From Terracoccus sp. 273MFTsu3.1 (GTDB taxonomy: Bacteria > Actinomycetota > Actinomycetes > Actinomycetales > Dermatophilaceae), in contig NZ_KB911820.1 in assembly GCF_000383675.1 (NCBI RefSeq), forward strand, positions 992,001 to 1,056,000: a DNA stretch of 64,000 nt. The letters run 5' to 3'. The notes beneath the pieces were generated by a model. The model saw nothing but the letters and a program-made list of their open reading frames with translations, was not told the DNA's origin and made no database searches. Positions 1 through 64,000 of this stretch are shown one piece after another; positions within the stretch are counted from its first letter, which is position 1, and every line of letters begins with the position of its first letter. The position numbers were made by a program, and so were the translations under genes.

Positions 1-2
1 TC

Positions 3-881
3 CTGCCGACGGTCGTGCCGGAGACCCGCCTCGCCTCGGCTAATGCCCGGCTCGCCCAGACCTACTCCGCGACGCAGTCGCTCGGCCCGCTCATTGGCGG
101 TGCACTCGTGCGGCTGCTGTCCGCGCCCGTCGCGGTGCTCGTCGACGCCGTGTCGTATGCCGTGTCTGCCCTCGTGCTCCTGACCGTCCGTGTCCCGGAG
201 CGGGCTCCCGAGCGCGCTCCTGAGCGGCACGTGTGGCGCGAGCTGCGCGAGGGCGCGGCCTGGGTCTACCGGCACACGGTGCTGCGCCCGTACGCCATCT
301 CGCTCCACCTGTGGTTCTTCGCCAACGCGATGGTCACGACGGTGCTCGTCTACTTCGCCACGACGGAGCTGCACCTCGACGCGCTCGCGGTCGGGCTCGT
401 CCTCGCCGCGACCGGTGTGACCGGCGTGCTCGGAGCCGGCCTGTCCCCGCGACTCGGCGTGCGCTTCGGCACCGGCCGGGTGATCACGACGACGGAGTGG
501 CTGAGCCCGGCGGCATACGCCCTCCTGCTGCTCGCCCAGCCCGGGCCGTATGCCATCGTGTGGCCGCTCGTCGCCAACGCGCTCTTCGGCCTGGCGATGG
601 GGCTGCGCGACCCGCTCGACATGAGCTACCGCAACCTCGTGACGCCCGACCGGCTGCGGGGACGGATGAACGCCACGATCCGGTCGCTCAACTGGGGATC
701 GATCGCCGTCGCGGCTCCCCTCGGTGGCCTCGTCGCCGCGACGTGGGGCAACCGGGTCGCCATCGCCGTCGGGGTGGTCGGGCTCGCGGTCGCGGCCCTG
801 CTGCTCTGGAGCTCGCCGTACCGTCACGTCACGGCGCCGGGTGAGCGCCCCGTGCGGGGTGCGGTGCAGGGCCGCGCCTGA
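3..881 (+). CDS. MFS transporter, C-terminal part (5' end outside window)
   Basis: The reading frame is open from the first bases of the window, so the gene starts upstream and about 292 C-terminal residues are visible. The visible start, with LPTVVPETRLASANARLAQT, matches the central loop region of EntS/MdtH-like major facilitator exporters. Several hydrophobic segments follow, for example around PYALLLLAQPGPYAIVWPL and the last segment before SSPYRH. The family exports small molecules using the proton gradient; the substrate cannot be read from sequence. The gene converges with the leftward ABC permease gene and their stop codons are only two bases apart. I see no terminator hairpin between them. 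Confidence 0.85.
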   Translation: MPTVVPETRLASANARLAQTYSATQSLGPLIGGALVRLLSAPVAVLVDAVSYAVSALVLLTVRVPERAPERAPERHVWRELREGAAWVYRHTVLRPYAISLHLWFFANAMVTTVLVYFATTELHLDALAVGLVLAATGVTGVLGAGLSPRLGVRFGTGRVITTTEWLSPAAYALLLLAQPGPYAIVWPLVANALFGLAMGLRDPLDMSYRNLVTPDRLRGRMNATIRSLNWGSIAVAAPLGGLVAATWGNRVAIAVGVVGLAVAALLLWSSPYRHVTAPGERPVRGAVQGRA

Positions 882-883
882 GG

Positions 884-2143
884 TCAGTCCGCCGTGCGCA
901 GGGCCTGCTTCCACGACATCCGGCCCCGGGTCTGCATGAGCGACCGTCGGTAGACCTTCTCGCCGATGACGACGGTCACCGCGGAGAAGGCTGCCATGAG
1001 CAGGAGGGCCACGACGGGCTCCCACCAGGCGGCGTCCCCCGCGATGATGCGGCCCGGCATCGCCACGACCGACACGATCGGCACGAAGGATGCGACCTTG
1101 AGCGGCGTGCCGGTCAGGGCGAAGCTCGCGAAGTAGACGAGCATGAGCAGCGTCGTCAGGGGGGAGGTCGTCGACTGGAGGTCCTCGGTGCGCGAGGCGA
1201 GGGCGCCCGCGACGGCGAAGAGGCAGGCCAGGGCGAAGAAGCCGACCGCGAAGAAGAGGACGAACCACACGACGGCGGTCGAGAGGGCCGGCAGCAGCGA
1301 CGACCACTCGGTGAACGACACCGCCACGAGCCCGACCCCGGCGAAGAGCACCACCTGGGCCATCGCGATGACGGCGTTGCCGACGACCTTGCCGGCGAGC
1401 AGGGCGCGCAGCGGGATCGCCGTCGCGATGATCTCGACGAGGCGCGACTGCTTCTCCTCGACGACGCTCGCAGCGATCTGCTGGCCGAACATCAGGGCGC
1501 CCATGAAGAAGAGCAGCGCGAAGGCGAAGGTCGCGGCCTGCACGAAGCCCCGGTTCGTCGTCTGCCCGTCGAAGCGGTCGGCGACGAGCGTCGCCCCGCG
1601 CTCGAGGGCCTCGACCGTCGTGCCGGCGGCCGCCGCGTTGCGGTCGAGCGCGGCGTCGCGGACGGCTCCCTCGAGGGGCGTCCGCAGCGACGCTGCCACG
1701 TCGTCGCCGGACGTCACGGTCCAGCCGGCCGACGTCTGGTGCAGCCACGCGTCGACCTCACCCCGGTCGACGGCGGCGTGCGCGGCGTCCTCGCCGGCGA
1801 CGGTCGTCGGGGTGATGACGACGGTGTCGCTCGTCGAGCGGGCCGTCGACGCGGCGTGCTCGACGAGGCGCGTGCCCTCGGCCGACGACACGGCGACCGT
1901 GTAGGTCGTCGTCTTGCCCGCCTGCCAGGCCGAGAAGGCCGCGAAACCGGCGATGAACACGAGCGTGAAGAGGGTGGAGAAGAGGAACGTGCGGTTCGTG
2001 ACGCGGACGACGACCTCGCGCACGGCCACGATGAGCCACGGTCGCCCACCGCCGGACGACGGCTCGTCGGTGAGCCCGGCCTCGGCGCCACGGACGCTCT
2101 CGCCGGTGGTGTCGGGGTCCGGTCGGTGCTGCAGGGTGGTCAT
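884..2143 (-). CDS. ABC-2 type transporter permease (NatB-like)
   Basis: This 419-residue membrane protein has one N-terminal membrane segment (TFLFSTLFTLVFIAGFAAF), a large extracytoplasmic domain of about 160 residues, and then a block of membrane segments. That layout is typical of NatB/CcmB-like ABC-2 permeases. The cytoplasmic motif SVVEEKQSRLVEIIATAIP is a hallmark of the family. The start ATG overlaps the stop of the ATPase gene by four bases, so the two are translationally coupled and probably form one exporter. The upstream two-component genes suggest a stress- or antibiotic-induced exporter, but the substrate is unknown. Confidence 0.88.
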   Translation of the reverse strand: MTTLQHRPDPDTTGESVRGAEAGLTDEPSSGGGRPWLIVAVREVVVRVTNRTFLFSTLFTLVFIAGFAAFSAWQAGKTTTYTVAVSSAEGTRLVEHAASTARSTSDTVVITPTTVAGEDAAHAAVDRGEVDAWLHQTSAGWTVTSGDDVAASLRTPLEGAVRDAALDRNAAAAGTTVEALERGATLVADRFDGQTTNRGFVQAATFAFALLFFMGALMFGQQIAASVVEEKQSRLVEIIATAIPLRALLAGKVVGNAVIAMAQVVLFAGVGLVAVSFTEWSSLLPALSTAVVWFVLFFAVGFFALACLFAVAGALASRTEDLQSTTSPLTTLLMLVYFASFALTGTPLKVASFVPIVSVVAMPGRIIAGDAAWWEPVVALLLMAAFSAVTVVIGEKVYRRSLMQTRGRMSWKQALRTAD

Positions 2144-3066
2144 GCCGTCACCTCACGGTAGATCTGGGCCAGGGTGGGTCGCTGCGGCGAGAACTCGTGC
2201 ACGTCGCCGCGTCTCAGGGCCTCCTCGAGCAGGGTCCGTTCGGCGCCGTGCTCGACGATCTCGAGCAGGGCCGTGTGCCCCTCGACGTCCACGGCGTGCA
2301 CGCCCCCGACTCCGCGCACCCATCCGGCGTCGCCCGACAGGACGAGCCGGTGCCGCGAGACGGAGGTGGAGCGCAGCTCGTCCGGGGAACCCGACGCGAC
2401 GACCCGACCCTTGGCGAGCACGACGAGGCGCTCGCAGAGCCGCTCGACGAGGTCGAGCTGGTGGGAGGAGAAGAGGACCGGCACGCCCTGCGTCGTGTGC
2501 TCGCGCAGCAGGTCGGCCATGTTGTCGACCGCGGCGGGGTCGAGGCCGCTGAACGGCTCGTCGAGCACGAGCGCCCGGGGTCGGCCCATGAGCGCGGCGA
2601 TGATCTGGACCCGCTGCTGGTTGCCGAGGGAGAGCTTCTCGACGTGGTCCTTGGCGCGCTCGGCGAGACCGAGGCGCTCGAGGTGGGTCGTGACCGACGA
2701 CCGGGCCGCCGAGGCGCTGAGCCCCCGGAGCCGTCCGAGGTAGACGAGCTGGTCGAGCACCGCCTGCTTGGGATAGAGCCCGCGCTCCTCCGGCATGTAG
2801 CCGAACTGGCGCCGGTCGAGGGCGGTGATCGGACGACCGTCCCAGAGCACCTCGCCACCGCTCGGCGACAGGACGCCCATGACCATGCGCATCGTCGTCG
2901 TCTTACCGGCACCGTTGCCGCCGACGAAGCCGGTCAGCCGACCGGCCCCGACCGTGAAGCTGATGTCGTCGACGGCGCGGATCTCGCCGAAGGTGCGGCT
3001 CAGGTGCCGCAGCTCGATGTCGGCCGTGGCGCGTGGTCTGGTGAGTCGGTCCCCGTCTTCGCTCAT
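2140..3066 (-). CDS. ABC transporter ATP-binding protein (NatA-like)
   Basis: This 308-residue ATPase drives the NatB-like permease encoded immediately downstream. It shows Walker A (GGNGAGKTTT, about residue 55), the ABC signature (LSLGNQQRVQ), Walker B (ALVLDEPFSGLD) and the switch histidine (SSHQLDLVE). The C-terminal extension after about residue 230 is typical of DrrA/NatA-type exporter ATPases. A longer in-frame reading exists upstream, but ATG at 3066 is preferred because a TAGCGT box lies 7 bases before it, predicting a leaderless message. The gene follows the response regulator by 35 bases. Confidence 0.9.
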   Translation of the reverse strand: MSEDGDRLTRPRATADIELRHLSRTFGEIRAVDDISFTVGAGRLTGFVGGNGAGKTTTMRMVMGVLSPSGGEVLWDGRPITALDRRQFGYMPEERGLYPKQAVLDQLVYLGRLRGLSASAARSSVTTHLERLGLAERAKDHVEKLSLGNQQRVQIIAALMGRPRALVLDEPFSGLDPAAVDNMADLLREHTTQGVPVLFSSHQLDLVERLCERLVVLAKGRVVASGSPDELRSTSVSRHRLVLSGDAGWVRGVGGVHAVDVEGHTALLEIVEHGAERTLLEEALRRGDVHEFSPQRPTLAQIYREVTA

Positions 3067-3073
3067 GACACCC

Positions 3074-3079
3074 ACGCTA
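3074..3079 (-). promoter_or_regulatory. Predicted -10 box of a leaderless promoter for the ABC ATPase gene
   Basis: On the minus strand TAGCGT is followed by 7 bases and then the ATG at 3066. This TANNNT-N6/7-start arrangement recurs at many genes in the window. No good -35 box is visible. Confidence 0.5.
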
Positions 3080-3101
3080 GGCCGCGCGGGAGCGCCCAGG
3101 A

Positions 3102-3806
3102 TCAGCCGCTCGGTTGATCCTCGGGGTCCCCCCGGAGGATGAGACCGGCCTCGTAGGCCAGCACGACCGCCTGGACGCGGTCGCGCAGGTGCAGCTTGGC
3201 GAAGACGTTGGACAGGTGCGTCTTGACGGTGGCCTCGCCGACGAAGAGCCGACCGGCGATCTCGGCGTTGGAGAGCCCACGTCCCACGAGACCGAGCACC
3301 TCGAGCTCGCGGGGTGTCAGGTCGTCGAGCCGCGGGTCCCGCTCGGCCCGCCGTGGGGCGACCCGATCGTCGGCGACCGGCCCGCTCGTCATCTGCTCGA
3401 TGACGCGCCGGGTGACCTCCGGAGCGAGCAGGGCGTGACCACCCGAGACGGCACGCACCGCCTCGATGAGGTGGTCGGCGTCGGCGTTCTTGAGCAGGAA
3501 GCCGCTCGCCCCGGCGGCGAGGCCGGCGAAGACGTAGTCGTCCCGGTCGAACGTCGTGAGGATGACGACCCTGGCGAGGTCGTCGGCGACGATGCGCCGG
3601 GTCGCCTCGATGCCGTCCATGAGCGGCATCTGCACGTCCATGAGCACGACGTCGGGTCGCAGCTCGCGCGTGAGCCGCACGGCCTCCTCGCCGTCGCTCG
3701 CCTGCCCGATGACCTCGATGTCGTCCTCCACCGAGAGGATGAGCGAGAATCCGGACCGCACGAGCAGCTGGTCGTCGACGAGCAGGACGCGTACGGGCGC
3801 ACTCAC
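3102..3806 (-). CDS. Two-component response regulator, NarL/FixJ family
   Basis: The predicted 234-residue protein has a receiver domain (residues about 1-120) beginning VSAPVRVLLVDDQLLVRSG. It shows the acidic pair DD, the phospho-acceptor Asp in VVLMDVQMPLMDG and the conserved Lys in GFLLKNAD. A LuxR-type helix-turn-helix follows at about residues 165-225, with LTPRELEVLGLVGRGLSNAEI and GEATVKTHLSNV. The GTG start at 3806 overlaps the kinase stop by four bases, so kinase and regulator are translationally coupled. The likely target is the ABC exporter just downstream, which is an inference from position. Confidence 0.93.
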   Translation of the reverse strand: MSAPVRVLLVDDQLLVRSGFSLILSVEDDIEVIGQASDGEEAVRLTRELRPDVVLMDVQMPLMDGIEATRRIVADDLARVVILTTFDRDDYVFAGLAAGASGFLLKNADADHLIEAVRAVSGGHALLAPEVTRRVIEQMTSGPVADDRVAPRRAERDPRLDDLTPRELEVLGLVGRGLSNAEIAGRLFVGEATVKTHLSNVFAKLHLRDRVQAVVLAYEAGLILRGDPEDQPSG

Positions 3807-5191
3807 GGCGCCTCCTCGGGCAGCGGCATCCGCACGCGGACCCGGTAGCCACCGGTGACCCGGGGCCCGATCTCGCTCACCCCGCCGTGCGTCGCGAGGC
3901 GCTCGCGGACGCCGAGGAGCCCGAGCCCGGTCCCCGACGTCCCCGACCGCGGCCGCCCGCCGTCGAGCACCTCGACCTCGGCGTACCCGTGCGCGAAACC
4001 GTGCTCGGGTCGTCGGTCGACGCGGACGAAGACGGTCGCGGAGGCGGCGGTCGAGTGCCGGCGCACGTTGGCCAGCGCCTCCTGCGCGGTGCGGTAGAGG
4101 GACAGCCCCAGCGGTGCCGGGACGGAGGCGGCTGCGCCGGGCACGTCCTCGACGACGTGGCACTCGACCTCGAGACCGTGGGTCGCAGCATCCCGCGCGA
4201 GAGCCGCGACGTCCGTGAGCCCGGGCTCGGGCGCGCGGGTGCGGGCGCCCGGGCCCGTCCCGTCGGGGCCCACCTCCTGGTCGTCGGCGCGCAGCGTGCC
4301 GAGCAGCCCCCGCATCTGCGCCACGGCATCGCGCGACGACGTCTCGACCGACCGCAGGGCGCCCTCGGCGGCGTCGGGGTCGCGCCGGAGCACGCGACGG
4401 GCTGCAGCGGCCTGGATCCCGATGACCGACACGTGGTGGGCGACGACGTCGTGGAGCTCGCGCGCGATCCGAAGCCGCTCCTCGACGACGGCCTGCCGCT
4501 GCAGGCTCGCGGCCTGGGCGTCGATGGTGCGGGCCTGGGCGGCGAGCCGGTCGCGCTGGAGCGCGGCGCGCCAGGCGGCCTGGCCGCCGATGATGGCGCC
4601 GCCGAAGTAGAAGACGTTGATGAGCAGGGTGTAGACGACGTAGGCACCCGCCGGGCTGAAGAGGCCCTGGTGGACGAGGGGCTCGTCACCGCGGCTCATC
4701 GCCTCCTCGACCCCGCTGCCGACCGCGAGCTGCCAGGCGAGCCAGCCGAACATGAGCAGCACGACGCCGGCCACGACCCCGAGCATGGCCTGGCGGTCCC
4801 GCGCCCAGGCGACGCCGGTGAAGAGGGCGAGGAAGTAGACCACCTGCATCGGCATCGAGACCGCGACGGCGGGCATGAGCAGTCCGAAGACGAAGAGGTG
4901 CAGCGACAGCCCGGCCGCGACGAGCAGCGGCCACCGGTGGCGCCAGATGAGCGGGACCGTGCCGAGAGCCACCGCGACATGTGGCCAGACCCACGAGTCC
5001 TGCTGGGCGCCGAGGGAGTCGATGCTGCGCAGCAGCTCGACGCCGAGGGAGCCCGCGACGAGGAAGCCGAGGGCGACCCACAGGTCGGTGCGCCGTTTGC
5101 GGGGCGAGTCGTCGGGCACCCGCTCCCAGTCGGTGTCGACGCCGAAGTACGCCCTCACCCGCGCCACGAGGGCAGTCCACCGGCCGTCCAT
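3803..5191 (-). CDS. Two-component sensor histidine kinase, HisKA_3 (NarX/LiaS/DesK type)
   Basis: This is a 462-residue membrane kinase. The N-terminal ~210 residues hold about five or six hydrophobic segments with no large extracellular domain, typical of intramembrane-sensing kinases. A dimerisation domain follows with the phospho-acceptor histidine in RIARELHDVVAHHVS. The C-terminal HATPase region includes the DGGRPRSGTSGTGLGLLG glycine-rich lid. Start ATG 5191 is chosen because TAGGCT lies 7 bases upstream. It is divergent from the M24 peptidase gene and heads a four-gene unit of kinase, regulator, ATPase and permease. The signal is unknown; envelope stress or a peptide antibiotic is a guess from similar modules. 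Confidence 0.92.
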   Translation of the reverse strand: MDGRWTALVARVRAYFGVDTDWERVPDDSPRKRRTDLWVALGFLVAGSLGVELLRSIDSLGAQQDSWVWPHVAVALGTVPLIWRHRWPLLVAAGLSLHLFVFGLLMPAVAVSMPMQVVYFLALFTGVAWARDRQAMLGVVAGVVLLMFGWLAWQLAVGSGVEEAMSRGDEPLVHQGLFSPAGAYVVYTLLINVFYFGGAIIGGQAAWRAALQRDRLAAQARTIDAQAASLQRQAVVEERLRIARELHDVVAHHVSVIGIQAAAARRVLRRDPDAAEGALRSVETSSRDAVAQMRGLLGTLRADDQEVGPDGTGPGARTRAPEPGLTDVAALARDAATHGLEVECHVVEDVPGAAASVPAPLGLSLYRTAQEALANVRRHSTAASATVFVRVDRRPEHGFAHGYAEVEVLDGGRPRSGTSGTGLGLLGVRERLATHGGVSEIGPRVTGGYRVRVRMPLPEEAP

Positions 5192-5198
5192 GGGATCC

Positions 5199-5204
5199 AG
5201 CCTA
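5199..5204 (-). promoter_or_regulatory. Predicted -10 box, leaderless promoter of the histidine kinase operon
   Basis: Minus-strand TAGGCT sits 7 bases before ATG 5191. It faces a second TANNNT box serving the M24 gene on the other strand, so the 78-bp gap is a compact divergent promoter region. Confidence 0.5.
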
Positions 5205-5257
5205 GGCAGGCCGGTGCCCGAGCCGGCTCCCCCTCGAGGTGGAGGGCGTGGCGGCGG

Positions 5258-5263
5258 TAGGTT
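5258..5263 (+). promoter_or_regulatory. Predicted -10 box, leaderless promoter of the M24 peptidase gene
   Basis: TAGGTT is followed by 6 bases and ATG 5270. No ribosome binding site fits, which agrees with a leaderless transcript. Confidence 0.5.
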
Positions 5264-5269
5264 CGGCGC

Positions 5270-6397
5270 ATGGGTGTCAGCTCCTCCGTCCTCGACGTCT
5301 CGACGATGCGCTCCCGGCTCGACCGGCTGCGCCACCACGCGGCCGACGCCGGCGTCGCCGCGACGGTCGTGTCGCCCGGCTCCGACCTGCGCTACCTCAC
5401 CGGCATCGCGGGCTCGTCCTTCGAGCGCCTCACGGCCCTCGTCGTCCCGAGCGACGACGCGGTCGCCCCGGTCTTCGTCTCGCCGGCGCTCGAGTACGCC
5501 GGCCTCGGCCACGTGCCGCTCGGCGAGCTCGGCGTCGAGGTGCGCACGTGGGTCGACGGCGAGGACCCCTACGCCCTGGCGCTCGGCGGAGTGCCGAGCG
5601 GTCGCGTCGCAGTGTCCGACATGACGCCGGCGCTGCACCTGCTGCGGCTCCGCGACGCGGGGGCCGGCGACCAGCAGCTCGCAGGGCCGGTCCTGCGCGA
5701 GCTGCGGATGCGCAAGGACGCACTCGAGCTCGCGGAGCTGCGTGCGGCCGGAGCCGCGATCGACCGGGTGCACGCGCGGGTCGGCGAGTGGCTCCGGCCC
5801 GGTCGCACCGAGGCCGACGTCGCCGCCGACATCGCTGCCGCGATCGTCGAGGAGGGCCACGCCACGGCCGAGTTCGTCATCGTGGGGTCGGGTCCCAACG
5901 GTGCGAGCCCGCACCACTCCGTCAGCGACCGCGTCATCGAGGACGGCGACGTCGTCGTCGTCGACATCGGCGGCCCGCTGCCGTCGGGCTACGGCTCCGA
6001 CAGCACGCGCACGTATGCCGTCGGGTCGCCCCGTGAGCCCGGCGTGGCCGAGGCGTATGCCGCGCTCCAGGCGGCGCAGCAGGCGTCCGTCGAGTCGGTG
6101 CGTCCCGGAGCCACGTGCGAGGAGATCGACCGGGCGGCTCGCGACGTGCTCGCGGAGGCCGGCCTCGCCGAGCACTTCATCCACCGCACCGGCCACGGCA
6201 TCGGCCTCGACGGCCACGAGGAGCCCTACATCGTCGCGGGCAACGACCTGCCGGTCGAACCCGGCATGACCTTCAGCATCGAGCCCGGCGTCTACCTCGC
6301 GGGCCGTTGGGGTGCACGGATCGAGGACATCGTCGCGGTGACCGACGACGGTGTCGAGCGCTTCAACACGAGGCCGACCGACCTCGTCGTCCTCTGA
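5270..6397 (+). CDS. M24 family metallopeptidase (Xaa-Pro dipeptidase / aminopeptidase P type)
   Basis: This 375-residue cytoplasmic metallopeptidase probably removes N-terminal residues next to proline. An N-terminal creatinase-like domain spans about residues 15-145 (SDLRYLTGIAGSSFERLTAL). The C-terminal pita-bread domain carries the five metal ligands expected for the family: Asp in VVDIGGPLPSGYGSD, the second Asp in the same stretch, His in HRTGHGIGLDGHEEP, Glu in TFSIEPGVYL and Glu in ARIEDIVAV. The ATG at 5270 is supported by the TAGGTT box. It is a single-gene unit ending at a hairpin shared with the convergent oxidoreductase gene. Confidence 0.93.
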   Translation: MGVSSSVLDVSTMRSRLDRLRHHAADAGVAATVVSPGSDLRYLTGIAGSSFERLTALVVPSDDAVAPVFVSPALEYAGLGHVPLGELGVEVRTWVDGEDPYALALGGVPSGRVAVSDMTPALHLLRLRDAGAGDQQLAGPVLRELRMRKDALELAELRAAGAAIDRVHARVGEWLRPGRTEADVAADIAAAIVEEGHATAEFVIVGSGPNGASPHHSVSDRVIEDGDVVVVDIGGPLPSGYGSDSTRTYAVGSPREPGVAEAYAALQAAQQASVESVRPGATCEEIDRAARDVLAEAGLAEHFIHRTGHGIGLDGHEEPYIVAGNDLPVEPGMTFSIEPGVYLAGRWGARIEDIVAVTDDGVERFNTRPTDLVVL

Positions 6398-6419
6398 CGA
6401 CAGACACGCGTGACGACGG

Positions 6420-6442
6420 GGCCACTCGACGGTCGAGTGGCC
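6420..6442. terminator. Hairpin terminator between convergent genes
   Basis: GGCCACTCGAC (6420-6430) and GTCGAGTGGCC (6432-6442) are a perfect 11-base inverted repeat around one base. The central pairs must open to form a loop. It lies between the stops of the M24 and FAD oxidoreductase genes and could act in both directions. There is no T-run. Confidence 0.6.
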
Positions 6443-6470
6443 GCGTCGTCCCAGGGCCAGGTGGGCGCCC

Positions 6471-7883
6471 TCAGGAGTCGAAGCCGACGCCGATCCGGTC
6501 GAGAGCGCGGAGCCACAGGTTGCGGCGCCCGGTGCGGTCCTCGGCCGCGAGCGACGACCGCGTGGCCCGCACCGCGGCATACCGGATCGGCTCGGGAGGG
6601 AAGGGGATCGGCTTGCGCCGCACCATCTCGAGACGGGTCAGCTCGGTGTCCTTGCCGTCGACGAGGTCGAGGGCGACGGCCGCACCGAAGCGGGTCGAGG
6701 CGACGCCCAGCCCGGTGTAGCCGACGGCATACGCCATCCGTCCTCCGAGCGCCGTGCCGAAGACCGGTGTGAAGCGCGACGTCGTGTCGATGACGCCGGC
6801 CCAGCGGTGCGTGAAGCGGATGCCCTCCAGCTGAGGGAAGAGGTCGAGGAAGTGGTCGGCGAGCAGCCCGTGGGAGGCGTCCGACTGCTCGAGCGCGGGG
6901 TCGATGCGTCCGGGGAAGTGGTAGTTCGCGTCGTAGCCGCCGAAGAGCACCCGGTCGTCGAGCGTCCTTCTGTAGTAGTGGAACTGGTTGCCCGCGTCGG
7001 TCAGTCCCTCGCGTCCCTTCCACCCGATGGCGTCGAGCTGGCCCGGCGTCAGGGGCTCGGTCATGAGGACGTGGTCGTAGACCGGGAGCACCCACGCGCT
7101 GAAGCGCCTGAGCACGCCCTGCGACGCGTTCGTGCCGATGACGACGCGTCGCGCGTGGATCGAGCCGCCGTCGAGCGTCACCCTCACCCCGTCGCCCTCC
7201 GTGTCGAATCGCGTGGCACGCGTGTGCTCGTGGAGCCGCACGCCCAGCGACTCGGCCGCGCGTGCCAGGCCCCAGACGAGGCGCGCGGGGTCGACGAGCG
7301 CGACCTCGGGGTCGTACATCCCGGCGAGGTAGCGCGGCGAGTCGACGCGCGCCCGCGCCTGCTCTGCGTCGAGCAGCAGGGCCGGCACGCCGTGCGCCCG
7401 GTGCAGCTCGTAGGACTCACGGACAGAAGGGATCTGGTGCTCGGTCAGGGCCAGCGTCAGCTCGCCGGGCACGTGGTGGTCCGCGTCGATGCCGTATGCC
7501 GTCAGCGTCCTCTCGATGCCCGCGACGTTCTCGGTCGCGAGCCGGTCGAGGGTCTCCATCTCGTCGGGCCAGCAGCCGACCCCCTGGGCGAGGCCGTGGG
7601 TCAGTGACGGCGCCATGAAGCCGCCGTTGCGCCCGGACGCACCGTCGGCCAGCCGGGCTGCCTCGACGACGACGACGTCACGTGACGGGTCGGCCTCCTT
7701 GGCCTGGATCGCGGCCCAGAGCCCGGTGAACCCGCCGCCGACGACGAGCAGGTCGGTGCGGGGCGCCGCGCCGGTCAGGGCCGCCCGTGGGTCGGGCCGC
7801 TCGGGTCGGTCGATCCAGAACGGGACGGGGCGCGCGTCGGCGAGGGCAGCGGCGGCGCGGGGCGAGAGCGGGGAAACAGGCAT
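6471..7883 (-). CDS. FAD-dependent oxidoreductase (DAO family, gamma-glutamylputrescine oxidase-like)
   Basis: This is a 470-residue flavoprotein of the D-amino-acid oxidase superfamily. The dinucleotide-binding motif LLVVGGGFTGLWAAIQA is at about residues 40-57, and SGRNGGFMAPS is the conserved flavin-contact loop. The C-terminal part has the HRWAGVIDTTSRFTPVFG and YTGLGVASTRFGA segments common to the PuuB-like subgroup, which oxidise polyamine or amino acid derivatives. The actual substrate is not deducible. ATG 7883 is chosen because the N-terminus MPVSPLSPRAAAAL leads directly into the fold; upstream in-frame sequence looks non-coding. It is divergent from the GNAT gene at 7913. Confidence 0.85.
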   Translation of the reverse strand: MPVSPLSPRAAAALADARPVPFWIDRPERPDPRAALTGAAPRTDLLVVGGGFTGLWAAIQAKEADPSRDVVVVEAARLADGASGRNGGFMAPSLTHGLAQGVGCWPDEMETLDRLATENVAGIERTLTAYGIDADHHVPGELTLALTEHQIPSVRESYELHRAHGVPALLLDAEQARARVDSPRYLAGMYDPEVALVDPARLVWGLARAAESLGVRLHEHTRATRFDTEGDGVRVTLDGGSIHARRVVIGTNASQGVLRRFSAWVLPVYDHVLMTEPLTPGQLDAIGWKGREGLTDAGNQFHYYRRTLDDRVLFGGYDANYHFPGRIDPALEQSDASHGLLADHFLDLFPQLEGIRFTHRWAGVIDTTSRFTPVFGTALGGRMAYAVGYTGLGVASTRFGAAVALDLVDGKDTELTRLEMVRRKPIPFPPEPIRYAAVRATRSSLAAEDRTGRRNLWLRALDRIGVGFDS

Positions 7884-7912
7884 GACGAGACGGATCAGAC
7901 CATGCTTGGCTG

Positions 7913-8758
7913 GTGCCTGTGAACCCCCGTTCGTTCCAGAGCGATGCCGCGTCGGCGTCGGCGCCCGTGCCCGAGCAGCTGCTGCGGGTCTTCCACGACC
8001 AGACGCGCGCGCCCGTCCCGCTCGGGACGGCCGAGCGCCCGCTCGAGCTCGACGGCCCCGTGCGCAAGCACTACGACCTCGACCCGGCCGGTCACTTCGC
8101 GATGGTCGAGAGCCCGGACGGCCTCGGTGACGACCCCGACGGCCTCGTCGCCCGGGTGCGCGACTTCTTCGCCGAGCGGGGGCAGAAGGTCGAGTGGAAG
8201 ACGTACGACTACGACGAGCCGAGCGACCTCGGTGCGCGCCTCGAGGCAGCGGGCTTCGTCCGCGAGGACGACGAGGCGCTGATCCTCGGTGAGGCCTCGC
8301 CACTCGCGGCGCAGGACCTCGCACTGCCCGAGGGCGTCGTCGTGCGTGCCGCAGACGGCTTCGAGGACTTCGCCCGGATGCGCACGATGTCCGAGACGGT
8401 CTGGGGGGAGGACCACGCCTGGGTGACCGAGTCGCTCTACCCCGAGTGGGTCGCCCGGCCCGAGTCGATGGACGTCGTCGTCGTCGAGGAGTCCCGTGAG
8501 GGGCCGGTCCTCTGCGCGGCCCGTGGCGAGTACGACGCGAGCGGGTTCACCGGCCTGTGGGGTGGCTCGACGCTGCCCGAGTGGCGCGGCCGCGGGCTCT
8601 ACCGCGCCACGCTGCTCCACCGGGCCCGCCTGGGCCTCGACCGCGGCAAGGAGTACGTCCGCGTCGACGCCTCGCCCGACTCCGAGCCGATCCTGCGTCG
8701 CCTCGGCCTGCACCGCGTCGCGACGACGACCCCGTACGTCTTCGATCCCACGGCCTGA
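7913..8758 (+). CDS. GNAT family N-acetyltransferase
   Basis: This 281-residue protein ends in a GNAT domain. The acetyl-CoA binding region is LPEWRGRGLYRATLLHRARL at about residues 220-240, followed by a late beta strand and helix (YVRVDASPDSEPILRRLGL) near the C-terminus. The first ~130 residues form a partner domain often seen in two-domain actinobacterial GNATs. Substrate unknown. Both GTG 7913 and GTG 7919 could be starts; CATGCT lies 6 bases before 7913. It is divergent from the oxidoreductase gene and followed 10 bases later by a lipoprotein gene, perhaps co-transcribed. Confidence 0.82.
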   Translation: MPVNPRSFQSDAASASAPVPEQLLRVFHDQTRAPVPLGTAERPLELDGPVRKHYDLDPAGHFAMVESPDGLGDDPDGLVARVRDFFAERGQKVEWKTYDYDEPSDLGARLEAAGFVREDDEALILGEASPLAAQDLALPEGVVVRAADGFEDFARMRTMSETVWGEDHAWVTESLYPEWVARPESMDVVVVEESREGPVLCAARGEYDASGFTGLWGGSTLPEWRGRGLYRATLLHRARLGLDRGKEYVRVDASPDSEPILRRLGLHRVATTTPYVFDPTA

Positions 8759-8768
8759 CGGGGCGACG

Positions 8769-9551
8769 GTGGTGACGCGGGCACCACGGCGGCGCACCGC
8801 CACGACCCCTCGGTCCGCTGTGGCCGCCGCGGCGCTGGCCGCCACGCTGCTCGGCGCCTGCACCACGGAGAGCCCGGACCCCTCTGGCCGCAGTGCCACG
8901 TCGACGACGGGGCCGGCGCAGCCCGATCCGGGCATGACGTTCATCGAGGCCGCCCCGCGGTGCACCACGACGAGGCCGCTCACCGGCAGGGGCCGCGTCC
9001 CCCTCGACGCCGTCTTCCCCGGCGCCGAGACGAGCGCGTTCTCCGCCCCCAAGGAGGCGGTGCCGGGGCCCGACGCCGCCGACCGGACGCGGTGTCCCGG
9101 CGAGCTGCCCTCCCGGCCGCAGTGCGACGCCCTCGTGCCGTGGACCGGCCTGCTCGCGGACGCGTTCGTCCCGGCGAGCGGGGTGCGGCGCCTCGTCGAG
9201 GGCTACCTCCTGACGATGCCGAAGCAGGCCGGCAACCAGGCCCCACCGGAGAGCTCGGCCGGCACGAAGGTCGTCACCTTCAGCCTCGTCGACCTCGCCG
9301 CGGGTGACCCGCGAGGCCTCGTCGCCTACCTCGACGCGGCGTTCACGACCTGCGCGAAGGCGTCGCCGAGCCGCGTGGCCGGTGTCGCCGCCCGCATCGG
9401 GACGGTCCCCTCGGAGTACGGCGCCGGGTCGGCCGAGGTGGTCCTCCTCCGCCGCGGACCCCACCTCGTGTGGGCCACGCTCGACGGCAGCGGGTGGCAT
9501 CCGGGGGAGCAGCAGAAGGCCCTCGCGGTGCTCGTCGCGCGCCTCCTCTGA
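8769..9551 (+). CDS. Putative lipoprotein of unknown function
   Basis: I do not recognise a family. The 260-residue product starts with an arginine-rich n-region and a hydrophobic stretch (AVAAAALAATLLGAC), with a lipobox LGAC at about residue 31. The mature protein should therefore be a membrane-anchored lipoprotein on the outer face. The following segment is rich in Ser, Thr, Pro and Asp, typical of a linker. The rest is a globular domain ending VLVARLL, with cysteines at TRCPGELPSRPQC that may pair. Two adjacent GTG codons (8769, 8772) could start translation. It lies between the GNAT gene and fba without an obvious functional link. Confidence 0.7.
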   Translation: MVTRAPRRRTATTPRSAVAAAALAATLLGACTTESPDPSGRSATSTTGPAQPDPGMTFIEAAPRCTTTRPLTGRGRVPLDAVFPGAETSAFSAPKEAVPGPDAADRTRCPGELPSRPQCDALVPWTGLLADAFVPASGVRRLVEGYLLTMPKQAGNQAPPESSAGTKVVTFSLVDLAAGDPRGLVAYLDAAFTTCAKASPSRVAGVAARIGTVPSEYGAGSAEVVLLRRGPHLVWATLDGSGWHPGEQQKALAVLVARLL

Positions 9552-9653
9552 GCGGGCGCTCACCGGTGGGTGGTCACCCGTGGGCACGCAGCGGCATACG
9601 TGGCAGGATTCACGGCGGATCGTGAACCCGCTCACCAGACAGCAGGAGTAGCA

Positions 9654-10682
9654 ATGCCCATCGCCACCCCCGAGGTGTATGCCGACATGCTCGACCGCGC
9701 GAAGGCCGGCTCCTTCGCGTACCCCGCCATCAACGTCTCGAGCTCGCAGACGCTGAACGCCGCGCTCAAGGGCTTCGCCGACGCCGGCTCCGACGGCATC
9801 ATCCAGGTCTCGACGGGTGGGGCCGACTACCTCTCCGGCCCGAGCATCAAGAACATGGTGAGCGGCTCGCTGGCCTTCGCGGCCTACGCGCACGAGGTGG
9901 CCAAGAACTACCCCGTCAACATCGCGCTGCACACCGACCACTGCCCCAAGGACAAGCTCGACACCTTCGTGCGCCCGCTCCTCGCGGCGAGCACCGAGCG
10001 CGTCCAGGCCGGCGGCACGCCGTGGTTCCAGTCGCACATGTGGGACGGCTCGGCCGTGCCCCTCGACGAGAACCTCCAGATCGCCCAAGAGCTGCTCGCG
10101 CTCGCCAAGGCCGCGCACGTCATCCTCGAGATCGAGGTCGGTGTCGTCGGCGGCGAGGAGGACGGCGTCGAGGGGGCCATCGACGACAAGCTCTACTCGA
10201 CCCCCGAGGACGCGATCGCGACGATCAAGGCCCTCGGCTCCGGTGAGAACGGCCGCTACCTCACGGCCCTCACCTTCGGCAACGTCCACGGCGTCTACAA
10301 GCCGGGCAACGTCAAGCTGCGCCCCGAGATCCTCCTGCAGGCCCAGCACGCCGCCGCCAAGGAGCTCGGTCTCTCCGACGACGCGCGCCCCTTCGACCTC
10401 GTCTTCCACGGCGGCTCGGGCTCGCTGCCCGAGGAGATCTCGGCCGCCGTCGACAACGGCGTCATCAAGATGAACGTCGACACCGACACGCAGTACGCCT
10501 TCACGCGCGACATCGCCGGTTGGATGATCGGCAACTACGCCGGCGTGCTCAAGATCGACGGCGAGGTCGGCAACAAGAAGCAGTACGACCCCCGCGCCTG
10601 GGGCAAGTCGGCCGAGGAGGCCATGGCCAAGCGCGTCGTCGAGGCCTGTGACGCCCTGCGCTCGGCGGGGACGCACCAGTGA
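9654..10682 (+). CDS. fba: Class II fructose-bisphosphate aldolase
   Basis: This 342-residue enzyme interconverts fructose 1,6-bisphosphate with dihydroxyacetone phosphate and glyceraldehyde 3-phosphate in glycolysis and gluconeogenesis. It shows the class II zinc and substrate motifs: HTDHCPKDKLDTFVRP, EIEVGVVGGEEDGVE, FGNVHGVYKPGNVKLRP, VFHGGSGS and IKMNVDTDTQYAF. Length and motif order fit the Escherichia coli FbaA type. AGGAG sits six bases before ATG 9654, so this start is firm. The following DUF3151 gene overlaps its stop by four bases, indicating translational coupling. Confidence 0.97.
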   Translation: MPIATPEVYADMLDRAKAGSFAYPAINVSSSQTLNAALKGFADAGSDGIIQVSTGGADYLSGPSIKNMVSGSLAFAAYAHEVAKNYPVNIALHTDHCPKDKLDTFVRPLLAASTERVQAGGTPWFQSHMWDGSAVPLDENLQIAQELLALAKAAHVILEIEVGVVGGEEDGVEGAIDDKLYSTPEDAIATIKALGSGENGRYLTALTFGNVHGVYKPGNVKLRPEILLQAQHAAAKELGLSDDARPFDLVFHGGSGSLPEEISAAVDNGVIKMNVDTDTQYAFTRDIAGWMIGNYAGVLKIDGEVGNKKQYDPRAWGKSAEEAMAKRVVEACDALRSAGTHQ

Positions 10683-11086
10683 GCGACAACCTGCTCGGCA
10701 TCCCCGAGACCCGGCTCGCCGTCGACCCGGCCGCCGAGAAGCTCGACGCCGGGGTCGACCCGGTGCAGGTCGCGGCGACCCACCCCGCGAGCTCGCTCGC
10801 GTGGGCCGTCCTCGCCGAGGACGCGCTCGCCGACGGTGACCGCGACGTCGAGGCGTACGCGTACGCCCGCACCGGCTACCACCGGGCGCTCGACTCGCTG
10901 CGCAAGTCCGGCTGGCGGGGGCAGGGTCCGGTGCCGTGGTCGCACGAGCCCAACCGCGGCTTCCTGCGGGCGCTCGCGGCGCTCGCCCGGGCGGCCCGCG
11001 CCATCGGCGAGAGCGACGAGGAGGCGCGCTGCACGCAGTTCCTGCGCGACAGCTCGGCCGAGGCGGCGCGCGAGCTCGGTCTCTGA
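10679..11086 (+). CDS. DUF3151 family protein
   Basis: This 135-residue protein of unknown function is common in actinobacteria directly after the class II aldolase gene. Recognisable segments are DNLLGIPETRL at the N-terminus and RTGYHRALDSLRKSGWRGQG followed by WSHEPNRGFLRAL in the middle. The protein is predicted to be soluble, alpha-helical and probably cytoplasmic. The GTG start overlaps the aldolase stop (GTGA), so its expression is tied to fba. I know of no established biochemical role; the conserved pairing with aldolase is the main clue. Confidence 0.88.
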   Translation: MSDNLLGIPETRLAVDPAAEKLDAGVDPVQVAATHPASSLAWAVLAEDALADGDRDVEAYAYARTGYHRALDSLRKSGWRGQGPVPWSHEPNRGFLRALAALARAARAIGESDEEARCTQFLRDSSAEAARELGL

Positions 11087-11111
11087 CCGGCCCGACCGGG
11101 CACCCCACCGC

Positions 11112-11915
11112 ATGACGCTCTTCTGCTCCGACGTCGACGGCACGCTCCTCGACCACCGACGCACGCTGTCCTCCCGCACCGTGGCCGCCATCCGGGCGGT
11201 GCGGGAGGCCGGGCACACGTTCGTGCTCTGTTCGTCCCGCATGCCGGCGTCGCTGGAGGGTCTCGAGCGGCTCTGCGGCGTCGAGCCCACCCCGCTCATC
11301 GCGTACAACGGCGGGCTCGTGCTGCGTGCCGACCGCTCGGTCGTCACTGACGTCGCGATCACCCCCGACGACGCGAGGGCCACGTATGCCGTGTGCGAGC
11401 GGCTCGCGCTCCACGCGAGCTTCTTCGCCGGGGACGACTGGTACGCCTGGGGTCCCGACGAGTGGACCGAGCGCGAGGCGACGATCACCGCTGTCGACCC
11501 GAGTTCGCGGTCGGCGCACGACTACGTCTCGAGCGGTCGCGTCGACGGGCAGCCGCCGCACAAGGTCATGGCGATGGGCGACCCGGGGCTCGTCGACGAG
11601 CTCGAGGCGGCGCTGGCCGGCCGGGCGGGCCTCGTGAGCTACCGGTCCAAGGACACCTACCTCGAGATCGCCAACGCCACTTGCTCCAAGGGGGACGGGC
11701 TGCGCGCCCTCGCCGGCGAGCTCGGGATCGACGTCGCCGACACGGTCTTCTTCGGCGACAACCACAACGACGTCTCGGCCTTCGCCGTGGCGGGCACTGC
11801 GGTCGCGGTCGCCAACGCCGTCGACCCGGCCCTCGACGCGGCCACGGTCGTGACGGGCCACCACCGCGAGGACGGCGTCGCCGCCTACCTCGAGGACTGG
11901 CTCGCGAGCCACTGA
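11112..11915 (+). CDS. HAD superfamily hydrolase, Cof/YbiV type
   Basis: This 267-residue cytoplasmic phosphatase belongs to the class IIB haloacid dehalogenase group. The catalytic motif SDVDGTLLDHRR opens the protein (nucleophile Asp about residue 6), with LCSSRMPASLE as motif II, SKGDGLRAL providing the motif III lysine, and VFFGDNHNDVSAFAVAG as motif IV. A C2B-type cap lies between. Members dephosphorylate sugar phosphates or related small phosphates; this one's substrate is unknown. It follows the DUF3151 gene by 25 bases and may belong to the same transcript as fba. Confidence 0.9.
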   Translation: MTLFCSDVDGTLLDHRRTLSSRTVAAIRAVREAGHTFVLCSSRMPASLEGLERLCGVEPTPLIAYNGGLVLRADRSVVTDVAITPDDARATYAVCERLALHASFFAGDDWYAWGPDEWTEREATITAVDPSSRSAHDYVSSGRVDGQPPHKVMAMGDPGLVDELEAALAGRAGLVSYRSKDTYLEIANATCSKGDGLRALAGELGIDVADTVFFGDNHNDVSAFAVAGTAVAVANAVDPALDAATVVTGHHREDGVAAYLEDWLASH

Positions 11916-11959
11916 CCGGCGGGGAGCGGGCGGCGTCCGTCGCACCGGTCTCGAACCGA

Positions 11960-13312
<1,353 letters not shown>

Positions 13313-13371
13313 CGCGGTCGCGCGGTCGCACGCACACGGCATACGAAAGCCTCTGTAACTGAAGGAAACCC

Positions 13372-15150
13372 ATGACTGAAGAGGTCACCCCGCTCGACTG
13401 GGTCACGCGTCTGGCCGACGACGTGATCGCCGAGGCGCAGGAGCGCAACCCCGGCGAGACCATCGTCTGCGCGTCGGGCATCAGCCCGTCCGGGCCGATC
13501 CACCTCGGCAACTTCCGCGAGCTCATCACCCCGCACCTCGTCGCCGACGAGATCAAGCGGCGCGGGATCGACTGCGAGCACATCCTCAGCTGGGACGACT
13601 TCGACCGCTTCCGTCGCGTGCCGAAGAACCTTGCGGGAGTGGATGACTCGTGGGAGCAGTACATCGGTATGCCGCTGACCTCCGTGCCGCCGCCCGCCGG
13701 TTCGGCGCACGTGAGCTGGGCCGACCACTTCAAGGCGCCGCTCATCGAGGCCATGGTGGCCACGGGCATCGAGGTGCGCCAGATCAGCCAGACCGAGCAG
13801 TACCGTGCCGGTGTCTACCGCGACCAGGTGCTGCTCGCGATGCGTGAGCGCTTCGCCATCGACAAGGTGCTCGACCAGTACCGCACGCTCGAGGCCGTCG
13901 AGGCCGCACGCCAGAAGTCCAGCGGCAAGGGCAAGGGCCAGCAGCAGCAGAAGGCGGCCAAGCTGACCGAGGAGCAGGCGGCCGCCGCGACGGAGGCCGA
14001 GCGCGGCTCGGGCGCGGCGTCCGAGGACGACGGCAGCGAGGGCAAGGCAGGCTACTACCCGTTCAAGCCCTTCTGCTCCTCGTGCGGCACCGACTTCACG
14101 ACCGTCACGGCCTACGACGACGACAGCCACGAGCTGACCTACGACTGCACGAGGTGCGGGCACACCGAGACCGTCGACCTCGACACCTTCACGAACGGCA
14201 AGCTCGTGTGGAAGGTCGACTGGCCGATGCGCTGGGGGCACGAGCACGTGCTGTTCGAGCCGTCGGGTGTCGACCACCAGAGCCCGGGCAGCAGCTTCGT
14301 CGTCGGCAAGGACCTCGCCCCGATCTTCGGCTGGGAGCGCCCGGTCGGCCCGATGTACGCGTTCGTCGGCATCGCGGGCATGGCCAAGATGAGCTCGAGC
14401 AAGGGCGGTGTGCCGATCCCCACCGACGCGCTCGAGGTCATGGAGGCGCCGGTGCTGCGGTGGCTCTATGCCCGACGCCGGCCCAACCAGAGCTTCGACG
14501 TCGCGTTCGGACCCGAGCTGCAGCGCCTCTACGACGAGTGGGATGCGTTGGGCCGCAAGGTCGCCGACGGTTCGGCGCAGGCCGGTGACCTCGCCGCGCA
14601 CCTGCGTGCCACGTCCACAGCCGCAGGGCCGCTGCCGACGACGCCGCGCCCGATGCCCTTCCGCACCATCGCGTCGGTCATCGACGTGACGCAGGGCGAC
14701 GAGGAGCAGGCCGTGCGCATCCTCAGCGAGCTCGAGCCCCACAACCCGGTGGCGTCCACCGACGACCTGCGGCCCCGGCTCGACTGCGCCGAGCGCTGGA
14801 TGCTCGGCTACGTGCCCGCGGAGGACCGCACCATCGTGCGCACCGAGCCTGACGCCGAGCTGCTCGGCAGCCTCGACGAGCAGCAGCAGGAGTCGCTGCG
14901 GCTGCTCGCCGAGGGTCTCGACGAGCACTGGTCCCTCGACGGCCTGACGCACCTCGTCTACGGCGTCCCGAAGATCCAGCGCGGCATCGACCCCGAGGCG
15001 AAGGTCAAGGACCCGGAGCTGTCGGCCGCCCAGCGCGCCTTCTTCGTCCTCGTCTACCGACTGCTGGTGTCGAAGGACACCGGCCCGCGCCTGCCGACGC
15101 TGCTGCTGGCCGTCGGCGCCGACCGCGTCCGCACCCTCGTCGGCCACTGA
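13372..15150 (+). CDS. lysS: Lysyl-tRNA synthetase, class I (archaeal type)
   Basis: This 592-residue enzyme charges tRNA-Lys. It is the class I form, not the usual bacterial class II form: it has the HIGH-type signature SPSGPIHLGN (about residue 40) and the KMSKS-type loop KMSSSKG (about residue 338). A zinc-knuckle pair CSSCG...CTRCG lies at about residues 233-262. Between about residues 180 and 225 there is a low-complexity insertion rich in Gln, Lys, Ala and Glu (SSGKGKGQQQQKAA), absent from compact homologues I know. GAAGGAAA precedes ATG 13372. A strong hairpin follows the stop. Confidence 0.95.
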   Translation: MTEEVTPLDWVTRLADDVIAEAQERNPGETIVCASGISPSGPIHLGNFRELITPHLVADEIKRRGIDCEHILSWDDFDRFRRVPKNLAGVDDSWEQYIGMPLTSVPPPAGSAHVSWADHFKAPLIEAMVATGIEVRQISQTEQYRAGVYRDQVLLAMRERFAIDKVLDQYRTLEAVEAARQKSSGKGKGQQQQKAAKLTEEQAAAATEAERGSGAASEDDGSEGKAGYYPFKPFCSSCGTDFTTVTAYDDDSHELTYDCTRCGHTETVDLDTFTNGKLVWKVDWPMRWGHEHVLFEPSGVDHQSPGSSFVVGKDLAPIFGWERPVGPMYAFVGIAGMAKMSSSKGGVPIPTDALEVMEAPVLRWLYARRRPNQSFDVAFGPELQRLYDEWDALGRKVADGSAQAGDLAAHLRATSTAAGPLPTTPRPMPFRTIASVIDVTQGDEEQAVRILSELEPHNPVASTDDLRPRLDCAERWMLGYVPAEDRTIVRTEPDAELLGSLDEQQQESLRLLAEGLDEHWSLDGLTHLVYGVPKIQRGIDPEAKVKDPELSAAQRAFFVLVYRLLVSKDTGPRLPTLLLAVGADRVRTLVGH

Positions 15151-15176
15151 GCCACCGGCACACCCCCTCGACGGGG

Positions 15177-15208
15177 AAGGCCCCGACCACGTCTGTGGTC
15201 GGGGCCTT
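15177..15208. terminator. Strong hairpin terminator between lysS and the M4 protease gene
   Basis: AAGGCCCCGACCAC (15177-15190) and GTGGTCGGGGCCTT (15195-15208) form a perfect 14-base-pair stem with a GTCT loop. It lies 26 bases after the lysS stop and 48 bases after the stop of the convergent protease gene, so it can serve both. Confidence 0.85.
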
Positions 15209-15256
15209 CGCACGTCTGCCGCTGGTCGACCCTCGCAGGTCGGCGAGCGGTCCTGG

Positions 15257-16834
15257 TCAGCTGACGCCCACGGCGGACCATGCGGCGGCGGTGGCGGCGT
15301 ACTGGGTGCTGCCGGCGCCGTAGAGGTCGGTCGCGGCCGAGAGCATGCCGGCGCGGGCACCGGCGTAGTTCGTCGACGAGGTCCAGTAGGTCGTCAGGGC
15401 GCGGTACCAGATCGCGGCCGCGGCGTCGCGGCCGATGCCGGTCACCGTGCTGCCGTTGCACGTCGGGCTGTTGTAGCTGACGCCGTTGAGCGTCTTCGCC
15501 CCGCTGCCCTCGGACAGCAGGTAGAAGAGGTGGTTGCCCACGCCCGACGAGTAGTGGACGTCGAGAGTGCCGACCCGCTTGCTCCAGCAGTCAGCGGACG
15601 CGCCGTCCTTGCTCGGCTTGTCCATGTAGCGCAGCGGGCCCGCTCCGTTCTTGGCGAAGCGCTCACCGATGAGGTAGTCGCCCGGGTCGCCGCTCGTGTT
15701 GGCGGTGAACTCGACCATCGTGCCCATGACGTCGGACGTCGACTCGTTGAGGCCGCCGGACTCGCGCGCGTACGTCAGCCCTGCCGTCGCCGAGGTGACG
15801 CCGTGGCTCATCTCGTGGCCGGCGACGTCGAGCGAGACGAGCGGACCGTAGCTGACGCCGTCACCGTCGCCGTAGCGCATGCAGAAGCACGTGTCGCTCC
15901 ACGAGGCGTTGACCCAGCCGGTGCCGACGTGGACGAGGCTGCGGGCGCCCTTGCCGTCGTTCTTGATGCCGTTGCGGCCGAAGGTGTTCTTGTAGAAGTC
16001 CCAGGTGGCGCCGACGCCGAAGTCCGCGTCGACCGCGGCGGTCTGCCGGTTCGTGTTGGAGCCGGCGGTGCCCCAGACGTTGTCGGCGTCGGTGAAGAGC
16101 GTGCCCGTGGTCGAGGTCGTCGACCCGTTGTTGCCGTCCTCGGTGCGGGCGCCGCCGCGGGTGGCGTCGATCATCTGCCACTGGCCGCCTGACGGGGTGG
16201 TCTGCACGGTCACGGTGCCGAGGTAGAGGCTGTTGCCCGTGCCGGCGTCGTTGACCTCCGTGGCCCAGTGGTCGACGACGGAGCCGGAGCGCGCATCGAC
16301 GAAGACGACCGTGCCGGCCGGCTCCCCGTGCGCGCCGACCCCGTCGACCTGTGTCTTCCAGACCAGGCGGGCCGGGCCGCCCATCGCGTAGACGGCGAGG
16401 GAGGGCCTGCTGCTGCTGACGCTGAAGTCGACGGTGCGGGCGGCGGTGGCGGCGGCGGTCGCCGGAGCGACGGTGGGAGTGGTGGACGCGACCCGGACGG
16501 ACGTGGAGGCCGCGTTGGCGCCCTTCCACGTGCCGGCCTTGTCGGTGTGGACGACGAGATCGCCACCGACGACGGGCAGGCCCTTGAACGTGCGGTCGAA
16601 GCGGACGTGCGTCGTGCCGTCCTTGTCGGTCGCGACGCTGCGGGACGTGAGGCCCTGGTCCTGGTCGAGGCCGAAGGCCGAACCGTGGGCCCTCGCGGCG
16701 GCGACGGCCCGGTCCTGGCCGGCTCCCGAGGTGGACTGGGTGGCTGCCTGCGCGCCGCTCGTGGCGATCGTCGCAAGGGCGGTGGCGGCGATCGCTGCGG
16801 TGGCGACCGACGTCGTGATGAAGCTCTTCTTCAA
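15257..16834 (-). CDS. Secreted M4 family zinc metalloprotease (thermolysin-like neutral protease)
   Basis: The 525-residue precursor begins with a Sec signal peptide (KKSFITTSVATAAIAATA, cleavage likely after SGAQA). An FTP/PepSY-type propeptide follows, with TFKGLPVVGGDLVVHTDKAG near residue 85. The catalytic domain has the zinc motif VAGHEMSHGVT at about residue 338 and the third ligand in GGLNESTSDVMG about 25 residues later. The C-terminal M4 domain follows and the protein ends AAWSAVGVS. A TTG start at 16834 is chosen because AGGAG lies six bases upstream and Lys-Lys-Ser-Phe starts a normal signal peptide; longer in-frame readings disrupt it. The upstream 590 bp is non-coding. Confidence 0.93.
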   Translation of the reverse strand: MKKSFITTSVATAAIAATALATIATSGAQAATQSTSGAGQDRAVAAARAHGSAFGLDQDQGLTSRSVATDKDGTTHVRFDRTFKGLPVVGGDLVVHTDKAGTWKGANAASTSVRVASTTPTVAPATAAATAARTVDFSVSSSRPSLAVYAMGGPARLVWKTQVDGVGAHGEPAGTVVFVDARSGSVVDHWATEVNDAGTGNSLYLGTVTVQTTPSGGQWQMIDATRGGARTEDGNNGSTTSTTGTLFTDADNVWGTAGSNTNRQTAAVDADFGVGATWDFYKNTFGRNGIKNDGKGARSLVHVGTGWVNASWSDTCFCMRYGDGDGVSYGPLVSLDVAGHEMSHGVTSATAGLTYARESGGLNESTSDVMGTMVEFTANTSGDPGDYLIGERFAKNGAGPLRYMDKPSKDGASADCWSKRVGTLDVHYSSGVGNHLFYLLSEGSGAKTLNGVSYNSPTCNGSTVTGIGRDAAAAIWYRALTTYWTSSTNYAGARAGMLSAATDLYGAGSTQYAATAAAWSAVGVS

Positions 16835-17423
16835 GGCGTACTCCTGGCTACCGAGGTGCCCCCGAGGGCGGTCGGATGACCGTTCCGCCACATTTGTCGG
16901 TTTGCGGGCGTGACGCCAGAGAGCAGGGTCATTGTTTGCCGCTGCTTGAACAAGAAATGAACCGGGCCGAGGGCTGTTCCCAGACTTCTCTCAGGAAGTG
17001 GGCGAGACGGCCGGACGAGCCCGGACATGGAAGCGGGCGAGGGGCGAGATGCAGGGGGGTTGCATCTCGTCCCTCGCCCGGTGCGTCGTCCACATTGGGG
17101 GCGGGACTTCGCCGAACGCCAAGGGCCTCAGGGGGGAGGAGGCGGCGGGGAGGGTAGGTTCGCGCGCCTTGACGTTGAAGCAATCATCCCCCCGGGCGGG
17201 GGCACAGTCGACGGTTCGCGGAATCCTTGAACAAGTCTTTACCTAAAGGAAAATCGGCCGGACGAGCCTTCCTGCGCCCGGGCGAGGCTGCCGGTCCACA
17301 TTGGGCGACGGTGCGTCGTGCAGACGGCGAAGTCTGCGCCGAACGGCCCCGAGATCAGGACGAACCGATCACGCCGAAACGTCCCGAAGGCCGGAGTGCG
17401 GGGCCCGCGACGGCCCTGCACGG
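16835..17423. other. Non-coding region with a diverged internal duplication
   Basis: This gap separates the M4 protease start from the helD stop. I see no convincing gene. It contains two ordered, direct, diverged copies of the same set of blocks. CTTGAACAAG occurs at 16945-16954 and 17226-17235. CGGCCGGACGAGCC occurs at 17008-17021 and 17255-17268. GTCCACATTGGG occurs at 17088-17099 and 17294-17305, each followed by a GCCGAACG-like block. The sequence is somewhat less GC-rich around the CTTGAACAAG boxes. On the minus strand a TTGTTC-N17-GACCCT pair overlapping the first box could be the protease promoter. Function unknown. Confidence 0.6.
17034..17080. terminator. Long perfect-type hairpin (20-bp stem, G6T loop)
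   Basis: CGGGCGAGGGGCGAGATGCA (17034-17053) pairs with 17061-17080 with a single mismatch around a GGGGGGT loop. It lies about 340 bases downstream of the helD stop on the minus strand and about 200 bases upstream of the protease start. It may terminate helD read-through or be a structured RNA element. Confidence 0.55.
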
Positions 17424-19742
17424 TCAGGCCAGGATCGTCATCCGGTGTGCCGCACGGGTCAGGGCGACGTAGAGCACCCGGATCCCGCCGGGCGACTCAC
17501 GAGTGATCTCGTCGGGGTCGACGACGACGGTGGCGTCGTACTCGAGGCCCTTCGTCGACATCGGGTCGATGACCTGGACGCGGCCCTCGCCGAGCTGGGA
17601 GACCGGTTCGAGAAGCGCCGCGTGCACGGCCGGGGTGATGACCGCGATGGCCCCCTCGACCTCCCCGAGCAGCGACTCGACGGCGGCCCGGACCGAGGCC
17701 AGGGCGTCCGGACCGAGGGGACCCTCCAGCGGGTCGATCCCCGTCTCGCGGACGGCCTGCGGGATGTCCGCGTCGGGCACCTCGCGGCGCACGACCTCGG
17801 CGGCGTAGTCGAAGATCTCGCGCGCGTTGCGGTAGTTGGTGTCCATGTGGAACTGCTGGCGCGCCTGCGACCCGAAGGCCTCCTCTCGCGCGGCAGCCGC
17901 CTCGGCGGCATCGGGCCACGAGGCCTGGGCTGCGTCACCGACGACGGTCCACGACGCATACCGCCCGCGACGGCCGATCATCCGCCACTGCATGGGCGAG
18001 AGGTCCTGGGCCTCGTCGACGAGGACGTGGGCGTACTCGTCGGGCTTGCCGATGCGGCCGGCGAGGAGCTTGTCGCGCGGGTCGGTGAGAACCCGCGGCG
18101 CGCCGGCGTCGCGCGCCGCGCTGACGACCGGCTGCACCTCGGTGACGCCGTACTGGCTGAGGTCCTCGAGCTCCTCGATCTCGTAGAAGCCGCGCTCCTC
18201 CTTGGGGGGCTCCTGCACCGGGCCGACGCGGGCGGCGATGTCGTCGACGAGCGCGACGTCGGCCACCGACCACGTGCCGGTCTCCAGCGCGAGCCGGAAC
18301 GAGGCGGCCAGCGGCTCGATCTCGTCGTCGCGGAGGGTGCCGCGGGCGTGCCGGCGCACGAGCTCGGGGTCGCCGAGCCACAGCAGCACCTCGCGGGGGT
18401 CGACCTGCGGCCACCAGACCTGCATGAACGCCTCGACGTCGAGGTGGTCCTCCCACTTGTCGAGGAACTCCTCCTTGGCCTCCCGGTCGCCCGTGATGCC
18501 GAGGGAGGCCCAGGCGGCCTCCCCGAGGGCGTCCTGGGCCGCGGCCGTGCCCGTGTTGCGCTGGTGCTGACGAAGGACCTGCGAGCGGACGCGGTCGAGC
18601 TCGCGCACCTCGAGGCGGACCGGGCGGCCCGCCACCATGGCCCGGAACTCGGTCGGCGTGCCCGGCACGCGGCCGCGTGCCGCGGCGCCGAGCAGGGCGC
18701 GGATGCGGGTCGAGCCCTTCGTGCGCGCGACGGCCGGCGGGTCGAACCGCTCGGTGTGCACGACGTCGAGGACGTCGCCGAGGGCGCGCAGGATGACGCT
18801 GTCCTCGCCGAGCGAGGGAAGCACGCGCTCGATGTACGCGGTGTAGGCGCCCGAGGGGCCGACGACGAGGATGCCGCCGGACTCGAAGCGGCGGCGGTCG
18901 GAGTAGAGCAGGTAGGCCGCGCGGTGCAGCGCGACGACCGTCTTGCCGGTGCCGGGGCCGCCCGTGATCTCCGTGATGCCGCGGGCGCTGGCGCGGATCG
19001 CCTCGTCCTGGTGGGCCTGGATCGTCGCGACGATGTCGCGCATCCGCTCGCCGCGGCTGCGGGTCAGGGCGGCCATGAGCGCGCCGTCCCCGACGATGAC
19101 GAGGTCGTCGGGGGCCTCGGGCACCATGAGGTCGTCCTCGATGCCGATGACGACGGTGCCGCGGCTGCGCAGGACGCGGCGGCGCAGGACACCCATGGGC
19201 TGCGTCGGGGTCGCGCGGTAGAAGGCGGAGGCGGCCGGGGCGCGCCAGTCGATGACGAGGGGCTCGTAGTCGTCGTCGCGGACTCCGAGGCGACCGATGT
19301 AGCGGATCTCGCGGTCCCCGCCCGAGCTGCCGTCGGCCGGCCGGTGGCCGTTGCCGTTGGCGTCGACCGCGGCCGCGCGCAGCATCGCGTGGTCGATGTC
19401 GAGGCGCCCGAAGACGAGGCCTTCGTACTGCGTGTCGAGGGCGGTGCGTCGCTTGGCGGCGTGGAACATCAGGGCGTCGCGCTCGAACAGGGCCGCGCCC
19501 TCGGCGTCGCCGACCTCCACCTGCCGGCCGAAGTGGCTGCGCGCGAGGCCCTCGGCCTGGACGCTGTCGGCGCGCACGCCGGCCTTCTCCAGCTCCTCGT
19601 GGACGCGGTCGACGTGGGACTGCTCGACGGCGATCTCGCGCGCGAGCTCGTCGGGGATGCTCTTGGTCGACACCGGCGAGGCGCCCCGCGATCCGGGGGC
19701 GCTGGTCCGCTGGGACGATGCGTTCGAAGTGCTCACTGACAT
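17424..19742 (-). CDS. helD: HelD-type RNA polymerase recycling ATPase (UvrD/Rep superfamily)
   Basis: This is a 772-residue SF1 helicase-like ATPase. Walker A GGPGTGKT is at about residue 260, with the adjacent VALHRAAYLLYSDR helix. The Walker B/DEAQ motif is in VLVDEAQDLSPMQW, QFHMDTNYRNARE is motif III/IV-like, and VVVDPDEITRESPGGIRVLY with VALTRAAHRM forms the C-terminal motifs. The helical N-terminus (ELAREIAVEQSHVDRVHEEL) is the anti-parallel coiled-coil arm of HelD that reaches into the RNA polymerase secondary channel. HelD releases stalled polymerase from nucleic acid, and some forms protect from rifampicin. ATG 19742 is a reasonable start, though a start further downstream is possible. 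Confidence 0.88.
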   Translation of the reverse strand: MSVSTSNASSQRTSAPGSRGASPVSTKSIPDELAREIAVEQSHVDRVHEELEKAGVRADSVQAEGLARSHFGRQVEVGDAEGAALFERDALMFHAAKRRTALDTQYEGLVFGRLDIDHAMLRAAAVDANGNGHRPADGSSGGDREIRYIGRLGVRDDDYEPLVIDWRAPAASAFYRATPTQPMGVLRRRVLRSRGTVVIGIEDDLMVPEAPDDLVIVGDGALMAALTRSRGERMRDIVATIQAHQDEAIRASARGITEITGGPGTGKTVVALHRAAYLLYSDRRRFESGGILVVGPSGAYTAYIERVLPSLGEDSVILRALGDVLDVVHTERFDPPAVARTKGSTRIRALLGAAARGRVPGTPTEFRAMVAGRPVRLEVRELDRVRSQVLRQHQRNTGTAAAQDALGEAAWASLGITGDREAKEEFLDKWEDHLDVEAFMQVWWPQVDPREVLLWLGDPELVRRHARGTLRDDEIEPLAASFRLALETGTWSVADVALVDDIAARVGPVQEPPKEERGFYEIEELEDLSQYGVTEVQPVVSAARDAGAPRVLTDPRDKLLAGRIGKPDEYAHVLVDEAQDLSPMQWRMIGRRGRYASWTVVGDAAQASWPDAAEAAAAREEAFGSQARQQFHMDTNYRNAREIFDYAAEVVRREVPDADIPQAVRETGIDPLEGPLGPDALASVRAAVESLLGEVEGAIAVITPAVHAALLEPVSQLGEGRVQVIDPMSTKGLEYDATVVVDPDEITRESPGGIRVLYVALTRAAHRMTILA

Positions 19743-19789
19743 CCAAGGACTCTGAGGGACGCGCCGGGTGGCGCGGGAACCATCAAGTC

Positions 19790-19795
19790 TACTGT
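19790..19795 (+). promoter_or_regulatory. Predicted -10 box, leaderless GNAT gene
   Basis: TACTGT is followed by CAGTTC and ATG 19802. No ribosome binding site is present. Confidence 0.5.
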
Positions 19796-19801
19796 CAGTT
19801 C

Positions 19802-20434
19802 ATGCCCATCGAGGTCTGTGTCCCGCCCACCGGCGCGCCGCTCGTCGGCCGCTTCGTCCGCCTCGACGTGACGACCCCCGACGACGCCCCCGGACTGTTC
19901 GCCGTCTACTCCGACCCGCGGTGCTACGAGCAGGGCTTCGCGATGATGCGACCGCACACGTCGGTGGCCGAGACCGAGGCGCTCGTGGGCGCCGCGGTCG
20001 CGGCGCGCGGTGCCCACGGGACGGGCCGGACGGCATACACGATCAGGCTCGTCGCCGACGGCGACCTCGGCCCGGCGGGCACCGTCGTCGGGTCGAGCTC
20101 GCTCGGCGACGTCGACACCGAACGGCAGCACGTGCACCTCGGCTGGACGATGTACGGCTCGCGCTGGTGGGGCACGCAGGTCAACCCGGAGGCGAAGTTC
20201 CTGCTCCTCGCGCACGCGTTCGAGACGTGCGGCTTCGGGCGGGTCAAGATCCAGACCGACGTCGTCAACGCTCGCTCGCGGGCAGCCATCGTCAAGCTCG
20301 GCGCGACGTTCGAGGGGATCACGCGGCGCGACGTGAGGCGGGCCGACGGGTCGTGGCGCGACACGGCCGTCCACTCGATCCTCGTCGACGAGTGGCCGCG
20401 GGTGCGGGCGGGCCTGCTCGAGCGGCTCGGCTGA
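19802..20434 (+). CDS. GNAT family N-acetyltransferase, RimJ/RimL type
   Basis: This 210-residue protein has the RimJ/L-like GNAT fold: an N-terminal LVGRFVRLDVTTPDDAPGLFAVY strand-helix, a central ERQHVHLGWTMYG strand, and the acetyl-CoA region WGTQVNPEAKFLLLAHAFE. VKIQTDVVNARSRAAIVKLGATFEG closes the fold. Family members acetylate N-terminal amino groups or small amines; the substrate here is unknown. It stands alone, divergent from helD and convergent with the DinB gene ten bases away. Confidence 0.85.
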   Translation: MPIEVCVPPTGAPLVGRFVRLDVTTPDDAPGLFAVYSDPRCYEQGFAMMRPHTSVAETEALVGAAVAARGAHGTGRTAYTIRLVADGDLGPAGTVVGSSSLGDVDTERQHVHLGWTMYGSRWWGTQVNPEAKFLLLAHAFETCGFGRVKIQTDVVNARSRAAIVKLGATFEGITRRDVRRADGSWRDTAVHSILVDEWPRVRAGLLERLG

Positions 20435-20443
20435 GCGCGGTCG

Positions 20444-21037
20444 TCAGCGGTGCGCGTCTGCTGCGGCCTGGACGCGAGTGAGGTAGGCGTCCCACCAGTC
20501 GGCGTCGACCCCGGGCATGTTGTCGCGGTCGCGGAAGCGCCCGACCGAGCCGTCGAGCTGCTCGCGCAGGATGTCGGCGTGCCCTGCGTGCCGGGCGGTC
20601 TCGGCGACGAGGTGACCGAGCACGAAGCGGACGTCGACGTGGGCCCGCTCCTCGGGCCAGTGCGGCACGCGGCCCATGGTGTCGAGACCGAGGGCGATGG
20701 TGCCCTCGCCGTGCCGCCAGGCCGCGCGGTAGAGGTCGACGACCTCCTCGCGCGACTCGTCGGCGCGGGCGTAGAGGTCGTCGTTGACCTCGGCGTCCTC
20801 CGACCAGGCGGGCAGCGGTCGGTCCGCGGGTCGGCCGAACGTCTCGCCGAGATAGCCGAACTCGACGTACGCGAGGTGCTTGACGAGTCCGAGGAGGTTG
20901 GTCCCCGTCGGGGTGAGCGGTCGGCGGACGTCGTGGTCGGACAGGCCGTCGAGCTTCCACAGCACCGCCTCGCGATGGGACTGGAGCGTCTGCACCAGCC
21001 ACGCGTCGTGGTCGGGTGCCGGATGGGTGTCGGGCAT
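20444..21037 (-). CDS. DinB-like / DUF664 family protein
   Basis: The 197-residue protein resembles the DinB four-helix-bundle superfamily, many members of which bind a metal with three histidines. Matching segments are LVQTLQSHREAVLWKLDGL, GTNLLGLVKHLAYVEFGYLG (first conserved His) and VLGHLVAETARHAGHADILRE (second and third). Some relatives are mycothiol-dependent transferases or hydrolases; this one's reaction is unknown. ATG 21037 gives an N-terminus MPDTHPAPDHDAW. It converges with the GNAT gene and is divergent from purD. Confidence 0.85.
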   Translation of the reverse strand: MPDTHPAPDHDAWLVQTLQSHREAVLWKLDGLSDHDVRRPLTPTGTNLLGLVKHLAYVEFGYLGETFGRPADRPLPAWSEDAEVNDDLYARADESREEVVDLYRAAWRHGEGTIALGLDTMGRVPHWPEERAHVDVRFVLGHLVAETARHAGHADILREQLDGSVGRFRDRDNMPGVDADWWDAYLTRVQAAADAHR

Positions 21038-21072
21038 CGAGACAGCGTGGCAGGGCCGGCACGGTGAGCCAA

Positions 21073-21078
21073 TAGGGT
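21073..21078 (+). promoter_or_regulatory. Predicted -10 box, leaderless purD
   Basis: TAGGGT followed by 7 bases and GTG 21086. This supports GTG 21086 rather than GTG 21077 as the purD start. Confidence 0.5.
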
Positions 21079-21085
21079 GGGCGCC

Positions 21086-22363
21086 GTGAAGGTTCTCGTC
21101 CTCGGCTCCGGCGCCCGTGAACACGCTCTCGTCAAGGCCGTCGCGGCCGATCCCGAGGTCGACGCGGTCATCGCCGCGCCGGGCAACCCGGGCATCGACG
21201 CGACCGCGCTGTGCGTCCCCGTCGACATCCTCGACGGCGCTGCCGTGGCCGAGCTGGCCCGCGAGCACGACGTCGACCTCGTCGTCGTGGGGCCCGAGGC
21301 CCCCCTCGTCGCGGGCGTCGCCGACGTATGCCGTGCGGCCGGGTTCGCCGTCTTCGGGCCCTCCGCGGAGGCGGCCCGTCTCGAGGGCAGCAAGTCCTTC
21401 GCCAAGGAGGTCATGGCCGCGGCCGACGTGCCGACCGCCCTGGCCCACGTCTGCACGACGATGGACGAGGTCGAGGCCGCCCTCGACGCGCTCGGTGCAC
21501 CGCACGTCGTCAAGGACGACGGTCTCGCCGCCGGCAAGGGCGTCGTCGTCACCGACTCACGTGAGGTGGCCGTCGAGCACGCGCGAGCCTGCCTCGCCAA
21601 GCCCGACGGTCGTCTCGTGGTCGAGGAGTTCCTCGACGGACCCGAGGTGTCGGTCTTCTGCATCAGCGACGGCGAGACCGTCGTCGCGCTCGCGCCCGCC
21701 CAGGACTTCAAGCGCGTCGGCGACGACGACGCCGGGCCCAACACCGGTGGCATGGGCGCCTACTCGCCCCTCGACTGGGTGCCCGACGGTCTCGCCGACG
21801 ACATCGTGCGGCGCGTGGCCCAGCCGACCATCGACGAGATGCGCCGTCGCGGCACGCCCTTCGTCGGCGTGCTCTACGTCGGCCTGGCCCTGACGTCGAG
21901 GGGGCCGCGGGTCATCGAGTTCAACGCGCGCTTCGGCGACCCCGACGGGCAGGCCTCGCTCGCCCGCCTCGAGACGCCGTTCGCGCAGCTGCTCCTCGCC
22001 GCGGCCACGGGCGGGCTCGGCGACTTCGGCCGGCTGCGCTGGTCGTCGGACCACGCGGTCGTCGTCGTCATCGCCTCCTCGGACTACCCCGCATCGCCCC
22101 GCACCGGAGACCCCATCACCGGGCTCGACGCCGCGGCCGAGGTGCCGGGCACCGTGGTCCTGCACGCCGGCACGGCGATCGACGGTTCCGGTGCGCTCGT
22201 CTCGGCCGGCGGCCGCGTGCTCGACGTCGTCGCGGTGGCGCCGTCCCTGGCGAAGGCGCGCCAAGCGGCCTACGACGCCGTCGCGGTCATCGAGCTCGAG
22301 GGGTCGCACCACCGCTCCGACATCGCGCTCCGCGCCGAACGAGGCGAGATCACGGTCGGCTGA
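21086..22363 (+). CDS. purD: Phosphoribosylamine-glycine ligase (GAR synthetase)
   Basis: This 425-residue ATP-grasp enzyme joins glycine to 5-phosphoribosylamine in step two of de novo purine synthesis. It begins KVLVLGSGAREHAL, the GAR synthetase N-domain signature. Other motifs are VGPEAPLVAGVADVCRA, the ATP-grasp segment HVVKDDGLAAGKGVVV, the catalytic loop NTGGMGAYSP and the metal-binding stretch RVIEFNARFGDPDGQA. The length is normal. The gene is separated from purC by an intervening sigma factor gene. Confidence 0.97.
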   Translation: MKVLVLGSGAREHALVKAVAADPEVDAVIAAPGNPGIDATALCVPVDILDGAAVAELAREHDVDLVVVGPEAPLVAGVADVCRAAGFAVFGPSAEAARLEGSKSFAKEVMAAADVPTALAHVCTTMDEVEAALDALGAPHVVKDDGLAAGKGVVVTDSREVAVEHARACLAKPDGRLVVEEFLDGPEVSVFCISDGETVVALAPAQDFKRVGDDDAGPNTGGMGAYSPLDWVPDGLADDIVRRVAQPTIDEMRRRGTPFVGVLYVGLALTSRGPRVIEFNARFGDPDGQASLARLETPFAQLLLAAATGGLGDFGRLRWSSDHAVVVVIASSDYPASPRTGDPITGLDAAAEVPGTVVLHAGTAIDGSGALVSAGGRVLDVVAVAPSLAKARQAAYDAVAVIELEGSHHRSDIALRAERGEITVG

Positions 22364-22464
22364 GGCGAACCCTTCCGGCCGATCCGGACTCTCCTAGGCA
22401 TGAGCACCACGACCGCGAGCCGAGGCGAGACGAGGGCCGTGCCGCCCTGGCGGCGGACGACCGC

Positions 22465-23034
22465 GTGCTGTGGTCGCGGCTGGCGGGGGCCGACGATGCG
22501 GCGCTGACAGAGCTGTACCGACGGCACTGCGACGCCGTCTACAACTTCGCGTTTCGGCGCACGGCGTCCTGGGCGGCCGCGGAGGACGTGGTGCAGGCGA
22601 CGTTCACCGCGGTCTGGCGGCGGGCTCGCGCCGGCACCGTGGATGAGCTGCGGTCCGAGACGGCGCGGGCCGTGCTGCTCGTCATGGCGGGGCAGGAGTG
22701 CGCCAACGTCGCGCGTACGGCGCGGCGGCAGCGGCTGCTCCACGGGCGCATCGAGGCCGACTCCGGTGGCGCCGTCTCGCCCGACCACGCCGGATCGACG
22801 GCGGCGCGGGTCGACGACGAGCTGCAGATGAGCGAGGTGCACCGAGCCCTGGGGCTCATCCCGCAGGTCCAGCGCGAGGCGATCGAGCTCGTCGTCTGGT
22901 CGCACTGCTCCATCGCCGAGGCGGCCGTCGCGCTCGGTGTCTCGGAGGGGACCGTGAAGTCCCGTCTCCACCGGGCTCGTCAGAGCCTGTCCACCGTGAT
23001 CGAGATCGATGCCCTCAAGGAGGCACTGTCGTGA
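22465..23034 (+). CDS. ECF-like RNA polymerase sigma factor (start uncertain, possibly frameshifted)
   Basis: The 189-residue product has sigma region 2 (LTELYRRHCDAVYNFAFRRT and AEDVVQATFTAVWRR) and region 4 (LGLIPQVQREAIELVVW and LGVSEGTVKSRLHRARQSL). GTG 22465 begins inside what should be helix one. The codons upstream in the same frame (residues AALAADDRVLWSRLAG) extend the fold but lack a start. A well-placed ATG at 22400 (MSTTTASRGETR) is in a different frame, so a one-base indel near 22445 may have broken the natural start. The stop overlaps a GTG (GTGA) that opens a frame running into purC. Confidence 0.75.
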   Translation: MLWSRLAGADDAALTELYRRHCDAVYNFAFRRTASWAAAEDVVQATFTAVWRRARAGTVDELRSETARAVLLVMAGQECANVARTARRQRLLHGRIEADSGGAVSPDHAGSTAARVDDELQMSEVHRALGLIPQVQREAIELVVWSHCSIAEAAVALGVSEGTVKSRLHRARQSLSTVIEIDALKEALS

Positions 23035-23096
23035 ACCTGCCCGTTCCCCCTGAGCGCACCCTGCCCGATCAGCTGGGCAGGTGGCAGGCTGTGCGC

Positions 23097-23996
23097 GTGA
23101 CCGACCTACCGATCGACCTGCCCGGCTACGAGCACATCTACTCCGGCAAGGTGCGTGACCTCTATGCACCGGTCGGTGACGACGGCCAGGTGGTCGAGGA
23201 CCAGCTGCTCCTCGTCGCCTCGAACCGGCTCTCGGCCTACGACTGGATGATGTCGCCCGAGATCCCGGACAAGGGCGCCGTGCTGACCCGGCTGTCGCTG
23301 TGGTGGTTCGACCAGCTCGCCGACCTCGTGCCCAACCACGTCATCTCGACCGACGTCCCGGACGCCGTCGCAGGACGCGCGGTGCTCGTGCGCCGGCTCG
23401 ACATGCTCAAGGTCGAGGCCATCGCGCGGGCCTACCTGACGGGTGGGGGGCTCGAGGAGTACCGCGAGAAGGGATCCGTCTCCGGAGTCGTGCTGCCCGA
23501 CGGGCTCGTCGACGGCTCGCAGCTGCCCGAGCCGGTCTTCACGCCGACGACCAAGGCGCCCGTCGGAGAGCACGACCTGCCGATGTCGCCCGACGAGGTC
23601 GAGGCCGAGCTCGGTGCCGAGGTCGCGGCCGAGGTGTCGCGCCTGACGCGCGCGATCCTGGCCCGGGGCAACGAGATCGCCGCCGAGCGCGGCATCCTCA
23701 TCGCCGACACGAAGGTCGAGTTCGGGCTGTCGTCCGACGGCACGGGCGGGCTCGTGCTCGCCGACGAGGTGCTGACCCCGGACTCGTCGCGCTTCTGGCC
23801 GGCTGAGCGGTGGGAGCCCGGACACCCGCAGCCGTCCTACGACAAGCAGTTCGTCCGCGACTGGCTGACGTCGCCCGAGTCGGGCTGGGACCGCAAGGCG
23901 GGCGGCCCTCCGCCCGAGCTGCCCCAGCACGTCGTCGACCAGACGAGGGCGAAGTACGTCGAGGCCTACGAGCGGCTCACGGGAGAGACCTTCTGA
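23097..23996 (+). CDS. purC: SAICAR synthetase (phosphoribosylaminoimidazole-succinocarboxamide synthase)
   Basis: This 299-residue enzyme couples aspartate to CAIR using ATP in de novo purine synthesis. It shows YSGKVRDLY near the N-terminus, VASNRLSAYDW, RRLDMLKVEAIARAYLTGGG, the catalytic loop ADTKVEFGLSSDG, DEVLTPDSSRFWP, and PSYDKQFVRDWL. GTG 23097 gives a family-typical N-terminus. The same frame is open back to GTG 23031, which overlaps the sigma factor stop and would add 22 residues (VNLPVPPERTLPDQLGRWQA) that do not belong to PurC. CAGGCT lies 6 bases before 23097, a weak match to the leaderless pattern. Confidence 0.95.
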   Translation: MTDLPIDLPGYEHIYSGKVRDLYAPVGDDGQVVEDQLLLVASNRLSAYDWMMSPEIPDKGAVLTRLSLWWFDQLADLVPNHVISTDVPDAVAGRAVLVRRLDMLKVEAIARAYLTGGGLEEYREKGSVSGVVLPDGLVDGSQLPEPVFTPTTKAPVGEHDLPMSPDEVEAELGAEVAAEVSRLTRAILARGNEIAAERGILIADTKVEFGLSSDGTGGLVLADEVLTPDSSRFWPAERWEPGHPQPSYDKQFVRDWLTSPESGWDRKAGGPPPELPQHVVDQTRAKYVEAYERLTGETF

Positions 23997-26215
23997 GCAG
24001 CGAGGCCGGCACCGGTGCGTCGGTCGGACGACTGCGCGCTGCGACGGTGTCCGATCTCGACCGCCTGCTCTCGTTGTGGGCGATCGTCTACGACGGGGGC
24101 GAGGGCGGCGAGGGCGGCGAGGGCGAGGGTGCCGCCTGGCGGCGCCACGCGCAGGACTGGTTCGTACGCGTCGTCGACGAGGGCGCCGTCGCTCGCTTCC
24201 CGGTGGTCGAGATGGACGGCGCCATCGTCGCGACGGCGATCGGCACGCTGGAGCTCGGCGTCCCCAACCCACACTGCGCTCGCGGCCGCACGGTGCGGCT
24301 CGCCAACGTCGTCACCGTGCCGGAGCAGCGCGGGCACGGGTTCGGCACCCTCCTCGTCGGCGACGTGCTCGAGTGGGCGCGGTCGATCGGCGCCGACCGC
24401 GTGGATCTCAGCGCGACGCCCGCCGGGCGGCGGCTCTACGAACGGCTCGGCTTCGCCCTGACGAGTGCGCCGAGGATGAAGCTCGTGCTCTGACGGTGTC
24501 AGCCCGTGCTCGACCTCCAGGCCGGGGCGCCGGTAGAGCTCGAGCCGGACGACCTCGGCCCGTCCGTCAGCCCGTCCGTCAGCCCGTCCGTCAGCCCGTC
24601 CGTCAGCCCGTCCGTCAGGCGGCCGTCGGCCTGCTCGGGGCCACGCAGCTGCTGGTGGCGGCATCGGGAGCATCGGGGGAGCGGTCGAGCCGTAGCGGTG
24701 CCCGGTCGGCGTCGTGGTGCGCACGGTGTGCGGGCGAGCGACGGTGACGCCGAGTCCGTCGTGCAGGACCTCCGAGCACCAGCCCGGCTCCTCCTTGACG
24801 AGGTTGCAGCGGACGCAGAGACCCTGGCCGTTGGCCGCGCTCGTCTGGCCACCGTCGGCATGCGGCTCGACGTGGTCGGCGTGCGCGATCGGTGCGTCGC
24901 ACCAGGGCGTCCGGCACGTGCCGTCGCGCGCGACGACGAAGCGGCGCAGGCCTGCCGGGAAGAGCCGACGGGCACTGTCCATCGCCACGAGCGTGCCCGT
25001 CGCAGGTTGCGTGAAGAGCCGCCGGATCCACGCCGTCGCACTCCCGCTACCAGGGCGGTCCTCCGGTCGGTCACCCGGAGCGCCGCCTGCTGCGGGGTCC
25101 GGAGTCCCGGCCTGACGGTCCGGGTCGAGCATCCGGCGGACCCAGCGGGCAGGGACGGGCCCGTAGCCGGGCACGTGGGCGGGAGTGTCGTCTCCCGCGA
25201 GCATCGCCCGGTCGGTGATGACGACCTGAACCTCGACCGGGACCTCGTCGGCCACGGACTGTCCGGTGACGAGCTCGACGAGCCGGTCGGCCATCTGCTG
25301 GCCCTTGCCGCGCTCGTCGCCGGCCGCCTTGCCGGACAGGGCCGCTCGCGTCAGGGCGGCATGCACCGCAACGGCCTGGGCGACGGGGAGCAGGGCAGTG
25401 ACGAGGGCCATGGCGTCGGGGACCGGTCGGATCGTGACCCGACGCTCGCTCTCGGCGGTGCGGCACCGCTCGACCGCGGCTGCCGCGTCGAGGCGGTCGG
25501 CGCACGCGCGGAGGCGACGCTCGAGCTCGCGGTCTCCCCATGAACCGACGTCCCCCGGGGCCGTGGGGTCGGTGAGGTCGAGGTGCGCCCCGACGACCTC
25601 GCAGTCGACCTGCGTCCTGAGGTGTGGGTCGAGGTGGCTCGTGCAGCGCACGACGATCTCGGCGCGACGCTCGTTGAGGACGCCGGCGCTGAGCGCTTCC
25701 AGCGTGTGGGGCAGGTGCTGCACCAGGGCGACCGACGCGTTCGCGAGTCGAGCACCCCGGGACGGTGACTCCCGTCGGGCGAGGCCGACCTGCGCCGACA
25801 CCCCGGTGCGCGACAGCGTCATCCGGCGTTCGGACCGCGACGGACCGCCGCGGCGGCCCGTCGTCCCGGACGGCAGTGGCTCGAGCTCCAGGGCGCACGC
25901 CCGGTCGCGGGCCGCCACCCAGTCGTCGAAGTCGCCGGCGTCGGAGCACGCCTGCGCCTCTGCCCGGAGACGTGTGGCGGCTCGAGCCTGCGACTCGACG
26001 AACTGTGCGGTCAGACGTGCCTGAGCCGCGGCGCACGCCGCCTTGGCCCGCTCGAGCCCGTCGATGGCCGAGATGAGGTCGGCGTCGTCGAGGTCTCCGC
26101 CGTCGATGCCCGCCACCCCGCGCAGCAGTGCGGACGTCCCGACGGCGGACGTGTCGACAGAGTCGCCGAGCGGGTGGGCTCTCCTCACGTCCGTGACGGC
26201 ATCCGATTCGAACAT
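23966..26215 (-). CDS. HNH endonuclease, DUF222 / 13E12-repeat family, with an aberrant C-terminal tail
   Basis: The open frame encodes 749 residues. The first ~560 match the DUF222-HNH family: a helical N-domain (LISAIDGLERAKAACAAAQA), the DUF222 core with ALSAGVLNERRAEIVV, and an HNH zinc-finger domain with CRTPWCDAPIAHADHVEPH and CVRCNLVKEEPGW. After RYGSTAPPMLPMP it enters a repeat (DGRA)n and then about 175 residues lying antisense to the GNAT gene and the purC end. A TGA in another frame at 24499-24501, just past the GNAT stop, suggests the natural end was lost by a frameshift. ATG 26215 fits a leaderless TTGTGG-N17-TAGAAT promoter. Confidence 0.75.
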   Translation of the reverse strand: MFESDAVTDVRRAHPLGDSVDTSAVGTSALLRGVAGIDGGDLDDADLISAIDGLERAKAACAAAQARLTAQFVESQARAATRLRAEAQACSDAGDFDDWVAARDRACALELEPLPSGTTGRRGGPSRSERRMTLSRTGVSAQVGLARRESPSRGARLANASVALVQHLPHTLEALSAGVLNERRAEIVVRCTSHLDPHLRTQVDCEVVGAHLDLTDPTAPGDVGSWGDRELERRLRACADRLDAAAAVERCRTAESERRVTIRPVPDAMALVTALLPVAQAVAVHAALTRAALSGKAAGDERGKGQQMADRLVELVTGQSVADEVPVEVQVVITDRAMLAGDDTPAHVPGYGPVPARWVRRMLDPDRQAGTPDPAAGGAPGDRPEDRPGSGSATAWIRRLFTQPATGTLVAMDSARRLFPAGLRRFVVARDGTCRTPWCDAPIAHADHVEPHADGGQTSAANGQGLCVRCNLVKEEPGWCSEVLHDGLGVTVARPHTVRTTTPTGHRYGSTAPPMLPMPPPAAAWPRAGRRPPDGRADGRADGRADGRADGRAEVVRLELYRRPGLEVEHGLTPSEHELHPRRTRQGEAEPFVEPPPGGRRAEIHAVGADRPRPLEHVADEEGAEPVPALLRHGDDVGEPHRAAASAVWVGDAELQRADRRRDDGAVHLDHREASDGALVDDAYEPVLRVAPPGGTLALAALAALAPVVDDRPQREQAVEIGHRRSAQSSDRRTGAGLAAQKVSPVSRS
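23993..24493 (+). CDS. GNAT family N-acetyltransferase (start uncertain)
   Basis: The frame encodes a GNAT domain of about 160 residues: GRLRAATVSDLDRLLSLWAI as strand one and helix one, VRLANVVTVPEQRGHGFGTL as the acetyl-CoA site, and RRLYERLGFALTSAPRMKLVL at the end. No ATG or GTG lies in a suitable place before strand one. The frame could start at a CTG overlapping the purC stop (23993); GTG 24047 would cut off strand one. A glycine-glutamate repeat (GGEGGEGGEGEG) near residue 35 is encoded by three copies of a 9-bp unit. The long HNH frame lies antisense to it; the GNAT motifs make this strand the more believable one. Confidence 0.65.
   Translation: MSSEAGTGASVGRLRAATVSDLDRLLSLWAIVYDGGEGGEGGEGEGAAWRRHAQDWFVRVVDEGAVARFPVVEMDGAIVATAIGTLELGVPNPHCARGRTVRLANVVTVPEQRGHGFGTLLVGDVLEWARSIGADRVDLSATPAGRRLYERLGFALTSAPRMKLVL
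24559..24618. repeat. 12-bp tandem repeat, five copies
   Basis: The unit CCCGTCCGTCAG is repeated five times without a mismatch. Read on the minus strand it encodes repeated Asp-Gly-Arg-Ala in the tail of the HNH protein. Twelve bases keep the reading frame, so copy-number change alone would not shift it. Confidence 0.95.
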
Positions 26216-26222
26216 GTGTTCC

Positions 26223-26251
26223 ATTCTAGGTGGATGTCACGTGCCCCACAA
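26223..26251 (-). promoter_or_regulatory. Predicted promoter of the HNH gene (TTGTGG-N17-TAGAAT), leaderless
   Basis: On the minus strand TTGTGG (26246-26251) and TAGAAT (26223-26228) are 17 bases apart. The -10 box is 7 bases before ATG 26215. This is one of the best promoter matches in the window. Confidence 0.65.
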
Positions 26252-26335
26252 TGCTTGTCCACAGCGAATTCCTCTGTCTGCCAGCGAATCTCCGGCGTCG
26301 ACCGCCCTGTCGGTGCTGACTGCGAGGATGGGCTC

Positions 26336-26905
26336 ATGTCGTCGCTTCCCGTGGCCGTCCCGGCCGGAGCTGTCAGTGGCCGGCCCCAGCCGGTCATCGA
26401 TGCAGGCACGGGGCTGAGCCTGCGCCCGTTCGTCGAGGCGGACGCCGACGTGCTCGTCCGGGCGTATGCCGACCCGGCCATCGAGCGGTGGCACCGTCGC
26501 ACCCTGACGCGTGAGGAGGCCCTCGAGTGGGTCCGCGGGCGGGCGTGGCACCGCTGGCAGGCCGAGACAGGGGCCGAGTGGGCCGTCGTCGCAGCGGGTG
26601 TCGTCGTCGGGAGGGTCGGTCTCCCGGCCCTGCACCTGGACGAAGGGGTCGCCGAGGTCGGCTACTGGGTGCTGCCCGAGGGCCGCGGCCGCGGCGTGGC
26701 CGGGCGGGCGCTCACCGCCATGACCGACTGGCTCTTCGACCTCGGGCTCCATCGCGTCGAGCTCATGCACTCGGTCCTCAACGAGCCGTCGTGTCGGGTG
26801 GCCCTGAAGAACGGCTTCGACCTCGAGGGCACTCGCCGGTCAGCCCTGCTGCACCCCGACGGATGGCACGACATGCACCTCCACGCCCGGCTCGCTCCGG
26901 ACTGA
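26336..26905 (+). CDS. GNAT family N-acetyltransferase, RimJ/RimL type
   Basis: The 189-residue protein has a full GNAT domain: GLSLRPFVEADADVLVRAY, EEALEWVRGRAWHRWQAET, then AEVGYWVLPEGRGRGVAGRAL as the acetyl-CoA site, and HRVELMHSVLNEPSCRVALK. The pattern is that of ribosomal-protein or small-molecule acetyltransferases; the substrate is unknown. ATG 26336 is preferred over upstream in-frame codons because the domain starts soon after it; GAGGAT lies 6 bases upstream. It is divergent from the HNH gene and convergent with the acetyltransferase-nucleotidyltransferase fusion gene. Confidence 0.87.
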   Translation: MSSLPVAVPAGAVSGRPQPVIDAGTGLSLRPFVEADADVLVRAYADPAIERWHRRTLTREEALEWVRGRAWHRWQAETGAEWAVVAAGVVVGRVGLPALHLDEGVAEVGYWVLPEGRGRGVAGRALTAMTDWLFDLGLHRVELMHSVLNEPSCRVALKNGFDLEGTRRSALLHPDGWHDMHLHARLAPD

Positions 26906-26928
26906 CCACCCGGGCTGACGCCACGGGG

Positions 26929-28203
26929 TCACTGCTCGTCAGAGGCCGTGGACCCGAGGATGGCGCGGCTGGTGCGGGTGACGAAGGCGCTGACCTGCGC
27001 GAACCGGCCCTCCGCGCCGTCCGAGCCGCCCTCGTACCACCAGTCCCGCGCCCACTCGACGAGGTCGGCGTCCGAGGGTCGCTCCGCCATGAAGCGGTCG
27101 GCCGCGGCGCGTTTCGACAGCTGCTCGCCCTCGACGACCGCACACCAGGCCCGACAGATGGAGAGCACGGAGTACGCCTGTGCGCCAATGGTCTTCATGC
27201 TCTCGACCCACGTCGGCCAGTCGCGGACGTGGTCGAGCAGAGCATCGCGGACGGCATGGGCCGACACGGCGGGGAGCACCTCGGAGGCCTCCGGCCCCAC
27301 GAGTCGGCGACCCGTCCGGCGTACCGCCGACCACGTGACGACCCGGTGCGACGTCGCCGGCAGCAGGTGCAGCTCCTCGCCGGGGCTGATCCGCATGATG
27401 GCGTCGGGGGGGCCGGCCTCGGACGTCTCCGGCGCCCCGGATGCGTACGACTCCACCGTGGAGCGCGCGACCGTCTCGACCTCGATCCGACCACGCCAGC
27501 CCGGGTGCCGCCCCTCCAGCGCGGCGAGCACCGGCGCGACGGCAGCCAGCATCGCGTCATCGGGCGGCCGCGCGACGACGGCGAGCACATCGAGGTCGCT
27601 GCGCGCGGGTGAGAAGTCGCCCACCACGAGCGAACCGTGGGCGTAGAGCCCCAGCAGGTCCCCGCCGAGGGTGGAGGCCAGGCCCACCGCGAGGTCGCCG
27701 AGCACGGCGGACGTCCCGACTCCGCGCACCATGACGATCCGTCGCCCGAGCCCGTCCAGACCCAGGTGTCGCTCCGTCTCGCGCAGCGCGCCCAGCCCCG
27801 GACCGAGGTCGGTGAGCTCGACGAACCCGCGACCCGCGTAGAACGGCGCGTTCCACGGCACGTCGGCGAACGTGCACAGCGTCATCACCTCGGAGCCGTC
27901 TCGCGCCGCCCAGACCGCGGCGGACTCGACCAACGCCGTCCCCAGCCCTTGGCGCATCTCCGCCGGTTGCACGGCCAGCTGCTCGAGGTGGGCCTGGCCG
28001 TCGACGTGCTCGATCCGGGCGAAGCCGACCGCGGGGTCGCCCACCACGAGCACGGCGGCAGCCCGGGCCAGCTCGTCCACGGTCGTGGCCGCCGGGGGCA
28101 GCGGCCCGATGCGCTGGGTCGCGAAGAGGGAGTCCGCCTCCGCCTCGAGCCCGGGCAGCCGGTCGAGGTCGCTGGAGAGGGCGGGGCGCACGACGTGGGA
28201 CAC
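26929..28203 (-). CDS. GNAT acetyltransferase fused to an AadA-like nucleotidyltransferase
   Basis: This 424-residue protein has two catalytic-type domains in one frame. Residues 1 to ~160 are a GNAT domain (VVRPALSSDLDRLPGLEAEA; acetyl-CoA region VQPAEMRQGLGTALVESAAV; FYAGRGFVELTDLG). Residues ~170-424 are an ANT(3'')/(9)-type nucleotidyltransferase with the polymerase-beta motif GSLVVGDFSPARSDLDVLAV, giving G-S-x9-D-x-D, and a C-terminal helical DUF4111-like region (AYSVLSICRAWCAVVEGEQLSKRAAA). Each half resembles aminoglycoside-modifying enzymes, but intrinsic resistance is only a hypothesis. GTG 28203 follows CAGGGT by 6 bases. No break is seen at the domain junction. Confidence 0.8.
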   Translation of the reverse strand: MSHVVRPALSSDLDRLPGLEAEADSLFATQRIGPLPPAATTVDELARAAAVLVVGDPAVGFARIEHVDGQAHLEQLAVQPAEMRQGLGTALVESAAVWAARDGSEVMTLCTFADVPWNAPFYAGRGFVELTDLGPGLGALRETERHLGLDGLGRRIVMVRGVGTSAVLGDLAVGLASTLGGDLLGLYAHGSLVVGDFSPARSDLDVLAVVARPPDDAMLAAVAPVLAALEGRHPGWRGRIEVETVARSTVESYASGAPETSEAGPPDAIMRISPGEELHLLPATSHRVVTWSAVRRTGRRLVGPEASEVLPAVSAHAVRDALLDHVRDWPTWVESMKTIGAQAYSVLSICRAWCAVVEGEQLSKRAAADRFMAERPSDADLVEWARDWWYEGGSDGAEGRFAQVSAFVTRTSRAILGSTASDEQ

Positions 28204-28331
28204 GCAGCCACCCTGCCAGCCGGGAGAGTGGCTGTCGTATGCGTTTCGCGGACTCGGCGAGCGTCAGCATCTTCCCGAGCCGGACGGCATACGCACGCTG
28301 TCGCGCGGTGCCGCTGTGGGACGCTTGGCGC

Positions 28332-28961
28332 ATGACCGAGCCCGTCGCCGACGCCACCTCCGACGCCCCCGCCGAGCGCTACCTGCTTCGCCAGAAGCTG
28401 ACGATGATGGTCAACCGTTATGAGATCGTCCGTCAGGACGAGTTCGGCAAGGAGCTCGGGCTGCTGTGCTTCGCCGAGCAGAAGCGGATGGCCGCCAAGG
28501 AGCAGGTGACCTTCTACACCGACTCGGCCAAGACCCACCCGCTCTTCGGTTTCAAGGCCCGCAAGCGCATCGACCTCGGCTCCGGCTACGACGTCACCGA
28601 CAGCCAGGGCCAGCCGATCGGCTGGTTCAAGAAGCAGTTCAAGGCCTCGCTCGTGAACTCGACCTGGACGCTCGGAGTCCCCGACGGACGCGAGTTCGTC
28701 GGCAGGGAGCGCAACGCCAAGATCGCCGTCGTGCGCCGCCTCTGGGACATCGTTCCCGTCGTCGGCGACATCCCCGTGCCGTTCCTCTTCCACTTCGACT
28801 TCGTCGCCGAGGACGGGTCGGTCGCGCTCACCTCGACGAAGAAGGCCGGCGTCAAGGACGTCTACCACGTGACCCTCCCGGCGCTCGCCGACGGCAAGCC
28901 CATCGACTGGCGCGTCGGCATGGCGATGGCCGTCGCGCTCGACGCCCTGCAGTCGCGCTGA
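28332..28961 (+). CDS. LURP-one-related / phospholipid scramblase-like protein
   Basis: The 209-residue protein resembles the LURP-one-related (Tubby-like) beta-barrel family. It has RYLLRQKLTMMVNRYEIVRQ near the N-terminus, and repeated strand pairs such as KRIDLGSGYDVTDSQGQPIG and NSTWTLGVPDGREFVGRE. A hydrophobic region, VVGDIPVPFLFHFDFV, precedes the C-terminal helix VGMAMAVALDAL, which packs in the barrel in Tubby-like folds. Function in bacteria is unknown; a membrane or phosphoinositide association is only suggested by the fold. GACGCT lies 6 bases before ATG 28332. Confidence 0.8.
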   Translation: MTEPVADATSDAPAERYLLRQKLTMMVNRYEIVRQDEFGKELGLLCFAEQKRMAAKEQVTFYTDSAKTHPLFGFKARKRIDLGSGYDVTDSQGQPIGWFKKQFKASLVNSTWTLGVPDGREFVGRERNAKIAVVRRLWDIVPVVGDIPVPFLFHFDFVAEDGSVALTSTKKAGVKDVYHVTLPALADGKPIDWRVGMAMAVALDALQSR

Positions 28962-28992
28962 GACGCTGTCGGGGGGCCCGCACGGCGCCCGA

Positions 28993-28998
28993 TAGACT
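28993..28998 (+). promoter_or_regulatory. Possible -10 box of the purSQL operon
   Basis: TAGACT lies 57 bases before the purS ATG, leaving a short leader that contains GGGAGAAG as ribosome binding site. No good -35 box is seen at 16-18 bases. Confidence 0.4.
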
Positions 28999-29055
28999 CT
29001 GGCCGTCCCTCGGGACGCCTCCATCCCCCATCCAGCGCAGGGAGAAGCACCACTG

Positions 29056-29397
29056 ATGGGAAGCATCGTCGTCGACGTCATGCTCAAGCCCGAGATCCTC
29101 GACCCCCAGGGGCAGGCCGTCGGTGGCGCACTGCCGCGACTCGGGTTCAACGGTTTCACCGACGTCCGTCAGGGCAAGCGCTTCGTGCTCACCGTCGACG
29201 GTGACGTCACGGACGAGCACCTCGCCGCGGCCCGGGAGGCCGCCGAGACCCTGCTCTCCAACCCCGTCATCGAGGACGTCGTCTCGGTGCACGTGCTCGA
29301 CGAGAGCGCTGCAGACGAGACCCCGGCGGACGAGGCCGACGCTCCTGCAGAGGACGCCGACGGCGAGCCCGACGACGCGGAGGACGGCGAGCAGTGA
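29056..29397 (+). CDS. purS: Phosphoribosylformylglycinamidine synthase subunit PurS
   Basis: This is the small bridging subunit of the three-protein FGAM synthase (PurS-PurQ-PurL), which converts FGAR to FGAM. The first ~82 residues are a normal PurS ([53 protein letters not shown]). About 31 further residues form a very acidic Asp/Glu/Ala-rich tail ([20 protein letters not shown]) not needed for the fold. GGGAGAAG precedes the ATG. The stop overlaps the purQ GTG start, so the subunits are translationally coupled. Confidence 0.95.
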
Positions 29398-30089
29398 GGA
29401 TCGGCGTCGTCACGTTCCCCGGCTCGCTCGACGACCGTGACGCGGCGCGCGCCGTCCGTGAGTGCGGTGGCGAGGCCGTCCCGCTCTGGCACGGCGACGC
29501 GGACCTCAAGGGCGTCGACGCGGTCATCCTGCCCGGCGGCTTCTCCTACGGCGACTACCTCCGGTGCGGCGCCATCGCCCGCTTCGCGCCGGTCATGGAC
29601 GCCCTCGTGCCCGCGGCCCGGGGCGGTCTGCCCGTCCTCGGCATCTGCAACGGCTTCCAGGTGCTCACCGAGAGCCACCTGCTCCCCGGCGCGCTGATCC
29701 GCAACGACCACCGCAAGTTCAACTGCGTCGACCAGCGGCTCGTCGTCGAGAACACCTCCACCGACTGGACCTCAGACTTCGAGGCCGGCCAGGAGATCAC
29801 GATCGTCCTCAAGAACGGCGAGGGCGGCTTCGTCGCCGACGAGAAGACGCTCGACACGCTCGAGGGCGAGGGCCGCGTCGTCTTCCGCTACGTCCCCGAC
29901 GCCCAGGGCCGCAACCCCAACGGCTCGTACCGCCACATCGCCGGCATCACGAACGAGCGCGGCAACGTCGTCGGGCTCATGCCGCACCCGGAGCACGCGG
30001 TGGAGGAGGGCTACGGCCCGAGCCTCGACGGCCGCGGCTTCTTCACCTCGATCATCAAGCAGACCCTCGAGAGCGCAGCCACCGCATGA
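29394..30089 (+). CDS. purQ: Phosphoribosylformylglycinamidine synthase subunit PurQ (glutaminase)
   Basis: This 231-residue class I glutamine amidotransferase supplies ammonia to PurL. It shows [31 protein letters not shown] (oxyanion region), the nucleophile elbow [13 protein letters not shown] with catalytic Cys at about residue 86, and [12 protein letters not shown] with the catalytic His and Glu. The GTG start overlaps the purS stop and the stop overlaps the purL ATG (ATGA), giving a tightly coupled three-gene operon. Confidence 0.97.
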
Positions 30090-32386
30090 GCGACACCCAG
30101 ACCGCGCCCCTCCTCGACACCGTCGAGCACGCCGCCGCCACGCCCGACGTCGAGCAGCCGTGGGCCGAGCTCGGCCTCAAGGTCGACGAGTACGCCAACA
30201 TCCGCGAGATCATCGGGCGCCGTCCGACCATCGCCGAGCTCGCGATGTACTCCGTCATGTGGAGCGAGCACTGCTCCTACAAGTCGAGCAAGATCCACTT
30301 CTCCCTCTGGGGCGAGAACACCACCGACGAGATGCGCGAGAAGCTCCTCGTCGGCATCGGCGAGAACGCCGGCGTCGTCGACATCGGCGACGGCTGGGCG
30401 GTCACCTTCAAGGTCGAGTCGCACAACCACCCGTCCTACGTCGAGCCCTACCAGGGCGCCGCGACCGGCGTCGGCGGCATCATCCGCGACATCATGTCGA
30501 TGGGTGCCCGCCCGATCGCCGTCATGGACCCGCTCCGCTTCGGCAACCTGCACCACCCCGACACCCAGCGCGTCCTGCCGGGCGTGGTCGCGGGCGTCGG
30601 CGGCTACGGCAACTGCATCGGCCTGCCCAACATCGGCGGCGAGGTCGTCTTCGACGACTGCTACCAGGGCAACCCGCTCGTCAACGCCCTCTGCGTCGGC
30701 GCCATGCGCATCGAGGACATCCACCTCGCCAAGGCGTCCGGTCCCGGCAACAAGGTCATCCTCTTCGGTGCCAAGACCGGCGGCGACGGCATCGGCGGCG
30801 TCTCGGTGCTCGCGTCCGAGACGTTCGACGAGGGCGGCCCGGCCAAGCGCCCCGCCGTCCAGGTCGGCGACCCCTTCGCCGAGAAGGTGCTCATCGAGTG
30901 CTGCCTCGACCTCTACGCGGCCGGCGTCGTCGACGGCATCCAGGACCTCGGCGGTGCCGGGCTCTCCTGTGCCACCAGCGAGCTCGCCTCCAACGGTGAC
31001 GGCGGCATGCAGGTCGAGCTCTCGCTCGTCCCGCTGCGCGACGCGAGCCTGCAGCCGCAGGAGATCCTCATGTCGGAGTCGCAGGAGCGCATGATGGCGG
31101 TCGTCGAGCCGAAGCACCTCGACGAGTTCATGGCCATCACCGACAAGTGGGACGTCGAGGCCACCGTCATCGGCGAGGTCACCGACGGCGACCACCTCGT
31201 CATCACCTGGCACGGCGAGGTCATCGTCGACGTGCCGCCGCGCTCGGTCGCCCACGAGGGCCCGACGTACAACCGCCCGCTGGCCCGGCCGGCATACCTC
31301 GACGGACTCAACGCCGCGGGCACGGCCGAGCTGGCCAAGCCGCAGACGGGCGAGGAGATCCGGGCACAGCTGCTGACGCTGGTCGGCTCGCCCAACCTCT
31401 GCGACAAGTCGTGGATCACCGACCAGTACGACCGCTACGTGCTCGGCAACACCGCCCTCGCGCAGCCCGATGACTCGGGCGTCGTGCGCGTCGACGAGGC
31501 AACCGGCCGCGGCGTCGCCGTGTCGACCGACTGCAACGGCCGCTTCGCCAAGCTCGACCCGTACGCCGGTGCGCAGCTCGCGCTCGCCGAGGCCTACCGC
31601 AACGTCGCCACCGCCGGTGCCGCCCCGCTCGCCGTCACCGACTGCCTCAACTTCGGCTCGCCGGAGGACCCGGGCGTCATGTGGCAGTTCCGTGAGGCCA
31701 TCCGTGGCATCGCCGAGGGGTGCCGCTTCCTCGGCATCCCCGTCACCGGCGGCAACGTGTCGTTCTACAACCAGACCGGCGACGTCGCGATCCACCCGAC
31801 GCCCGTCATCGGCGTGCTCGGGGTCATGGACGACGTCTCCAAGCGCTCCGGCTCGGGTTTCCGCAGCGACGACGCGCACGTCTACCTCCTCGGCACGACG
31901 CGCGACGAGCTCGACGGGTCCGAGTGGGCGCACGTCATCCACAAGCACCTCGGCGGGCTCCCGCCGAAGGTCGACCTCGCGGCCGAGCAGGCCCTCGGTC
32001 GGGTCCTCGTCGAGGCGGCGCGCGCCGGCATCGTCGAAGCGGCCCACGACCTGTCGGAGGGTGGCCTCGCCATCGCCCTCGCCGAGGCGTGCATGCGCCA
32101 CGGCGTCGGGGTCACCGTCGACGGACTCGACGCGATCGGTGCCGACGCCGAGGGCAACTCCCTCGACGCCTTCACGGCGCTCTTCTCCGAGTCGAGCGCC
32201 CGCGCGCTCGTTGCGGTGCCGGCCGGTCACGCGGCCGAGTTCGAGGCGATGCTCGGCGACGTGCCGCACGCGCGCATCGGCGCGACGGGTGGGCGCGACC
32301 TCGACGTCGTCGGCCACTTCTCCGTGTCGGTCGCCGAGCTCAAGTCGGCGCACGAGTTCACGCTCCCGGCGGTCTTCGGCTCCTGA
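30086..32386 (+). CDS. purL: Phosphoribosylformylglycinamidine synthase subunit PurL
   Basis: The 766-residue ATP-dependent synthetase subunit is of the small (PurS/PurQ-dependent) type. Motifs include [15 protein letters not shown] near residue 60, [63 protein letters not shown], and in the second half [17 protein letters not shown] and [13 protein letters not shown]. The long upstream extension of the frame is rejected in favour of ATG 30086, which overlaps the purQ stop. A hairpin just after the stop ends the operon. Confidence 0.97.
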
Positions 32387-32403
32387 GCCCCGGCCTCAGC
32401 TCG

Positions 32404-33270
32404 TCAACGCGCCCGCCATCTCCCGGCCTCGGGAGGTGGCGGGCTCTGCATTCCCTTGTCGTCAAAAGGTTTTGCGCCGGCGAGGAGCCGCGTCAGCGCT
32501 GCACCCTCACGCAACCCGGTCGGCAGGTTGGCTCGGGCCACCTCACGTCTCAGCGCCTCTGCCGGCAAGGGTGAGGCGCCGGCGACGAGCACCGAGTTGC
32601 CGAACCGCCGACCCTTGAGCACCTCGTGCGTCGCGATCACCGCGACGTGCGGCAGCGACGTGGCCACCGTCGCGACGACCCTGGCGACCCACCGCATCCC
32701 GGGCTCGTCGGCGAGGTTCCACAGGGCGATCCCCGTCGGTGACAGCACCCGCGCCACCTCGTGGGCGTATGCCGTCCCGACGAGCTCCGCAGGCACGCGC
32801 CCTCCCGCGTAGGCGTCCGTCACGACGACGTCGGCGGAGCCGTCCCTCAGGGCGCGCACGCCCGTCAGGCCGTCGACCGGGCGGACGCGGATGCGGTGGC
32901 GTCTGGGGAGGGGGACCTCGCGCCGGACCAGCTCGGTCAGGGACTCGTCCGGCTCGAGGACGATCTGGGGCGAGCCCGGGCGGGTGGCCTCGACCCAGCG
33001 CGGCAACGTCAGCCCGGCGCCCCCGACGTGCGTGACGCCGAGCGGGCCGGGCGGCATCGCGTCGATGGTGAGGGCGAGGTGCTGGACGTACTCGAAGACG
33101 AGCAGGGTCGGGTCGTCGGGCTGGACGTGCGACTGCGGTGAACCGTCCATGTGGACCGTGACGCCGCCCCGCTCGTCCCATTGGAGCGAGACGTGCTGTG
33201 CCGCAGGCGATCCCGCGCTCACGCGAGGTCCGCGGCGAGAGGTCGAGCAGCAGTCGGTCGCGCGGCGCAC
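32404..33270 (-). CDS. Spermidine synthase-like protein (class I methyltransferase fold)
   Basis: The 288-residue protein resembles the soluble spermidine-synthase-like proteins of actinobacteria. It has a short beta N-domain (HVSLQWDERGGVTVHMDG), a glycine-rich loop THVGGAGLTLPRWVEATRPG, the nucleotide-binding strand QIVLEPDESL, and ADVVVTDAYAGGRVPAEL with the Asp that often acts in aminopropyl transfer. The consensus GGGDG of true spermidine synthases is reduced to GGAG, so a different reaction is possible. GTG 33270 and GTG 33222 are both possible starts. The C-terminal Pro-rich tail overlaps the purL terminator hairpin. Confidence 0.75.
   Translation of the reverse strand: MRRATDCCSTSRRGPRVSAGSPAAQHVSLQWDERGGVTVHMDGSPQSHVQPDDPTLLVFEYVQHLALTIDAMPPGPLGVTHVGGAGLTLPRWVEATRPGSPQIVLEPDESLTELVRREVPLPRRHRIRVRPVDGLTGVRALRDGSADVVVTDAYAGGRVPAELVGTAYAHEVARVLSPTGIALWNLADEPGMRWVARVVATVATSLPHVAVIATHEVLKGRRFGNSVLVAGASPLPAEALRREVARANLPTGLREGAALTRLLAGAKPFDDKGMQSPPPPEAGRWRAR
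32411..32444. terminator. Hairpin terminator of purSQL, inside the end of the convergent gene
   Basis: GCCCGCCATCTCCCG (32411-32425) pairs with CGGGAGGTGGCGGGC (32430-32444) around GCCT: 15 pairs with one G-T type mismatch. It starts 25 bases after the purL stop but lies within the last codons of the leftward spermidine-synthase-like gene. Confidence 0.7.
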
Positions 33271-33333
33271 GACAGGGCCGCGGCGTCGGTTCCTCGGTCT
33301 GGTGTCACGCGACCAGCGTAGGTGGCCGCGGCG

Positions 33334-33759
33334 TCAGGACCCCATCGCGGTGGTGCCGTCGGACAGGACCGGCGAGATGAGGCCGAAGACGTTGCCGTCG
33401 GGGTCGTGGAGGTAGGCGAGGCGCCCGACGCCGGGCATGTCGGCCGGTGCCAGGGCCTCGGAGCCGCCCAGCTCGAGGCCCTGGGCGAAGAGGCCGTCGA
33501 CGTCGTCGACGGCGATGACGAGGTTGGCGCCGTTGACGGCCCCGCCGATCTCGGGTCTCGGGCCCTGGCGCTGCGTCAGGCCGCCGTTGATGCCGTGGCC
33601 GACGCCTCCCTGGCTCGCCGCCTCCTCGCCGGTGTCGATGGCCCAGTAGGGCATCTCGCCGAACTGCTGGAAGGACCAGCCGAGCAGCCGGCCGTAGAAG
33701 TCGACGAGGCGCGCGGGGTCCGAGCCGTGGATCTCGAAGTGGACGACGAGATTGGACAT
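33334..33759 (-). CDS. VOC family protein (glyoxalase/bleomycin-resistance-like)
   Basis: The 141-residue protein is one vicinal-oxygen-chelate module pair: LVVHFEIHGSDPARLVDFYGRL forms the first beta-alpha unit and VGRLAYLHDPDGNVFGLISP the last. The first-half ligand position is His in VVHFEIHG and the last ligand position falls at DGNVFGL. The subgroup includes many small proteins with unknown substrates. AAGGAG lies seven bases before ATG 33759. A good promoter (TTGTCG-N17-TAGCGT) precedes it. Confidence 0.87.
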   Translation of the reverse strand: MSNLVVHFEIHGSDPARLVDFYGRLLGWSFQQFGEMPYWAIDTGEEAASQGGVGHGINGGLTQRQGPRPEIGGAVNGANLVIAVDDVDGLFAQGLELGGSEALAPADMPGVGRLAYLHDPDGNVFGLISPVLSDGTTAMGS

Positions 33760-33795
33760 GGCTGCTCCTTCGGCGGGTGCGTGTGGTCCTCTCCG

Positions 33796-33824
33796 ACGCT
33801 ACGACCCGGCACCGTCGGCGACAA
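33796..33824 (-). promoter_or_regulatory. Predicted promoter of the VOC gene (TTGTCG-N17-TAGCGT)
   Basis: On the minus strand TTGTCG (33819-33824) and TAGCGT (33796-33801) are exactly 17 bases apart. About 30 bases of leader with AAGGAG follow. It overlaps the region driving the divergent LLM gene. Confidence 0.6.
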
Positions 33825-33836
33825 CGGTTTCTGGAC

Positions 33837-33842
33837 TACCGT
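33837..33842 (+). promoter_or_regulatory. Predicted -10 box, leaderless LLM oxidoreductase gene
   Basis: TACCGT, 6 bases, then ATG 33849. Confidence 0.45.
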
Positions 33843-33848
33843 CGGGGG

Positions 33849-34730
33849 ATGCGATTCGGTCTGGCGATCCTGCCCGAGCACCCGTGGTCCGAGGCCGAGG
33901 CGATGTGGCGCGCGGCCGAGCAGATGGGCTTCGACCACGCCTGGACCTTCGACCACGTGACCTGGGGAGGCCTGCCCGAGTCGCCGTGGTTCGCTGCGGT
34001 GCCCACCCTCGCCGCGGCCGCCGCCGTCACGGAGCGCATCGGTCTCGGCACGTTCGTGTCGTCGCCCAACAACCACCACCCGGTGCAGTTCATGCGCGAG
34101 GTGCTGGCCCTCGACGACATCTCCGGCGGCCGCTTCCTCCTCGGCATCGGGACGGGCGGCGACCTCGACTCGCGGATCATGGGTGAGGACCTCGCGCTGC
34201 GTGACCGGGTCGTCCGTTTCACCGAGTTCACCGGCCTGCTCGACCGCCTCCTGAGCGACGACCACGTCACCGTCGACGGCCGCTTCTACGCCGCCCGCGA
34301 CGTGCGCACCCTCCCCGGGCCCGTCCGCGGCGGCGACACCGGCAACCGGGTGCCGCTCGTCATCGCGGCCAACGGCCCCAGGTCGATCGGCCTGGCGGTC
34401 GAGCGCGGTGACGGCTGGATGACCTACGGCGGCACCGCCGACACCGACGACGAGTGGTGGGGGCTCGTGGCCGGTCACAGCCGCCGGGTCGACGCCGCCC
34501 TCGAGGTCTCCGGCCGCGATGCCGGGGGCTTGCGCCGCTACCTCAACCTCGACTCGGCTCCGACCTTCTCGCTGTCGAGCGCCGCCGCGTTCGAGGACGC
34601 CGTCGGCCGCGCCGCGGCCCTCGGCTTCACCGACGTCATCACCCACTGGCCGCGCACGACGGAGCCCTTCCACACCACCCGCGAGGTCCTGGACGAGGTC
34701 GTCGCCGACGTCATCCCCCGCCTGCGCTGA
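33849..34730 (+). CDS. LLM class F420/FMN-dependent oxidoreductase
   Basis: The 293-residue TIM-barrel flavin- or F420-dependent enzyme starts MRFGLAILPEHPWSEAEAMW and shows FDHAWTFDHVTWGG, IGLGTFVSSPNNHHPVQ, DDISGGRFLLGIGTGG and PLVIAANGPRSIGLAVERGD. These are the standard landmarks of the luciferase-like F420-dependent subgroup common in actinobacteria. The substrate is unknown. It precedes the sterol-carrier-like gene by 43 bases, which has its own TANNNT box. Confidence 0.88.
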   Translation: MRFGLAILPEHPWSEAEAMWRAAEQMGFDHAWTFDHVTWGGLPESPWFAAVPTLAAAAAVTERIGLGTFVSSPNNHHPVQFMREVLALDDISGGRFLLGIGTGGDLDSRIMGEDLALRDRVVRFTEFTGLLDRLLSDDHVTVDGRFYAARDVRTLPGPVRGGDTGNRVPLVIAANGPRSIGLAVERGDGWMTYGGTADTDDEWWGLVAGHSRRVDAALEVSGRDAGGLRRYLNLDSAPTFSLSSAAAFEDAVGRAAALGFTDVITHWPRTTEPFHTTREVLDEVVADVIPRLR

Positions 34731-34760
34731 GGGCGTGGGTCCGCCGTCGGCGGACGCCGC

Positions 34761-34766
34761 TAGCCT
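34761..34766 (+). promoter_or_regulatory. Predicted -10 box, leaderless sterol-carrier-like gene
   Basis: TAGCCT, 7 bases, ATG 34774. The ATG itself lies inside a copy of the octamer GTATGCCG. Confidence 0.45.
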
Positions 34767-34773
34767 GCGAGGT

Positions 34774-35154
34774 ATGCCGCCACGCCGTCGTACGCCCGTC
34801 GCCGAGGGACACGCCGCCCTCGTCGCCTGCCGTGAGGCCGGCTGGGAGGCCGACCGCCGCACCACGGCGACGGCGGTCCGCTACACGCTCGAGGAGCTCG
34901 CGACCGTCGCGCCCGGCCGCACCGTCGAGGTGCGCGTCCCCCCGCACGGTGCGGTGCAGTGCATCGAGGGCCCGGTCCACACCCGCGGCACACCGCCCAA
35001 CGTCATCGAGACCGACGCGGCGACGTGGTTGCGCCTCGCCGTCGGCGACCTGGCCTGGGAGGCGGCCCTCGACGGGGCACGGGTCCGGGCCAGCGGTCAG
35101 CGGGCCCACCTCGACGGCCTGCTGCCGCTCACCTCGCTTAGGCTGGACTCGTGA
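34774..35154 (+). CDS. Sterol carrier protein 2-like family protein
   Basis: This 126-residue soluble protein belongs to a short SCP2-like family that is often found near purSQL and purF in actinobacteria. The SCP2-type core is visible as YTLEELATVAPGRTVEVRVP, GAVQCIEGPVHTRGTPPNVIE and TDAATWLRLAVGDLAWEAAL; the last is the usual conserved ending helix. It may bind a hydrophobic ligand, but its role is unknown. Its stop overlaps the GTG of the next small membrane protein. Confidence 0.85.
   Translation: MPPRRRTPVAEGHAALVACREAGWEADRRTTATAVRYTLEELATVAPGRTVEVRVPPHGAVQCIEGPVHTRGTPPNVIETDAATWLRLAVGDLAWEAALDGARVRASGQRAHLDGLLPLTSLRLDS
35139..35144 (+). promoter_or_regulatory. Internal predicted -10 box before the small membrane protein gene
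   Basis: TAGGCT lies inside the end of the sterol-carrier-like gene, 6 bases before GTG 35151. It may add transcription of the downstream three-gene unit. Confidence 0.4.
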
Positions 35155-35399
35155 CCCAGCCCTCGCCGACCACCCGTCCTGAGCGTCCCCGCATCCCCAA
35201 CTTCAAGCGCTTCCTCATCACGGGCGCCGTGCTGGGTTTCGTCGTGGGTGCTGTCATCTCGATCGTGGGTGACGAGGTGCAGGGCTACACCACGACCACC
35301 GGCGCGCTCTACATCGGCGCCCTCGGCGCCTTCATCGGCACCGGCCTGGCCGGCGTCCTCGGCATCCTCCTCGACCGGTCGGGTCGCGACCAGTCGTGA
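35151..35399 (+). CDS. Small membrane protein of unknown function
   Basis: The 82-residue protein has a proline-rich cytoplasmic start (TTRPERPRIPNFKRF), one hydrophobic segment at about residues 22-40 (FLITGAVLGFVVGAVISIVG) and a second at about residues 52-73 (ALYIGALGAFIGTGLAGVLG), followed by a short charged tail. I do not assign a function. Both ends overlap neighbours (GTGA junctions), linking it to the sterol-carrier-like protein and the CoA-transferase. Similar small proteins occur beside SCP-like genes in related genomes, which is from memory and not verified here. Confidence 0.75.
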   Translation: MTQPSPTTRPERPRIPNFKRFLITGAVLGFVVGAVISIVGDEVQGYTTTTGALYIGALGAFIGTGLAGVLGILLDRSGRDQS

Positions 35400-36616
35400 C
35401 CGCGCCGGTCGGCGACGCCGAGGGCGATCCGGACGCGCAGGGCGCCACGCGCGCGCAGGGCGCCACGAGCGCGCGCCACGGGCCGCTCGCCGGTGTGCGG
35501 GTCGTCGAGCTCGCCGGCATCGGCCCCGCGCCCTTCGCGGCGATGCTGCTCGCCGACCTCGGTGCCGACGTCATCCGCGTCGACCGGCCCGGTGAGGGCT
35601 CCCTGCCCGTCCCGCTACCGCCCGAGTCCGACCTCCTGCGCCGCGGTCGCCCCTCGGTCGCCCTCGACCTCAAGCACCCCGACGGTCTCGCGACGACCCT
35701 CGCGCTCGTCGAGCAGGCCGACGTGCTCCTCGAGGGCTACCGGCCCGGCGTCGCCGAACGTCTCGGGCTCGGGCCCACCGAGTGCCTCGGTCGCAACCCC
35801 GGCCTCGTCTACGGTCGGATGACCGGGTGGGGGCAGGACGGCCCCCTCGCCCACGCTGCCGGGCACGACATCGGCTACGTCGCCGTCACCGGGGCGCTGC
35901 ACGCCATCGGCCGCGCCGACGGGCCTCCGCAGGTCCCCGTCAACCTCGTCGGCGACTTCGGGGGAGGAGCCCTCTACCTCGTCGTCGGCGTGCTCGCCGC
36001 CCTGCTCGAGGCCCGCACGAGCGGCCGCGGACAGGTCGTCGACGCCGCGATCGTCGATGGCACCGCCCACCTGTCCTCGCTCGTCATGAGCCTCGTCGGG
36101 GCCGGCCTGTGGTCCGACCGCCGCGGCACCAACCTCCTCGACACCGGCGCCCCCTTCTACGACGTCTACGAGACGAGCGACGGCGGCTGGCTCGCGGTCG
36201 GCCCGCTCGAGCCCGCGTTCTACGCCGAGCTGCTGCGCCTGACCGGCCTCACCGACACCGCGCCGGACCGCCTCGACCCCCGCACGTGGCCCGCCCTCCG
36301 AGCCCTGCTCGCCGACACCTTCCGCAGCCGCACCCGCGACGACTGGACGGTCGTCTTCGAGGGCACCGACGCGTGCGTCGAGCCGGTCCTCAGCTACGCC
36401 GAGGCACCCGGCCACCCGCACCTCGCTGCGCGCGGCACCTACGTCGAGCACCACGGCCTCGTCCAGCCGGCCCCGGCGCCCCGCTTCTCCCGCACCCCGG
36501 CCGCGCTCGGCACGCCGCCGTCCACGCCCGGCGCCGACACCCGCGCCGCCCTCGCCGCGTGGGGCATCGACGACGTCGACGCGCTCATCGCCTCGGGCGC
36601 CGCGACCGCGCCATGA
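35396..36616 (+). CDS. CaiB/BaiF (class III) CoA-transferase, alpha-methylacyl-CoA racemase-like
   Basis: The 406-residue enzyme shows GPLAGVRVVELAGIGPAPFAAMLLADLGADVIRVDRPG near the start (residues 29-66), RPSVALDLKHPDG, the adenine-contact stretch NPGLVYGRMTGWGQDGP, and AGHDIGYVAVTGALHAIG. The conserved Asp/His region of racemase-type members is GHDIGY. The first ~28 residues are an unusual extension with two copies of a 6-residue repeat (AQGATRA/AQGATSA) encoded by an 18-bp direct repeat. It probably acts on branched-chain or bile-acid-type acyl-CoA, by analogy. The stop overlaps the thpR start. Confidence 0.88.
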   Translation: MTAPVGDAEGDPDAQGATRAQGATSARHGPLAGVRVVELAGIGPAPFAAMLLADLGADVIRVDRPGEGSLPVPLPPESDLLRRGRPSVALDLKHPDGLATTLALVEQADVLLEGYRPGVAERLGLGPTECLGRNPGLVYGRMTGWGQDGPLAHAAGHDIGYVAVTGALHAIGRADGPPQVPVNLVGDFGGGALYLVVGVLAALLEARTSGRGQVVDAAIVDGTAHLSSLVMSLVGAGLWSDRRGTNLLDTGAPFYDVYETSDGGWLAVGPLEPAFYAELLRLTGLTDTAPDRLDPRTWPALRALLADTFRSRTRDDWTVVFEGTDACVEPVLSYAEAPGHPHLAARGTYVEHHGLVQPAPAPRFSRTPAALGTPPSTPGADTRAALAAWGIDDVDALIASGAATAP

Positions 36617-37173
36617 GGCTCTTCGTCGCCGTCGTCCCACCCGACGACGTGCTCGACGACCTCGAGGAGCACGTCGAACCGCGGCGCGAGGCGGGGCCGG
36701 AGATCCGCTGGACCGACCGCCACCAGTGGCACGTCACCCTCGCCTTCCTCGGCGCCGTCCCGGAGGCGCGCCTCGACGACCTCACCGAGGCTCTCGCCCG
36801 GTCCGCGGCGCGGCGCGATCCCCTCGTCCTGCAGCTCGCCGGGGCGGGCGCCTTCCCGAACCCCTATGCCGCGCGCGTGCTCTGGACGGGGGTCGACGTG
36901 GTGCGCGGTGACCTCGGGGCGGTGGCGGGCGGCATACGGCGCGCGTCGACGTCGGCGGGGGCGACGCCCGACGGGACGCGCTTCCACCCCCACCTGACAC
37001 TCGGCCGCTTCCACCACCCCACCGAGGCGACCCGCTGGATCCGCTCGCTCGACGCCTGGGAGGGGCCGGCCTGGCGGGTCGACCACCTCGTGCTCGTCGA
37101 GTCCCACCTCGGCGAGGGGCGGGGGCGGCGGCCGCGCTACGAGGTGCTCGCCGAGCTGCCGCTGCGGGCCTGA
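36613..37173 (+). CDS. thpR: RNA 2',3'-cyclic phosphodiesterase (2'-5' RNA ligase family)
   Basis: The 186-residue 2H phosphoesterase has the two catalytic HxT motifs, HVTLAFLG (about residue 40) and HPHLTLGRF (about residue 127). It begins MRLFVAVVPPDDV and ends VLVESHLG...YEVLAELPL, as in ThpR. The family opens 2',3'-cyclic phosphates at RNA ends. The ATG overlaps the CoA-transferase stop by four bases (ATGA). It is the last gene of the coupled set beginning with the small membrane protein. Confidence 0.92.
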   Translation: MRLFVAVVPPDDVLDDLEEHVEPRREAGPEIRWTDRHQWHVTLAFLGAVPEARLDDLTEALARSAARRDPLVLQLAGAGAFPNPYAARVLWTGVDVVRGDLGAVAGGIRRASTSAGATPDGTRFHPHLTLGRFHHPTEATRWIRSLDAWEGPAWRVDHLVLVESHLGEGRGRRPRYEVLAELPLRA

Positions 37174-37215
37174 ACCGCGGACGAGTCGCCCGCCGGCGTG
37201 TGCGACACTGGCGCT

Positions 37216-38778
37216 GTGGCACGTGGCGACGGTCGTTTGAACCATGACCTCATCCCCGGCGAGAAAGGCCCGCAGGACGCCTGCGGGGTCTTCGGCGTCT
37301 GGGCTCCCGGAGAGGACGTCGCGAAGCTGACGTACTTCGGGCTCTATGCGTTGCAGCACCGCGGGCAGGAGTCGGCCGGCATCGCGACCGGTGACGGCGA
37401 GAAGATCCTCGTCTACAAGGACATGGGCCTCGTGTCCCAGGTCTTCGACGAGACCGCGCTCAGCTCGCTCCGCGGCCACATCGCCATCGGCCACACGCGC
37501 TACTCCACGACCGGCGGCTCGACGTGGGAGAACGCCCAGCCGACCCTCGGCGGCACCGGCCACAGCACGCTGGCCCTGGCCCACAACGGCAACCTCATCA
37601 ACACGGTCGAGCTCAAGGCCCTCGTCGACGAGCACTTCGGCGGCGCCCGCATCACCGGCGAGCTCGCCCGCGGCAACACGTCCGACACCGCGCTCGTCAC
37701 GACGCTGCTCGCGGCCGACGAGGACCGCACCCCCGAGCAGGCCGCCCTCGAGCTGCTGCCGAAGCTCAAGGGCGCGTTCTCCTTCGTCTTCATGGACGAG
37801 ACGACGTTGTATGCCGCCCGCGACCCGTGGGGGGTGCGTCCCCTCGCGCTCGGCCGCCTCGAGCGCGGCTGGGTCGTCGCGTCCGAGACCGCGGCCCTGC
37901 AGACGATCGGCGCCGCCGTCATCCGTGAGGTCGAGCCCGGCGAGCTCATCGTCATCGACGAGGACGGCCTGCGCTCGCACCGGTTCGCCGAGCCGCAGCC
38001 CAAGGGCTGCGTCTTCGAGTACGTCTACCTCGCCCGTCCCGACGCCGTCATCCGCGGCCGCGTCGTGCACGAGGCCCGCGTCGAGATGGGGCGCGTCCTC
38101 GCGCGAGAGCACCCCGTAGACGCCGACCTCGTCATCGGTGTCCCGGAGTCGGGCGTGCCTGCGGCTGTGGGCTACTCGCAGGAGTCGGGGATCCCGTTCG
38201 GCCAGGGTTTCGTCAAGAACGCCTATGTCGGTCGCACCTTCATCCAGCCGTCGCAGACCCTGCGCCAGCTCGGCATCCGGCTCAAGCTCAACCCGCTCGA
38301 GCACACGATCCGCGGCAAGCGCCTCGTCGTCGTCGACGACTCGATCGTGCGCGGCAACACCCAGCGCGCCCAGATCCGCATGCTCCGCGAGGCGGGGGCG
38401 GCCGAGGTGCACGTGCGCATCAGCTCGCCGCCCGTGCAGTGGCCGTGCTTCTACGGCATCGACTTCGCGACGCGGGCCGAGCTCATCGCGACCGGCCTCA
38501 AGGTCGAGGAGATCCGCGCCTCGATCGGGGCCGACTCGCTCGGCTACATCTCCGAGGAGGGCATGATCGGCGCGACGAACCAGCCCGCCGACGAGCTGTG
38601 CTCCGCGTGCTTCACCGGGAAGTACCCCATCGAGCTGCCCGAGGACGGCCGCATCGGCAAGCACGTCCTCGAGACGCTGCCGCTGACGGTGCGCACCGGC
38701 CACGACCGCTCGGTCGACGTCGACGGCGTGACCCTCGGGGTCGGTCTCGGCGGCGAGAACGCGCTCCAGCACCCCTGA
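37216..38778 (+). CDS. purF: Amidophosphoribosyltransferase
   Basis: This 520-residue enzyme commits PRPP to purine synthesis by making 5-phosphoribosylamine. The catalytic cysteine is residue 23 in PQDACGVFGVWAP, so the first 22 residues are a propeptide, as in Bacillus and other Fe-S type PurF enzymes. Other motifs are QHRGQESAGI, RYSTTGGSTWENAQP, the PRPP loop RLVVVDDSIVRGNT and the C-terminal cysteines in ELCSACFTGKYP, which with upstream Cys probably hold a 4Fe-4S cluster. GTG 37216 has GACACT 6 bases before it; a GTG at 37198 is in frame but less likely. Confidence 0.97.
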   Translation: MARGDGRLNHDLIPGEKGPQDACGVFGVWAPGEDVAKLTYFGLYALQHRGQESAGIATGDGEKILVYKDMGLVSQVFDETALSSLRGHIAIGHTRYSTTGGSTWENAQPTLGGTGHSTLALAHNGNLINTVELKALVDEHFGGARITGELARGNTSDTALVTTLLAADEDRTPEQAALELLPKLKGAFSFVFMDETTLYAARDPWGVRPLALGRLERGWVVASETAALQTIGAAVIREVEPGELIVIDEDGLRSHRFAEPQPKGCVFEYVYLARPDAVIRGRVVHEARVEMGRVLAREHPVDADLVIGVPESGVPAAVGYSQESGIPFGQGFVKNAYVGRTFIQPSQTLRQLGIRLKLNPLEHTIRGKRLVVVDDSIVRGNTQRAQIRMLREAGAAEVHVRISSPPVQWPCFYGIDFATRAELIATGLKVEEIRASIGADSLGYISEEGMIGATNQPADELCSACFTGKYPIELPEDGRIGKHVLETLPLTVRTGHDRSVDVDGVTLGVGLGGENALQHP

Positions 38779-38938
38779 CCGCGCACGTGCTGGCGGCGTC
38801 GACTGCTCCCGCCTGCATCGACTGCGCGCGGACCTCACGAGGGCTGTGGCATGCCCCGGCACTCGTGCGATGACCGGGCAGTCGGCGATCGAGCGGGCAG
38901 CCGTCCGGACGGCGGCGAGGGCGTCCCTCGCGCGCCGG

Positions 38939-38944
38939 TAGGCT
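38939..38944 (+). promoter_or_regulatory. Predicted -10 box, leaderless purM
   Basis: TAGGCT, 7 bases, GTG 38952. No ribosome binding site is visible. Confidence 0.5.
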
Positions 38945-38951
38945 GGGGTCC

Positions 38952-40082
38952 GTGAGCGACGCCCCCATCACCTATGCCTCGGCCGGAGTCGACGTCGAGG
39001 CGGGTGACAAGGCCGTCGAGCTGATGAAGGCATCGGTGCGGCGCGCCACCAGGCCGGAGGTCGTCGGTGGCCTCGGCGGCTTCGCCGGCATGTTCGACGC
39101 GAGCGCGATCGCCCGGATGACCCGCCCGATCCTCGCCACGAGCACCGACGGCGTCGGCACCAAGGTCGCCATCGCCCAGGCCCTCGACGTGCACGACACG
39201 ATCGGCTTCGACCTCGTCGGCATGGTCGTCGACGACATCGTCGTGTGCGGGGCCGAGCCGCTCTTCATGACCGACTACATCGCGACCGGCAAGGTCGTGC
39301 CCGAGCGCATCGCCGCCATCGTCGGCGGCATCGCCCGCGCGTGCGAGGAGGCGGGGGTCGCCCTCGTCGGCGGCGAGACCGCCGAGCACCCGGGCCTGCT
39401 CGAGCCCGACGAGTACGACGTCGCCGGAGCCGCCACCGGCGTCGTGGAGTATGCAGCCGTGCTGGGTCCCCAGCGCGTCGCCGACGGAGACGTCGTGGTC
39501 GCGCTCGCGAGCAGTGGCCTGCACAGCAACGGCTACAGCCTCGTGCGCCGCGTCATCGCGAGTGCCGGCTGGCAGCTCGACCGGCACGTCGACGACTTCG
39601 GCCGCACCCTCGGCGAGGAGCTCCTCGAGCCGACCCGCATCTACACCAGGCCGCTGCTCGAGCTCATCGCCGCCGACGGCGTCGACGTGCACGCCCTGAG
39701 CCACGTCACCGGCGGCGGGCTCGCGGCGAACCTCGCCCGGGTGCTCCCGACCGGCACCTTCGCCCGCGTCGACCGCTCGACGTGGACGCCCCCGGCCGTC
39801 TTCCGCACGGTGCAGGACCTCGGCCACGTGCCGCAGGCCGACATCGAGCGCACGCTCAACCAGGGCATCGGCTTCGTCGCCGTGCTCCCCGAGGCCCACG
39901 CGGAGCGCGCCATCGAGCTGAGCGAGGCGCGTGGCATCCGCGCGTGGCGCCTCGGCGAGGTCGCCACCGAGGAGCGCGCGCACGCCGATGGCCTCGTCGC
40001 CGACGGTGCCGAGATCGTGCGCGGCGCCAAGGGCGTCGACGGCGGTGCCGTGCAGGTCGTCGGTCAGCACCCGACCGCCTGA
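38952..40082 (+). CDS. purM: Phosphoribosylformylglycinamidine cyclo-ligase (AIR synthetase)
   Basis: The 376-residue enzyme closes the imidazole ring of AIR using ATP. It starts PITYASAGVDVEAGDKAVEL, and shows LGGFAGMFD, the ATP-binding STDGVGTKVAIAQAL, FDLVGMVVDDIVVCGAEPLFMTDY, LVGGETAEHPG and SSGLHSNGYSLVRR. The length is slightly longer than the E. coli enzyme but typical of actinobacteria. It follows purF by 173 bases and has its own predicted promoter. A hairpin lies about 150 bases downstream. Confidence 0.97.
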   Translation: MSDAPITYASAGVDVEAGDKAVELMKASVRRATRPEVVGGLGGFAGMFDASAIARMTRPILATSTDGVGTKVAIAQALDVHDTIGFDLVGMVVDDIVVCGAEPLFMTDYIATGKVVPERIAAIVGGIARACEEAGVALVGGETAEHPGLLEPDEYDVAGAATGVVEYAAVLGPQRVADGDVVVALASSGLHSNGYSLVRRVIASAGWQLDRHVDDFGRTLGEELLEPTRIYTRPLLELIAADGVDVHALSHVTGGGLAANLARVLPTGTFARVDRSTWTPPAVFRTVQDLGHVPQADIERTLNQGIGFVAVLPEAHAERAIELSEARGIRAWRLGEVATEERAHADGLVADGAEIVRGAKGVDGGAVQVVGQHPTA

Positions 40083-40388
40083 GACCCCTCCGTCACCGGG
40101 ACGTGCGCCGGTTCGCCGGCAGCGTGGGAGACCGGGCCACGGTGGAGACCGGGCCCTCGTCGCGAACCGATCGGTCCGCCGGCCCCGACCGTCCGGACGC
40201 GGCACGTGGCCGACTGGACGCGCGCATGACGAAGCCCGCAGCACCCCGGAGGGTGTGCGGGCATCGACACGTCACCTCGACGCTCTCGCCACGTGGACGC
40301 GAGCCTCAGGGGCCTCGAGGGCAGCACCGATCGCGCGCCGGGTGCGAACACCCGACGCACGAGGTGCAGACGGAAGAGGAAGGCAGGC
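40083..40388. other. Intergenic region between purM and the DUF3073 gene
   Basis: These 306 bases contain no convincing gene. Short open frames on both strands have atypical Arg/Ser-rich composition. The only clear element is a hairpin at 40234-40262. The region lies between convergent genes. Confidence 0.6.
40234..40262. terminator. Hairpin, probable purM terminator
   Basis: GCCCGCAGCACCC and GGGTGTGCGGGC form a stem of about 12 pairs with one bulged base and a CGGA loop. It lies 150 bases after purM and 126 bases after the convergent DUF3073 stop. Confidence 0.6.
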
Positions 40389-40583
40389 TCAGCGCCCGCC
40401 CGAGGCCCACTTCCCGTATTCGTCGTACTCGTCGTCGTCGACGGATCGTGGCTGGTTGGACACGTCGCGTTGCGACGGCCCGTGCAGCTCACGCTCCAGC
40501 GCGCTCAAGTCCGTGTCAGGTGTGTAGTACTTGAGCTGCCGTGCGACCTTGGTCTGCTTGGCTTTGGCTCGGCCGCGCCCCAT
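40389..40583 (-). CDS. DUF3073 family protein
   Basis: This 64-residue basic-then-acidic protein is a well-conserved actinobacterial family: GRGRAKAKQTKVARQLKYYT at the N-terminus, TDLSALERELHG in the middle, and an acidic DDDEYDEYGKWASGGR tail. ATG 40583 gives the standard family start MGRGRAKAKQ; an in-frame ATG further upstream would add 12 unrelated residues. Function unknown; the Lys/Arg-rich N-terminus may bind nucleic acid, which is a guess. It is divergent from bldC, as in many actinobacteria. Confidence 0.92.
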   Translation of the reverse strand: MGRGRAKAKQTKVARQLKYYTPDTDLSALERELHGPSQRDVSNQPRSVDDDEYDEYGKWASGGR

Positions 40584-40821
40584 GGCGTGACCCCCTCGTG
40601 CGTCGTGCCGGGACGGCATCGCTCCTCGGAGAACCGGGTGGTTCTTCGATGTCCGCGTAGCGGCCCCGGGAATGTGTGTGTTCTCGTGGTGCTAACGCTA
40701 CATGAGTGAGGCAAATCCTGCGCCCGCCCCACCCCCTGATCGGCGGCGCGTCGCGCCGCGTCGAACGGGGCGGACCGGCCCGAGGCCGCGCAGCGGTCGC
40801 CCGGGGGTCGATCGAGGCTCC

Positions 40822-40854
40822 TTCGGGGGTCGTTCGGGGGTCCGTTCGGGGGTC
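40822..40854 (+). repeat. Three direct copies of TTCGGGGGTC
   Basis: Copies start at 40822, 40833 and 40845, about one helical turn apart, with a partial fourth (CGGGGGTC) at 40802. The regular 11-12-base spacing on one face of the helix suggests a regulator binding array upstream of bldC. Confidence 0.75.
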
Positions 40855-40937
40855 GTCCAGGGACCGTCGGGGCTCGACGGTACGCTTCCCGACGGCCGGC
40901 AGGGCGTATACACCTTGTGTCTCGGAAGCGGGACGAT

Positions 40938-40968
40938 TTGACTCTTTTCAGTGTTTAACCGCCATAAG
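40938..40968 (+). promoter_or_regulatory. Tentative bldC promoter
   Basis: TTGACT (40938-40943) and CATAAG (40963-40968) are 19 bases apart in the only AT-rich stretch of the region. The spacing is longer than ideal. Confidence 0.3.
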
Positions 40969-41020
40969 AGAGGCCGAGACTTTACCCTTGCTTTACTGAG
41001 CCCCGATTGGGGCGCATGCG

Positions 41021-41040
41021 TGTCGCTGCACCTAGCGACA
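41021..41040 (+). promoter_or_regulatory. Hairpin in the bldC leader directly before the ribosome binding site
   Basis: TGTCGC (41021-41026) and GCGACA (41035-41040) pair perfectly around an 8-base loop. The ribosome binding region GGGTGGTGGGG starts at the next base. A second small hairpin, GCCCC/GGGGC, is at 41000-41013. Confidence 0.5.
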
Positions 41041-41053
41041 GGGTGGTGGGGAT

Positions 41054-41251
41054 ATGACAATGACGACTCAGGATCGACACGAGACCGAGAAGCTACTGAC
41101 TCCTGCCGAGGTTGCGGCCCTGTTCCGAGTGGACCCGAAGACGGTCACCCGGTGGGCCAAGGCAGGAAAGCTGACGTCCATCCGGACCCTTGGTGGGCAC
41201 CGGAGGTATCGCGAGTCAGAGGTGCGCGACCTTCTGGGTGGCGGGCACTGA
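41054..41251 (+). CDS. bldC: BldC-type MerR-family DNA-binding protein
   Basis: The 65-residue protein is a single winged-helix domain like Streptomyces BldC, a developmental regulator that binds direct repeats cooperatively without an effector domain. It reads EKLLTPAEVAALFRVDPKTV (helix-turn-helix) then TRWAKAGKLTSIRTLGGHRR and YRESEVRDLLGG (wing and helix). A G-rich ribosome binding site precedes ATG 41054; ATG 41060 is also possible. A strong terminator follows, so it is monocistronic. The direct repeats upstream at 40822-40854 may be its own or another regulator's site. Confidence 0.92.
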   Translation: MTMTTQDRHETEKLLTPAEVAALFRVDPKTVTRWAKAGKLTSIRTLGGHRRYRESEVRDLLGGGH

Positions 41252-41286
41252 TCTCGACGGCAAGTTGGGGGTAGACCGGTCAGATC

Positions 41287-41323
41287 GTCGGGGGAGGCAC
41301 ACCACGCGGTGTCCTCCCCCGAC
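41287..41323. terminator. Strong hairpin terminator after bldC
   Basis: GTCGGGGGAGG (41287-41297) pairs with CCTCCCCCGAC (41313-41323), and the inner ACACC/GGTGT extends the stem with one bulge. It lies between the convergent bldC and secreted-protein genes. Confidence 0.82.
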
Positions 41324-41344
41324 TGCTACCGGGGGAGCGTGCGC

Positions 41345-41812
41345 TCAGGCCCGACCGTGGGGGACGGGGTTGACGGTGCACACGAAGTACTTCACGACGC
41401 CGCCGTCGACGAGGGCTCCGGCGCCGATGGCGGCCTGCACCTCGTCCGCGGCGTCGAGCACGCCGTTGCCGTCGAGGTCGCCGGCCGTCAGCGCCGCTGC
41501 GTACGTGCCGGTCGGGGAGACGGCGTGCACCTGCCATCGTCCGCCGTTGTAACCGGGGTCGCCGGGGGCGGCGGTGGCGACGCTGCGCTGCACGGCGCCG
41601 AAGCTGTAGATCGTGTCCCACGACTGCGCGGGGGCGCCCGTGCCGCTCAGGTCGGTCGGGGTCGCGACCGTCCGGTAGAGCTGGTGGTCGACGTAGAACG
41701 CCGGCCCCGACACCCCGCCCGCCTGGGCGGAGGTGCCCGCCGCGAGGGCCGGGAGGGCGACCGTGGCGATGCAGAGAATCCGGATGGTCCTGCGAGTCAG
41801 CTTGTGAGACAT
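41345..41812 (-). CDS. Secreted protein of unknown function with a dockerin-like calcium loop
   Basis: The 155-residue precursor has a clear signal peptide (KLTRRTIRILCIATVALPAL, cleavage likely after GTSAQA). The mature part of about 125 residues includes DHQLYRTVATPTDLSGTG, YNGGRWQVHAVSPTGTY and a loop GDLDGNGVLDAADEVQAAI that looks like an EF-hand or half-dockerin calcium site (D-x-D-G-N-G-x-L-D). Two cysteines are present, one in the signal peptide and one in YFVCTV. I do not recognise a family. A ribosome binding site AAAGGTG precedes the ATG. It shares the terminator with bldC. Confidence 0.75.
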   Translation of the reverse strand: MSHKLTRRTIRILCIATVALPALAAGTSAQAGGVSGPAFYVDHQLYRTVATPTDLSGTGAPAQSWDTIYSFGAVQRSVATAAPGDPGYNGGRWQVHAVSPTGTYAAALTAGDLDGNGVLDAADEVQAAIGAGALVDGGVVKYFVCTVNPVPHGRA

Positions 41813-41937
41813 GGCTTTTCACCTTTCGTCCGGTCACCCTGACCGGCTCGCCACCGAGTCAATCCCGTCCCGGTCGTGCGCTCCATGACGAGGTGGTTAT
41901 CCGGTCCTTACGGCTCGGCGACGTCGGCGCTCCGTCC

Positions 41938-41943
41938 TATCGT
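41938..41943 (+). promoter_or_regulatory. Predicted -10 box, leaderless VOC gene
   Basis: TATCGT, 6 bases, ATG 41950. Confidence 0.5.
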
Positions 41944-41949
41944 GGCGGG

Positions 41950-42393
41950 ATGACCAACCCACCCGAGATCACCGCCATCACCCTCGGCGTCCGCGACGTC
42001 GAGCGCTCCCGCGCGTTCTACGTCGACGGGCTCGGCTTCCGCTCCGTCCTGCACCTGCCGGAGATCACCTTCGTCCAGGGCGCCCCGGGCGTGCTCCTCG
42101 CCCTGTGGGACGTCGAGCAGATGCCGAGCGAATACGGCGACGTCGCGCACGGCTCGTCGGCGCCGCCCGTGTCGCTCGGCCACAACGTCACCGAGGTCGG
42201 ACAGGTCGAGACGTTGTATGCCGCCGCGCTGGCGGCCGGAGCGACCTCCGTCTCCGCTCCGACCGAGCGCGAGTGGGGCGGCGTCAGTGCGTGCGTGGCC
42301 GACCCGGACGGCTTCCGGTGGGACCTCGTGCACAACCCGAACTTCCGGGTCGACACCGACGGCACGGTCCACCTGGGCGAGGCGCCTGCCTAG
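41950..42393 (+). CDS. VOC family protein (glyoxalase-like)
   Basis: The 147-residue protein has two beta-alpha-beta VOC modules: EITAITLGVRDVERSRAFYV with GLGFRSVLHLPEITFVQG, and HNVTEVGQVETLYAAALAAG with SACVADPDGFRWDLVHNP. It resembles the lactoylglutathione-lyase-like subgroup, whose members have diverse reactions, so the substrate is not known. The stop overlaps the end of the convergent nucleotidyltransferase gene by four bases. Confidence 0.87.
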   Translation: MTNPPEITAITLGVRDVERSRAFYVDGLGFRSVLHLPEITFVQGAPGVLLALWDVEQMPSEYGDVAHGSSAPPVSLGHNVTEVGQVETLYAAALAAGATSVSAPTEREWGGVSACVADPDGFRWDLVHNPNFRVDTDGTVHLGEAPA

Positions 42394-43058
42394 TTGATGC
42401 CCCGAACCGCGTCCAGGCGGGCCCGCCATGGATGGCCGGCCGGTTGGGCGTCGACGACGCGCCGGAGCACCGCCACCTGGGCGGGACCGAGCAGGGGGAG
42501 CGCTGCCTCGAGGTCGGCGTCGTCCTTGGGCCGGGGCGAGGCGGCCTTGTGGGCGAGGACGAGCTCGGGGCGCAGGTAGCGCACTCCGTCGCGCTCCCAG
42601 GTGGCGTCGTCCAGTGCCACCACGAGTGAGGGGTCCCGCTTGAACTGCCACCGTCCGTCGACGTCCGGGTTGAGCAGGATCTCCCCGCGCCACGGGGCCA
42701 GTGCGTGCTCGCGGACCCAGATCTGGCCGGAGTCCTCGGGTACCTCCCGTCCCGGCCGCAGGTGCAGCAGGCCCGACTCGCTGGCGGACCACAGGTGCCA
42801 GTGCGGCTCGAGATGGGCCCGGATCGCGCCGACGTCGCGACGGAGCACCGAGACGTCGATGTCCTCGTGGTCGCGGGCGATGCCGGTGAACGCCTCGACG
42901 GCCCATCCGCCGGCCACCCACCACGGCACGTCGAGCCCGGTGAGCAGGTCCCGGACCTCGACCGGGGTCCACGAGCGCTGCGGACCGTAGATGCGCTGGA
43001 ACTCCTCCGGTCCGAGCCATTGCTGCTCGACGGTGGTCACCGCGTCGTCCTCGTCCAC
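42390..43058 (-). CDS. Nucleotidyltransferase, aminoglycoside-2''-adenylyltransferase (AadB/LinB)-like
   Basis: The 222-residue protein resembles the AadB/LinB-type nucleotidyltransferase family. The core is VRDLLTGLDVPWWVAGGWAVEAFTG followed by ARDHEDIDVSVLRRD, giving the G-W-A and D-x-D metal motif (Asp in HEDIDVSV). WREGILL-like APWRGEILLNPDVDGRWQFK and YLRPELVLAHKAASPRPKDDADLEAALP complete the fold. Relatives adenylate aminoglycosides or lincosamides, but many are uncharacterised. GTG 43058 is supported by TAGCGT 6 bases upstream. Confidence 0.83.
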   Translation of the reverse strand: MDEDDAVTTVEQQWLGPEEFQRIYGPQRSWTPVEVRDLLTGLDVPWWVAGGWAVEAFTGIARDHEDIDVSVLRRDVGAIRAHLEPHWHLWSASESGLLHLRPGREVPEDSGQIWVREHALAPWRGEILLNPDVDGRWQFKRDPSLVVALDDATWERDGVRYLRPELVLAHKAASPRPKDDADLEAALPLLGPAQVAVLRRVVDAQPAGHPWRARLDAVRGIN

Positions 43059-43064
43059 GACGCC

Positions 43065-43070
43065 ACGCTA
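43065..43070 (-). promoter_or_regulatory. Predicted -10 box, leaderless nucleotidyltransferase gene
   Basis: Minus-strand TAGCGT, 6 bases, GTG 43058. Confidence 0.5.
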
Positions 43071-43086
43071 GCGCCGGTGGGCCGCC

Positions 43087-44721
43087 TCAGTGGCCGAGCG
43101 CGCGCAGCTGGAGTCGCAGGGCCAGGCGCGTCTCGGGGTCGTGCAGGTCGAGCTCGGCGACACCGGACAGGCGCTGCATCCGGTAGCGGAGCGTGTTGGG
43201 GTGCACGTGGACGCGCGCCGCGGCCGCCCGCGGGTCGCCGGGGTGGTCGAGCCACGCCGCGACCGTCTCGAGGTATGCCGTGTGGTGGGCCTCGTCGTGC
43301 TCGCGCAGGGCGGCGACCGGACCGAGCAGCTCCTCGGTCCAGATGCCGCCGAGGGCGCGGGCGTTGGTGACGGCCGCCCAGGCGTCCTCGACCGTCGCCG
43401 TCGTGCCCGCGACACGACCGACGTCGCGCAGGCGCTGCACCTCGGTGGCCTCGCGTCGCGAGCGGTCGAGGTCGACGGTGCGCGAGACCCGACCTCCGGC
43501 GCTCGCCGTGGCCGTGGGCGTGACACCCGCGACCTCCTCGACGACGCCGAGCAGCCACTCCCACGTGCCGGGGGACGCGTCGCCGGGCACGTCGCGCACG
43601 AGGGTCAGGGCGACGCCGTCGAAGATCGCGAGGAGCGGCTGGCGCCACGAGCGGCGCCGCGCGGCCGACTCCCACACGTCGAGCTCGTGCTCGGTGTCGC
43701 GGGGAGCGCCCTCACCGGTCGGGTCGGTGCGTGGCCGGTGTGCACCTGCGAGCACGACGACCCGCCACGGCGCCTCGGGCAGCCAGCCCTCGGCCTCGAG
43801 CGTGTCGCCGCTCAGCACGGCCCGGAGCCGGTCGGCCGAGACCCGTCGGGCGAGATCGGCCTGCGACCGCAGGCGCAGCAGGTGCAGGGCCACGACCGAT
43901 GCCGTCTGGGCGAGCGAGCCCATGACCTGCTCGGGTGGCTCCTCGTCGACGACGGCCCAGATCGAGCCGAGCCACTCGGTGCCGGCTCGCACCGGCACGA
44001 CGACGCGGGCCCGCAGGCCGCGCCCGGCCGGGACGAAGAAGGGCTCGTCGGAGCGCGCGAGCCGGCGGAAGACACCGCGCCCGCGGAGGTTGGCGATGAC
44101 CTCGTCGGGCACCCGCCGGCCGACGATGGTCGAGACGCGTGCCGGGTCGGCGACGTCCTGGGTCGAGGAGTAGGCGAGCACCCGCGACTGGGTGTCCTCG
44201 ATGGTGATGGGTGCCGCGACGAGGGCCGCGCACGCGTCGGCGAGCGCGAAGAGCTCGTCGAGCACCGGGCCCTCCGCGCGCACGGCCGGTCCGCTCGCGG
44301 CGCGGTCGAGGACACCGCGCAGCAGCCACACGACGTGCGCCCACGACGCGTGATCGGCGAGCTCGACGAGGCTGACGCGGAAGCGGGTGGCCGCGGCGCG
44401 GACCTGGTGGTTGCGGGCAGCCGCCCGCCGCAGCACGACGGCGCCGCAGTCGACCGCGGCCGCGCCCTCGAGCAGGGCTGCCGCCTCGGCCGGTCGCTCC
44501 ACCCCGACGCCGAGGAGCAGGTCGCCCGCCTGGCCGAAGACGCCCGAGCCGGGCTCGGCGAGCGTGACGTCGTCGACCGTCGGACCGCCGACGTCGACGA
44601 CCACCGTGAGCAGGCCCCCACCGAGCGTGCCGACGAGCTGCGCGATGGGCAGGCCCACCGGGGTCGTCGACGAGGTGCGGGTCGCGGACCGCCGGGAGGC
44701 GCGGGACGGGGCTGACGGCAT
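43087..44721 (-). CDS. PucR family transcriptional regulator
   Basis: The 544-residue protein has an N-terminal PucR-type sensor region (LPIAQLVGTLGGGLLTVVVD, residues ~25-150) and a GAF-like middle (AAPITIEDTQSRVLAYSS; GTEWLGSIWAVVDEE). The C-terminal PucR helix-turn-helix (HTH_30) contains VAAWLDHPGDPRAAAARVHV and HPNTLRYRMQRLSGV. PucR proteins control purine, amino acid or polyamine catabolism. It is divergent from the dadA-like gene across a 142-bp gap with two overlapping inverted repeats, so dadA control is the natural inference. CACAAT lies 6 bases before ATG 44721. Confidence 0.9.
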   Translation of the reverse strand: MPSAPSRASRRSATRTSSTTPVGLPIAQLVGTLGGGLLTVVVDVGGPTVDDVTLAEPGSGVFGQAGDLLLGVGVERPAEAAALLEGAAAVDCGAVVLRRAAARNHQVRAAATRFRVSLVELADHASWAHVVWLLRGVLDRAASGPAVRAEGPVLDELFALADACAALVAAPITIEDTQSRVLAYSSTQDVADPARVSTIVGRRVPDEVIANLRGRGVFRRLARSDEPFFVPAGRGLRARVVVPVRAGTEWLGSIWAVVDEEPPEQVMGSLAQTASVVALHLLRLRSQADLARRVSADRLRAVLSGDTLEAEGWLPEAPWRVVVLAGAHRPRTDPTGEGAPRDTEHELDVWESAARRRSWRQPLLAIFDGVALTLVRDVPGDASPGTWEWLLGVVEEVAGVTPTATASAGGRVSRTVDLDRSRREATEVQRLRDVGRVAGTTATVEDAWAAVTNARALGGIWTEELLGPVAALREHDEAHHTAYLETVAAWLDHPGDPRAAAARVHVHPNTLRYRMQRLSGVAELDLHDPETRLALRLQLRALGH

Positions 44722-44761
44722 ACGACCATTGTGGCCCGCCATGGTGCGCGCGGCACAACGT

Positions 44762-44790
44762 ACCAGGCAAACACTGGTGTTGCAGCACCA
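44762..44790. promoter_or_regulatory. Overlapping inverted repeats between the pucR-like and dadA-like genes
   Basis: ACCAG-N7-CTGGT (44762-44778) and TGGTG-N6-CACCA (44775-44790) overlap in the divergent promoter region. They are candidate operators for the PucR-type regulator; this is inferred from position only. Confidence 0.4.
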
Positions 44791-44863
44791 CGAGACCGCT
44801 CGCGCATGGCCCCACCATGGAGGCAAGGCACCACCCCGAGCACCAGACCCAGGAGTCGATCGC

Positions 44864-46132
44864 ATGGCCGCTGTGACCCCCGCCGGTACCCCCGTCCCCG
44901 AGCGCGTCGCCGTCGTCGGCGCCGGCATGGTCGGTCTCGCCACCGCCTGGTTCCTCCAGGAGCGTGGCGTCGAGGTCACCGTCATCGACCGCGACGGCGT
45001 GGCCGCCGGCGCCTCCTGGGGCAACGCGGGCTGGCTGACGCCCGGCATCGCGACGCCGCTGCCCGAGCCCGCCGTGCTCAAGTACGGCCTGCGCGCCGTC
45101 CTCAGCCCGAGCTCGCCCGTCTACGTGCCGCCGAGCGCGCGCCCGGACTTCCTCCGCTTCGTCACCGGGTTCACCCGGCACAGCACGATGACGGCCTGGA
45201 AGAAGGCCATGGGCGCCCTCGTGCCCGTCAACGACCTGTCGCTCCAGAGCTTCGACCTGCTCAAGGCCGGCGGCGTCGACGCCGACACCTATGAGGCCAA
45301 GTCGTTCACCGCCGCCTACCGCACCGCCGAGGAGCGCCAGACCCTGCTCGAGGAGATCGAGCACATCCACGCCTCGGGCGGCGACATCACCTTCGACGTC
45401 CTGAGCGGCGACGAGGCGCGCGCCATCGAGCCGGCCCTGTCCGACGAGATCGGCGCCGCGATCGTCCTGCACGGCCAGCGCTTCATCAACCCCGGCGCCT
45501 ACGTCGCCGCGCTCGCCGACTCGGTCACCGCCCGCGGCGGCAAGATCGTCACCGGCAGCGCCGTCTCGCGCATCACCGACACGCCGACCGGCGTGCTCGT
45601 CACGAACGACTTCGGGCAGGCCGAGCACTACGACGCCGTCGTCGTCGCGACCGGCGCGTGGCTCGGCAAGCTCGCGCGGGACTTCGGCGTCAAGCGCGTC
45701 GTCCAGGCCGGCCGTGGCTACTCCTTCAGCGTCGCCGTCGACGACCTGCCCAACGGCCCCGTCTACTTCCCGGCCGCGCGCGTCGCCTGCACGCCCGTCG
45801 GCGACCGCCTCCGCGTCGCCGGCATGATGGAGTTCCGCCAGCCCGAGGCCGCGCTCGACCCGCGCCGCATCAAGGCCATCGTCGAGTCGGCCCGTCCGCT
45901 GCTCCAGGGCGCCGACCTCGACCACCGCCAGGACGAGTGGGTGGGCTCGCGTCCCTGCACCATCGACGGTCTCCCGCTCATCGGCGCCTCGAAGAACCCC
46001 AAGGTCTTCGTCGCCGGCGGCCACGGCATGTGGGGCATCACCCTCGGCCCCGTCACCGGGCGCCTGCTCGCCGAGCAGATGGTCACCGGCCGCGCGCCCG
46101 AGCAGCTCGCGCCCTTCAACCCGCTGCGCTGA
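44864..46132 (+). CDS. dadA: D-amino-acid dehydrogenase-like FAD oxidoreductase
   Basis: The 422-residue flavoprotein has the FAD motif VAVVGAGMVGLATAWFLQER at about residues 15-34, AGASWGNAGWLTPGIATPLP typical of DadA, and the C-terminal VGSRPCTIDGLPLIGASKNP and VAGGHGMWGITLGPVTGRLL. DadA enzymes oxidise D-amino acids to 2-oxo acids, passing electrons to the membrane chain. AGGAG lies 8 bases before ATG 44864. It is divergent from the PucR-type regulator and followed by a strong terminator. The symbol reflects family similarity; the substrate range could differ. Confidence 0.85.
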   Translation: MAAVTPAGTPVPERVAVVGAGMVGLATAWFLQERGVEVTVIDRDGVAAGASWGNAGWLTPGIATPLPEPAVLKYGLRAVLSPSSPVYVPPSARPDFLRFVTGFTRHSTMTAWKKAMGALVPVNDLSLQSFDLLKAGGVDADTYEAKSFTAAYRTAEERQTLLEEIEHIHASGGDITFDVLSGDEARAIEPALSDEIGAAIVLHGQRFINPGAYVAALADSVTARGGKIVTGSAVSRITDTPTGVLVTNDFGQAEHYDAVVVATGAWLGKLARDFGVKRVVQAGRGYSFSVAVDDLPNGPVYFPAARVACTPVGDRLRVAGMMEFRQPEAALDPRRIKAIVESARPLLQGADLDHRQDEWVGSRPCTIDGLPLIGASKNPKVFVAGGHGMWGITLGPVTGRLLAEQMVTGRAPEQLAPFNPLR

Positions 46133-46165
46133 GCGCTCACCGGCGCCGCCGGGAGCACACGGACA

Positions 46166-46198
46166 AGGCCCACCTGACGAACATCGTCAGGTGGGCCT
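46166..46198 (+). terminator. Strong terminator of the dadA-like gene
   Basis: AGGCCCACCTGACGA (46166-46180) and TCGTCAGGTGGGCCT (46184-46198) form a perfect 15-pair stem with an ACA loop, 33 bases after the stop. Confidence 0.85.
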
Positions 46199-46244
46199 CC
46201 GTGCGCGTCCCCCCGCGCATCGGCGGCGCGTCAGCGCCGCTCGA

Positions 46245-46284
46245 GACGGCTGCCGCCGGACCCCTCAGTGCGGCGGCAGCCGTC
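46245..46284 (-). terminator. Terminator of the DM13 gene
   Basis: GACGGCTGCCGCC (46245-46257) and GGCGGCAGCCGTC (46272-46284) pair perfectly around a 14-base loop, 18 bases after the DM13 stop on the minus strand. Confidence 0.7.
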
Positions 46285-46302
46285 AACCGTGCTTCGGAGA
46301 CG

Positions 46303-46857
46303 TCAGGCAGACCGGATTGGTGCCGACCCGAAGGCGACGTCGAAACGGTCGCACCAGATGACGACCGAGGTCAGGCCCGACAGGTCCGTGCCCGCCGGGA
46401 CGGCGTAGTTCTGGTTGCCGTCGGTGCCCTTGAGGTGGCCGAGCGGCACGAACCGGCCGTCGTCGTAGCGGTGCCAGTCGTCGCCACCCGCCGGCTGGTC
46501 GGTCAGCCACACGACGACGTCCGGCCCGTCGCTCGTCGAGAAGCCCTCGAGCCGCAGGACCGTCGCGCCGTCGGCCAGCTCGAGCACCCGTGCCGTGCCG
46601 GAGGTGGCGTGCTCACCGTCGACGAAGCGGCCCTCACCGATGACGCGCGGAGCCGCTGACGCGACCGAGGGCGTGGGCCGTGTCGGGGCCGCGCCCTCGT
46701 CGGGCGTCGGGCCCGTGACGGTCGCGGCCGCGGCCGGGAGCGGCTCGTCGACGACGCTGCGGGTGAGCAGGCGCCACGGCTGGAAGAGCGCGAGGCCGAC
46801 GACGAGCACGACGGAGGCAGTCACGACGGCGGCGGCGATCCAGCGGAGTCGGTTCAT
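46303..46857 (-). CDS. DM13 domain-containing membrane-anchored protein
   Basis: The 184-residue protein has an N-terminal membrane anchor or signal (LRWIAAAVVTASVVLVVGLA), a Pro/Thr-rich linker, and a C-terminal DM13 domain of about 100 residues. The DM13 landmarks are GEGRFVDGEHATSGTARVLE, LEGFSTSDGPDVVVWLTD, LKGTDGNQNYAVPAGTDL and SVVIWCDRFDVAFG, including the near-invariant cysteine in WCDRF. DM13 domains are proposed to take part in extracytoplasmic redox chemistry. ATG 46857 is preferred; an in-frame start 12 codons earlier is possible. Confidence 0.85.
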   Translation of the reverse strand: MNRLRWIAAAVVTASVVLVVGLALFQPWRLLTRSVVDEPLPAAAATVTGPTPDEGAAPTRPTPSVASAAPRVIGEGRFVDGEHATSGTARVLELADGATVLRLEGFSTSDGPDVVVWLTDQPAGGDDWHRYDDGRFVPLGHLKGTDGNQNYAVPAGTDLSGLTSVVIWCDRFDVAFGSAPIRSA

Positions 46858-46932
46858 GGACCCAGTGGACCGGCCCCGCCGTCGCGGCGCCATGACGAGA
46901 CCCTTACGACGTCGTGACGAGCCGTCCGGGAC

Positions 46933-48702
46933 TCACGCGGGCGTGAGGACGACGAGGGTGTAGGCGCCCACCGAGACGGTGCCGGTCGCGGGCTGGTCGT
47001 CGAGCGGCTCGTCCACCGCGTCCACGTCGTGGGTCTCGTGACCCGCGAAGAGGGCGCTGTAGGTCGCTGCGTCGGAGTTGAAGCGGACCGCCCACGGGCC
47101 CGCGGACGGCATACCCGTCGTGATGTCGCGTGCCTCGGCGCTCGCGTTGACGACGACCACGGCGACGTCGTCGCCGGAGCGACGGGCCCAGGCGAGCGCC
47201 TTGGCCTCGTCGTCGAGGTGCAGCACCTCGAAGCCCTCGCCGCGCAGGCCGCGGGAGACGCCGTCGACGTCGCGGCGCAGGTGGATCAGGTCACGGCCGA
47301 GGCGCACGATGTCGCGGAACTGCTCGGCCCGCTCCCAGTCGAGCGGCACGTCGTCGCGGAACCACTCGTCCTCGAGGAACTCCTGGCCCTGGAAGAGCAT
47401 CGGGATCCCGGGCGCCGTCAGGGCGATCGCGTAGCCGAGCGTCGCGCGCTTCTGCGCCGCCCAGCCGCTCGGGTCGCCGCCGTCGACCTCGTGGGGGACC
47501 CGGAGCTTGCCGTTGGCCACCTCGTCGTGGCTCTCGGTGTAGACGATCCGCCGGAACGGCTCGTCGTTGCCCCGCAGGGCGTCCGCGAGCCCGGTCATCG
47601 AGCGCTCCGCGTCGTCGACGGCCGTCAGCATCGCCCTCACCGGGTGGACGAAGCTCGTGTCCCACTGCGCGTGGAAACCGGCGCCGCCCTCGTCGGGGGA
47701 GGTGATCGCCGGGTCGGACTGGAGGTCCTCGGCGATGATGATCTTGTCGGGGTGCCGATCGCGGATCGTCGTCGTGATCGAGCGCATGAGGTCCCAGCCC
47801 TCGGGCAGGTCGCCGCTGCCGAGACCGTCGATGGTGCGCACGTAGAGGGTCGCGTCGAACCGGAGCCCGTCGAGGTGGAACTCCTCGAGCCACATCAGGG
47901 CGTTGTCGTGGAGGTAGGCGCGGACCTCCTCGCGGCCGTAGTCGGGCCGGGTGTCACCCCACGGGGTCGACGAGCGCTCGTCGTTGTAGAAGTAGATGCC
48001 GCCCTTGCCGTCCTCGCTCCAGCCGTCGAACTGCCAGAGGGAGAGATCGCTCGGGCCGTAGTGGTTGATGACGACGTCGAGGATGACGGCGATGCCGTGC
48101 CGGTGCGACTCCTTGACGAACGCCTTGAGAGCGTCGGCTCCGCCGTAGTTGCTCTCGACGGCGAACGGGTTCGACGGGTTGTAGCCCCACGAGTAGTCGC
48201 CGGCGAACTCGGCGACGGGCATGAGCTCGATGGCGTTGATGCCCAGCTCGGCGAGGTAGCCGAGCTTGCCGGCCAGGCCGCCGAGGTCACCGGCGTCGCC
48301 CTCGGTGGCGACGAACGAGCCGATGTGGGTCTCGTAGATGACGAGCTCGTCGTGCGGCGGGCAGCCGAACGTGTCGCCGCCCCAGTCGAAGGCGTCGCGG
48401 TCGTAGACCACGGCGTTGCCCGACGAGTTCGTGACGACGCGGGCGCGGGGGTCGATCCGCATGAGGCGCTGGTCGCCGTTCGTGATGACGAACTGGTACT
48501 CGTCACCCGGGTGGGCATCGCGGACATCGGCGTACCAGTGCCCGTTCCCCTCGGCGACCATCGCCTGGCCGTCGCCCGACCAGTCGGTGAAGCTGCCGGT
48601 CACCGCGACGGCGTCGGCGTGGGGCGCCCAGACGCGGAAGGCGGTCCCGTCGTCGTGTGGCATCGACCCGAGGCCGGGGCGGTGGGCGTCGTGCTCGGAC
48701 AT
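46933..48702 (-). CDS. GH13 alpha-amylase family glycosidase with an N-terminal CBM48-like domain
   Basis: This 589-residue cytoplasmic enzyme starts with an isoamylase-type N-domain (TAFRVWAPHADAVAVTGSFT). The GH13 barrel follows: LGYLAELGINAIELMPVAEF, HGIAVILDVVINHYGPSD (region I), DGLRFDATLYV with nucleophile Asp about residue 282 (region II), IIIAEDLQS with acid Glu about residue 320 (region III), and TESHDEV with the third Asp about residue 394 (region IV). The layout resembles glycogen branching enzyme or maltooligosyltrehalose trehalohydrolase relatives; exact specificity is unresolved. GGAG precedes the ATG. Confidence 0.87.
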   Translation of the reverse strand: MSEHDAHRPGLGSMPHDDGTAFRVWAPHADAVAVTGSFTDWSGDGQAMVAEGNGHWYADVRDAHPGDEYQFVITNGDQRLMRIDPRARVVTNSSGNAVVYDRDAFDWGGDTFGCPPHDELVIYETHIGSFVATEGDAGDLGGLAGKLGYLAELGINAIELMPVAEFAGDYSWGYNPSNPFAVESNYGGADALKAFVKESHRHGIAVILDVVINHYGPSDLSLWQFDGWSEDGKGGIYFYNDERSSTPWGDTRPDYGREEVRAYLHDNALMWLEEFHLDGLRFDATLYVRTIDGLGSGDLPEGWDLMRSITTTIRDRHPDKIIIAEDLQSDPAITSPDEGGAGFHAQWDTSFVHPVRAMLTAVDDAERSMTGLADALRGNDEPFRRIVYTESHDEVANGKLRVPHEVDGGDPSGWAAQKRATLGYAIALTAPGIPMLFQGQEFLEDEWFRDDVPLDWERAEQFRDIVRLGRDLIHLRRDVDGVSRGLRGEGFEVLHLDDEAKALAWARRSGDDVAVVVVNASAEARDITTGMPSAGPWAVRFNSDAATYSALFAGHETHDVDAVDEPLDDQPATGTVSVGAYTLVVLTPA

Positions 48703-48736
48703 GCGGGCTCCAGTCGGCTCGTGAGGGGGCAGCCCG

Positions 48737-48742
48737 AGCGTA
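48737..48742 (-). promoter_or_regulatory. Possible -10 box of the GH13 gene
   Basis: Minus-strand TACGCT lies 34 bases before ATG 48702, leaving a short leader with GGAG. The -35 is not convincing. Confidence 0.35.
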
Positions 48743-48788
48743 GACCTGGCGGCTCGGACCGACGGGTGACGTACCCGCTCTCCCCGTG

Positions 48789-49742
48789 TCAGCCGACGAG
48801 CAGGTATGCCGGGTGCTCGGGGACGCTGCCGGTGTCGCGCAGGTGCCGGGCCAGGTGCAGTGCACCGTCGAGCGCCCCTCCGAGGGCTGGTGAACGCCGG
48901 GCGCCGCCTCCGGCCGCGGCCAGACGGTCGTCCAGGGCGTCGGTGACCGGTCGGGCGCCGAGGAGGCCACCGGTCGCGGTGAGGATCGGGTCGGTCAGGC
49001 CCTCTGCTGCGCGAAGCAGCGAGTCGGCGAGGTCGACGCCGGAGCGGACGCAGAGGGCGCGGGCGACCTCGTCGTCGGCGGCGGCTGTCGTGACGAGCGG
49101 GGCGACGGCGGCGAGGCGCTCGGGGGCGTCGGGGCTCGTCATGACGAGTCGTGGCCAGCCCTCGGGAGGGCCGAGCAGGTCGGTGGCCGCGGCCAGCAGG
49201 GCGGACGACCCGTCGGGCAGCCCGTCGTGCGCGCGCAGGGCTGCGCGGAGTCCTGCCATGCCGAGGGTCGCCGCCGACCCCGCGTCGCCGAGCACGTGCC
49301 CCCACCCGTCGACCCGGCGCCACTGCTGCTCGAAGTCGGTGCCGAACGCGACCGCCCCGGTGCCCGCCGCGACGACCGCGCCCGGACCGATGCGGCCCGT
49401 CGCGCCGACGAGGTTGGCGACGGCGTCGCTGACGACGACGGTGCGCTCGGCGCCGAGGCCCTGCGCCACGGTGCGCAGCACCTCCGCCCGGTCGGCGAGG
49501 AAGAGCAGGCCGCGCATCGACCAGACGACGACCGCGGGAGCCGCGGTGCCACGGCCGCGCTCGTCGTCCGGACTCGCTCCCAGCAGGGCGCGGGCGTCAG
49601 ATACGAGGGCTGCGACGTCGATGCCGCCCGCACCGACCCGCACGCCCGGTGCCGTGAGCACGGGACCGGGCGACGCGGCACACAACTGCAGTCGCAGGCC
49701 CGACCCGCCGACGTCGACGGCCACGACCCGCTGCTCGCTCAC
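48789..49742 (-). CDS. BadF/BadG-family sugar kinase (GlcNAc/MurNAc kinase-like)
   Basis: The 317-residue protein is an actin-fold kinase of the BadF/NagK-like group. It begins VVAVDVGGSGLRLQL (phosphate-1 loop), has VVSDAVANLVGATG with the catalytic Asp, VAAGTGAVAFGT (phosphate-2), WGHVLGDAGSAATLGM and ILTATGGLLGARPV near the adenosine site. Family members phosphorylate N-acetylglucosamine, and the clostridial MurK also phosphorylates N-acetylmuramic acid. In this cluster MurQ needs MurNAc-6-phosphate and the importer is not a PTS, so MurNAc kinase activity is the natural inference. The GTG start is 13 bases after the permease stop. Confidence 0.83.
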   Translation of the reverse strand: MSEQRVVAVDVGGSGLRLQLCAASPGPVLTAPGVRVGAGGIDVAALVSDARALLGASPDDERGRGTAAPAVVVWSMRGLLFLADRAEVLRTVAQGLGAERTVVVSDAVANLVGATGRIGPGAVVAAGTGAVAFGTDFEQQWRRVDGWGHVLGDAGSAATLGMAGLRAALRAHDGLPDGSSALLAAATDLLGPPEGWPRLVMTSPDAPERLAAVAPLVTTAAADDEVARALCVRSGVDLADSLLRAAEGLTDPILTATGGLLGARPVTDALDDRLAAAGGGARRSPALGGALDGALHLARHLRDTGSVPEHPAYLLVG

Positions 49743-49755
49743 GCGAGCGAGCCGA

Positions 49756-50661
49756 TCACTTCGCCATGCCGGCGGTCAAGCCCGCGACGATCTGCTTCGT
49801 GGCCACGAGGAAGAGCACGATGAGCGGGACCGTCGTGATGACGAGCCCGGCGAAGACGGCCGAGTAGTTCGTCGCGTTCTCGCCGAAGAAGCTCGTCAGG
49901 CCGACCGGGAGGGTGTACTTGTCCTCGCTACGCAGCAGCACGAGCGGGAAGAGGAAGTCGTTCCAGATCGGCACGAACCGGAAGACGGCCACGGTCGCGA
50001 GGGCCGGGCGCACGAGCGGGACCATGATCCGCCAGAAGGTCTGCCAGCTGCTCGCGCCGTCGAGCGCCGCCGCCTCCTCGAGCTCCTCCGGCAGCTGCCG
50101 GAAGAACGTCGTGAGGACGAAGATCGAGAACGGGATGCCGGACGCGGCGTACATGAGCATGAGGCCGAGCCGTGAGTCGATGAGCCCGAGCCCGTCGAAG
50201 AGGTAGAAGATCGGCAGGATCGCGAGGTGGATCGGCAGCATCAGGCCGGAGAGGAAGAGCGCCTCGAGCCACCGGAAGATCCGCGACCGGCCGCGGGCCA
50301 GCGCGTAGGCGGCCATCGTCGCGACGGCGGTCGAGATCGCGACCGCGCCCACGGTGACGAGGAGCGAGTTGCCGAAGTACGTCGCGAAGTTGCCGGTGGT
50401 CCACGCCTCGACGTAGCTCGCCGTCGTCGGGGGAGCGGGGAGGCCGAGCGGGTCGGTGATGAGGTCGGCGTTGGTGCGGAAGCTGTTGCTCACCATGAGC
50501 AGCAGCGGCACGAGCGCCAGGGCGGCATACCCCCAGAGGAGCACGCTGGCCCCCGCGCCGCCCACGGGACGGTTGACCCGCGGTGGGCGGCGGCTGCCCT
50601 GCGCAGGACGGGCGGCCACCTGCTCCTGAGGCGCCTCGGTGGTGACGACGGCCGTGGTCAT
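49756..50661 (-). CDS. Carbohydrate ABC transporter permease (MalG-like)
   Basis: The 301-residue inner-membrane permease has six hydrophobic segments, from VLLWGYAALALVPLLLMVSN to LVITTVPLIVLFLVATKQIV. The ATPase-contact EAA-type loop LEEAAALDGASSWQTFWRIM is at about residues 195-215. It pairs with the MalF-like permease upstream, whose stop overlaps its ATG (ATGA). No ATPase gene is in the cluster, so a shared MsiK-type ATPase elsewhere is likely. The substrate is predicted to be a cell-wall amino sugar from the neighbouring murQ and hydrolase genes. Confidence 0.92.
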   Translation of the reverse strand: MTTAVVTTEAPQEQVAARPAQGSRRPPRVNRPVGGAGASVLLWGYAALALVPLLLMVSNSFRTNADLITDPLGLPAPPTTASYVEAWTTGNFATYFGNSLLVTVGAVAISTAVATMAAYALARGRSRIFRWLEALFLSGLMLPIHLAILPIFYLFDGLGLIDSRLGLMLMYAASGIPFSIFVLTTFFRQLPEELEEAAALDGASSWQTFWRIMVPLVRPALATVAVFRFVPIWNDFLFPLVLLRSEDKYTLPVGLTSFFGENATNYSAVFAGLVITTVPLIVLFLVATKQIVAGLTAGMAK

Positions 50662-51557
50662 GCGGTGATCCTCCGCTCGTGACGGCGCAGCACGGCCGTG
50701 GCGGCGTAGGCGCCACCGAAGATGATGAGAAAGAGCAGCGTGGCGAGCGCCGACGAGCTGCCGATGGCGTCGGTCGCTCCCGAGTCGAACGCCGTGCGGT
50801 AGAAGAGCAGTGACACGAAGTCCGTTGCGCCCGCGGGGTTTCCGGTGGAACCACCGAATGCGTAGGGCAGCGCGAAGGCCTCCATGGCGAAGATGAACGT
50901 CAGCACCGACACCGTGCCGATGGCGGGCACGAGCAGCGGCAAGGTGATCTTGAAGAACGCCTGCCGGTTGCTCGCGCCGTCGACGCGCGCCGCCTCGGTC
51001 AGCTCCTCCGGGACGCCACCCAGTGCGGCGCCGTAGAGCAGCACGGGAAAGCCGATCCACTGCCACACGCTGACGAGGATGACGACCCAGATCGCCGTCT
51101 TGGGGTCGCCAAGCCACGGGAGGGCCCAGGACTCGAGGCCGACCTTCGTCAGCAGCGTGTTGACCGGGCCGAACGTCGGCGACAGCAGCAGCGTCCAGAG
51201 GTAGCCGATGACGATCGGGCTCACGAGGTAGGGCATCGCGTAGAGCGTCTGCAGCATCCGGCGGCTGCGCGGGCGCGTGTAGAGCAGGTAGGCGATCGTC
51301 AGCCCGAAGGTGTTCTGGATGAGCATCGTGCCGACGAAGAAGAGCACGTTGTGCAGCAGCGCTCGCGGCAGGTCGGTCGTGAACGGGGCCCTGGTGAAGA
51401 GCGTCACGAAGTTCTCGACCCCCGCGAACGCTCCGCGGGTCGTGCCCTGCCACTGGAAGAAGGCGTAGGAGAACGCCGTCACCATCGGGTAGAGCACGAA
51501 CACCGCGAAGAGCGCGAGCGCCGGAGCGACGAAGACCAGGCCGGTGCGGCGCTTCAT
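50658..51557 (-). CDS. Carbohydrate ABC transporter permease (MalF-like)
   Basis: The 299-residue protein has six membrane segments beginning GLVFVAPALALFAVFVLYPM. The EAA loop LTEAARVDGASNRQAFFKIT is at about residues 205-225. It follows the binding-protein gene by 10 bases and overlaps the MalG-like gene, giving the standard binding protein-permease-permease order of CUT1 sugar importers. Confidence 0.92.
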   Translation of the reverse strand: MKRRTGLVFVAPALALFAVFVLYPMVTAFSYAFFQWQGTTRGAFAGVENFVTLFTRAPFTTDLPRALLHNVLFFVGTMLIQNTFGLTIAYLLYTRPRSRRMLQTLYAMPYLVSPIVIGYLWTLLLSPTFGPVNTLLTKVGLESWALPWLGDPKTAIWVVILVSVWQWIGFPVLLYGAALGGVPEELTEAARVDGASNRQAFFKITLPLLVPAIGTVSVLTFIFAMEAFALPYAFGGSTGNPAGATDFVSLLFYRTAFDSGATDAIGSSSALATLLFLIIFGGAYAATAVLRRHERRITA

Positions 51558-51567
51558 GCAGGAACCG

Positions 51568-52887
51568 TCACGCGCTCGGCTTGAACCAGGTCTTGACGCC
51601 GGTCTCGAGGTCCTCGCTCACCGCGGCGGCGTCCTTGGAGCCGAGCAGCATCTCCTGCAGGCCCTTGCCGAGCAGGTCGGTGCCCGTGGGCGCGCCGTAG
51701 CGGAAGTCGGTGAGCAGCAGGTACGGCGAGCCGGACTTCGTGTAGTTCTCGCTCATCTGCTTGAGCAGCGGGTCGGTGGGCTCGACCCCCGGCACGGCCG
51801 AGAGCTGCTTGATGTCGTCGCTGACCATCTGGCCGAACTCCTTCGTGGTCATCCACTTCACGAGCTCCGTGGCCTCGGTCGGGTGCTTCGACTTGGCGGA
51901 GACGCCGAAGTTGCCATCGGCCCATCCTGCCGTCGTCGCCTCGGACCCGCTCGGCGAGCCGGGCGCCGGCGGCACCTGGAAGATGCCGATCTTCATGGCT
52001 GGGTTGGCCTTCTGGAAGACGGACAGGTCGAAGCTGCCGCCGGGGATCATCGCGGCCTTCTCGGCCGAGAAGAGCGTCTGGGCGTCGGTCTGGGCCACTC
52101 CGGTGGCGTTCTTGGGCATGTACTTCTCGAGGTCGCCGACGACCTTGACGGAGCCGACCCAGTCGGGGTCGGTGAACGTCTTCTGGCCCGAGAGCACCTG
52201 GGACTGGAACGCCTTGCCGCCGAAGCGCGCGCCGGCGAGGACCTCGTGGACGATCGGGAGCGTCCAGTCGTCCTTGGCGCCGATGGCGATCGGGGTCACG
52301 CCGGCGGCCATGAGCTTGTCGTTCGCGGCGATGAACTCGGCCCACGTCGTCGGGGCCGCGATGCCGTTCTTCTCGAAGAGGCCCTGGTTGTAGAACATCT
52401 GCACCGTCTGGCGGGCGAGCGGCACGGAGTAGGTCTTGCCGTCCTCCTTGCCCTTGGCGCTCGCGACGACGTTCTCGTCCCAGCCCGCGAGGTCGACCTT
52501 GCCGTCGAGCGGCAGCAGCGACTTGCTCGCGACGGTGCCCTGGAGCTGGCCGTAGGAGCGCACCTGGGGCACGTCGGGACCGCTCGAGCCGGCGAGGCCG
52601 GTCGCGAGGATCTTGTTGTACTCCGTCGCCTTGAACGCCTTGAAGTCGACGTTGACGTTCGGGTGCGCCTTCTCGTAGGCGTCGAAGATCTTGTTGTATG
52701 CGGCCTCGTCCTCCACGCGCCACGACCACACCGTCAGGGTGACCTTGCCGTCGTCGCCCGTGCTCGAGGAGCCGGAGGAGGACGGCGAGCAGGCGGTCAC
52801 GACGAGCGCTCCGGAGAGCGCGGCGATCGTCAGGACCGTGCGGCGTGCGCGCCGCGACGAGCCGGGGAGGCGTGAGGCGAACGTCAT
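51568..52887 (-). CDS. Extracellular sugar-binding lipoprotein of an ABC importer
   Basis: The 439-residue protein has a signal peptide ending in lipobox LVVTACSPSSSG (Cys about residue 33), a Ser-rich linker, and a family-1 solute-binding domain starting VTLTVWSWRVEDEAAYNKIF. GSSGPDVPQVRSYGQLQG and NEKLMAAG-like AANDKLMAAGVTPIAIGAKD are typical. It delivers the ligand to the two permeases encoded directly downstream. AGGAG precedes ATG 52887; an in-frame start 15 codons earlier is less likely. It follows murQ by 64 bases and is probably in the same transcript. Confidence 0.92.
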   Translation of the reverse strand: MTFASRLPGSSRRARRTVLTIAALSGALVVTACSPSSSGSSSTGDDGKVTLTVWSWRVEDEAAYNKIFDAYEKAHPNVNVDFKAFKATEYNKILATGLAGSSGPDVPQVRSYGQLQGTVASKSLLPLDGKVDLAGWDENVVASAKGKEDGKTYSVPLARQTVQMFYNQGLFEKNGIAAPTTWAEFIAANDKLMAAGVTPIAIGAKDDWTLPIVHEVLAGARFGGKAFQSQVLSGQKTFTDPDWVGSVKVVGDLEKYMPKNATGVAQTDAQTLFSAEKAAMIPGGSFDLSVFQKANPAMKIGIFQVPPAPGSPSGSEATTAGWADGNFGVSAKSKHPTEATELVKWMTTKEFGQMVSDDIKQLSAVPGVEPTDPLLKQMSENYTKSGSPYLLLTDFRYGAPTGTDLLGKGLQEMLLGSKDAAAVSEDLETGVKTWFKPSA

Positions 52888-52951
52888 GGTGGTGCTCCTG
52901 TCGGGTTCTGCTGGGTGCCTGGGGGTCGGCACGTGGGGTGGGAGGGTGGGT

Positions 52952-53893
52952 TCAGCGTTCGGGCACGGAAGCGGTCGGGGTGGCTGCGTGGCCGCCGAGG
53001 GACGTCAGCGCGTGGGCCACGGATCCGTCGTGGGCGGCGATGGCGTCGCGGGCCGTGGCCGCGTCGACGCCCGCGAGCATCGAGAGCAACGCGGGCTTGA
53101 GCTCGCCGTCTGCGTCGTCGAGAGCCTGGCGGGCCTGCTCGGCGTCGGCGCCGGTGGCCTCCTGGAGGATCCGGACGACGCGGCCGCGGAGCTTGGCGTT
53201 CGTCGCGACGACGTCGACCATGAGGTTGCTCCACGTGCGGCCGAGGCGGATCATCACGGCGGTCGAGAACGAGTTGAGGACGAGCTTCTGGGCGGTGCCG
53301 GCCTTGAGGCGCGTCGAGCCGGTCAACGCCTCGGGCCCGGTGCGCACGGCGAGCAGCAGGTCGGCGTGGACGGCGACCTCGGCGTCCGGGTTGGCGGTGA
53401 CGAGGGCCGTGACGGCGCCGAGCTCGCGAGCCCGCGCGAGAGCGCCGGCCACGAACGGCGTACGCCCGGAGGCCGTGAGGCCGATGGCGATGTCGCCGGG
53501 ACGCAGGGCCCCGGCCTCCTCGCGACCGAGGTCGACGTCGTCCTCGACGTTCTCGACGGCCTCGAGCAGCGCGCCGGGCCCGCCCGCGTGGTGGGCCACG
53601 ACGAGGCCGGCCGGGGCGTTGAAGGTGGGGCGCAGCTCGGCGGCGTCGAGCACGGCGAGGCGTCCGGACGTGCCGGCGCCGAAGTAGTGGACGGCCCCGC
53701 CGGCGCGGAGCGACTCGACCGCGCGGTCGACGAGGAGGGCCAGCTCGGGGAGGACCTCGCCCACGGCACCGGCCACCGTCGCGTCCTCGGCGTTGAGTGC
53801 CCGGAGGATGTCGAGAGAGGTGTGCGTGTCGATGGACGTCGTCCCCGGATGGCGCTCCTCGGTGGGGGCGTCCACGGTCACCTCGCTGCTCAC
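52952..53893 (-). CDS. murQ: N-acetylmuramic acid 6-phosphate etherase
   Basis: MurQ removes the lactyl ether from MurNAc-6-phosphate to give GlcNAc-6-phosphate and D-lactate, the key step of cell-wall MurNAc use. The 313-residue protein has the family signatures GGAVHYFGAGTSGRLAVLDA (sugar isomerase fold phosphate loop), RPTFNAP, IGLTASGRTPFVAGAL, and LKAGTAQKLVLNSFSTAVMI with the Glu-type region in NAEDATVAGAV. GTG 53893 sits 7 bases after a TAACCT box with TTGACG 17 bases further up, a strong leaderless promoter. It heads the murQ-importer-kinase unit. Confidence 0.96.
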   Translation of the reverse strand: MSSEVTVDAPTEERHPGTTSIDTHTSLDILRALNAEDATVAGAVGEVLPELALLVDRAVESLRAGGAVHYFGAGTSGRLAVLDAAELRPTFNAPAGLVVAHHAGGPGALLEAVENVEDDVDLGREEAGALRPGDIAIGLTASGRTPFVAGALARARELGAVTALVTANPDAEVAVHADLLLAVRTGPEALTGSTRLKAGTAQKLVLNSFSTAVMIRLGRTWSNLMVDVVATNAKLRGRVVRILQEATGADAEQARQALDDADGELKPALLSMLAGVDAATARDAIAAHDGSVAHALTSLGGHAATPTASVPER

Positions 53894-53900
53894 CCGTGCG

Positions 53901-53929
53901 AGGTTAGTTTCCTACGTCGTCAGCGTCAA
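53901..53929 (-). promoter_or_regulatory. murQ promoter (TTGACG-N17-TAACCT), leaderless, with a CCTACG half-site
   Basis: On the minus strand TTGACG (53924-53929) and TAACCT (53901-53906) are 17 bases apart, and GTG 53893 follows after 7 bases. The spacer contains CGTAGG (53911-53916), the same half-site as in the nagZ operator. Confidence 0.75.
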
Positions 53930-53969
53930 TGCCGTAAATGAGTAACATTCCCGTCACGGTCCCCCGACC

Positions 53970-54132
53970 CTCGAGTGAACGCTCCGTCCCACTCGAGTGA
54001 GCGCTCCGTCCCACGCGTTGCGTCCGGGGACCCTGCGCCTGGGGCTGGGCGCTCACTCGAGTGTGGTCGGGCGCTCACTCGAGGGTGGTCAGGCGCTCAC
54101 TCGACTGTGGTCAGGCGCTCACTCGAGGGTGG
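53970..54132. repeat. 22-bp repeats in inverted orientation (2 + 4 copies)
   Basis: Two direct copies of a 22-bp unit with core CTCGAGTGAGCGC lie at 53970-53991 and 53992-54013. Four copies of the reverse-oriented unit (GCGCTCACTCGAG core plus GTGGTC) lie at 54049-54070, 54071-54092, 54093-54114 and 54115-54132. The two arms could pair into a long hairpin. The array lies between the murR stop and the murQ promoter. Confidence 0.9.
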
Positions 54133-54144
54133 CGGCTCGACGGG

Positions 54145-55044
54145 TCAGTCGGTGACGTGGTGGCCGGCGACGGCCTCACGGGTGTCGGCGACGGCCTTGC
54201 GGGCCTTGCGGAGGTTGCGCTGGGCGACGGCGATGTACAGGCAGTCGACGACGGTGAGGGCGGCGATGCGGCTCGCGGTGGCGCCGGAACGCAGGCTCGT
54301 CTCGCGGGCCGCCGTCGTCAGCAGGATGTCGACGCCGGAGGCGAGCCGGGACAGCGGGAAGTTCGTGATCGCGAGCGTCCGCGCACCCGTCGAGCGCGCC
54401 GCGGCCAGCGCCTCGATGGTCTCGGTCGTCGTGCCGGAGTGCGAGATGCCCACCGCGATGTCGCCGGGGCCGAGCAGCGTCGCGCTCGTCAGGGCGATGT
54501 GGGGGTCGTTCCACGCGAAGGCGACGATGCCGATGCGGTGCAGCTTCTGCTGGAGGTCGGTGCCGACGATCGAGCTCGCGCCGATGCCGTAGATGTCGAC
54601 GCGACCGGCCCGGGCGATGGCCGCCGCCGCCGAGGCGAGGGCGTCGCGGTCGAGCTGCTGGGCCGTCTCCTCGACGGCGCTCGCGTCGCTGAAGGCCACC
54701 TTGGCGATGATGTCGTCGATGGTGTCGCTCGCGCTGATGTCGGTGCCGCCGCGGTTCATCGTGCGCGGGTGCGCCGACTCCTCGGCGAGCGCGAGACGCA
54801 GCTGCGGGTAGCCGGGCAGCCCGAGCCGTCGGCAGAAGCGCAGCACCGTCGTCTCGGACGTGCGTGCGGCCGTGGCCAGCTCGCTGATGGTCAGGCCGGC
54901 GGCTCGGCGCGCGTCGGCGAGGACGATGTCGGCGACACGGTCCTCGGCGGGCGACAGGGAGGGCTTGATCCCCCGCAGGCGGATGAGCAGCGACGCGCTC
55001 GCGGCACCTGCGGGGGACGAAGCCCCGTCCTCGGTCCTGGGCAT
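54145..55044 (-). CDS. murR: RpiR/MurR family transcriptional regulator
   Basis: The 299-residue regulator has an N-terminal RpiR helix-turn-helix (SLSPAEDRVADIVLADARRA; LTISELATAARTSETTVLRF, residues ~30-80) and a C-terminal SIS sugar-phosphate-binding domain (ARAGRVDIYGIGASSIVGTD; DIAVGISHSGTTTETIEAL). The domain order equals MurR, which senses MurNAc-6-phosphate. It sits four bases after the amiE-like stop and upstream of murQ. A TAGCGT box 6 bases before ATG 55044 predicts its own leaderless promoter inside the amiE-like gene. The symbol is assigned by domain and context. Confidence 0.88.
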   Translation of the reverse strand: MPRTEDGASSPAGAASASLLIRLRGIKPSLSPAEDRVADIVLADARRAAGLTISELATAARTSETTVLRFCRRLGLPGYPQLRLALAEESAHPRTMNRGGTDISASDTIDDIIAKVAFSDASAVEETAQQLDRDALASAAAAIARAGRVDIYGIGASSIVGTDLQQKLHRIGIVAFAWNDPHIALTSATLLGPGDIAVGISHSGTTTETIEALAAARSTGARTLAITNFPLSRLASGVDILLTTAARETSLRSGATASRIAALTVVDCLYIAVAQRNLRKARKAVADTREAVAGHHVTD

Positions 55045-55048
55045 GGGC

Positions 55049-56791
55049 CTACGCTACGGCGTCGCGGCCGGCGAGCCGCCAACCGTCCGCCGTGAAGGCG
55101 TCGGGTGTCTTCTCCCCGTCGAGCAGCACGCCACCGGGCCCCCGCACGACCACGTCGTCGACGGCGACGCCGCGACCGAGGTAGCCCCCGTCGGTCGTGT
55201 GCCGCCAGCGCAGCAGCTGCGACCCGGCCGGCAGGTCGGCCCGCACCTGCACCCAGCGCCTCGTGCCGGCGCCGGAGATGACGCCGTCGGCCGTCTCGGT
55301 CTGCCCACGGTCGACGACGTCGAACGGCAGAGCCGTCCACGTCGCACCACCGTCGGTGGAGCGCTCGAGGTGGAGCAGGTCGGTCTCCTCGGTGTCGAGG
55401 AAGAGGTCGAAGCCGAGGCGTGCGCCCCCCGGACCCACGGGGAGGGCGGGCGTCGTCAGGGTGGTGGTCGTCGCGTTGTCGGACCCCGTGAACCAGGCGG
55501 TGTCGCCATGGCGCGGGCGGATGCCCATCGACGCCGCGAGTCCGTGGGCCCACTCGCGACGGGCGAGGTTGATCGATCCCCAGTTGCGGGAGGGGTGCAC
55601 GCGGTTGGTGAGCAGGATCGCGAACGACCGCGACGTGAAGTCGATGACGATCGATGTGCCCGTGTAGCCGGTGTGGCCCGCGGTGCGCGGCCCGGACAGC
55701 GCGTCCATGTACCACCGCTGGTCGAGCTCGAAGCCGAGACCGTGCGAGTCGCCGGGGAAGGCGCCGTTGAAGTTCGTGATGAGGGCCTCGACGCTCTTGC
55801 GGCTGAGGATGCGCTCGCCGCGGTAGGAGCCGCCGTTGAGCAGCGCCTGGGACAGGATCGCGAGGTCGTCGACGGTGGAGAAGACGCCGGCATGCCCGGC
55901 GACCCCGCCCAGCGACCAGGCGTTCTCGTCGTGGACCTCGCCTCGGACCATGCCGCGCGGCGGCGCCGTCTGGTACTCGGTCGCCGCCGTCCGGGCCTTT
56001 TCCGTGGGGTTGTAGCCGGTGTCCTTCATGCCGAGCGGCGCGGTGATCCGGTCGTGGACGACGGCGTCGAGCGGCTCGCCCCGCAGCTTCTCGACCATGA
56101 CGCCGAGGGTGATGAGGTTGAGATCGCTGTAGAGGTAGGTCGTGCCCGGCGCGTTGGTCAGCGGCTGGTCCATGACGGCCTTGATGCGCGAGGCCTTGTC
56201 GGGCCACTTGCTCCAGAGCGGGAGCCAGGACGTGAAGCCGGACGTGTGCGTCAGCAGCTGGCGCACCGTGACGGCCCCTTTGCCGTTGGCGGCGAACTCC
56301 GGGAGGTAGGCCGCCACCGGGCTCTCGAGGGAGACGCGCCCCTCCTCGATGAGCTGGACGACGGCGATCGAGGTGAAGAGCTTGGAGACCGAGGCGAGGT
56401 CGAAGATCGTGTCGGTGCGCATCGGCTCCCACTGGTCGCGGGGGAGCTCGGTGCTCGCGTCGGCGTAGCGCAGCGCCCAGCCGCTCGCGTCGCGTTCGAC
56501 GATGCGTCCCTCGTGTCCCATGATCCCGACGGCACCGGCGAAGAGCGGGTGGCCGCTCGCGTCGACCTGCTCGTGGGCGTGGATGCGGTCGACGGCCTCG
56601 GCGATCGGGGCCGGGTCGAGCCCGACCGACGCGGGGCTCGCGTCGGACAGCACGGTGTTGGGCGGCGCGAAACCGCGGTCGGGCTTGCTGAAGTCGTCGG
56701 CCGTCGCGGAGCCGACGGGTCCCGCGGTCACGAGACTGCCCGCGAGGGCGAGGCTGCCGAGGGCAGCGGGGACGAGGGTGCGCAGGCGCAT
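55049..56791 (-). CDS. amiE: Secreted serine hydrolase, beta-lactamase family (AmiE-like N-acetylmuramyl-L-alanine amidase)
   Basis: The 580-residue precursor has a signal peptide (LVPAALGSLALAGSLVTAGP) and a class C beta-lactamase-type domain. The catalytic Ser and Lys are in FDLASVSKLFTS (S-V-S-K, about residue 130) and the second motif is YLYSDLN. Further typical segments are GVAGHAGVFSTVDDLAIL and GHTGYTGTSIVID. A C-terminal jelly-roll-like domain of about 140 residues (RSTDGGATWTALPFDVVD; LLRWRHTTDGGYLGRG) may bind carbohydrate. In B. subtilis AmiE (YbbE), encoded beside namZ and nagZ, strips peptides from muropeptides; the shared neighbourhood is my basis for the name. AGGAG precedes ATG 56791. 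Confidence 0.78.
   Translation of the reverse strand: MRLRTLVPAALGSLALAGSLVTAGPVGSATADDFSKPDRGFAPPNTVLSDASPASVGLDPAPIAEAVDRIHAHEQVDASGHPLFAGAVGIMGHEGRIVERDASGWALRYADASTELPRDQWEPMRTDTIFDLASVSKLFTSIAVVQLIEEGRVSLESPVAAYLPEFAANGKGAVTVRQLLTHTSGFTSWLPLWSKWPDKASRIKAVMDQPLTNAPGTTYLYSDLNLITLGVMVEKLRGEPLDAVVHDRITAPLGMKDTGYNPTEKARTAATEYQTAPPRGMVRGEVHDENAWSLGGVAGHAGVFSTVDDLAILSQALLNGGSYRGERILSRKSVEALITNFNGAFPGDSHGLGFELDQRWYMDALSGPRTAGHTGYTGTSIVIDFTSRSFAILLTNRVHPSRNWGSINLARREWAHGLAASMGIRPRHGDTAWFTGSDNATTTTLTTPALPVGPGGARLGFDLFLDTEETDLLHLERSTDGGATWTALPFDVVDRGQTETADGVISGAGTRRWVQVRADLPAGSQLLRWRHTTDGGYLGRGVAVDDVVVRGPGGVLLDGEKTPDAFTADGWRLAGRDAVA
55051..55056 (-). promoter_or_regulatory. Predicted -10 box, leaderless murR, overlapping a CCTACG half-site
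   Basis: Minus-strand TAGCGT, 6 bases, ATG 55044. CCTACG (plus strand 55048-55053) overlaps it, which would allow autoregulation. Confidence 0.45.
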
Positions 56792-56846
56792 GTCACTCCT
56801 AGATCGTGCAACAGGTCGTGCAGCGGGTGGTGAGCCGGTGGACAGG

Positions 56847-58169
56847 TCAGTTCGAGGGGCCGCGGTAGAGGAGGTACTGCTGGCGCCGCGCGTCGAAGGC
56901 TGCGAGCTCGTCGCGCCACGCGCCGACGACCTCGTCGGCGGAGGCACCGGCCGAGATCTGGGTGCGCAGCCGCTGCGAGCCGGTCAGCTTGTCGATCCAG
57001 TAGGGCCGAGCCGGGTCGTAGGAGTCGTAGCGCCAGGCGAAGTCGCTGTAGAGCGCCTTGGCAGCCACGAGCATCTCGACGGTCGAGCGGATCGGGTCGA
57101 AGGCCGACGGGTCGGTGACGTGCAGCTGGATGCCGCCGCACACGAGACCGGTGTGCTTGCTGAACGTGGGGGAGAAGTAGGCCTCGCGGAAGCCGACGCC
57201 CGGAAGGTCCAGCGCCGCAAGGCGTTCGGCCCACCTGTAGTCCACGTAGGGCGCGCCGATGAGCTCGAACGGCCGGGTCGTGCCGCGGCCCTCGGACAGG
57301 TTGGTCCCCTCGAACATCCCCGTGCCGGGATACACGAGCGCGGTGTCGGGGGTCGGCATGTTGGGACTCGGCATGACCCAGGGGAGCCCGGTGACGGCAT
57401 ACGGCACGTCCCTGCGCCAGCCCTTGACCTCGATGACGGACAGCTCGGCGAGCCGGCCACCGGCGTCGGCCGTGAGGAACTCGCCGTCGAAGTAGCGGGC
57501 GAGCTCGCCGACCGTCATGCCGTGGGCCTGGACGATCTCCTTGGCGCCGACACCGGAGGTCCACGGCGTCGTCATCATCGGACCGATCGCCTTGCCGCCG
57601 ATGGGGTTCGGTCGGTCGAGCACGACGAAGCGGGCGCCGACGGCGACGGCCGCGCGCATGGCCGTGTACATCGTCCAGATGTAGGTGTAGAAGCGCGAGC
57701 CGACGTCCTGGATGTCGAAGACGACGGTCTCGACCCCGGCCGTGCGGAAGAGCGTCGTCATCTTGGCCGCGTTGGCGCCGTAGGCGTCGTAGACCATGAG
57801 CCCGGTGCGCGGGTCGGTGTGGTTGCCCTCGGAGTCGCCGGCCTGCGCCGTGCCGCGGAAGCCGTGCTCGGGCCCGAAGACGCCGACGATGTCGACGGCT
57901 CCGGACTCGTGCATCTCGTCGACGATCGTGCGCAGGTTGGTGAGGATGCCGGTCGGGTTGGTGATGACCCCGACCTTCTGGCCCGAGAGCGCCGACCAGC
58001 CGGCCGCGGCTGCGCTCTGCGCGCCCGTCGTGACGGGGTTGTTGGGGTAGTTGCCGGCGTATGCCGTCGGGCCGGCCTGTGCAGCAACGGATCCGGCCGC
58101 GGTGGCGGGGATGGCGACGGCGCCGAGTGCGCCGGCGGTGAGCAGCTGCCTGCGGTTGAGGTTGGTCAT
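56847..58169 (-). CDS. namZ: Exo-beta-N-acetylmuramidase NamZ (DUF1343)
   Basis: The 440-residue protein belongs to DUF1343 (YbbC/NamZ), shown in B. subtilis to release terminal MurNAc from peptidoglycan. It carries a twin-arginine type signal (NLNRRQLLTAGALGAVAIPA). Catalytic-domain motifs include GVITNPTGILTNLRTIVDEM, VGVFGPEHGFRGTAQAGD with the conserved Glu-His, TDPRTGLMVYDAYG, VVFDIQDVGSRFYTYIWTMY and VVLDRPNPIGG. FEGTNLSEGRGTTRPFELIG is in the C-terminal half. Its ATG overlaps the stop of the EEP gene, and the amiE-like gene follows 55 bases later. Confidence 0.92.
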   Translation of the reverse strand: MTNLNRRQLLTAGALGAVAIPATAAGSVAAQAGPTAYAGNYPNNPVTTGAQSAAAAGWSALSGQKVGVITNPTGILTNLRTIVDEMHESGAVDIVGVFGPEHGFRGTAQAGDSEGNHTDPRTGLMVYDAYGANAAKMTTLFRTAGVETVVFDIQDVGSRFYTYIWTMYTAMRAAVAVGARFVVLDRPNPIGGKAIGPMMTTPWTSGVGAKEIVQAHGMTVGELARYFDGEFLTADAGGRLAELSVIEVKGWRRDVPYAVTGLPWVMPSPNMPTPDTALVYPGTGMFEGTNLSEGRGTTRPFELIGAPYVDYRWAERLAALDLPGVGFREAYFSPTFSKHTGLVCGGIQLHVTDPSAFDPIRSTVEMLVAAKALYSDFAWRYDSYDPARPYWIDKLTGSQRLRTQISAGASADEVVGAWRDELAAFDARRQQYLLYRGPSN

Positions 58170-59080
58170 CTGGAGCTCTCCGATCCTTGGTCGAGCAGGA
58201 CGGTCGCGGCGACGGCACGGTGGTCGCTCGCGCCGACGTGGGCGGGGTCGTTGGCGGTGCTGGCGTGCACGACGTCGATGCCGGGGGAGACGGCGACGAG
58301 GTCGATGCGCTTGGTGGGGTCGAGGGCCGGGTAGCTGAGGCCGGGCTCGCCGTCGCGATCCGGGGCCACGGCCCAGGCGTCGCGCAGCCGGGTCCAGAGG
58401 CCGGCCAGCTCGGGCGCCCTCGCGTCGGCGTTGAGGTCCCCGAGCAGCACCTGGTCGGCGCCGGGCGGGTCCTCGTCGAGGATCGCGAGCGTGTCGGCGA
58501 CCTGGAGACGTCGGACGGTCGGGTCGCCGCGGTAGTCGAGATGGGTGACGTAGACGTGGGTGCGGGCCCCTCCGATCTGCACCGTGGCCTCGAGGAAGCC
58601 CGGTGCCGGGGCGGGCGACGGGTTCGGGTCCTGGGTCGAGAGTCGGGTCAGGTCGTGGTTCTCCACGGCGACGATCGGATGGCGCGAGAGCAGGGCGACG
58701 CCGAACTCGCGGCGCGGTGCGCCGGGTGCCGGAGGTTCGAGGCTGTAGATCGGGGCGAACGCGGTGCGCATCCCGAGCCGGCGCCCGAGCTCGGTGACGG
58801 TGTCGTCGAAGCGGCTGCGCTCGCCCCAGTGGACGTCGGCCTCCTCGAGGCCCACGACGTCGGCGTCGAGGGCCCGGATCGCCGCCGCGGTGCGGTCGAG
58901 GTCGTAGACGTCGTCGCTGCCTGCGCCCGCGTGGATGTTGTACGTCGCGACGACGGCCCGGACCGGCGGGACGGACGAGGTGACTGCCGGCACGCCGTGG
59001 GCGCTCGCAGGCACGAGCGCGGTGGCCGTGGCCGCGGCGGCGACGAGAGCCGCCGCGGCCACCCGGTGCAGGGCGCTCAT
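58166..59080 (-). CDS. Secreted endonuclease/exonuclease/phosphatase (EEP) family protein
   Basis: The 304-residue precursor has a signal peptide (LHRVAAAALVAAAATATALV, cleavage near ASAHG). The EEP fold shows VVATYNIHAGAGSD (Asn), ADVVGLEEADVHWG with the metal-binding Glu, HVYVTHLDYRGDP, DQVLLGDLNADARAP with catalytic Asp-x-Asn, and GASDHRAVAATVLL with the final Asp-His pair. All key residues are present, so it should be an active metal-dependent phosphodiesterase outside the membrane. Its presence between nagZ and namZ, with overlapping ends, suggests a wall-linked phosphodiester substrate such as a teichoic-acid-type polymer; that is speculative. Confidence 0.85.
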   Translation of the reverse strand: MSALHRVAAAALVAAAATATALVPASAHGVPAVTSSVPPVRAVVATYNIHAGAGSDDVYDLDRTAAAIRALDADVVGLEEADVHWGERSRFDDTVTELGRRLGMRTAFAPIYSLEPPAPGAPRREFGVALLSRHPIVAVENHDLTRLSTQDPNPSPAPAPGFLEATVQIGGARTHVYVTHLDYRGDPTVRRLQVADTLAILDEDPPGADQVLLGDLNADARAPELAGLWTRLRDAWAVAPDRDGEPGLSYPALDPTKRIDLVAVSPGIDVVHASTANDPAHVGASDHRAVAATVLLDQGSESSR

Positions 59081-59081
59081 G

Positions 59082-60899
59082 TCAGTAGGTCAGCCCGTGC
59101 CCGAACGGGTAGAGCACCGTGGCCGGGTCGCCGGCGACGGGGATGTCGACGGGCAGCGAGGCCGTCGGCGCGACGTCCCCGACGATGACGCGAGCGGCCG
59201 CCTCGATCGCAACCGGGCTGTAGGAGTACGTCGCGACGTAGGTCGGGGCGCTCGTGAAGTAGGCGATGTCGTAGGGGTCGCGCACGGCGACGACGACGAC
59301 GGTCTTCCCGGTCGCGAGCAGCGCCTTGACGAGCTTCTGCTGACCGCCACGGGTGTCGGTGACGCTCGTGTCCCAGGCCTTCATCGTCGTGACGACGACG
59401 ACGTCCTTGTCGGCGGCCGCGGCGACGGCGGAGGCCACTGCCGCGTCGGTGGGCGACGTGCCCGTCTGGACGGTCTGCACCGTCGCACCCTTGGCCGTCA
59501 TCGCCGCCGCGAGCGTGGCCGTCGTCGAGACGCCGTAGCCGGTGACGAGGACCTTCTTGCCGGCCGGGGCGATCGGGAGGGCCTTGGCGTCGTTCTTGAC
59601 GAGCGTCGTCGTGCGGTCGGTGACGGAGCTCGCCGACGCGAGGTGCGCGGGGGTGCCGACGACCGCCGAGAGGGCGGCAGGGTCGGCGTACGGGCGGGCC
59701 ACGATGCCGCGGCGGTACTTCAGGCCCAGCACGCGGCGCACCTTCGCGTCGAGCTCGCTGCGCGGGATGCGACCGCTGCGGACCGCGGCGATGACGGCGG
59801 CGTAGGCGTCGTCCATCGCCGGGGTCATGAGCAGCTGGTCGACGCCGGCGAGCAGCGCCCGGACGGCCACCTCGGCATCGCCGTAGAGGTCGCGGACGCC
59901 CTGCATGGCGAGGGAGTCGGTGACGATGACGCCCTCGTAGCCGAGCTCCCCGCGCAGCACGCCGGTCATGATCGGCTTGCTCAGCGTGGCCGGGTTGCCC
60001 GAGTCGTCGAGCGCCGGGAACGACAGGTGCGCCGTCATGATCATGTCGATCTGCTCGTTGATGGCGGCCTTGAAGGGCGGGGCGTCGATCGACTCCCACT
60101 GCTCGCGCGTGTGGGTGATGATCGGGAACGCGACGTGGCTGTCGGTCGCGGTGTCACCGTGGCCGGGGAAGTGCTTGGCCGACGACGCCACGCCACCGTC
60201 GCGCTGGTAGCCGGCCACCTGCGCGGCCGCCAGCTCGGCGGCGAGGGCGGCCCGCGACGAGAAGGACCGGGTGCCGATCACGGGGTTGAGCGGGTTGACG
60301 TTGACGTCGCAGTCGGGCGCGAAGTTCGTGTTGACGCCCATCGCGAGCAGCTCACGGCCGGTGATCGCCGCGGCGGTGCGGGCGTCGGCGGCGCTCCGGC
60401 CGGCCCCGAGGGCCATCGAGCCGGGGAACTGCGTGGCGGGCGGCCCGATGCGTGTCACGACGCCCTGCTCCTGGTCGGTCGCGATCTGGAGCGGGACCCG
60501 GACCTTGCTCGCCTGCGTCAGGGCCGCCTTCTGCAGCCCGTTGGAGAGGCCGACGATCTGGTCGGGGTTCTGCACGCTGTCGGTCCAGGCGAAGTAGATG
60601 ACACCGCCGAGGTGGTACTTCTGCACGACCTCGGCCGGGCTCGCGACGCCGTAGAGCGGGAGGTTGCGGCTGTCGGGCGTCGTGGCGTCCTTGCCGTAGA
60701 CGTTCTGGATGAAGAGCTGACCGACCTTCTCCTCCAAGGACATCCGGGCGATCGTGGCGGTCACCCAGCCCGTCTCGCCGGCAGTGGCTGCAGGGGCGGG
60801 GCCCGACGCGGCACGCGCGCTGCCGGCCGCGGCACCGGCTGCCGCAGCGGCGAGGCCGCCCGCGATCACGGAGCGACGTGAGAGTTCGGACATGGACAT
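59082..60899 (-). CDS. nagZ: GH3 beta-N-acetylglucosaminidase (NagZ-like), secreted
   Basis: The 605-residue precursor starts with a twin-arginine-like signal (SELSRRSVIAGGLAAAAAGA). The GH3 barrel has MSLEEKVGQLFI, DQEQGVVTRIGPPATQFPG, NTNFAPDCDVNVNPLNPVIG, and the NagZ-specific acid/base loop SAKHFPGHGDTATDSH (His-Asp dyad). The nucleophile Asp is in GVIVTDSLAMQGVRDLYG. A C-terminal GH3-C domain (KKVLVTGYGVSTTATLAAAM) is present, as in B. subtilis NagZ (YbbD). It removes GlcNAc from muropeptides. GGAGG precedes the ATG, and the gene heads the nagZ-EEP-namZ-amiE-murR unit under an operator-bearing promoter. Confidence 0.92.
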   Translation of the reverse strand: MSMSELSRRSVIAGGLAAAAAGAAAGSARAASGPAPAATAGETGWVTATIARMSLEEKVGQLFIQNVYGKDATTPDSRNLPLYGVASPAEVVQKYHLGGVIYFAWTDSVQNPDQIVGLSNGLQKAALTQASKVRVPLQIATDQEQGVVTRIGPPATQFPGSMALGAGRSAADARTAAAITGRELLAMGVNTNFAPDCDVNVNPLNPVIGTRSFSSRAALAAELAAAQVAGYQRDGGVASSAKHFPGHGDTATDSHVAFPIITHTREQWESIDAPPFKAAINEQIDMIMTAHLSFPALDDSGNPATLSKPIMTGVLRGELGYEGVIVTDSLAMQGVRDLYGDAEVAVRALLAGVDQLLMTPAMDDAYAAVIAAVRSGRIPRSELDAKVRRVLGLKYRRGIVARPYADPAALSAVVGTPAHLASASSVTDRTTTLVKNDAKALPIAPAGKKVLVTGYGVSTTATLAAAMTAKGATVQTVQTGTSPTDAAVASAVAAAADKDVVVVTTMKAWDTSVTDTRGGQQKLVKALLATGKTVVVVAVRDPYDIAYFTSAPTYVATYSYSPVAIEAAARVIVGDVAPTASLPVDIPVAGDPATVLYPFGHGLTY

Positions 60900-60947
60900 G
60901 GTGCCTCCAGGAATGTGAAGAATTCACGCAATCTGTCGTCGCGCCGG

Positions 60948-60976
60948 AACTTACCTACGTACCGTGGCGTAGGCAA
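60948..60976 (-). promoter_or_regulatory. nagZ operon promoter (TTGCCT-N17-TAAGTT)
   Basis: On the minus strand TTGCCT (60971-60976) and TAAGTT (60948-60953) are exactly 17 bases apart. The predicted start leaves a ~40-base leader with GGAGG before ATG 60899. Confidence 0.7.
60954..60973. promoter_or_regulatory. 20-bp palindromic operator CCTACG-N8-CGTAGG
   Basis: CCTACG (60954-60959) and CGTAGG (60968-60973) are perfect inverted half-sites occupying the promoter spacer and part of the -35 box. A bound protein would block RNA polymerase. The MurR-like regulator encoded in the same cluster is the obvious candidate. Confidence 0.65.
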
Positions 60977-61014
60977 CAGATAGCGGCGTGCCATCTCACG
61001 ACGCGCCGGACGGC

Positions 61015-61030
61015 GGCCCCCGGCGGGGCC
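61015..61030 (-). terminator. Short GC hairpin after the DNA ligase gene
   Basis: GGCCCC (61015-61020) and GGGGCC (61025-61030) pair around CGGC, four bases after the ligase stop on the minus strand. There is no T-run. Confidence 0.4.
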
Positions 61031-61034
61031 CCGC

Positions 61035-62612
61035 TCACCAGCCGGCGAGCGACCTCACGGTCTGCACGGTGTCGATCTCGGAGACCGGCTTGTCGTCGCG
61101 GTAGCGCAGCACCCGGGCGAAGCGCAGGGCCATGCCGCCGGGGTAGCGCGACGACTTCTGCACGCCGTCGAAGGCGATCTCGACGACCTGCTCGGGGCGG
61201 AGGGGGACGACGCCCCACTGCTGGCCCGAACGTCCCGCCTCGACGTCCGCCGGGTCGAGCGCCAGACCGCTGAACCGTTCGGTCTGCCACGTGAGCATCT
61301 CGTCGGTCATCCCCTTGAACGTCTTGCCGAGCATGACGAGCTCGCCCGACTCGGCGTCGCGGGCGCCGAGGTGGATGTTGGACAGCCATCCCTGACGGCG
61401 GCCACTGCCCCACTCGACCGCCAGCACGACGAGGTCGAGGGTGTGCCGCGGCTTGACCTTGACCCACCCCGGACCCCGGCGTCCGGCGGCATACGGCAGC
61501 GCGGGGTCCTTGACGACGACGCCCTCGTGGCCGGCAGCGACGAGGTCGGTGAAGAACCGCGCTGCGCGTTGGGGGTCGTCGGTGCGCTCCCGTGGCACCC
61601 GCCACGCCGGCGGCACCGTCGCGGCCAGGCGCTCCCAGCGCACGTGGGCAGGCTCGTCGAGGAGGTCCTCGCCGTCGAGGTGGAGCAGGTCGAAGAAGTA
61701 CGGCGTGAGCGGCACCTCCTCGCGCAACCGGTCGACGTCGGCGCTGCTCGCCGTGCGGGCGCCCGTCACCTGGAAGGGCTGGGGGCGACCGCCGTCGCCG
61801 AGGGCGATGACCTCGCCGTCGAGGACGAGGGTCTCGACGTCGAGGGCTGCGAGGGCCTCGGTGATCTCGGGCATCCGGTCGGTGACCTCGTCGAGCGTCC
61901 GCGTGAAGAGGCGCACGGTGCCCGGGCTCGTGCGGTTGTCGACGTGCGCCTGCAGGCGTATGCCGTCGAGCTTGGTCTCGACGACGACCTCGCCTCCCAG
62001 CGTGGCGAGCGCCGTGGCGACGTCGGGGGCCGAGCCGGCGAGCATCGGTCGCAGCGGGCGGCCGACCTCGAGGGTCAGCGACTCGAGGGCGTCCGTGCCC
62101 CCGGCGAGGGCGGCGCGGGCGACCGGGCCCGCGAAGCCGGCGACCATGACGGCTCGTCGCACCGCGGCGTCGGGGACGTCGGCGGCCTTGGCGATCGCCT
62201 GGAGCATGACGCCGTCGCCCGCGCCCTGACGGGTCTCGCCCGTGATGAGTCCGCGCAGCCACGCCTGCTCGTCGGCGGTGGCGCGCGCGAAGAGCTCGCG
62301 CACGGCGGAGGAGCGCGCCGCGCCCGACCCGGACCCGCCGATGGCGGCGATCGCGGTGGCCGCGGCGTCGACCTCCTCGACGGTCAGGGTCGAGGTCTCC
62401 GCCGGGTCGGGCAGACCCTGCAGCCCGCGCCAGCTGACGCCGATGCGCCGCTGGGGGAGCGCCCCCGACAGGTGGGCCGTCACGACCTCGACGACGTCGG
62501 GACCGTCCTGCGCCGCCCGCCGCAGGCAGGCCGCCAGCGACTCGACCTTCGCCGTGCGCGACGACGTGGCGGCGACGGTGTGCGAGGTGGTGACGACGTC
62601 GGAGAGCTGCAT
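61035..62612 (-). CDS. ligB: ATP-dependent DNA ligase (LigB-like)
   Basis: The 525-residue ligase has an N-terminal helical DNA-binding domain (residues ~1-180). The adenylation domain carries the nucleophilic lysine in VVETKLDGIRLQAH (about residue 213). TLVLDGEVIALGDG, FDLLHLDGEDLLDE and GHEGVVVKDPALPY are motifs III, IIIa and IV; GPGWVKVKPRHTLDLVVLAV is motif V. The OB domain ends ARVLRYRDDKPVSEIDTVQT. The layout equals mycobacterial LigB, a ligase additional to the essential NAD-dependent LigA. GAGGAT lies 6 bases before ATG 62612. Confidence 0.93.
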   Translation of the reverse strand: MQLSDVVTTSHTVAATSSRTAKVESLAACLRRAAQDGPDVVEVVTAHLSGALPQRRIGVSWRGLQGLPDPAETSTLTVEEVDAAATAIAAIGGSGSGAARSSAVRELFARATADEQAWLRGLITGETRQGAGDGVMLQAIAKAADVPDAAVRRAVMVAGFAGPVARAALAGGTDALESLTLEVGRPLRPMLAGSAPDVATALATLGGEVVVETKLDGIRLQAHVDNRTSPGTVRLFTRTLDEVTDRMPEITEALAALDVETLVLDGEVIALGDGGRPQPFQVTGARTASSADVDRLREEVPLTPYFFDLLHLDGEDLLDEPAHVRWERLAATVPPAWRVPRERTDDPQRAARFFTDLVAAGHEGVVVKDPALPYAAGRRGPGWVKVKPRHTLDLVVLAVEWGSGRRQGWLSNIHLGARDAESGELVMLGKTFKGMTDEMLTWQTERFSGLALDPADVEAGRSGQQWGVVPLRPEQVVEIAFDGVQKSSRYPGGMALRFARVLRYRDDKPVSEIDTVQTVRSLAGW

Positions 62613-62718
62613 GCCCCGATCCTCCCCCGCCCCGCCGACACCCACCACCTCCGCGGTCGAGAGGCCCCGTGGGTCGCCCTCCGCGGTCGCGCGCTCACCT
62701 CCTGCCGGCCGTCCGGAC

Positions 62719-62724
62719 TAGATT
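62719..62724 (+). promoter_or_regulatory. Predicted -10 box, leaderless alpha/beta hydrolase gene
   Basis: TAGATT, 6 bases, ATG 62731. Confidence 0.5.
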
Positions 62725-62730
62725 CGCCGC

Positions 62731-63741
62731 ATGGGTGGCATCGTCGACCGGACTCGCGGTCTCGCGCGCAGGGCCGCGCTGGGCACGGCAACCGCGGCCG
62801 GCGCGCTGCTCGTGACCGCCCGGACGACGCCGTGGCCGTCGGCCCTGCTCATCCGGGCCGTCTTCGACCGTGGGGCCGCGCGCGCGAGCGCCGCCCTGGA
62901 GAAGCACGTCCCTGGCGACCTCGTCGAGGTCGTCGACGAGGCGTACGACATCGCCTCCCCCGACGGGCGGCTCGACGTCTTCCGGCCGCCTCGGACCGAG
63001 CCGCTGCCCACGGTCGTCTGGGTGCACGGGGGTGCGTTCGTGTCCGGGTCGAAGCGCGACGTCGCCAACTACCTCCGGGTGCTCGCCGGCCGCGGTTTCA
63101 CGACGGTCGGCGTGGACTACTCGATCGCCCCCGGCTCGCGTTACCCCACGCCGGTCCGACAGGTGGCGGCGGCACTCGCCCACCTCGTCGACCACGCCGA
63201 CCGGCTCGGCGTCGACCCCGGGCGCATCGTCCTCGCCGGCGACTCGGCGGGCGCCCAGATCGCCGCCCAGGTCGCGTTGCTCGCCAGCGACGCTGCCTAC
63301 GCGAGCGACGTCGGCATCGAGGTCGACGTGCCACCGGCGTCCCTCAAGGGTGTCGTGCTCTTCTGCGGTGCCTACGACTTCACCCTCGCGCAGGGGTCGA
63401 CCCGGCTGGGCAGCTGGCTCGTCGACACGGCCATCTGGTCCTACCTCGGCTCGAGCCGACGCCACGACGAGCGGACGACCCGCCAGGGCTCGGTGCCGGA
63501 GCACGTCACCTCGTCGTTCCCCCCGGCCTTCGTCTCGGCCGGGAACGGCGACCCGCTCCTCCCGCACACGGTCGCGCTCGTCGGGGCGCTGGACCGGCAC
63601 GGCGTCGACCACGACGCCCTGCTCTTCGACGACGGCCACGAGCCGCGGCTCGGGCACGAGTTCCAGTTCGACCTCGACACCGCCGACGGGCGTGAGGCGC
63701 TGGACCGGGCCGTCGCCTTCATCGAGCGCGTCGCCGGCTGA
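62731..63741 (+). CDS. Alpha/beta hydrolase (hormone-sensitive lipase type esterase)
   Basis: The 336-residue esterase has an N-terminal region with a hydrophobic stretch (RAALGTATAAGALLVTA) that may be a signal or membrane anchor. The HSL oxyanion motif is WVHGGAFVSGSKRDVANYL at about residue 98, and the nucleophile elbow is VLAGDSAGAQIAAQVAL with Ser about residue 172. The acid is probably Asp in SAGNGDPLLPH and the catalytic His lies in DDGHEPRLGHEFQF. It hydrolyses carboxylic esters of unknown identity. A hairpin terminates the gene. Confidence 0.88.
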   Translation: MGGIVDRTRGLARRAALGTATAAGALLVTARTTPWPSALLIRAVFDRGAARASAALEKHVPGDLVEVVDEAYDIASPDGRLDVFRPPRTEPLPTVVWVHGGAFVSGSKRDVANYLRVLAGRGFTTVGVDYSIAPGSRYPTPVRQVAAALAHLVDHADRLGVDPGRIVLAGDSAGAQIAAQVALLASDAAYASDVGIEVDVPPASLKGVVLFCGAYDFTLAQGSTRLGSWLVDTAIWSYLGSSRRHDERTTRQGSVPEHVTSSFPPAFVSAGNGDPLLPHTVALVGALDRHGVDHDALLFDDGHEPRLGHEFQFDLDTADGREALDRAVAFIERVAG

Positions 63742-63759
63742 CGACCGCGCGAGCCGTCG

Positions 63760-63778
63760 CCCCTCGATGGTCGAGGGG
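63760..63778 (+). terminator. Hairpin terminator after the esterase gene
   Basis: CCCCTCGA (63760-63767) and TCGAGGGG (63771-63778) pair perfectly around TGG, 19 bases after the stop. Confidence 0.65.
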
Positions 63779-63818
63779 TGGGGTCACTTGACGTGGGGGG
63801 CTCCTTGTCGTCAAGGTA

Positions 63819-63832
63819 AGCAAGCGCTTAGT
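63819..63832. promoter_or_regulatory. Candidate TetR-type operator upstream of the SDR gene
   Basis: AGCAAGCGCTTAGT contains the perfect palindrome AAGCGCTT and differs at one conserved position from the KstR2-type consensus AnCAAGnnCTTGnT as I remember it. TTGACG at 63788-63793 upstream could be a -35 box. Confidence 0.4.
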
Positions 63833-63849
63833 CCATCGCGAGGAGCAGC

Positions 63850-64000
63850 ATGCCCGACACCGCCGTCGTCACCGGAGCAGCCCGGGGGATCGGCCGCGCC
63901 ATCGCCACCCGCCTGGCCCGCGAGGGCTGGCAGGTCGTCGTCGCCGACCTCGACGCGGCCGAGCTCGCGACGACCGCCGAGCTGATCGGTGCCGTCGCGG
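63850..64000 (+). CDS. Short-chain dehydrogenase/reductase (SDR), N-terminal fragment
   Basis: The window ends after 50 codons. The visible part is the Rossmann start of a classical SDR: TAVVTGAARGIGRAIATRLA gives the T-G-x3-G-x-G NAD(P)-binding motif, followed by VVVADLDAAEL, whose Asp suggests NAD(H) preference. GAGGAGC precedes ATG 63850. The reaction cannot be told from this fragment. The upstream palindrome hints at control by a TetR regulator of lipid or acyl-CoA catabolism, which is a guess. Confidence 0.88.
   Translation, partial: MPDTAVVTGAARGIGRAIATRLAREGWQVVVADLDAAELATTAELIGAVA

Follow-up and report, generated by a model that had tools for sequence, protein, structure and literature searches.

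A predicted MurNAc salvage cluster with a CUT1 importer and a BadF-family kinase in Terracoccus sp. 273MFTsu3.1

Introduction

In Streptomyces coelicolor (SCO4305-4308), MurNAc-6P is made, MurQ is needed and has a MurR-like neighbor, and no MurP has been found, as far as the available text of PMC5061867 goes. A ten-gene cluster of Terracoccus sp. 273MFTsu3.1, which lies in the 64,000-nucleotide stretch of DNA analyzed here (the window), raises the question of whether an ABC importer and a separate kinase replace a MurP-type PTS, as a preliminary description of this DNA had proposed. In Bacillus and E. coli, one protein both transports and phosphorylates the sugar. The cluster supplies a candidate importer, kinase, regulator and operator, and we consider, with a probability of roughly three in four, that, in this actinobacterial family and in certain others, it serves MurNAc salvage by extracellular trimming, CUT1 import of free MurNAc, phosphorylation by the BadF kinase and cleavage by MurQ.

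The pathway that we infer, including its substrates, protein locations, regulation and ATPase partner, would begin outside the membrane, where the NagZ-like GH3 enzyme, the AmiE-like hydrolase and NamZ would break peptidoglycan fragments down, yielding GlcNAc, peptide and free MurNAc. Import of the free MurNAc would fall to the CUT1 binding protein and its two permeases, powered by an ATPase encoded elsewhere. The BadF kinase would convert MurNAc to MurNAc-6P, MurQ would convert MurNAc-6P to GlcNAc-6P and D-lactate, and NagA- and NagB-like enzymes would carry GlcNAc-6P to fructose-6P. MurR would repress both promoters of the cluster at a common site, and a MurNAc-derived sugar phosphate would release it.

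Gene organization of the cluster

Profile searches of the window ORFs place all ten genes on the minus strand within 60899-48789 (Table 1), which confirms the ten-gene, same-direction layout given in the preliminary description. The order is GH3, EEP, NamZ, beta-lactamase-fold hydrolase, MurR/RpiR regulator, MurQ, CUT1 binding protein, two permeases and BadF kinase. Intergenic gaps range from -4 to +55 bp when the beta-lactamase start is taken as ATG 56791; the exception is the 251-bp MurR-MurQ gap, inside which lies a second conserved promoter. The cluster is flanked by genes that look unrelated: upstream lies one for an ATP-dependent DNA ligase, and downstream one for a GH13/CBM48 protein.

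Table 1 Genes and predicted regulatory features of the cluster
Feature	Positions	Strand	Basis
Predicted promoter P1 before GH3	60948..60976	-	TTGCCT, 17 bp, TAAGTT; coordinates counted by hand
Palindrome GTGAATTCTTCAC, predicted MurR operator, between P1 and GH3 start	60915..60927	.	
GH3 beta-N-acetylglucosaminidase, NagZ-like, two domains	59082..60899	-	PF00933 3.6e-84, PF01915 8.4e-20
EEP (endonuclease/exonuclease/phosphatase-fold) protein	58166..59080	-	PF03372 1.8e-22
NamZ exo-beta-N-acetylmuramidase (old DUF1343)	56847..58169	-	PF07075 5.3e-72, PF20732 3.6e-56
Beta-lactamase-fold hydrolase, AmiE/PBP4B-like	55049..56791	-	PF00144 4.3e-68, PF20773 1.1e-12 (on 55049-56797)
MurR/RpiR-family regulator	54145..55044	-	HTH_6 5e-17, SIS 4.4e-19
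Weaker operator-like site GTTACTCATTTAC adjoining -35 of P2	53934..53946	.	
Predicted promoter P2 before MurQ	53901..53929	-	TTGACG, 17 bp, TAACCT; coordinates counted by hand
MurQ, MurNAc-6-phosphate etherase	52952..53893	-	NF003915 356.8 bits, cut-off 168
CUT1 extracellular solute-binding protein	51568..52932	-	PF01547 5.3e-33
CUT1 permease 1	50658..51557	-	PF00528 1.1e-21
CUT1 permease 2	49756..50655	-	PF00528 1.6e-20
BadF-family sugar kinase, proposed MurNAc 6-kinase	48789..49742	-	PF01869 1.4e-11

The GH3 protein carries the Asp-His motif, which we take to be the mark of NagZ, and matches B. subtilis NagZ: the PDB entries that fit it best are those for ybbD/NagZ (3bmx, 4gyj and 3lk6), with KHFPGHGDT..DSH aligned. 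Its score against the NCBIfam beta-N-acetylhexosaminidase model (159.3) is under the cut-off of 207. NamZ, which corresponds to ybbC of B. subtilis, has both domains of its family, and no other protein of the genome matches NamZ_N. AmiE, an N-acetylmuramyl-L-alanine amidase, has a beta-lactamase fold; the hydrolase of the cluster, which has a C-terminal MAM-like domain, is AmiE-like by this fold, its amidase activity being putative, and its top NCBIfam model is PBP4B (185 bits, under the 385-bit cut-off). The regulator scores under the cut-off of every NCBIfam MurR/RpiR model. MurQ scores over the cut-offs of two subfamily models, that in Table 1 and NF009222 (315.7 bits, cut-off 255), and just under that of the equivalog TIGR00274 (291.2 bits, cut-off 302); its best PDB match is the etherase 4s12.

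Judged by eye, GH3 and NamZ have Tat-type leaders and the beta-lactamase-fold hydrolase and EEP have Sec-type leaders. Because all three trimming hydrolases have such export-type leaders, free MurNAc would be expected outside the cell. This argues against an importer that takes GlcNAc-MurNAc or MurNAc-peptide, with a kinase that works on that form. ABC import of peptidoglycan fragments occurs elsewhere (YejBEF-YepA, cited in the available part of PMC11382707). However, the substrate of MurQ is MurNAc-6P (PMC5061867, as available), and we regard import in the larger form as very unlikely.

Promoters and the predicted MurR operator

Two promoter-like pairs with a common site are present, one before GH3 and one before MurQ. 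Of 23 sequences, 22 have a match to the P1 regular expression ahead of GH3; in the one that it misses, L036, the GH3 start as used sits further downstream. In all 23 loci, the best site that follows a P1-like pair differs from GTGAATNNTTCAC at 0 to 3 positions, and it precedes the GH3 start used by 13-117 bp in 21/22 relatives (338 bp in L036). P2 is matched in 21/23 sequences, the misses being L046 and L051. Because its -10 element ends 7 nt ahead of the MurQ GTG, a leaderless MurQ mRNA is suggested. With a matrix built from the P1 sites, the own locus being left out, the P2 site ranks 1-8 over both locus strands in 22/22 loci scored, always 17 bp before the -35 element. The palindrome-like site common to both promoters is possibly the MurR operator.

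The second promoter unit comprises MurQ, the transporter and the kinase. A single ten-gene operon is rejected in favor of two promoter units.

In the window alone, the operator pattern gives 2 matches against 3.1 expected (two or fewer mismatches), which is not beyond chance. A matrix scan ranks the P1 and P2 sites first and second in the window, with scores of 22.3 and 12.8. Forty triplet-shuffled windows, scanned with an almost unchanged matrix from which one repeated site had been left out, give a best score of 12.2 on average (maximum 22.3) and a second-best of 10.3 (maximum 13.9). The case for the operator is built on its fixed position across related loci. Among 24 reduced or distant loci scanned, one of the four best sites lies near MurQ in 16 (L144, L146, L152 (weak, 6.1), L153, L159, L156, L161, L162, L163, L054, L166, L167, L094, L096, L098 and L108), and none does in eight (L154, L157, L095, L100, L109, L111, L068 and L123). 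The matrix scan finds no strong operator-like site near NagA- or NagB-like genes.

The importer and the kinase

The importer consists of an SBP_bac_1 protein and two BPD_transp_1 permeases; there is no ABC ATPase among the ten cluster genes, so that the ATPase would come from outside. The binding protein has a lipobox-like leader by eye, and a later ATG start is possible. Its profile matches point to no substrate narrower than sugar.

The kinase belongs with the MurK-type (BcrAD/BadFG) family by its Pfam domain, catalytic Asp and glycine loop, and Asp106, Gly127 and Gly129 are unchanged across 21 aligned sequences. By profile, its top PDB match is close to a hexokinase. This match, 8zo3 (5.1e-11), bears a MurNAc/GlcNAc-kinase type name; we infer that it is Clostridium acetobutylicum MurK. 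Asp106 and both glycines are kept in 50/51 MurQ-linked kinases versus 27/40 unlinked ones, and Ser105, which precedes the catalytic Asp, in 40/51 versus 4/40. Ser105 as proof of MurNAc specificity was dropped, since a comparison of phylogenetically independent pairs gives no clear support to this association. A MurNAc-accepting pocket is defined by small residues at the positions of S133-P134-L135 and T94 in Tannerella forsythia MurK; here, by an equivalence drawn by eye, the candidate counterparts are Ser105, before Asp106, and D145-G146-W147.

C. acetobutylicum MurK phosphorylates MurNAc and GlcNAc with a slight preference for GlcNAc (PMC5790795, in the part available), and GlcNAc may therefore also be a substrate here. 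A rival reading, in which the importer and kinase handle GlcNAc or chitobiose set free by NagZ, MurNAc enters otherwise and MurQ merely shares their promoter, would agree with this and with several weak signals: 1zc6, a probable GlcNAc kinase, matches the kinase as well as 8zo3 does (5.2e-11, nearly tied), the GlcNAc kinase model scores 44 (cut-off 370), the binding protein scores 73.1 bits against NgcE, a GlcNAc/diacetylchitobiose model (cut-off 399.65), and the genus likewise has no high-scoring GlcNAc-type PTS. However, the importer and kinase genes trail MurQ at gaps of 2-19 bp behind the MurQ promoter, and they still accompany MurQ away from NagZ and NamZ (L094, L096, L098 and L100). Furthermore, the kinase and MurQ share one reading frame in all six genomes fetched from genus g42, and likewise in L119 and L121, which belong to another family; Pfam finds both domains within single ORFs in both fusions tested. 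We consider the GlcNAc reading unlikely, also because the genus has no other MurNAc-6P source among those searched for, AnmK and PTS EIIC.

AnmK is absent from all eight same-genus genomes tested. None of these has a high-scoring PTS EIIC by the yardstick of 238-239 bits seen in G001 and G182; three have no match and five have matches of at most 52.3 bits. The cluster kinase is therefore the best candidate MurNAc-6P source. No cluster protein is an EIIC, the domain of a MurP-type PTS permease, and the one EIIC match of the genome (50.7 bits) lies inside a PTS_EIIA_2/IIB protein. A fructose-like PTS (L180), with PTS_EIIA_2, PTS_IIB and a weak EIIC, is judged an unlikely MurNAc carrier. The genome also has NagA-like (204.6 bits) and NagB-like (229.4 bits) genes, whose scores fall slightly short of the curated cut-offs.

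Conservation among relatives

Most of the closest named relatives belong to Terrabacter. The nine genes other than EEP keep their order in 21 of 40 hand-chosen kinase neighborhoods fetched within the family, where kinase identity goes down to 47%. EEP is present in the window and in 3 of these 21 relatives (L034, L036 and L042), as well as in L152; it is thus rejected as a core member and counted as accessory. The ten-gene set of the preliminary description accordingly recurs as nine genes with an accessory EEP, under two promoters. Outside the family, where 49 loci were scored, the order MurQ, binding protein, two permeases and kinase is found in six (L094, L096, L098, L099, L100 and L109, the L099 locus including just the end of MurQ), from Georgenia, Oceanitalea, Microbacterium and one further genome.

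The nine-gene order in 21/40 loci is beyond chance. Actinobacteria commonly carry CUT1 transporters and BadF kinases, and the binding protein has four further weak matches in its own genome, as would suit wall and sugar genes that had come together by chance. However, the order is kept across genera and families and both promoters have a common site, which makes such a grouping exceedingly improbable. Among 186 family genomes, which are related so that the counts are not independent events, MurQ and NamZ co-occur in 30/30 genomes with the cluster-type kinase, and MurQ is found in 41/42 genomes counted as intact-type.

The conserved gene order, the shared promoter unit, the kinase-MurQ fusions, and a genus lacking AnmK and a high-scoring EIIC lend good support to the idea that an ABC importer and a separate kinase do the work of a MurP-type PTS. 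However, two sets of relatives speak against a strict need for them. Seven relatives keep NamZ, the beta-lactamase-fold hydrolase, MurR and MurQ, six of them with GH3, and have neither importer nor kinase at the locus; no binding-protein match above 32% identity occurs elsewhere in their genomes. Four others keep the kinase and lack the importer. G182 has the full cluster and also AnmK and a high-scoring EIIC. In all 11 reduced genomes another near-full-length BadF kinase adjoins a SIS_2 gene, and this kinase may also act on amino sugars. No PTS stands in for the importer and kinase among ten ORFs downstream of MurQ, drawn from six loci of relatives; in G156, a different ABC transporter and BadF kinase lie downstream of MurQ.

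Comparison with known systems

Like the murQRP-amiE-nagZ-ybbC recycling cluster of B. subtilis, as described in the accessible part of PMC5061867, the present cluster brings MurQ, MurR, AmiE-, NagZ- and NamZ-type genes together and would trim muropeptides outside the cell. It has the gene set of B. subtilis-type MurNAc salvage except for the PTS permease MurP, in whose place the MurQ unit carries a CUT1 importer and a BadF kinase. The combination of transporter, BadF-family kinase and MurQ is already precedented in T. forsythia, whose murTKQ operon encodes a transporter, a BcrAD/BadFG-family MurNAc kinase and MurQ, with no PTS, and directly adjoins a peptidoglycan-recycling gene cluster (PMC10465942 and PMC5790795, as available); the species is also credited there with NamZ enzymes. 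However, its transporter, MurT, is nowhere called an ABC transporter in the available text of PMC10465942, whereas the importer here is of CUT1 type, and T. forsythia is a Gram-negative MurNAc auxotroph, in contrast to a soil actinobacterium. No prior description of a CUT1 MurNAc importer was found in the mainly open-access literature searched.

S. coelicolor is likewise an actinobacterium with MurQ, a MurR-like neighbor and no MurP. In contrast to the present cluster, which holds candidates for both, importer and kinase are not named in the available text of PMC5061867. A MurNAc-specific CUT1 importer with a dedicated kinase may be a single MurR-controlled replacement for MurP in several actinobacterial lineages. 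In that case, the MurNAc kinase so far missing in large actinobacteria such as Streptomyces would be supplied by unlinked homologues of the cluster kinase; we give this reading as a whole even odds. In Streptomyces, MurNAc recycling has been shown and no MurP found (PMC5061867, in part). Kinase homologues with intact motifs, at fetched loci without MurQ, occur in nine large genomes of the same class (g60/f6, probably Streptomyces).

Organization and conservation of the cluster

The cluster most likely functions in MurNAc salvage through extracellular trimming, ABC import, phosphorylation by the kinase and processing by MurQ, in which all substrates are predicted. As claimed in the preliminary description, ten genes lie in one direction; they occupy the minus strand, and the flanking genes are unrelated by appearance. 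ABC import combined with a separate kinase and MurQ would represent a variant of an already known kind of MurNAc salvage. The closest described transporter–kinase–MurQ operon is murTKQ of T. forsythia, which adjoins a peptidoglycan-recycling cluster (PMC10465942; PMC5790795). A study on S. coelicolor reports MurNAc recycling via MurQ (SCO4307) with no MurP found (PMC5061867). As routes of MurNAc import, a 2026 review gives MurP and MurT (PMC13204101), and no recognisable description of a CUT1 MurNAc importer was found in the partial texts covered by our literature search.

Features of the cluster, its surroundings and a replacement locus
Feature	Position	Strand	Content
Ten-gene cluster	60899–48789	minus	GH3, EEP, NamZ, beta-lactamase-fold hydrolase (Bla), MurR/RpiR, MurQ, CUT1 binding protein (SBP), two permeases (PermF, PermG), BadF-family kinase (Kin)
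MurQ start	53893–53906		GTG, 7 nt past the −10 of P2
DM13 protein	46303–46893		electron-transfer domain; downstream of a GH13 gene
Replacement locus in genome G156	L156:13384–19499		after MurQ: SIS_2 gene, different ABC transporter and different BadF kinase in place of the cluster importer and kinase

A kinase match at E ≤ 1e-10 was found in 56 of the 186 genomes of the window's own family, and neighbourhoods with flanks were compared at 40 of 61 listed places, picked by hand and not at random. The closest named relatives by kinase are for the most part Terrabacter, with kinase identity up to 92%, which makes it probable that the organism is itself a Terrabacter. The co-occurrence search suggested earlier bears out a kept NamZ/MurQ/importer/kinase neighbourhood: GH3, NamZ, Bla, MurR, MurQ, the binding protein, both permeases and the kinase stand in identical order in 21 of the 40 own-family loci, three of these 21 also carrying the EEP gene. 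Among the 40, L050 has the full set minus the transporter, L054 has GH3-MurR-MurQ with a degenerate kinase, L068 has a kinase–MurQ fusion, and the other 16 lack a cluster of this kind. A phylum-wide search at E ≤ 1e-15 matched the kinase in 48 of 396 genomes, and a scan of named genomes gave 31 kinase loci. A further 49 loci (L094–L142) were scored, comprising nine of the 31 named, 35 from the phylum search and five from genus g42, with 22 named loci (L072–L093) left out. MurQ lies within the locus in 26 of the 49, and the order MurQ-SBP-PermF-PermG-Kin occurs outside the family in six (L094, L096, L098, L099, whose sequence begins inside MurQ, L100 and L109).

Across the 186 family genomes, MurQ and NamZ accompany the cluster-type kinase in all 30 genomes that carry it, and MurQ is present in 41 of the 42 counted as having an intact-type kinase. 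MurQ occurs without such a kinase in 38 genomes, and 17 NamZ-bearing genomes lack the cluster kinase. The genomes are related, and the Fisher p-values calculated for these counts do not correct for kinship; 6 of the 11 counted g42 genomes were inspected.

One same-genus genome (G175:C14, L071) carries a second binding protein–permease–permease–BadF module, 43–56% identical to that of the window, with no MurQ in the locus.

Predicted promoters and operator

Of 23 sequences, 22 have a −35/−10-like pair (P1) ahead of GH3. In all 23 loci the best site following such a pair differs from GTGAATNNTTCAC at 0–3 positions. This predicted operator lies 13–117 bp before the GH3 start used in 21 of 22 relatives and 338 bp before it in L036. 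A second pair (P2) precedes MurQ in 21 of 23 sequences, so that the predicted P2 unit is MurQ-SBP-PermF-PermG-Kin. Because of the position of the MurQ start relative to the −10, the sequence suggests a leaderless MurQ message.

When a matrix of GH3-side sites was applied to both strands of each locus, leaving each out in turn, the site located 17 bp ahead of the −35 of MurQ ranked 1–8 (median 3) in all 22 loci scored, L051 being excluded for want of P2. Because the loci are related and the palindrome itself occupies two ranks in most of them, this match shows that the position is conserved and does not count as 22 independent finds. Of 24 reduced or distant loci, 16 have a similar site close to MurQ, including L094, L096, L098 and L108, where it lies between MurR and MurQ; no similar site was found near MurQ in the other 8, including the fusion loci L068 and L123.

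The kinase and its fusions with MurQ

Profile matches of the kinase in the PDB are 8zo3 (8.2e-19), hexokinase 2e2n (4.5e-18) and 1zc6 (2.5e-15). Among 91 kinases compared (the window and matches above 35 bits from 89 loci, at most two per locus), Asp106 and both motif glycines are kept in 50 of 51 MurQ-linked versus 27 of 40 unlinked kinases, the other 13 unlinked ones forming a degenerate clade. Ser occupies position 105 in 40 of the 51 linked versus 4 of the 40 unlinked kinases, and the MurQ label requires nine changes on the tree, at least five of them on well-supported branches. In T. forsythia MurK, Thr94, just before the catalytic Asp, is described as important for MurNAc, and the compared sugar kinases have Asn there (PMC10465942). 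Since 8zo3 also has Asn, the residue is not decisive by itself.

In the six g42 genomes examined, and likewise in L119 and L121 (family f7), kinase and MurQ are encoded in a single frame. On the tree, L119 and L121 belong to a lineage apart from that of the other fusion loci, L068 and L123–L127. Both domains lie within one ORF in L068 and L119, the two tested by Pfam, and the MurQ part of L123 (G121) is divided between two frames.

Nine large same-class genomes (L103–L107, L138–L141; g60/f6, 6–11 Mb, probably Streptomyces) have a kinase homologue with intact motifs, and MurQ was not found in the examined loci.

Other routes to MurNAc-6P and reduced clusters

A search for AnmK in 42 genomes gave matches above the cut-off in 14, and all eight same-genus genomes lack it. 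Of 42 genomes, only G182 and G001 have a PTS EIIC match near 239 bits. Because G182 holds the full cluster (L053), AnmK and this EIIC together, the routes coexist there, the PTS substrate being only putatively MurNAc. G001 has AnmK, the high-scoring EIIC match and the degenerate kinase adjoining GH3-MurR-MurQ (L054); this kinase may have decayed once another route existed. The single EIIC match in the window's own genome (50.7 bits) falls within a PTS_EIIA_2/IIB protein; the frames after it were assigned by eye as HPr-like and enzyme I-like. The genome also contains NagA- and NagB-like genes, both scoring slightly below curated cut-offs.

Twenty NamZ or kinase loci were examined, from genomes of which three have the kinase. 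Seven (L144, L146, L152, L153, L154, L157, L159) retain NamZ-Bla-MurR-MurQ, six of them with GH3, and lack importer and kinase; the hydrolase–MurQ set can therefore persist without the cluster importer. The kinase stands without the importer in L161, L162 and L163, as in L050, with about 8.7 kb separating Bla and MurR in L163. NamZ is alone in six loci and paired with GH3 in two, and the contig of L149 ends after the binding protein. The remaining one of the twenty is L156, with the replacement set given in the table. No binding-protein match above 32% identity was found in the importer-less genomes tested. A further near-full-length BadF kinase adjoins a SIS_2 gene in all seven importer-and-kinase-less and all four importer-less genomes, and probably belongs to a separate amino-sugar system. 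Among seven full-cluster genomes, a second BadF kinase is over the cut-off only in G175 and under it in G099.

Fourteen own-family loci (L054–L067) form a well-supported clade of related BadF-family proteins that have lost the glycine-loop and catalytic Asp pattern and are possibly exapted pseudokinases. L056 and L058 contain FliW and a methyltransferase/glycosyltransferase-like gene, and L056 additionally has flagellin-, CsrA- and GT2-domain genes.
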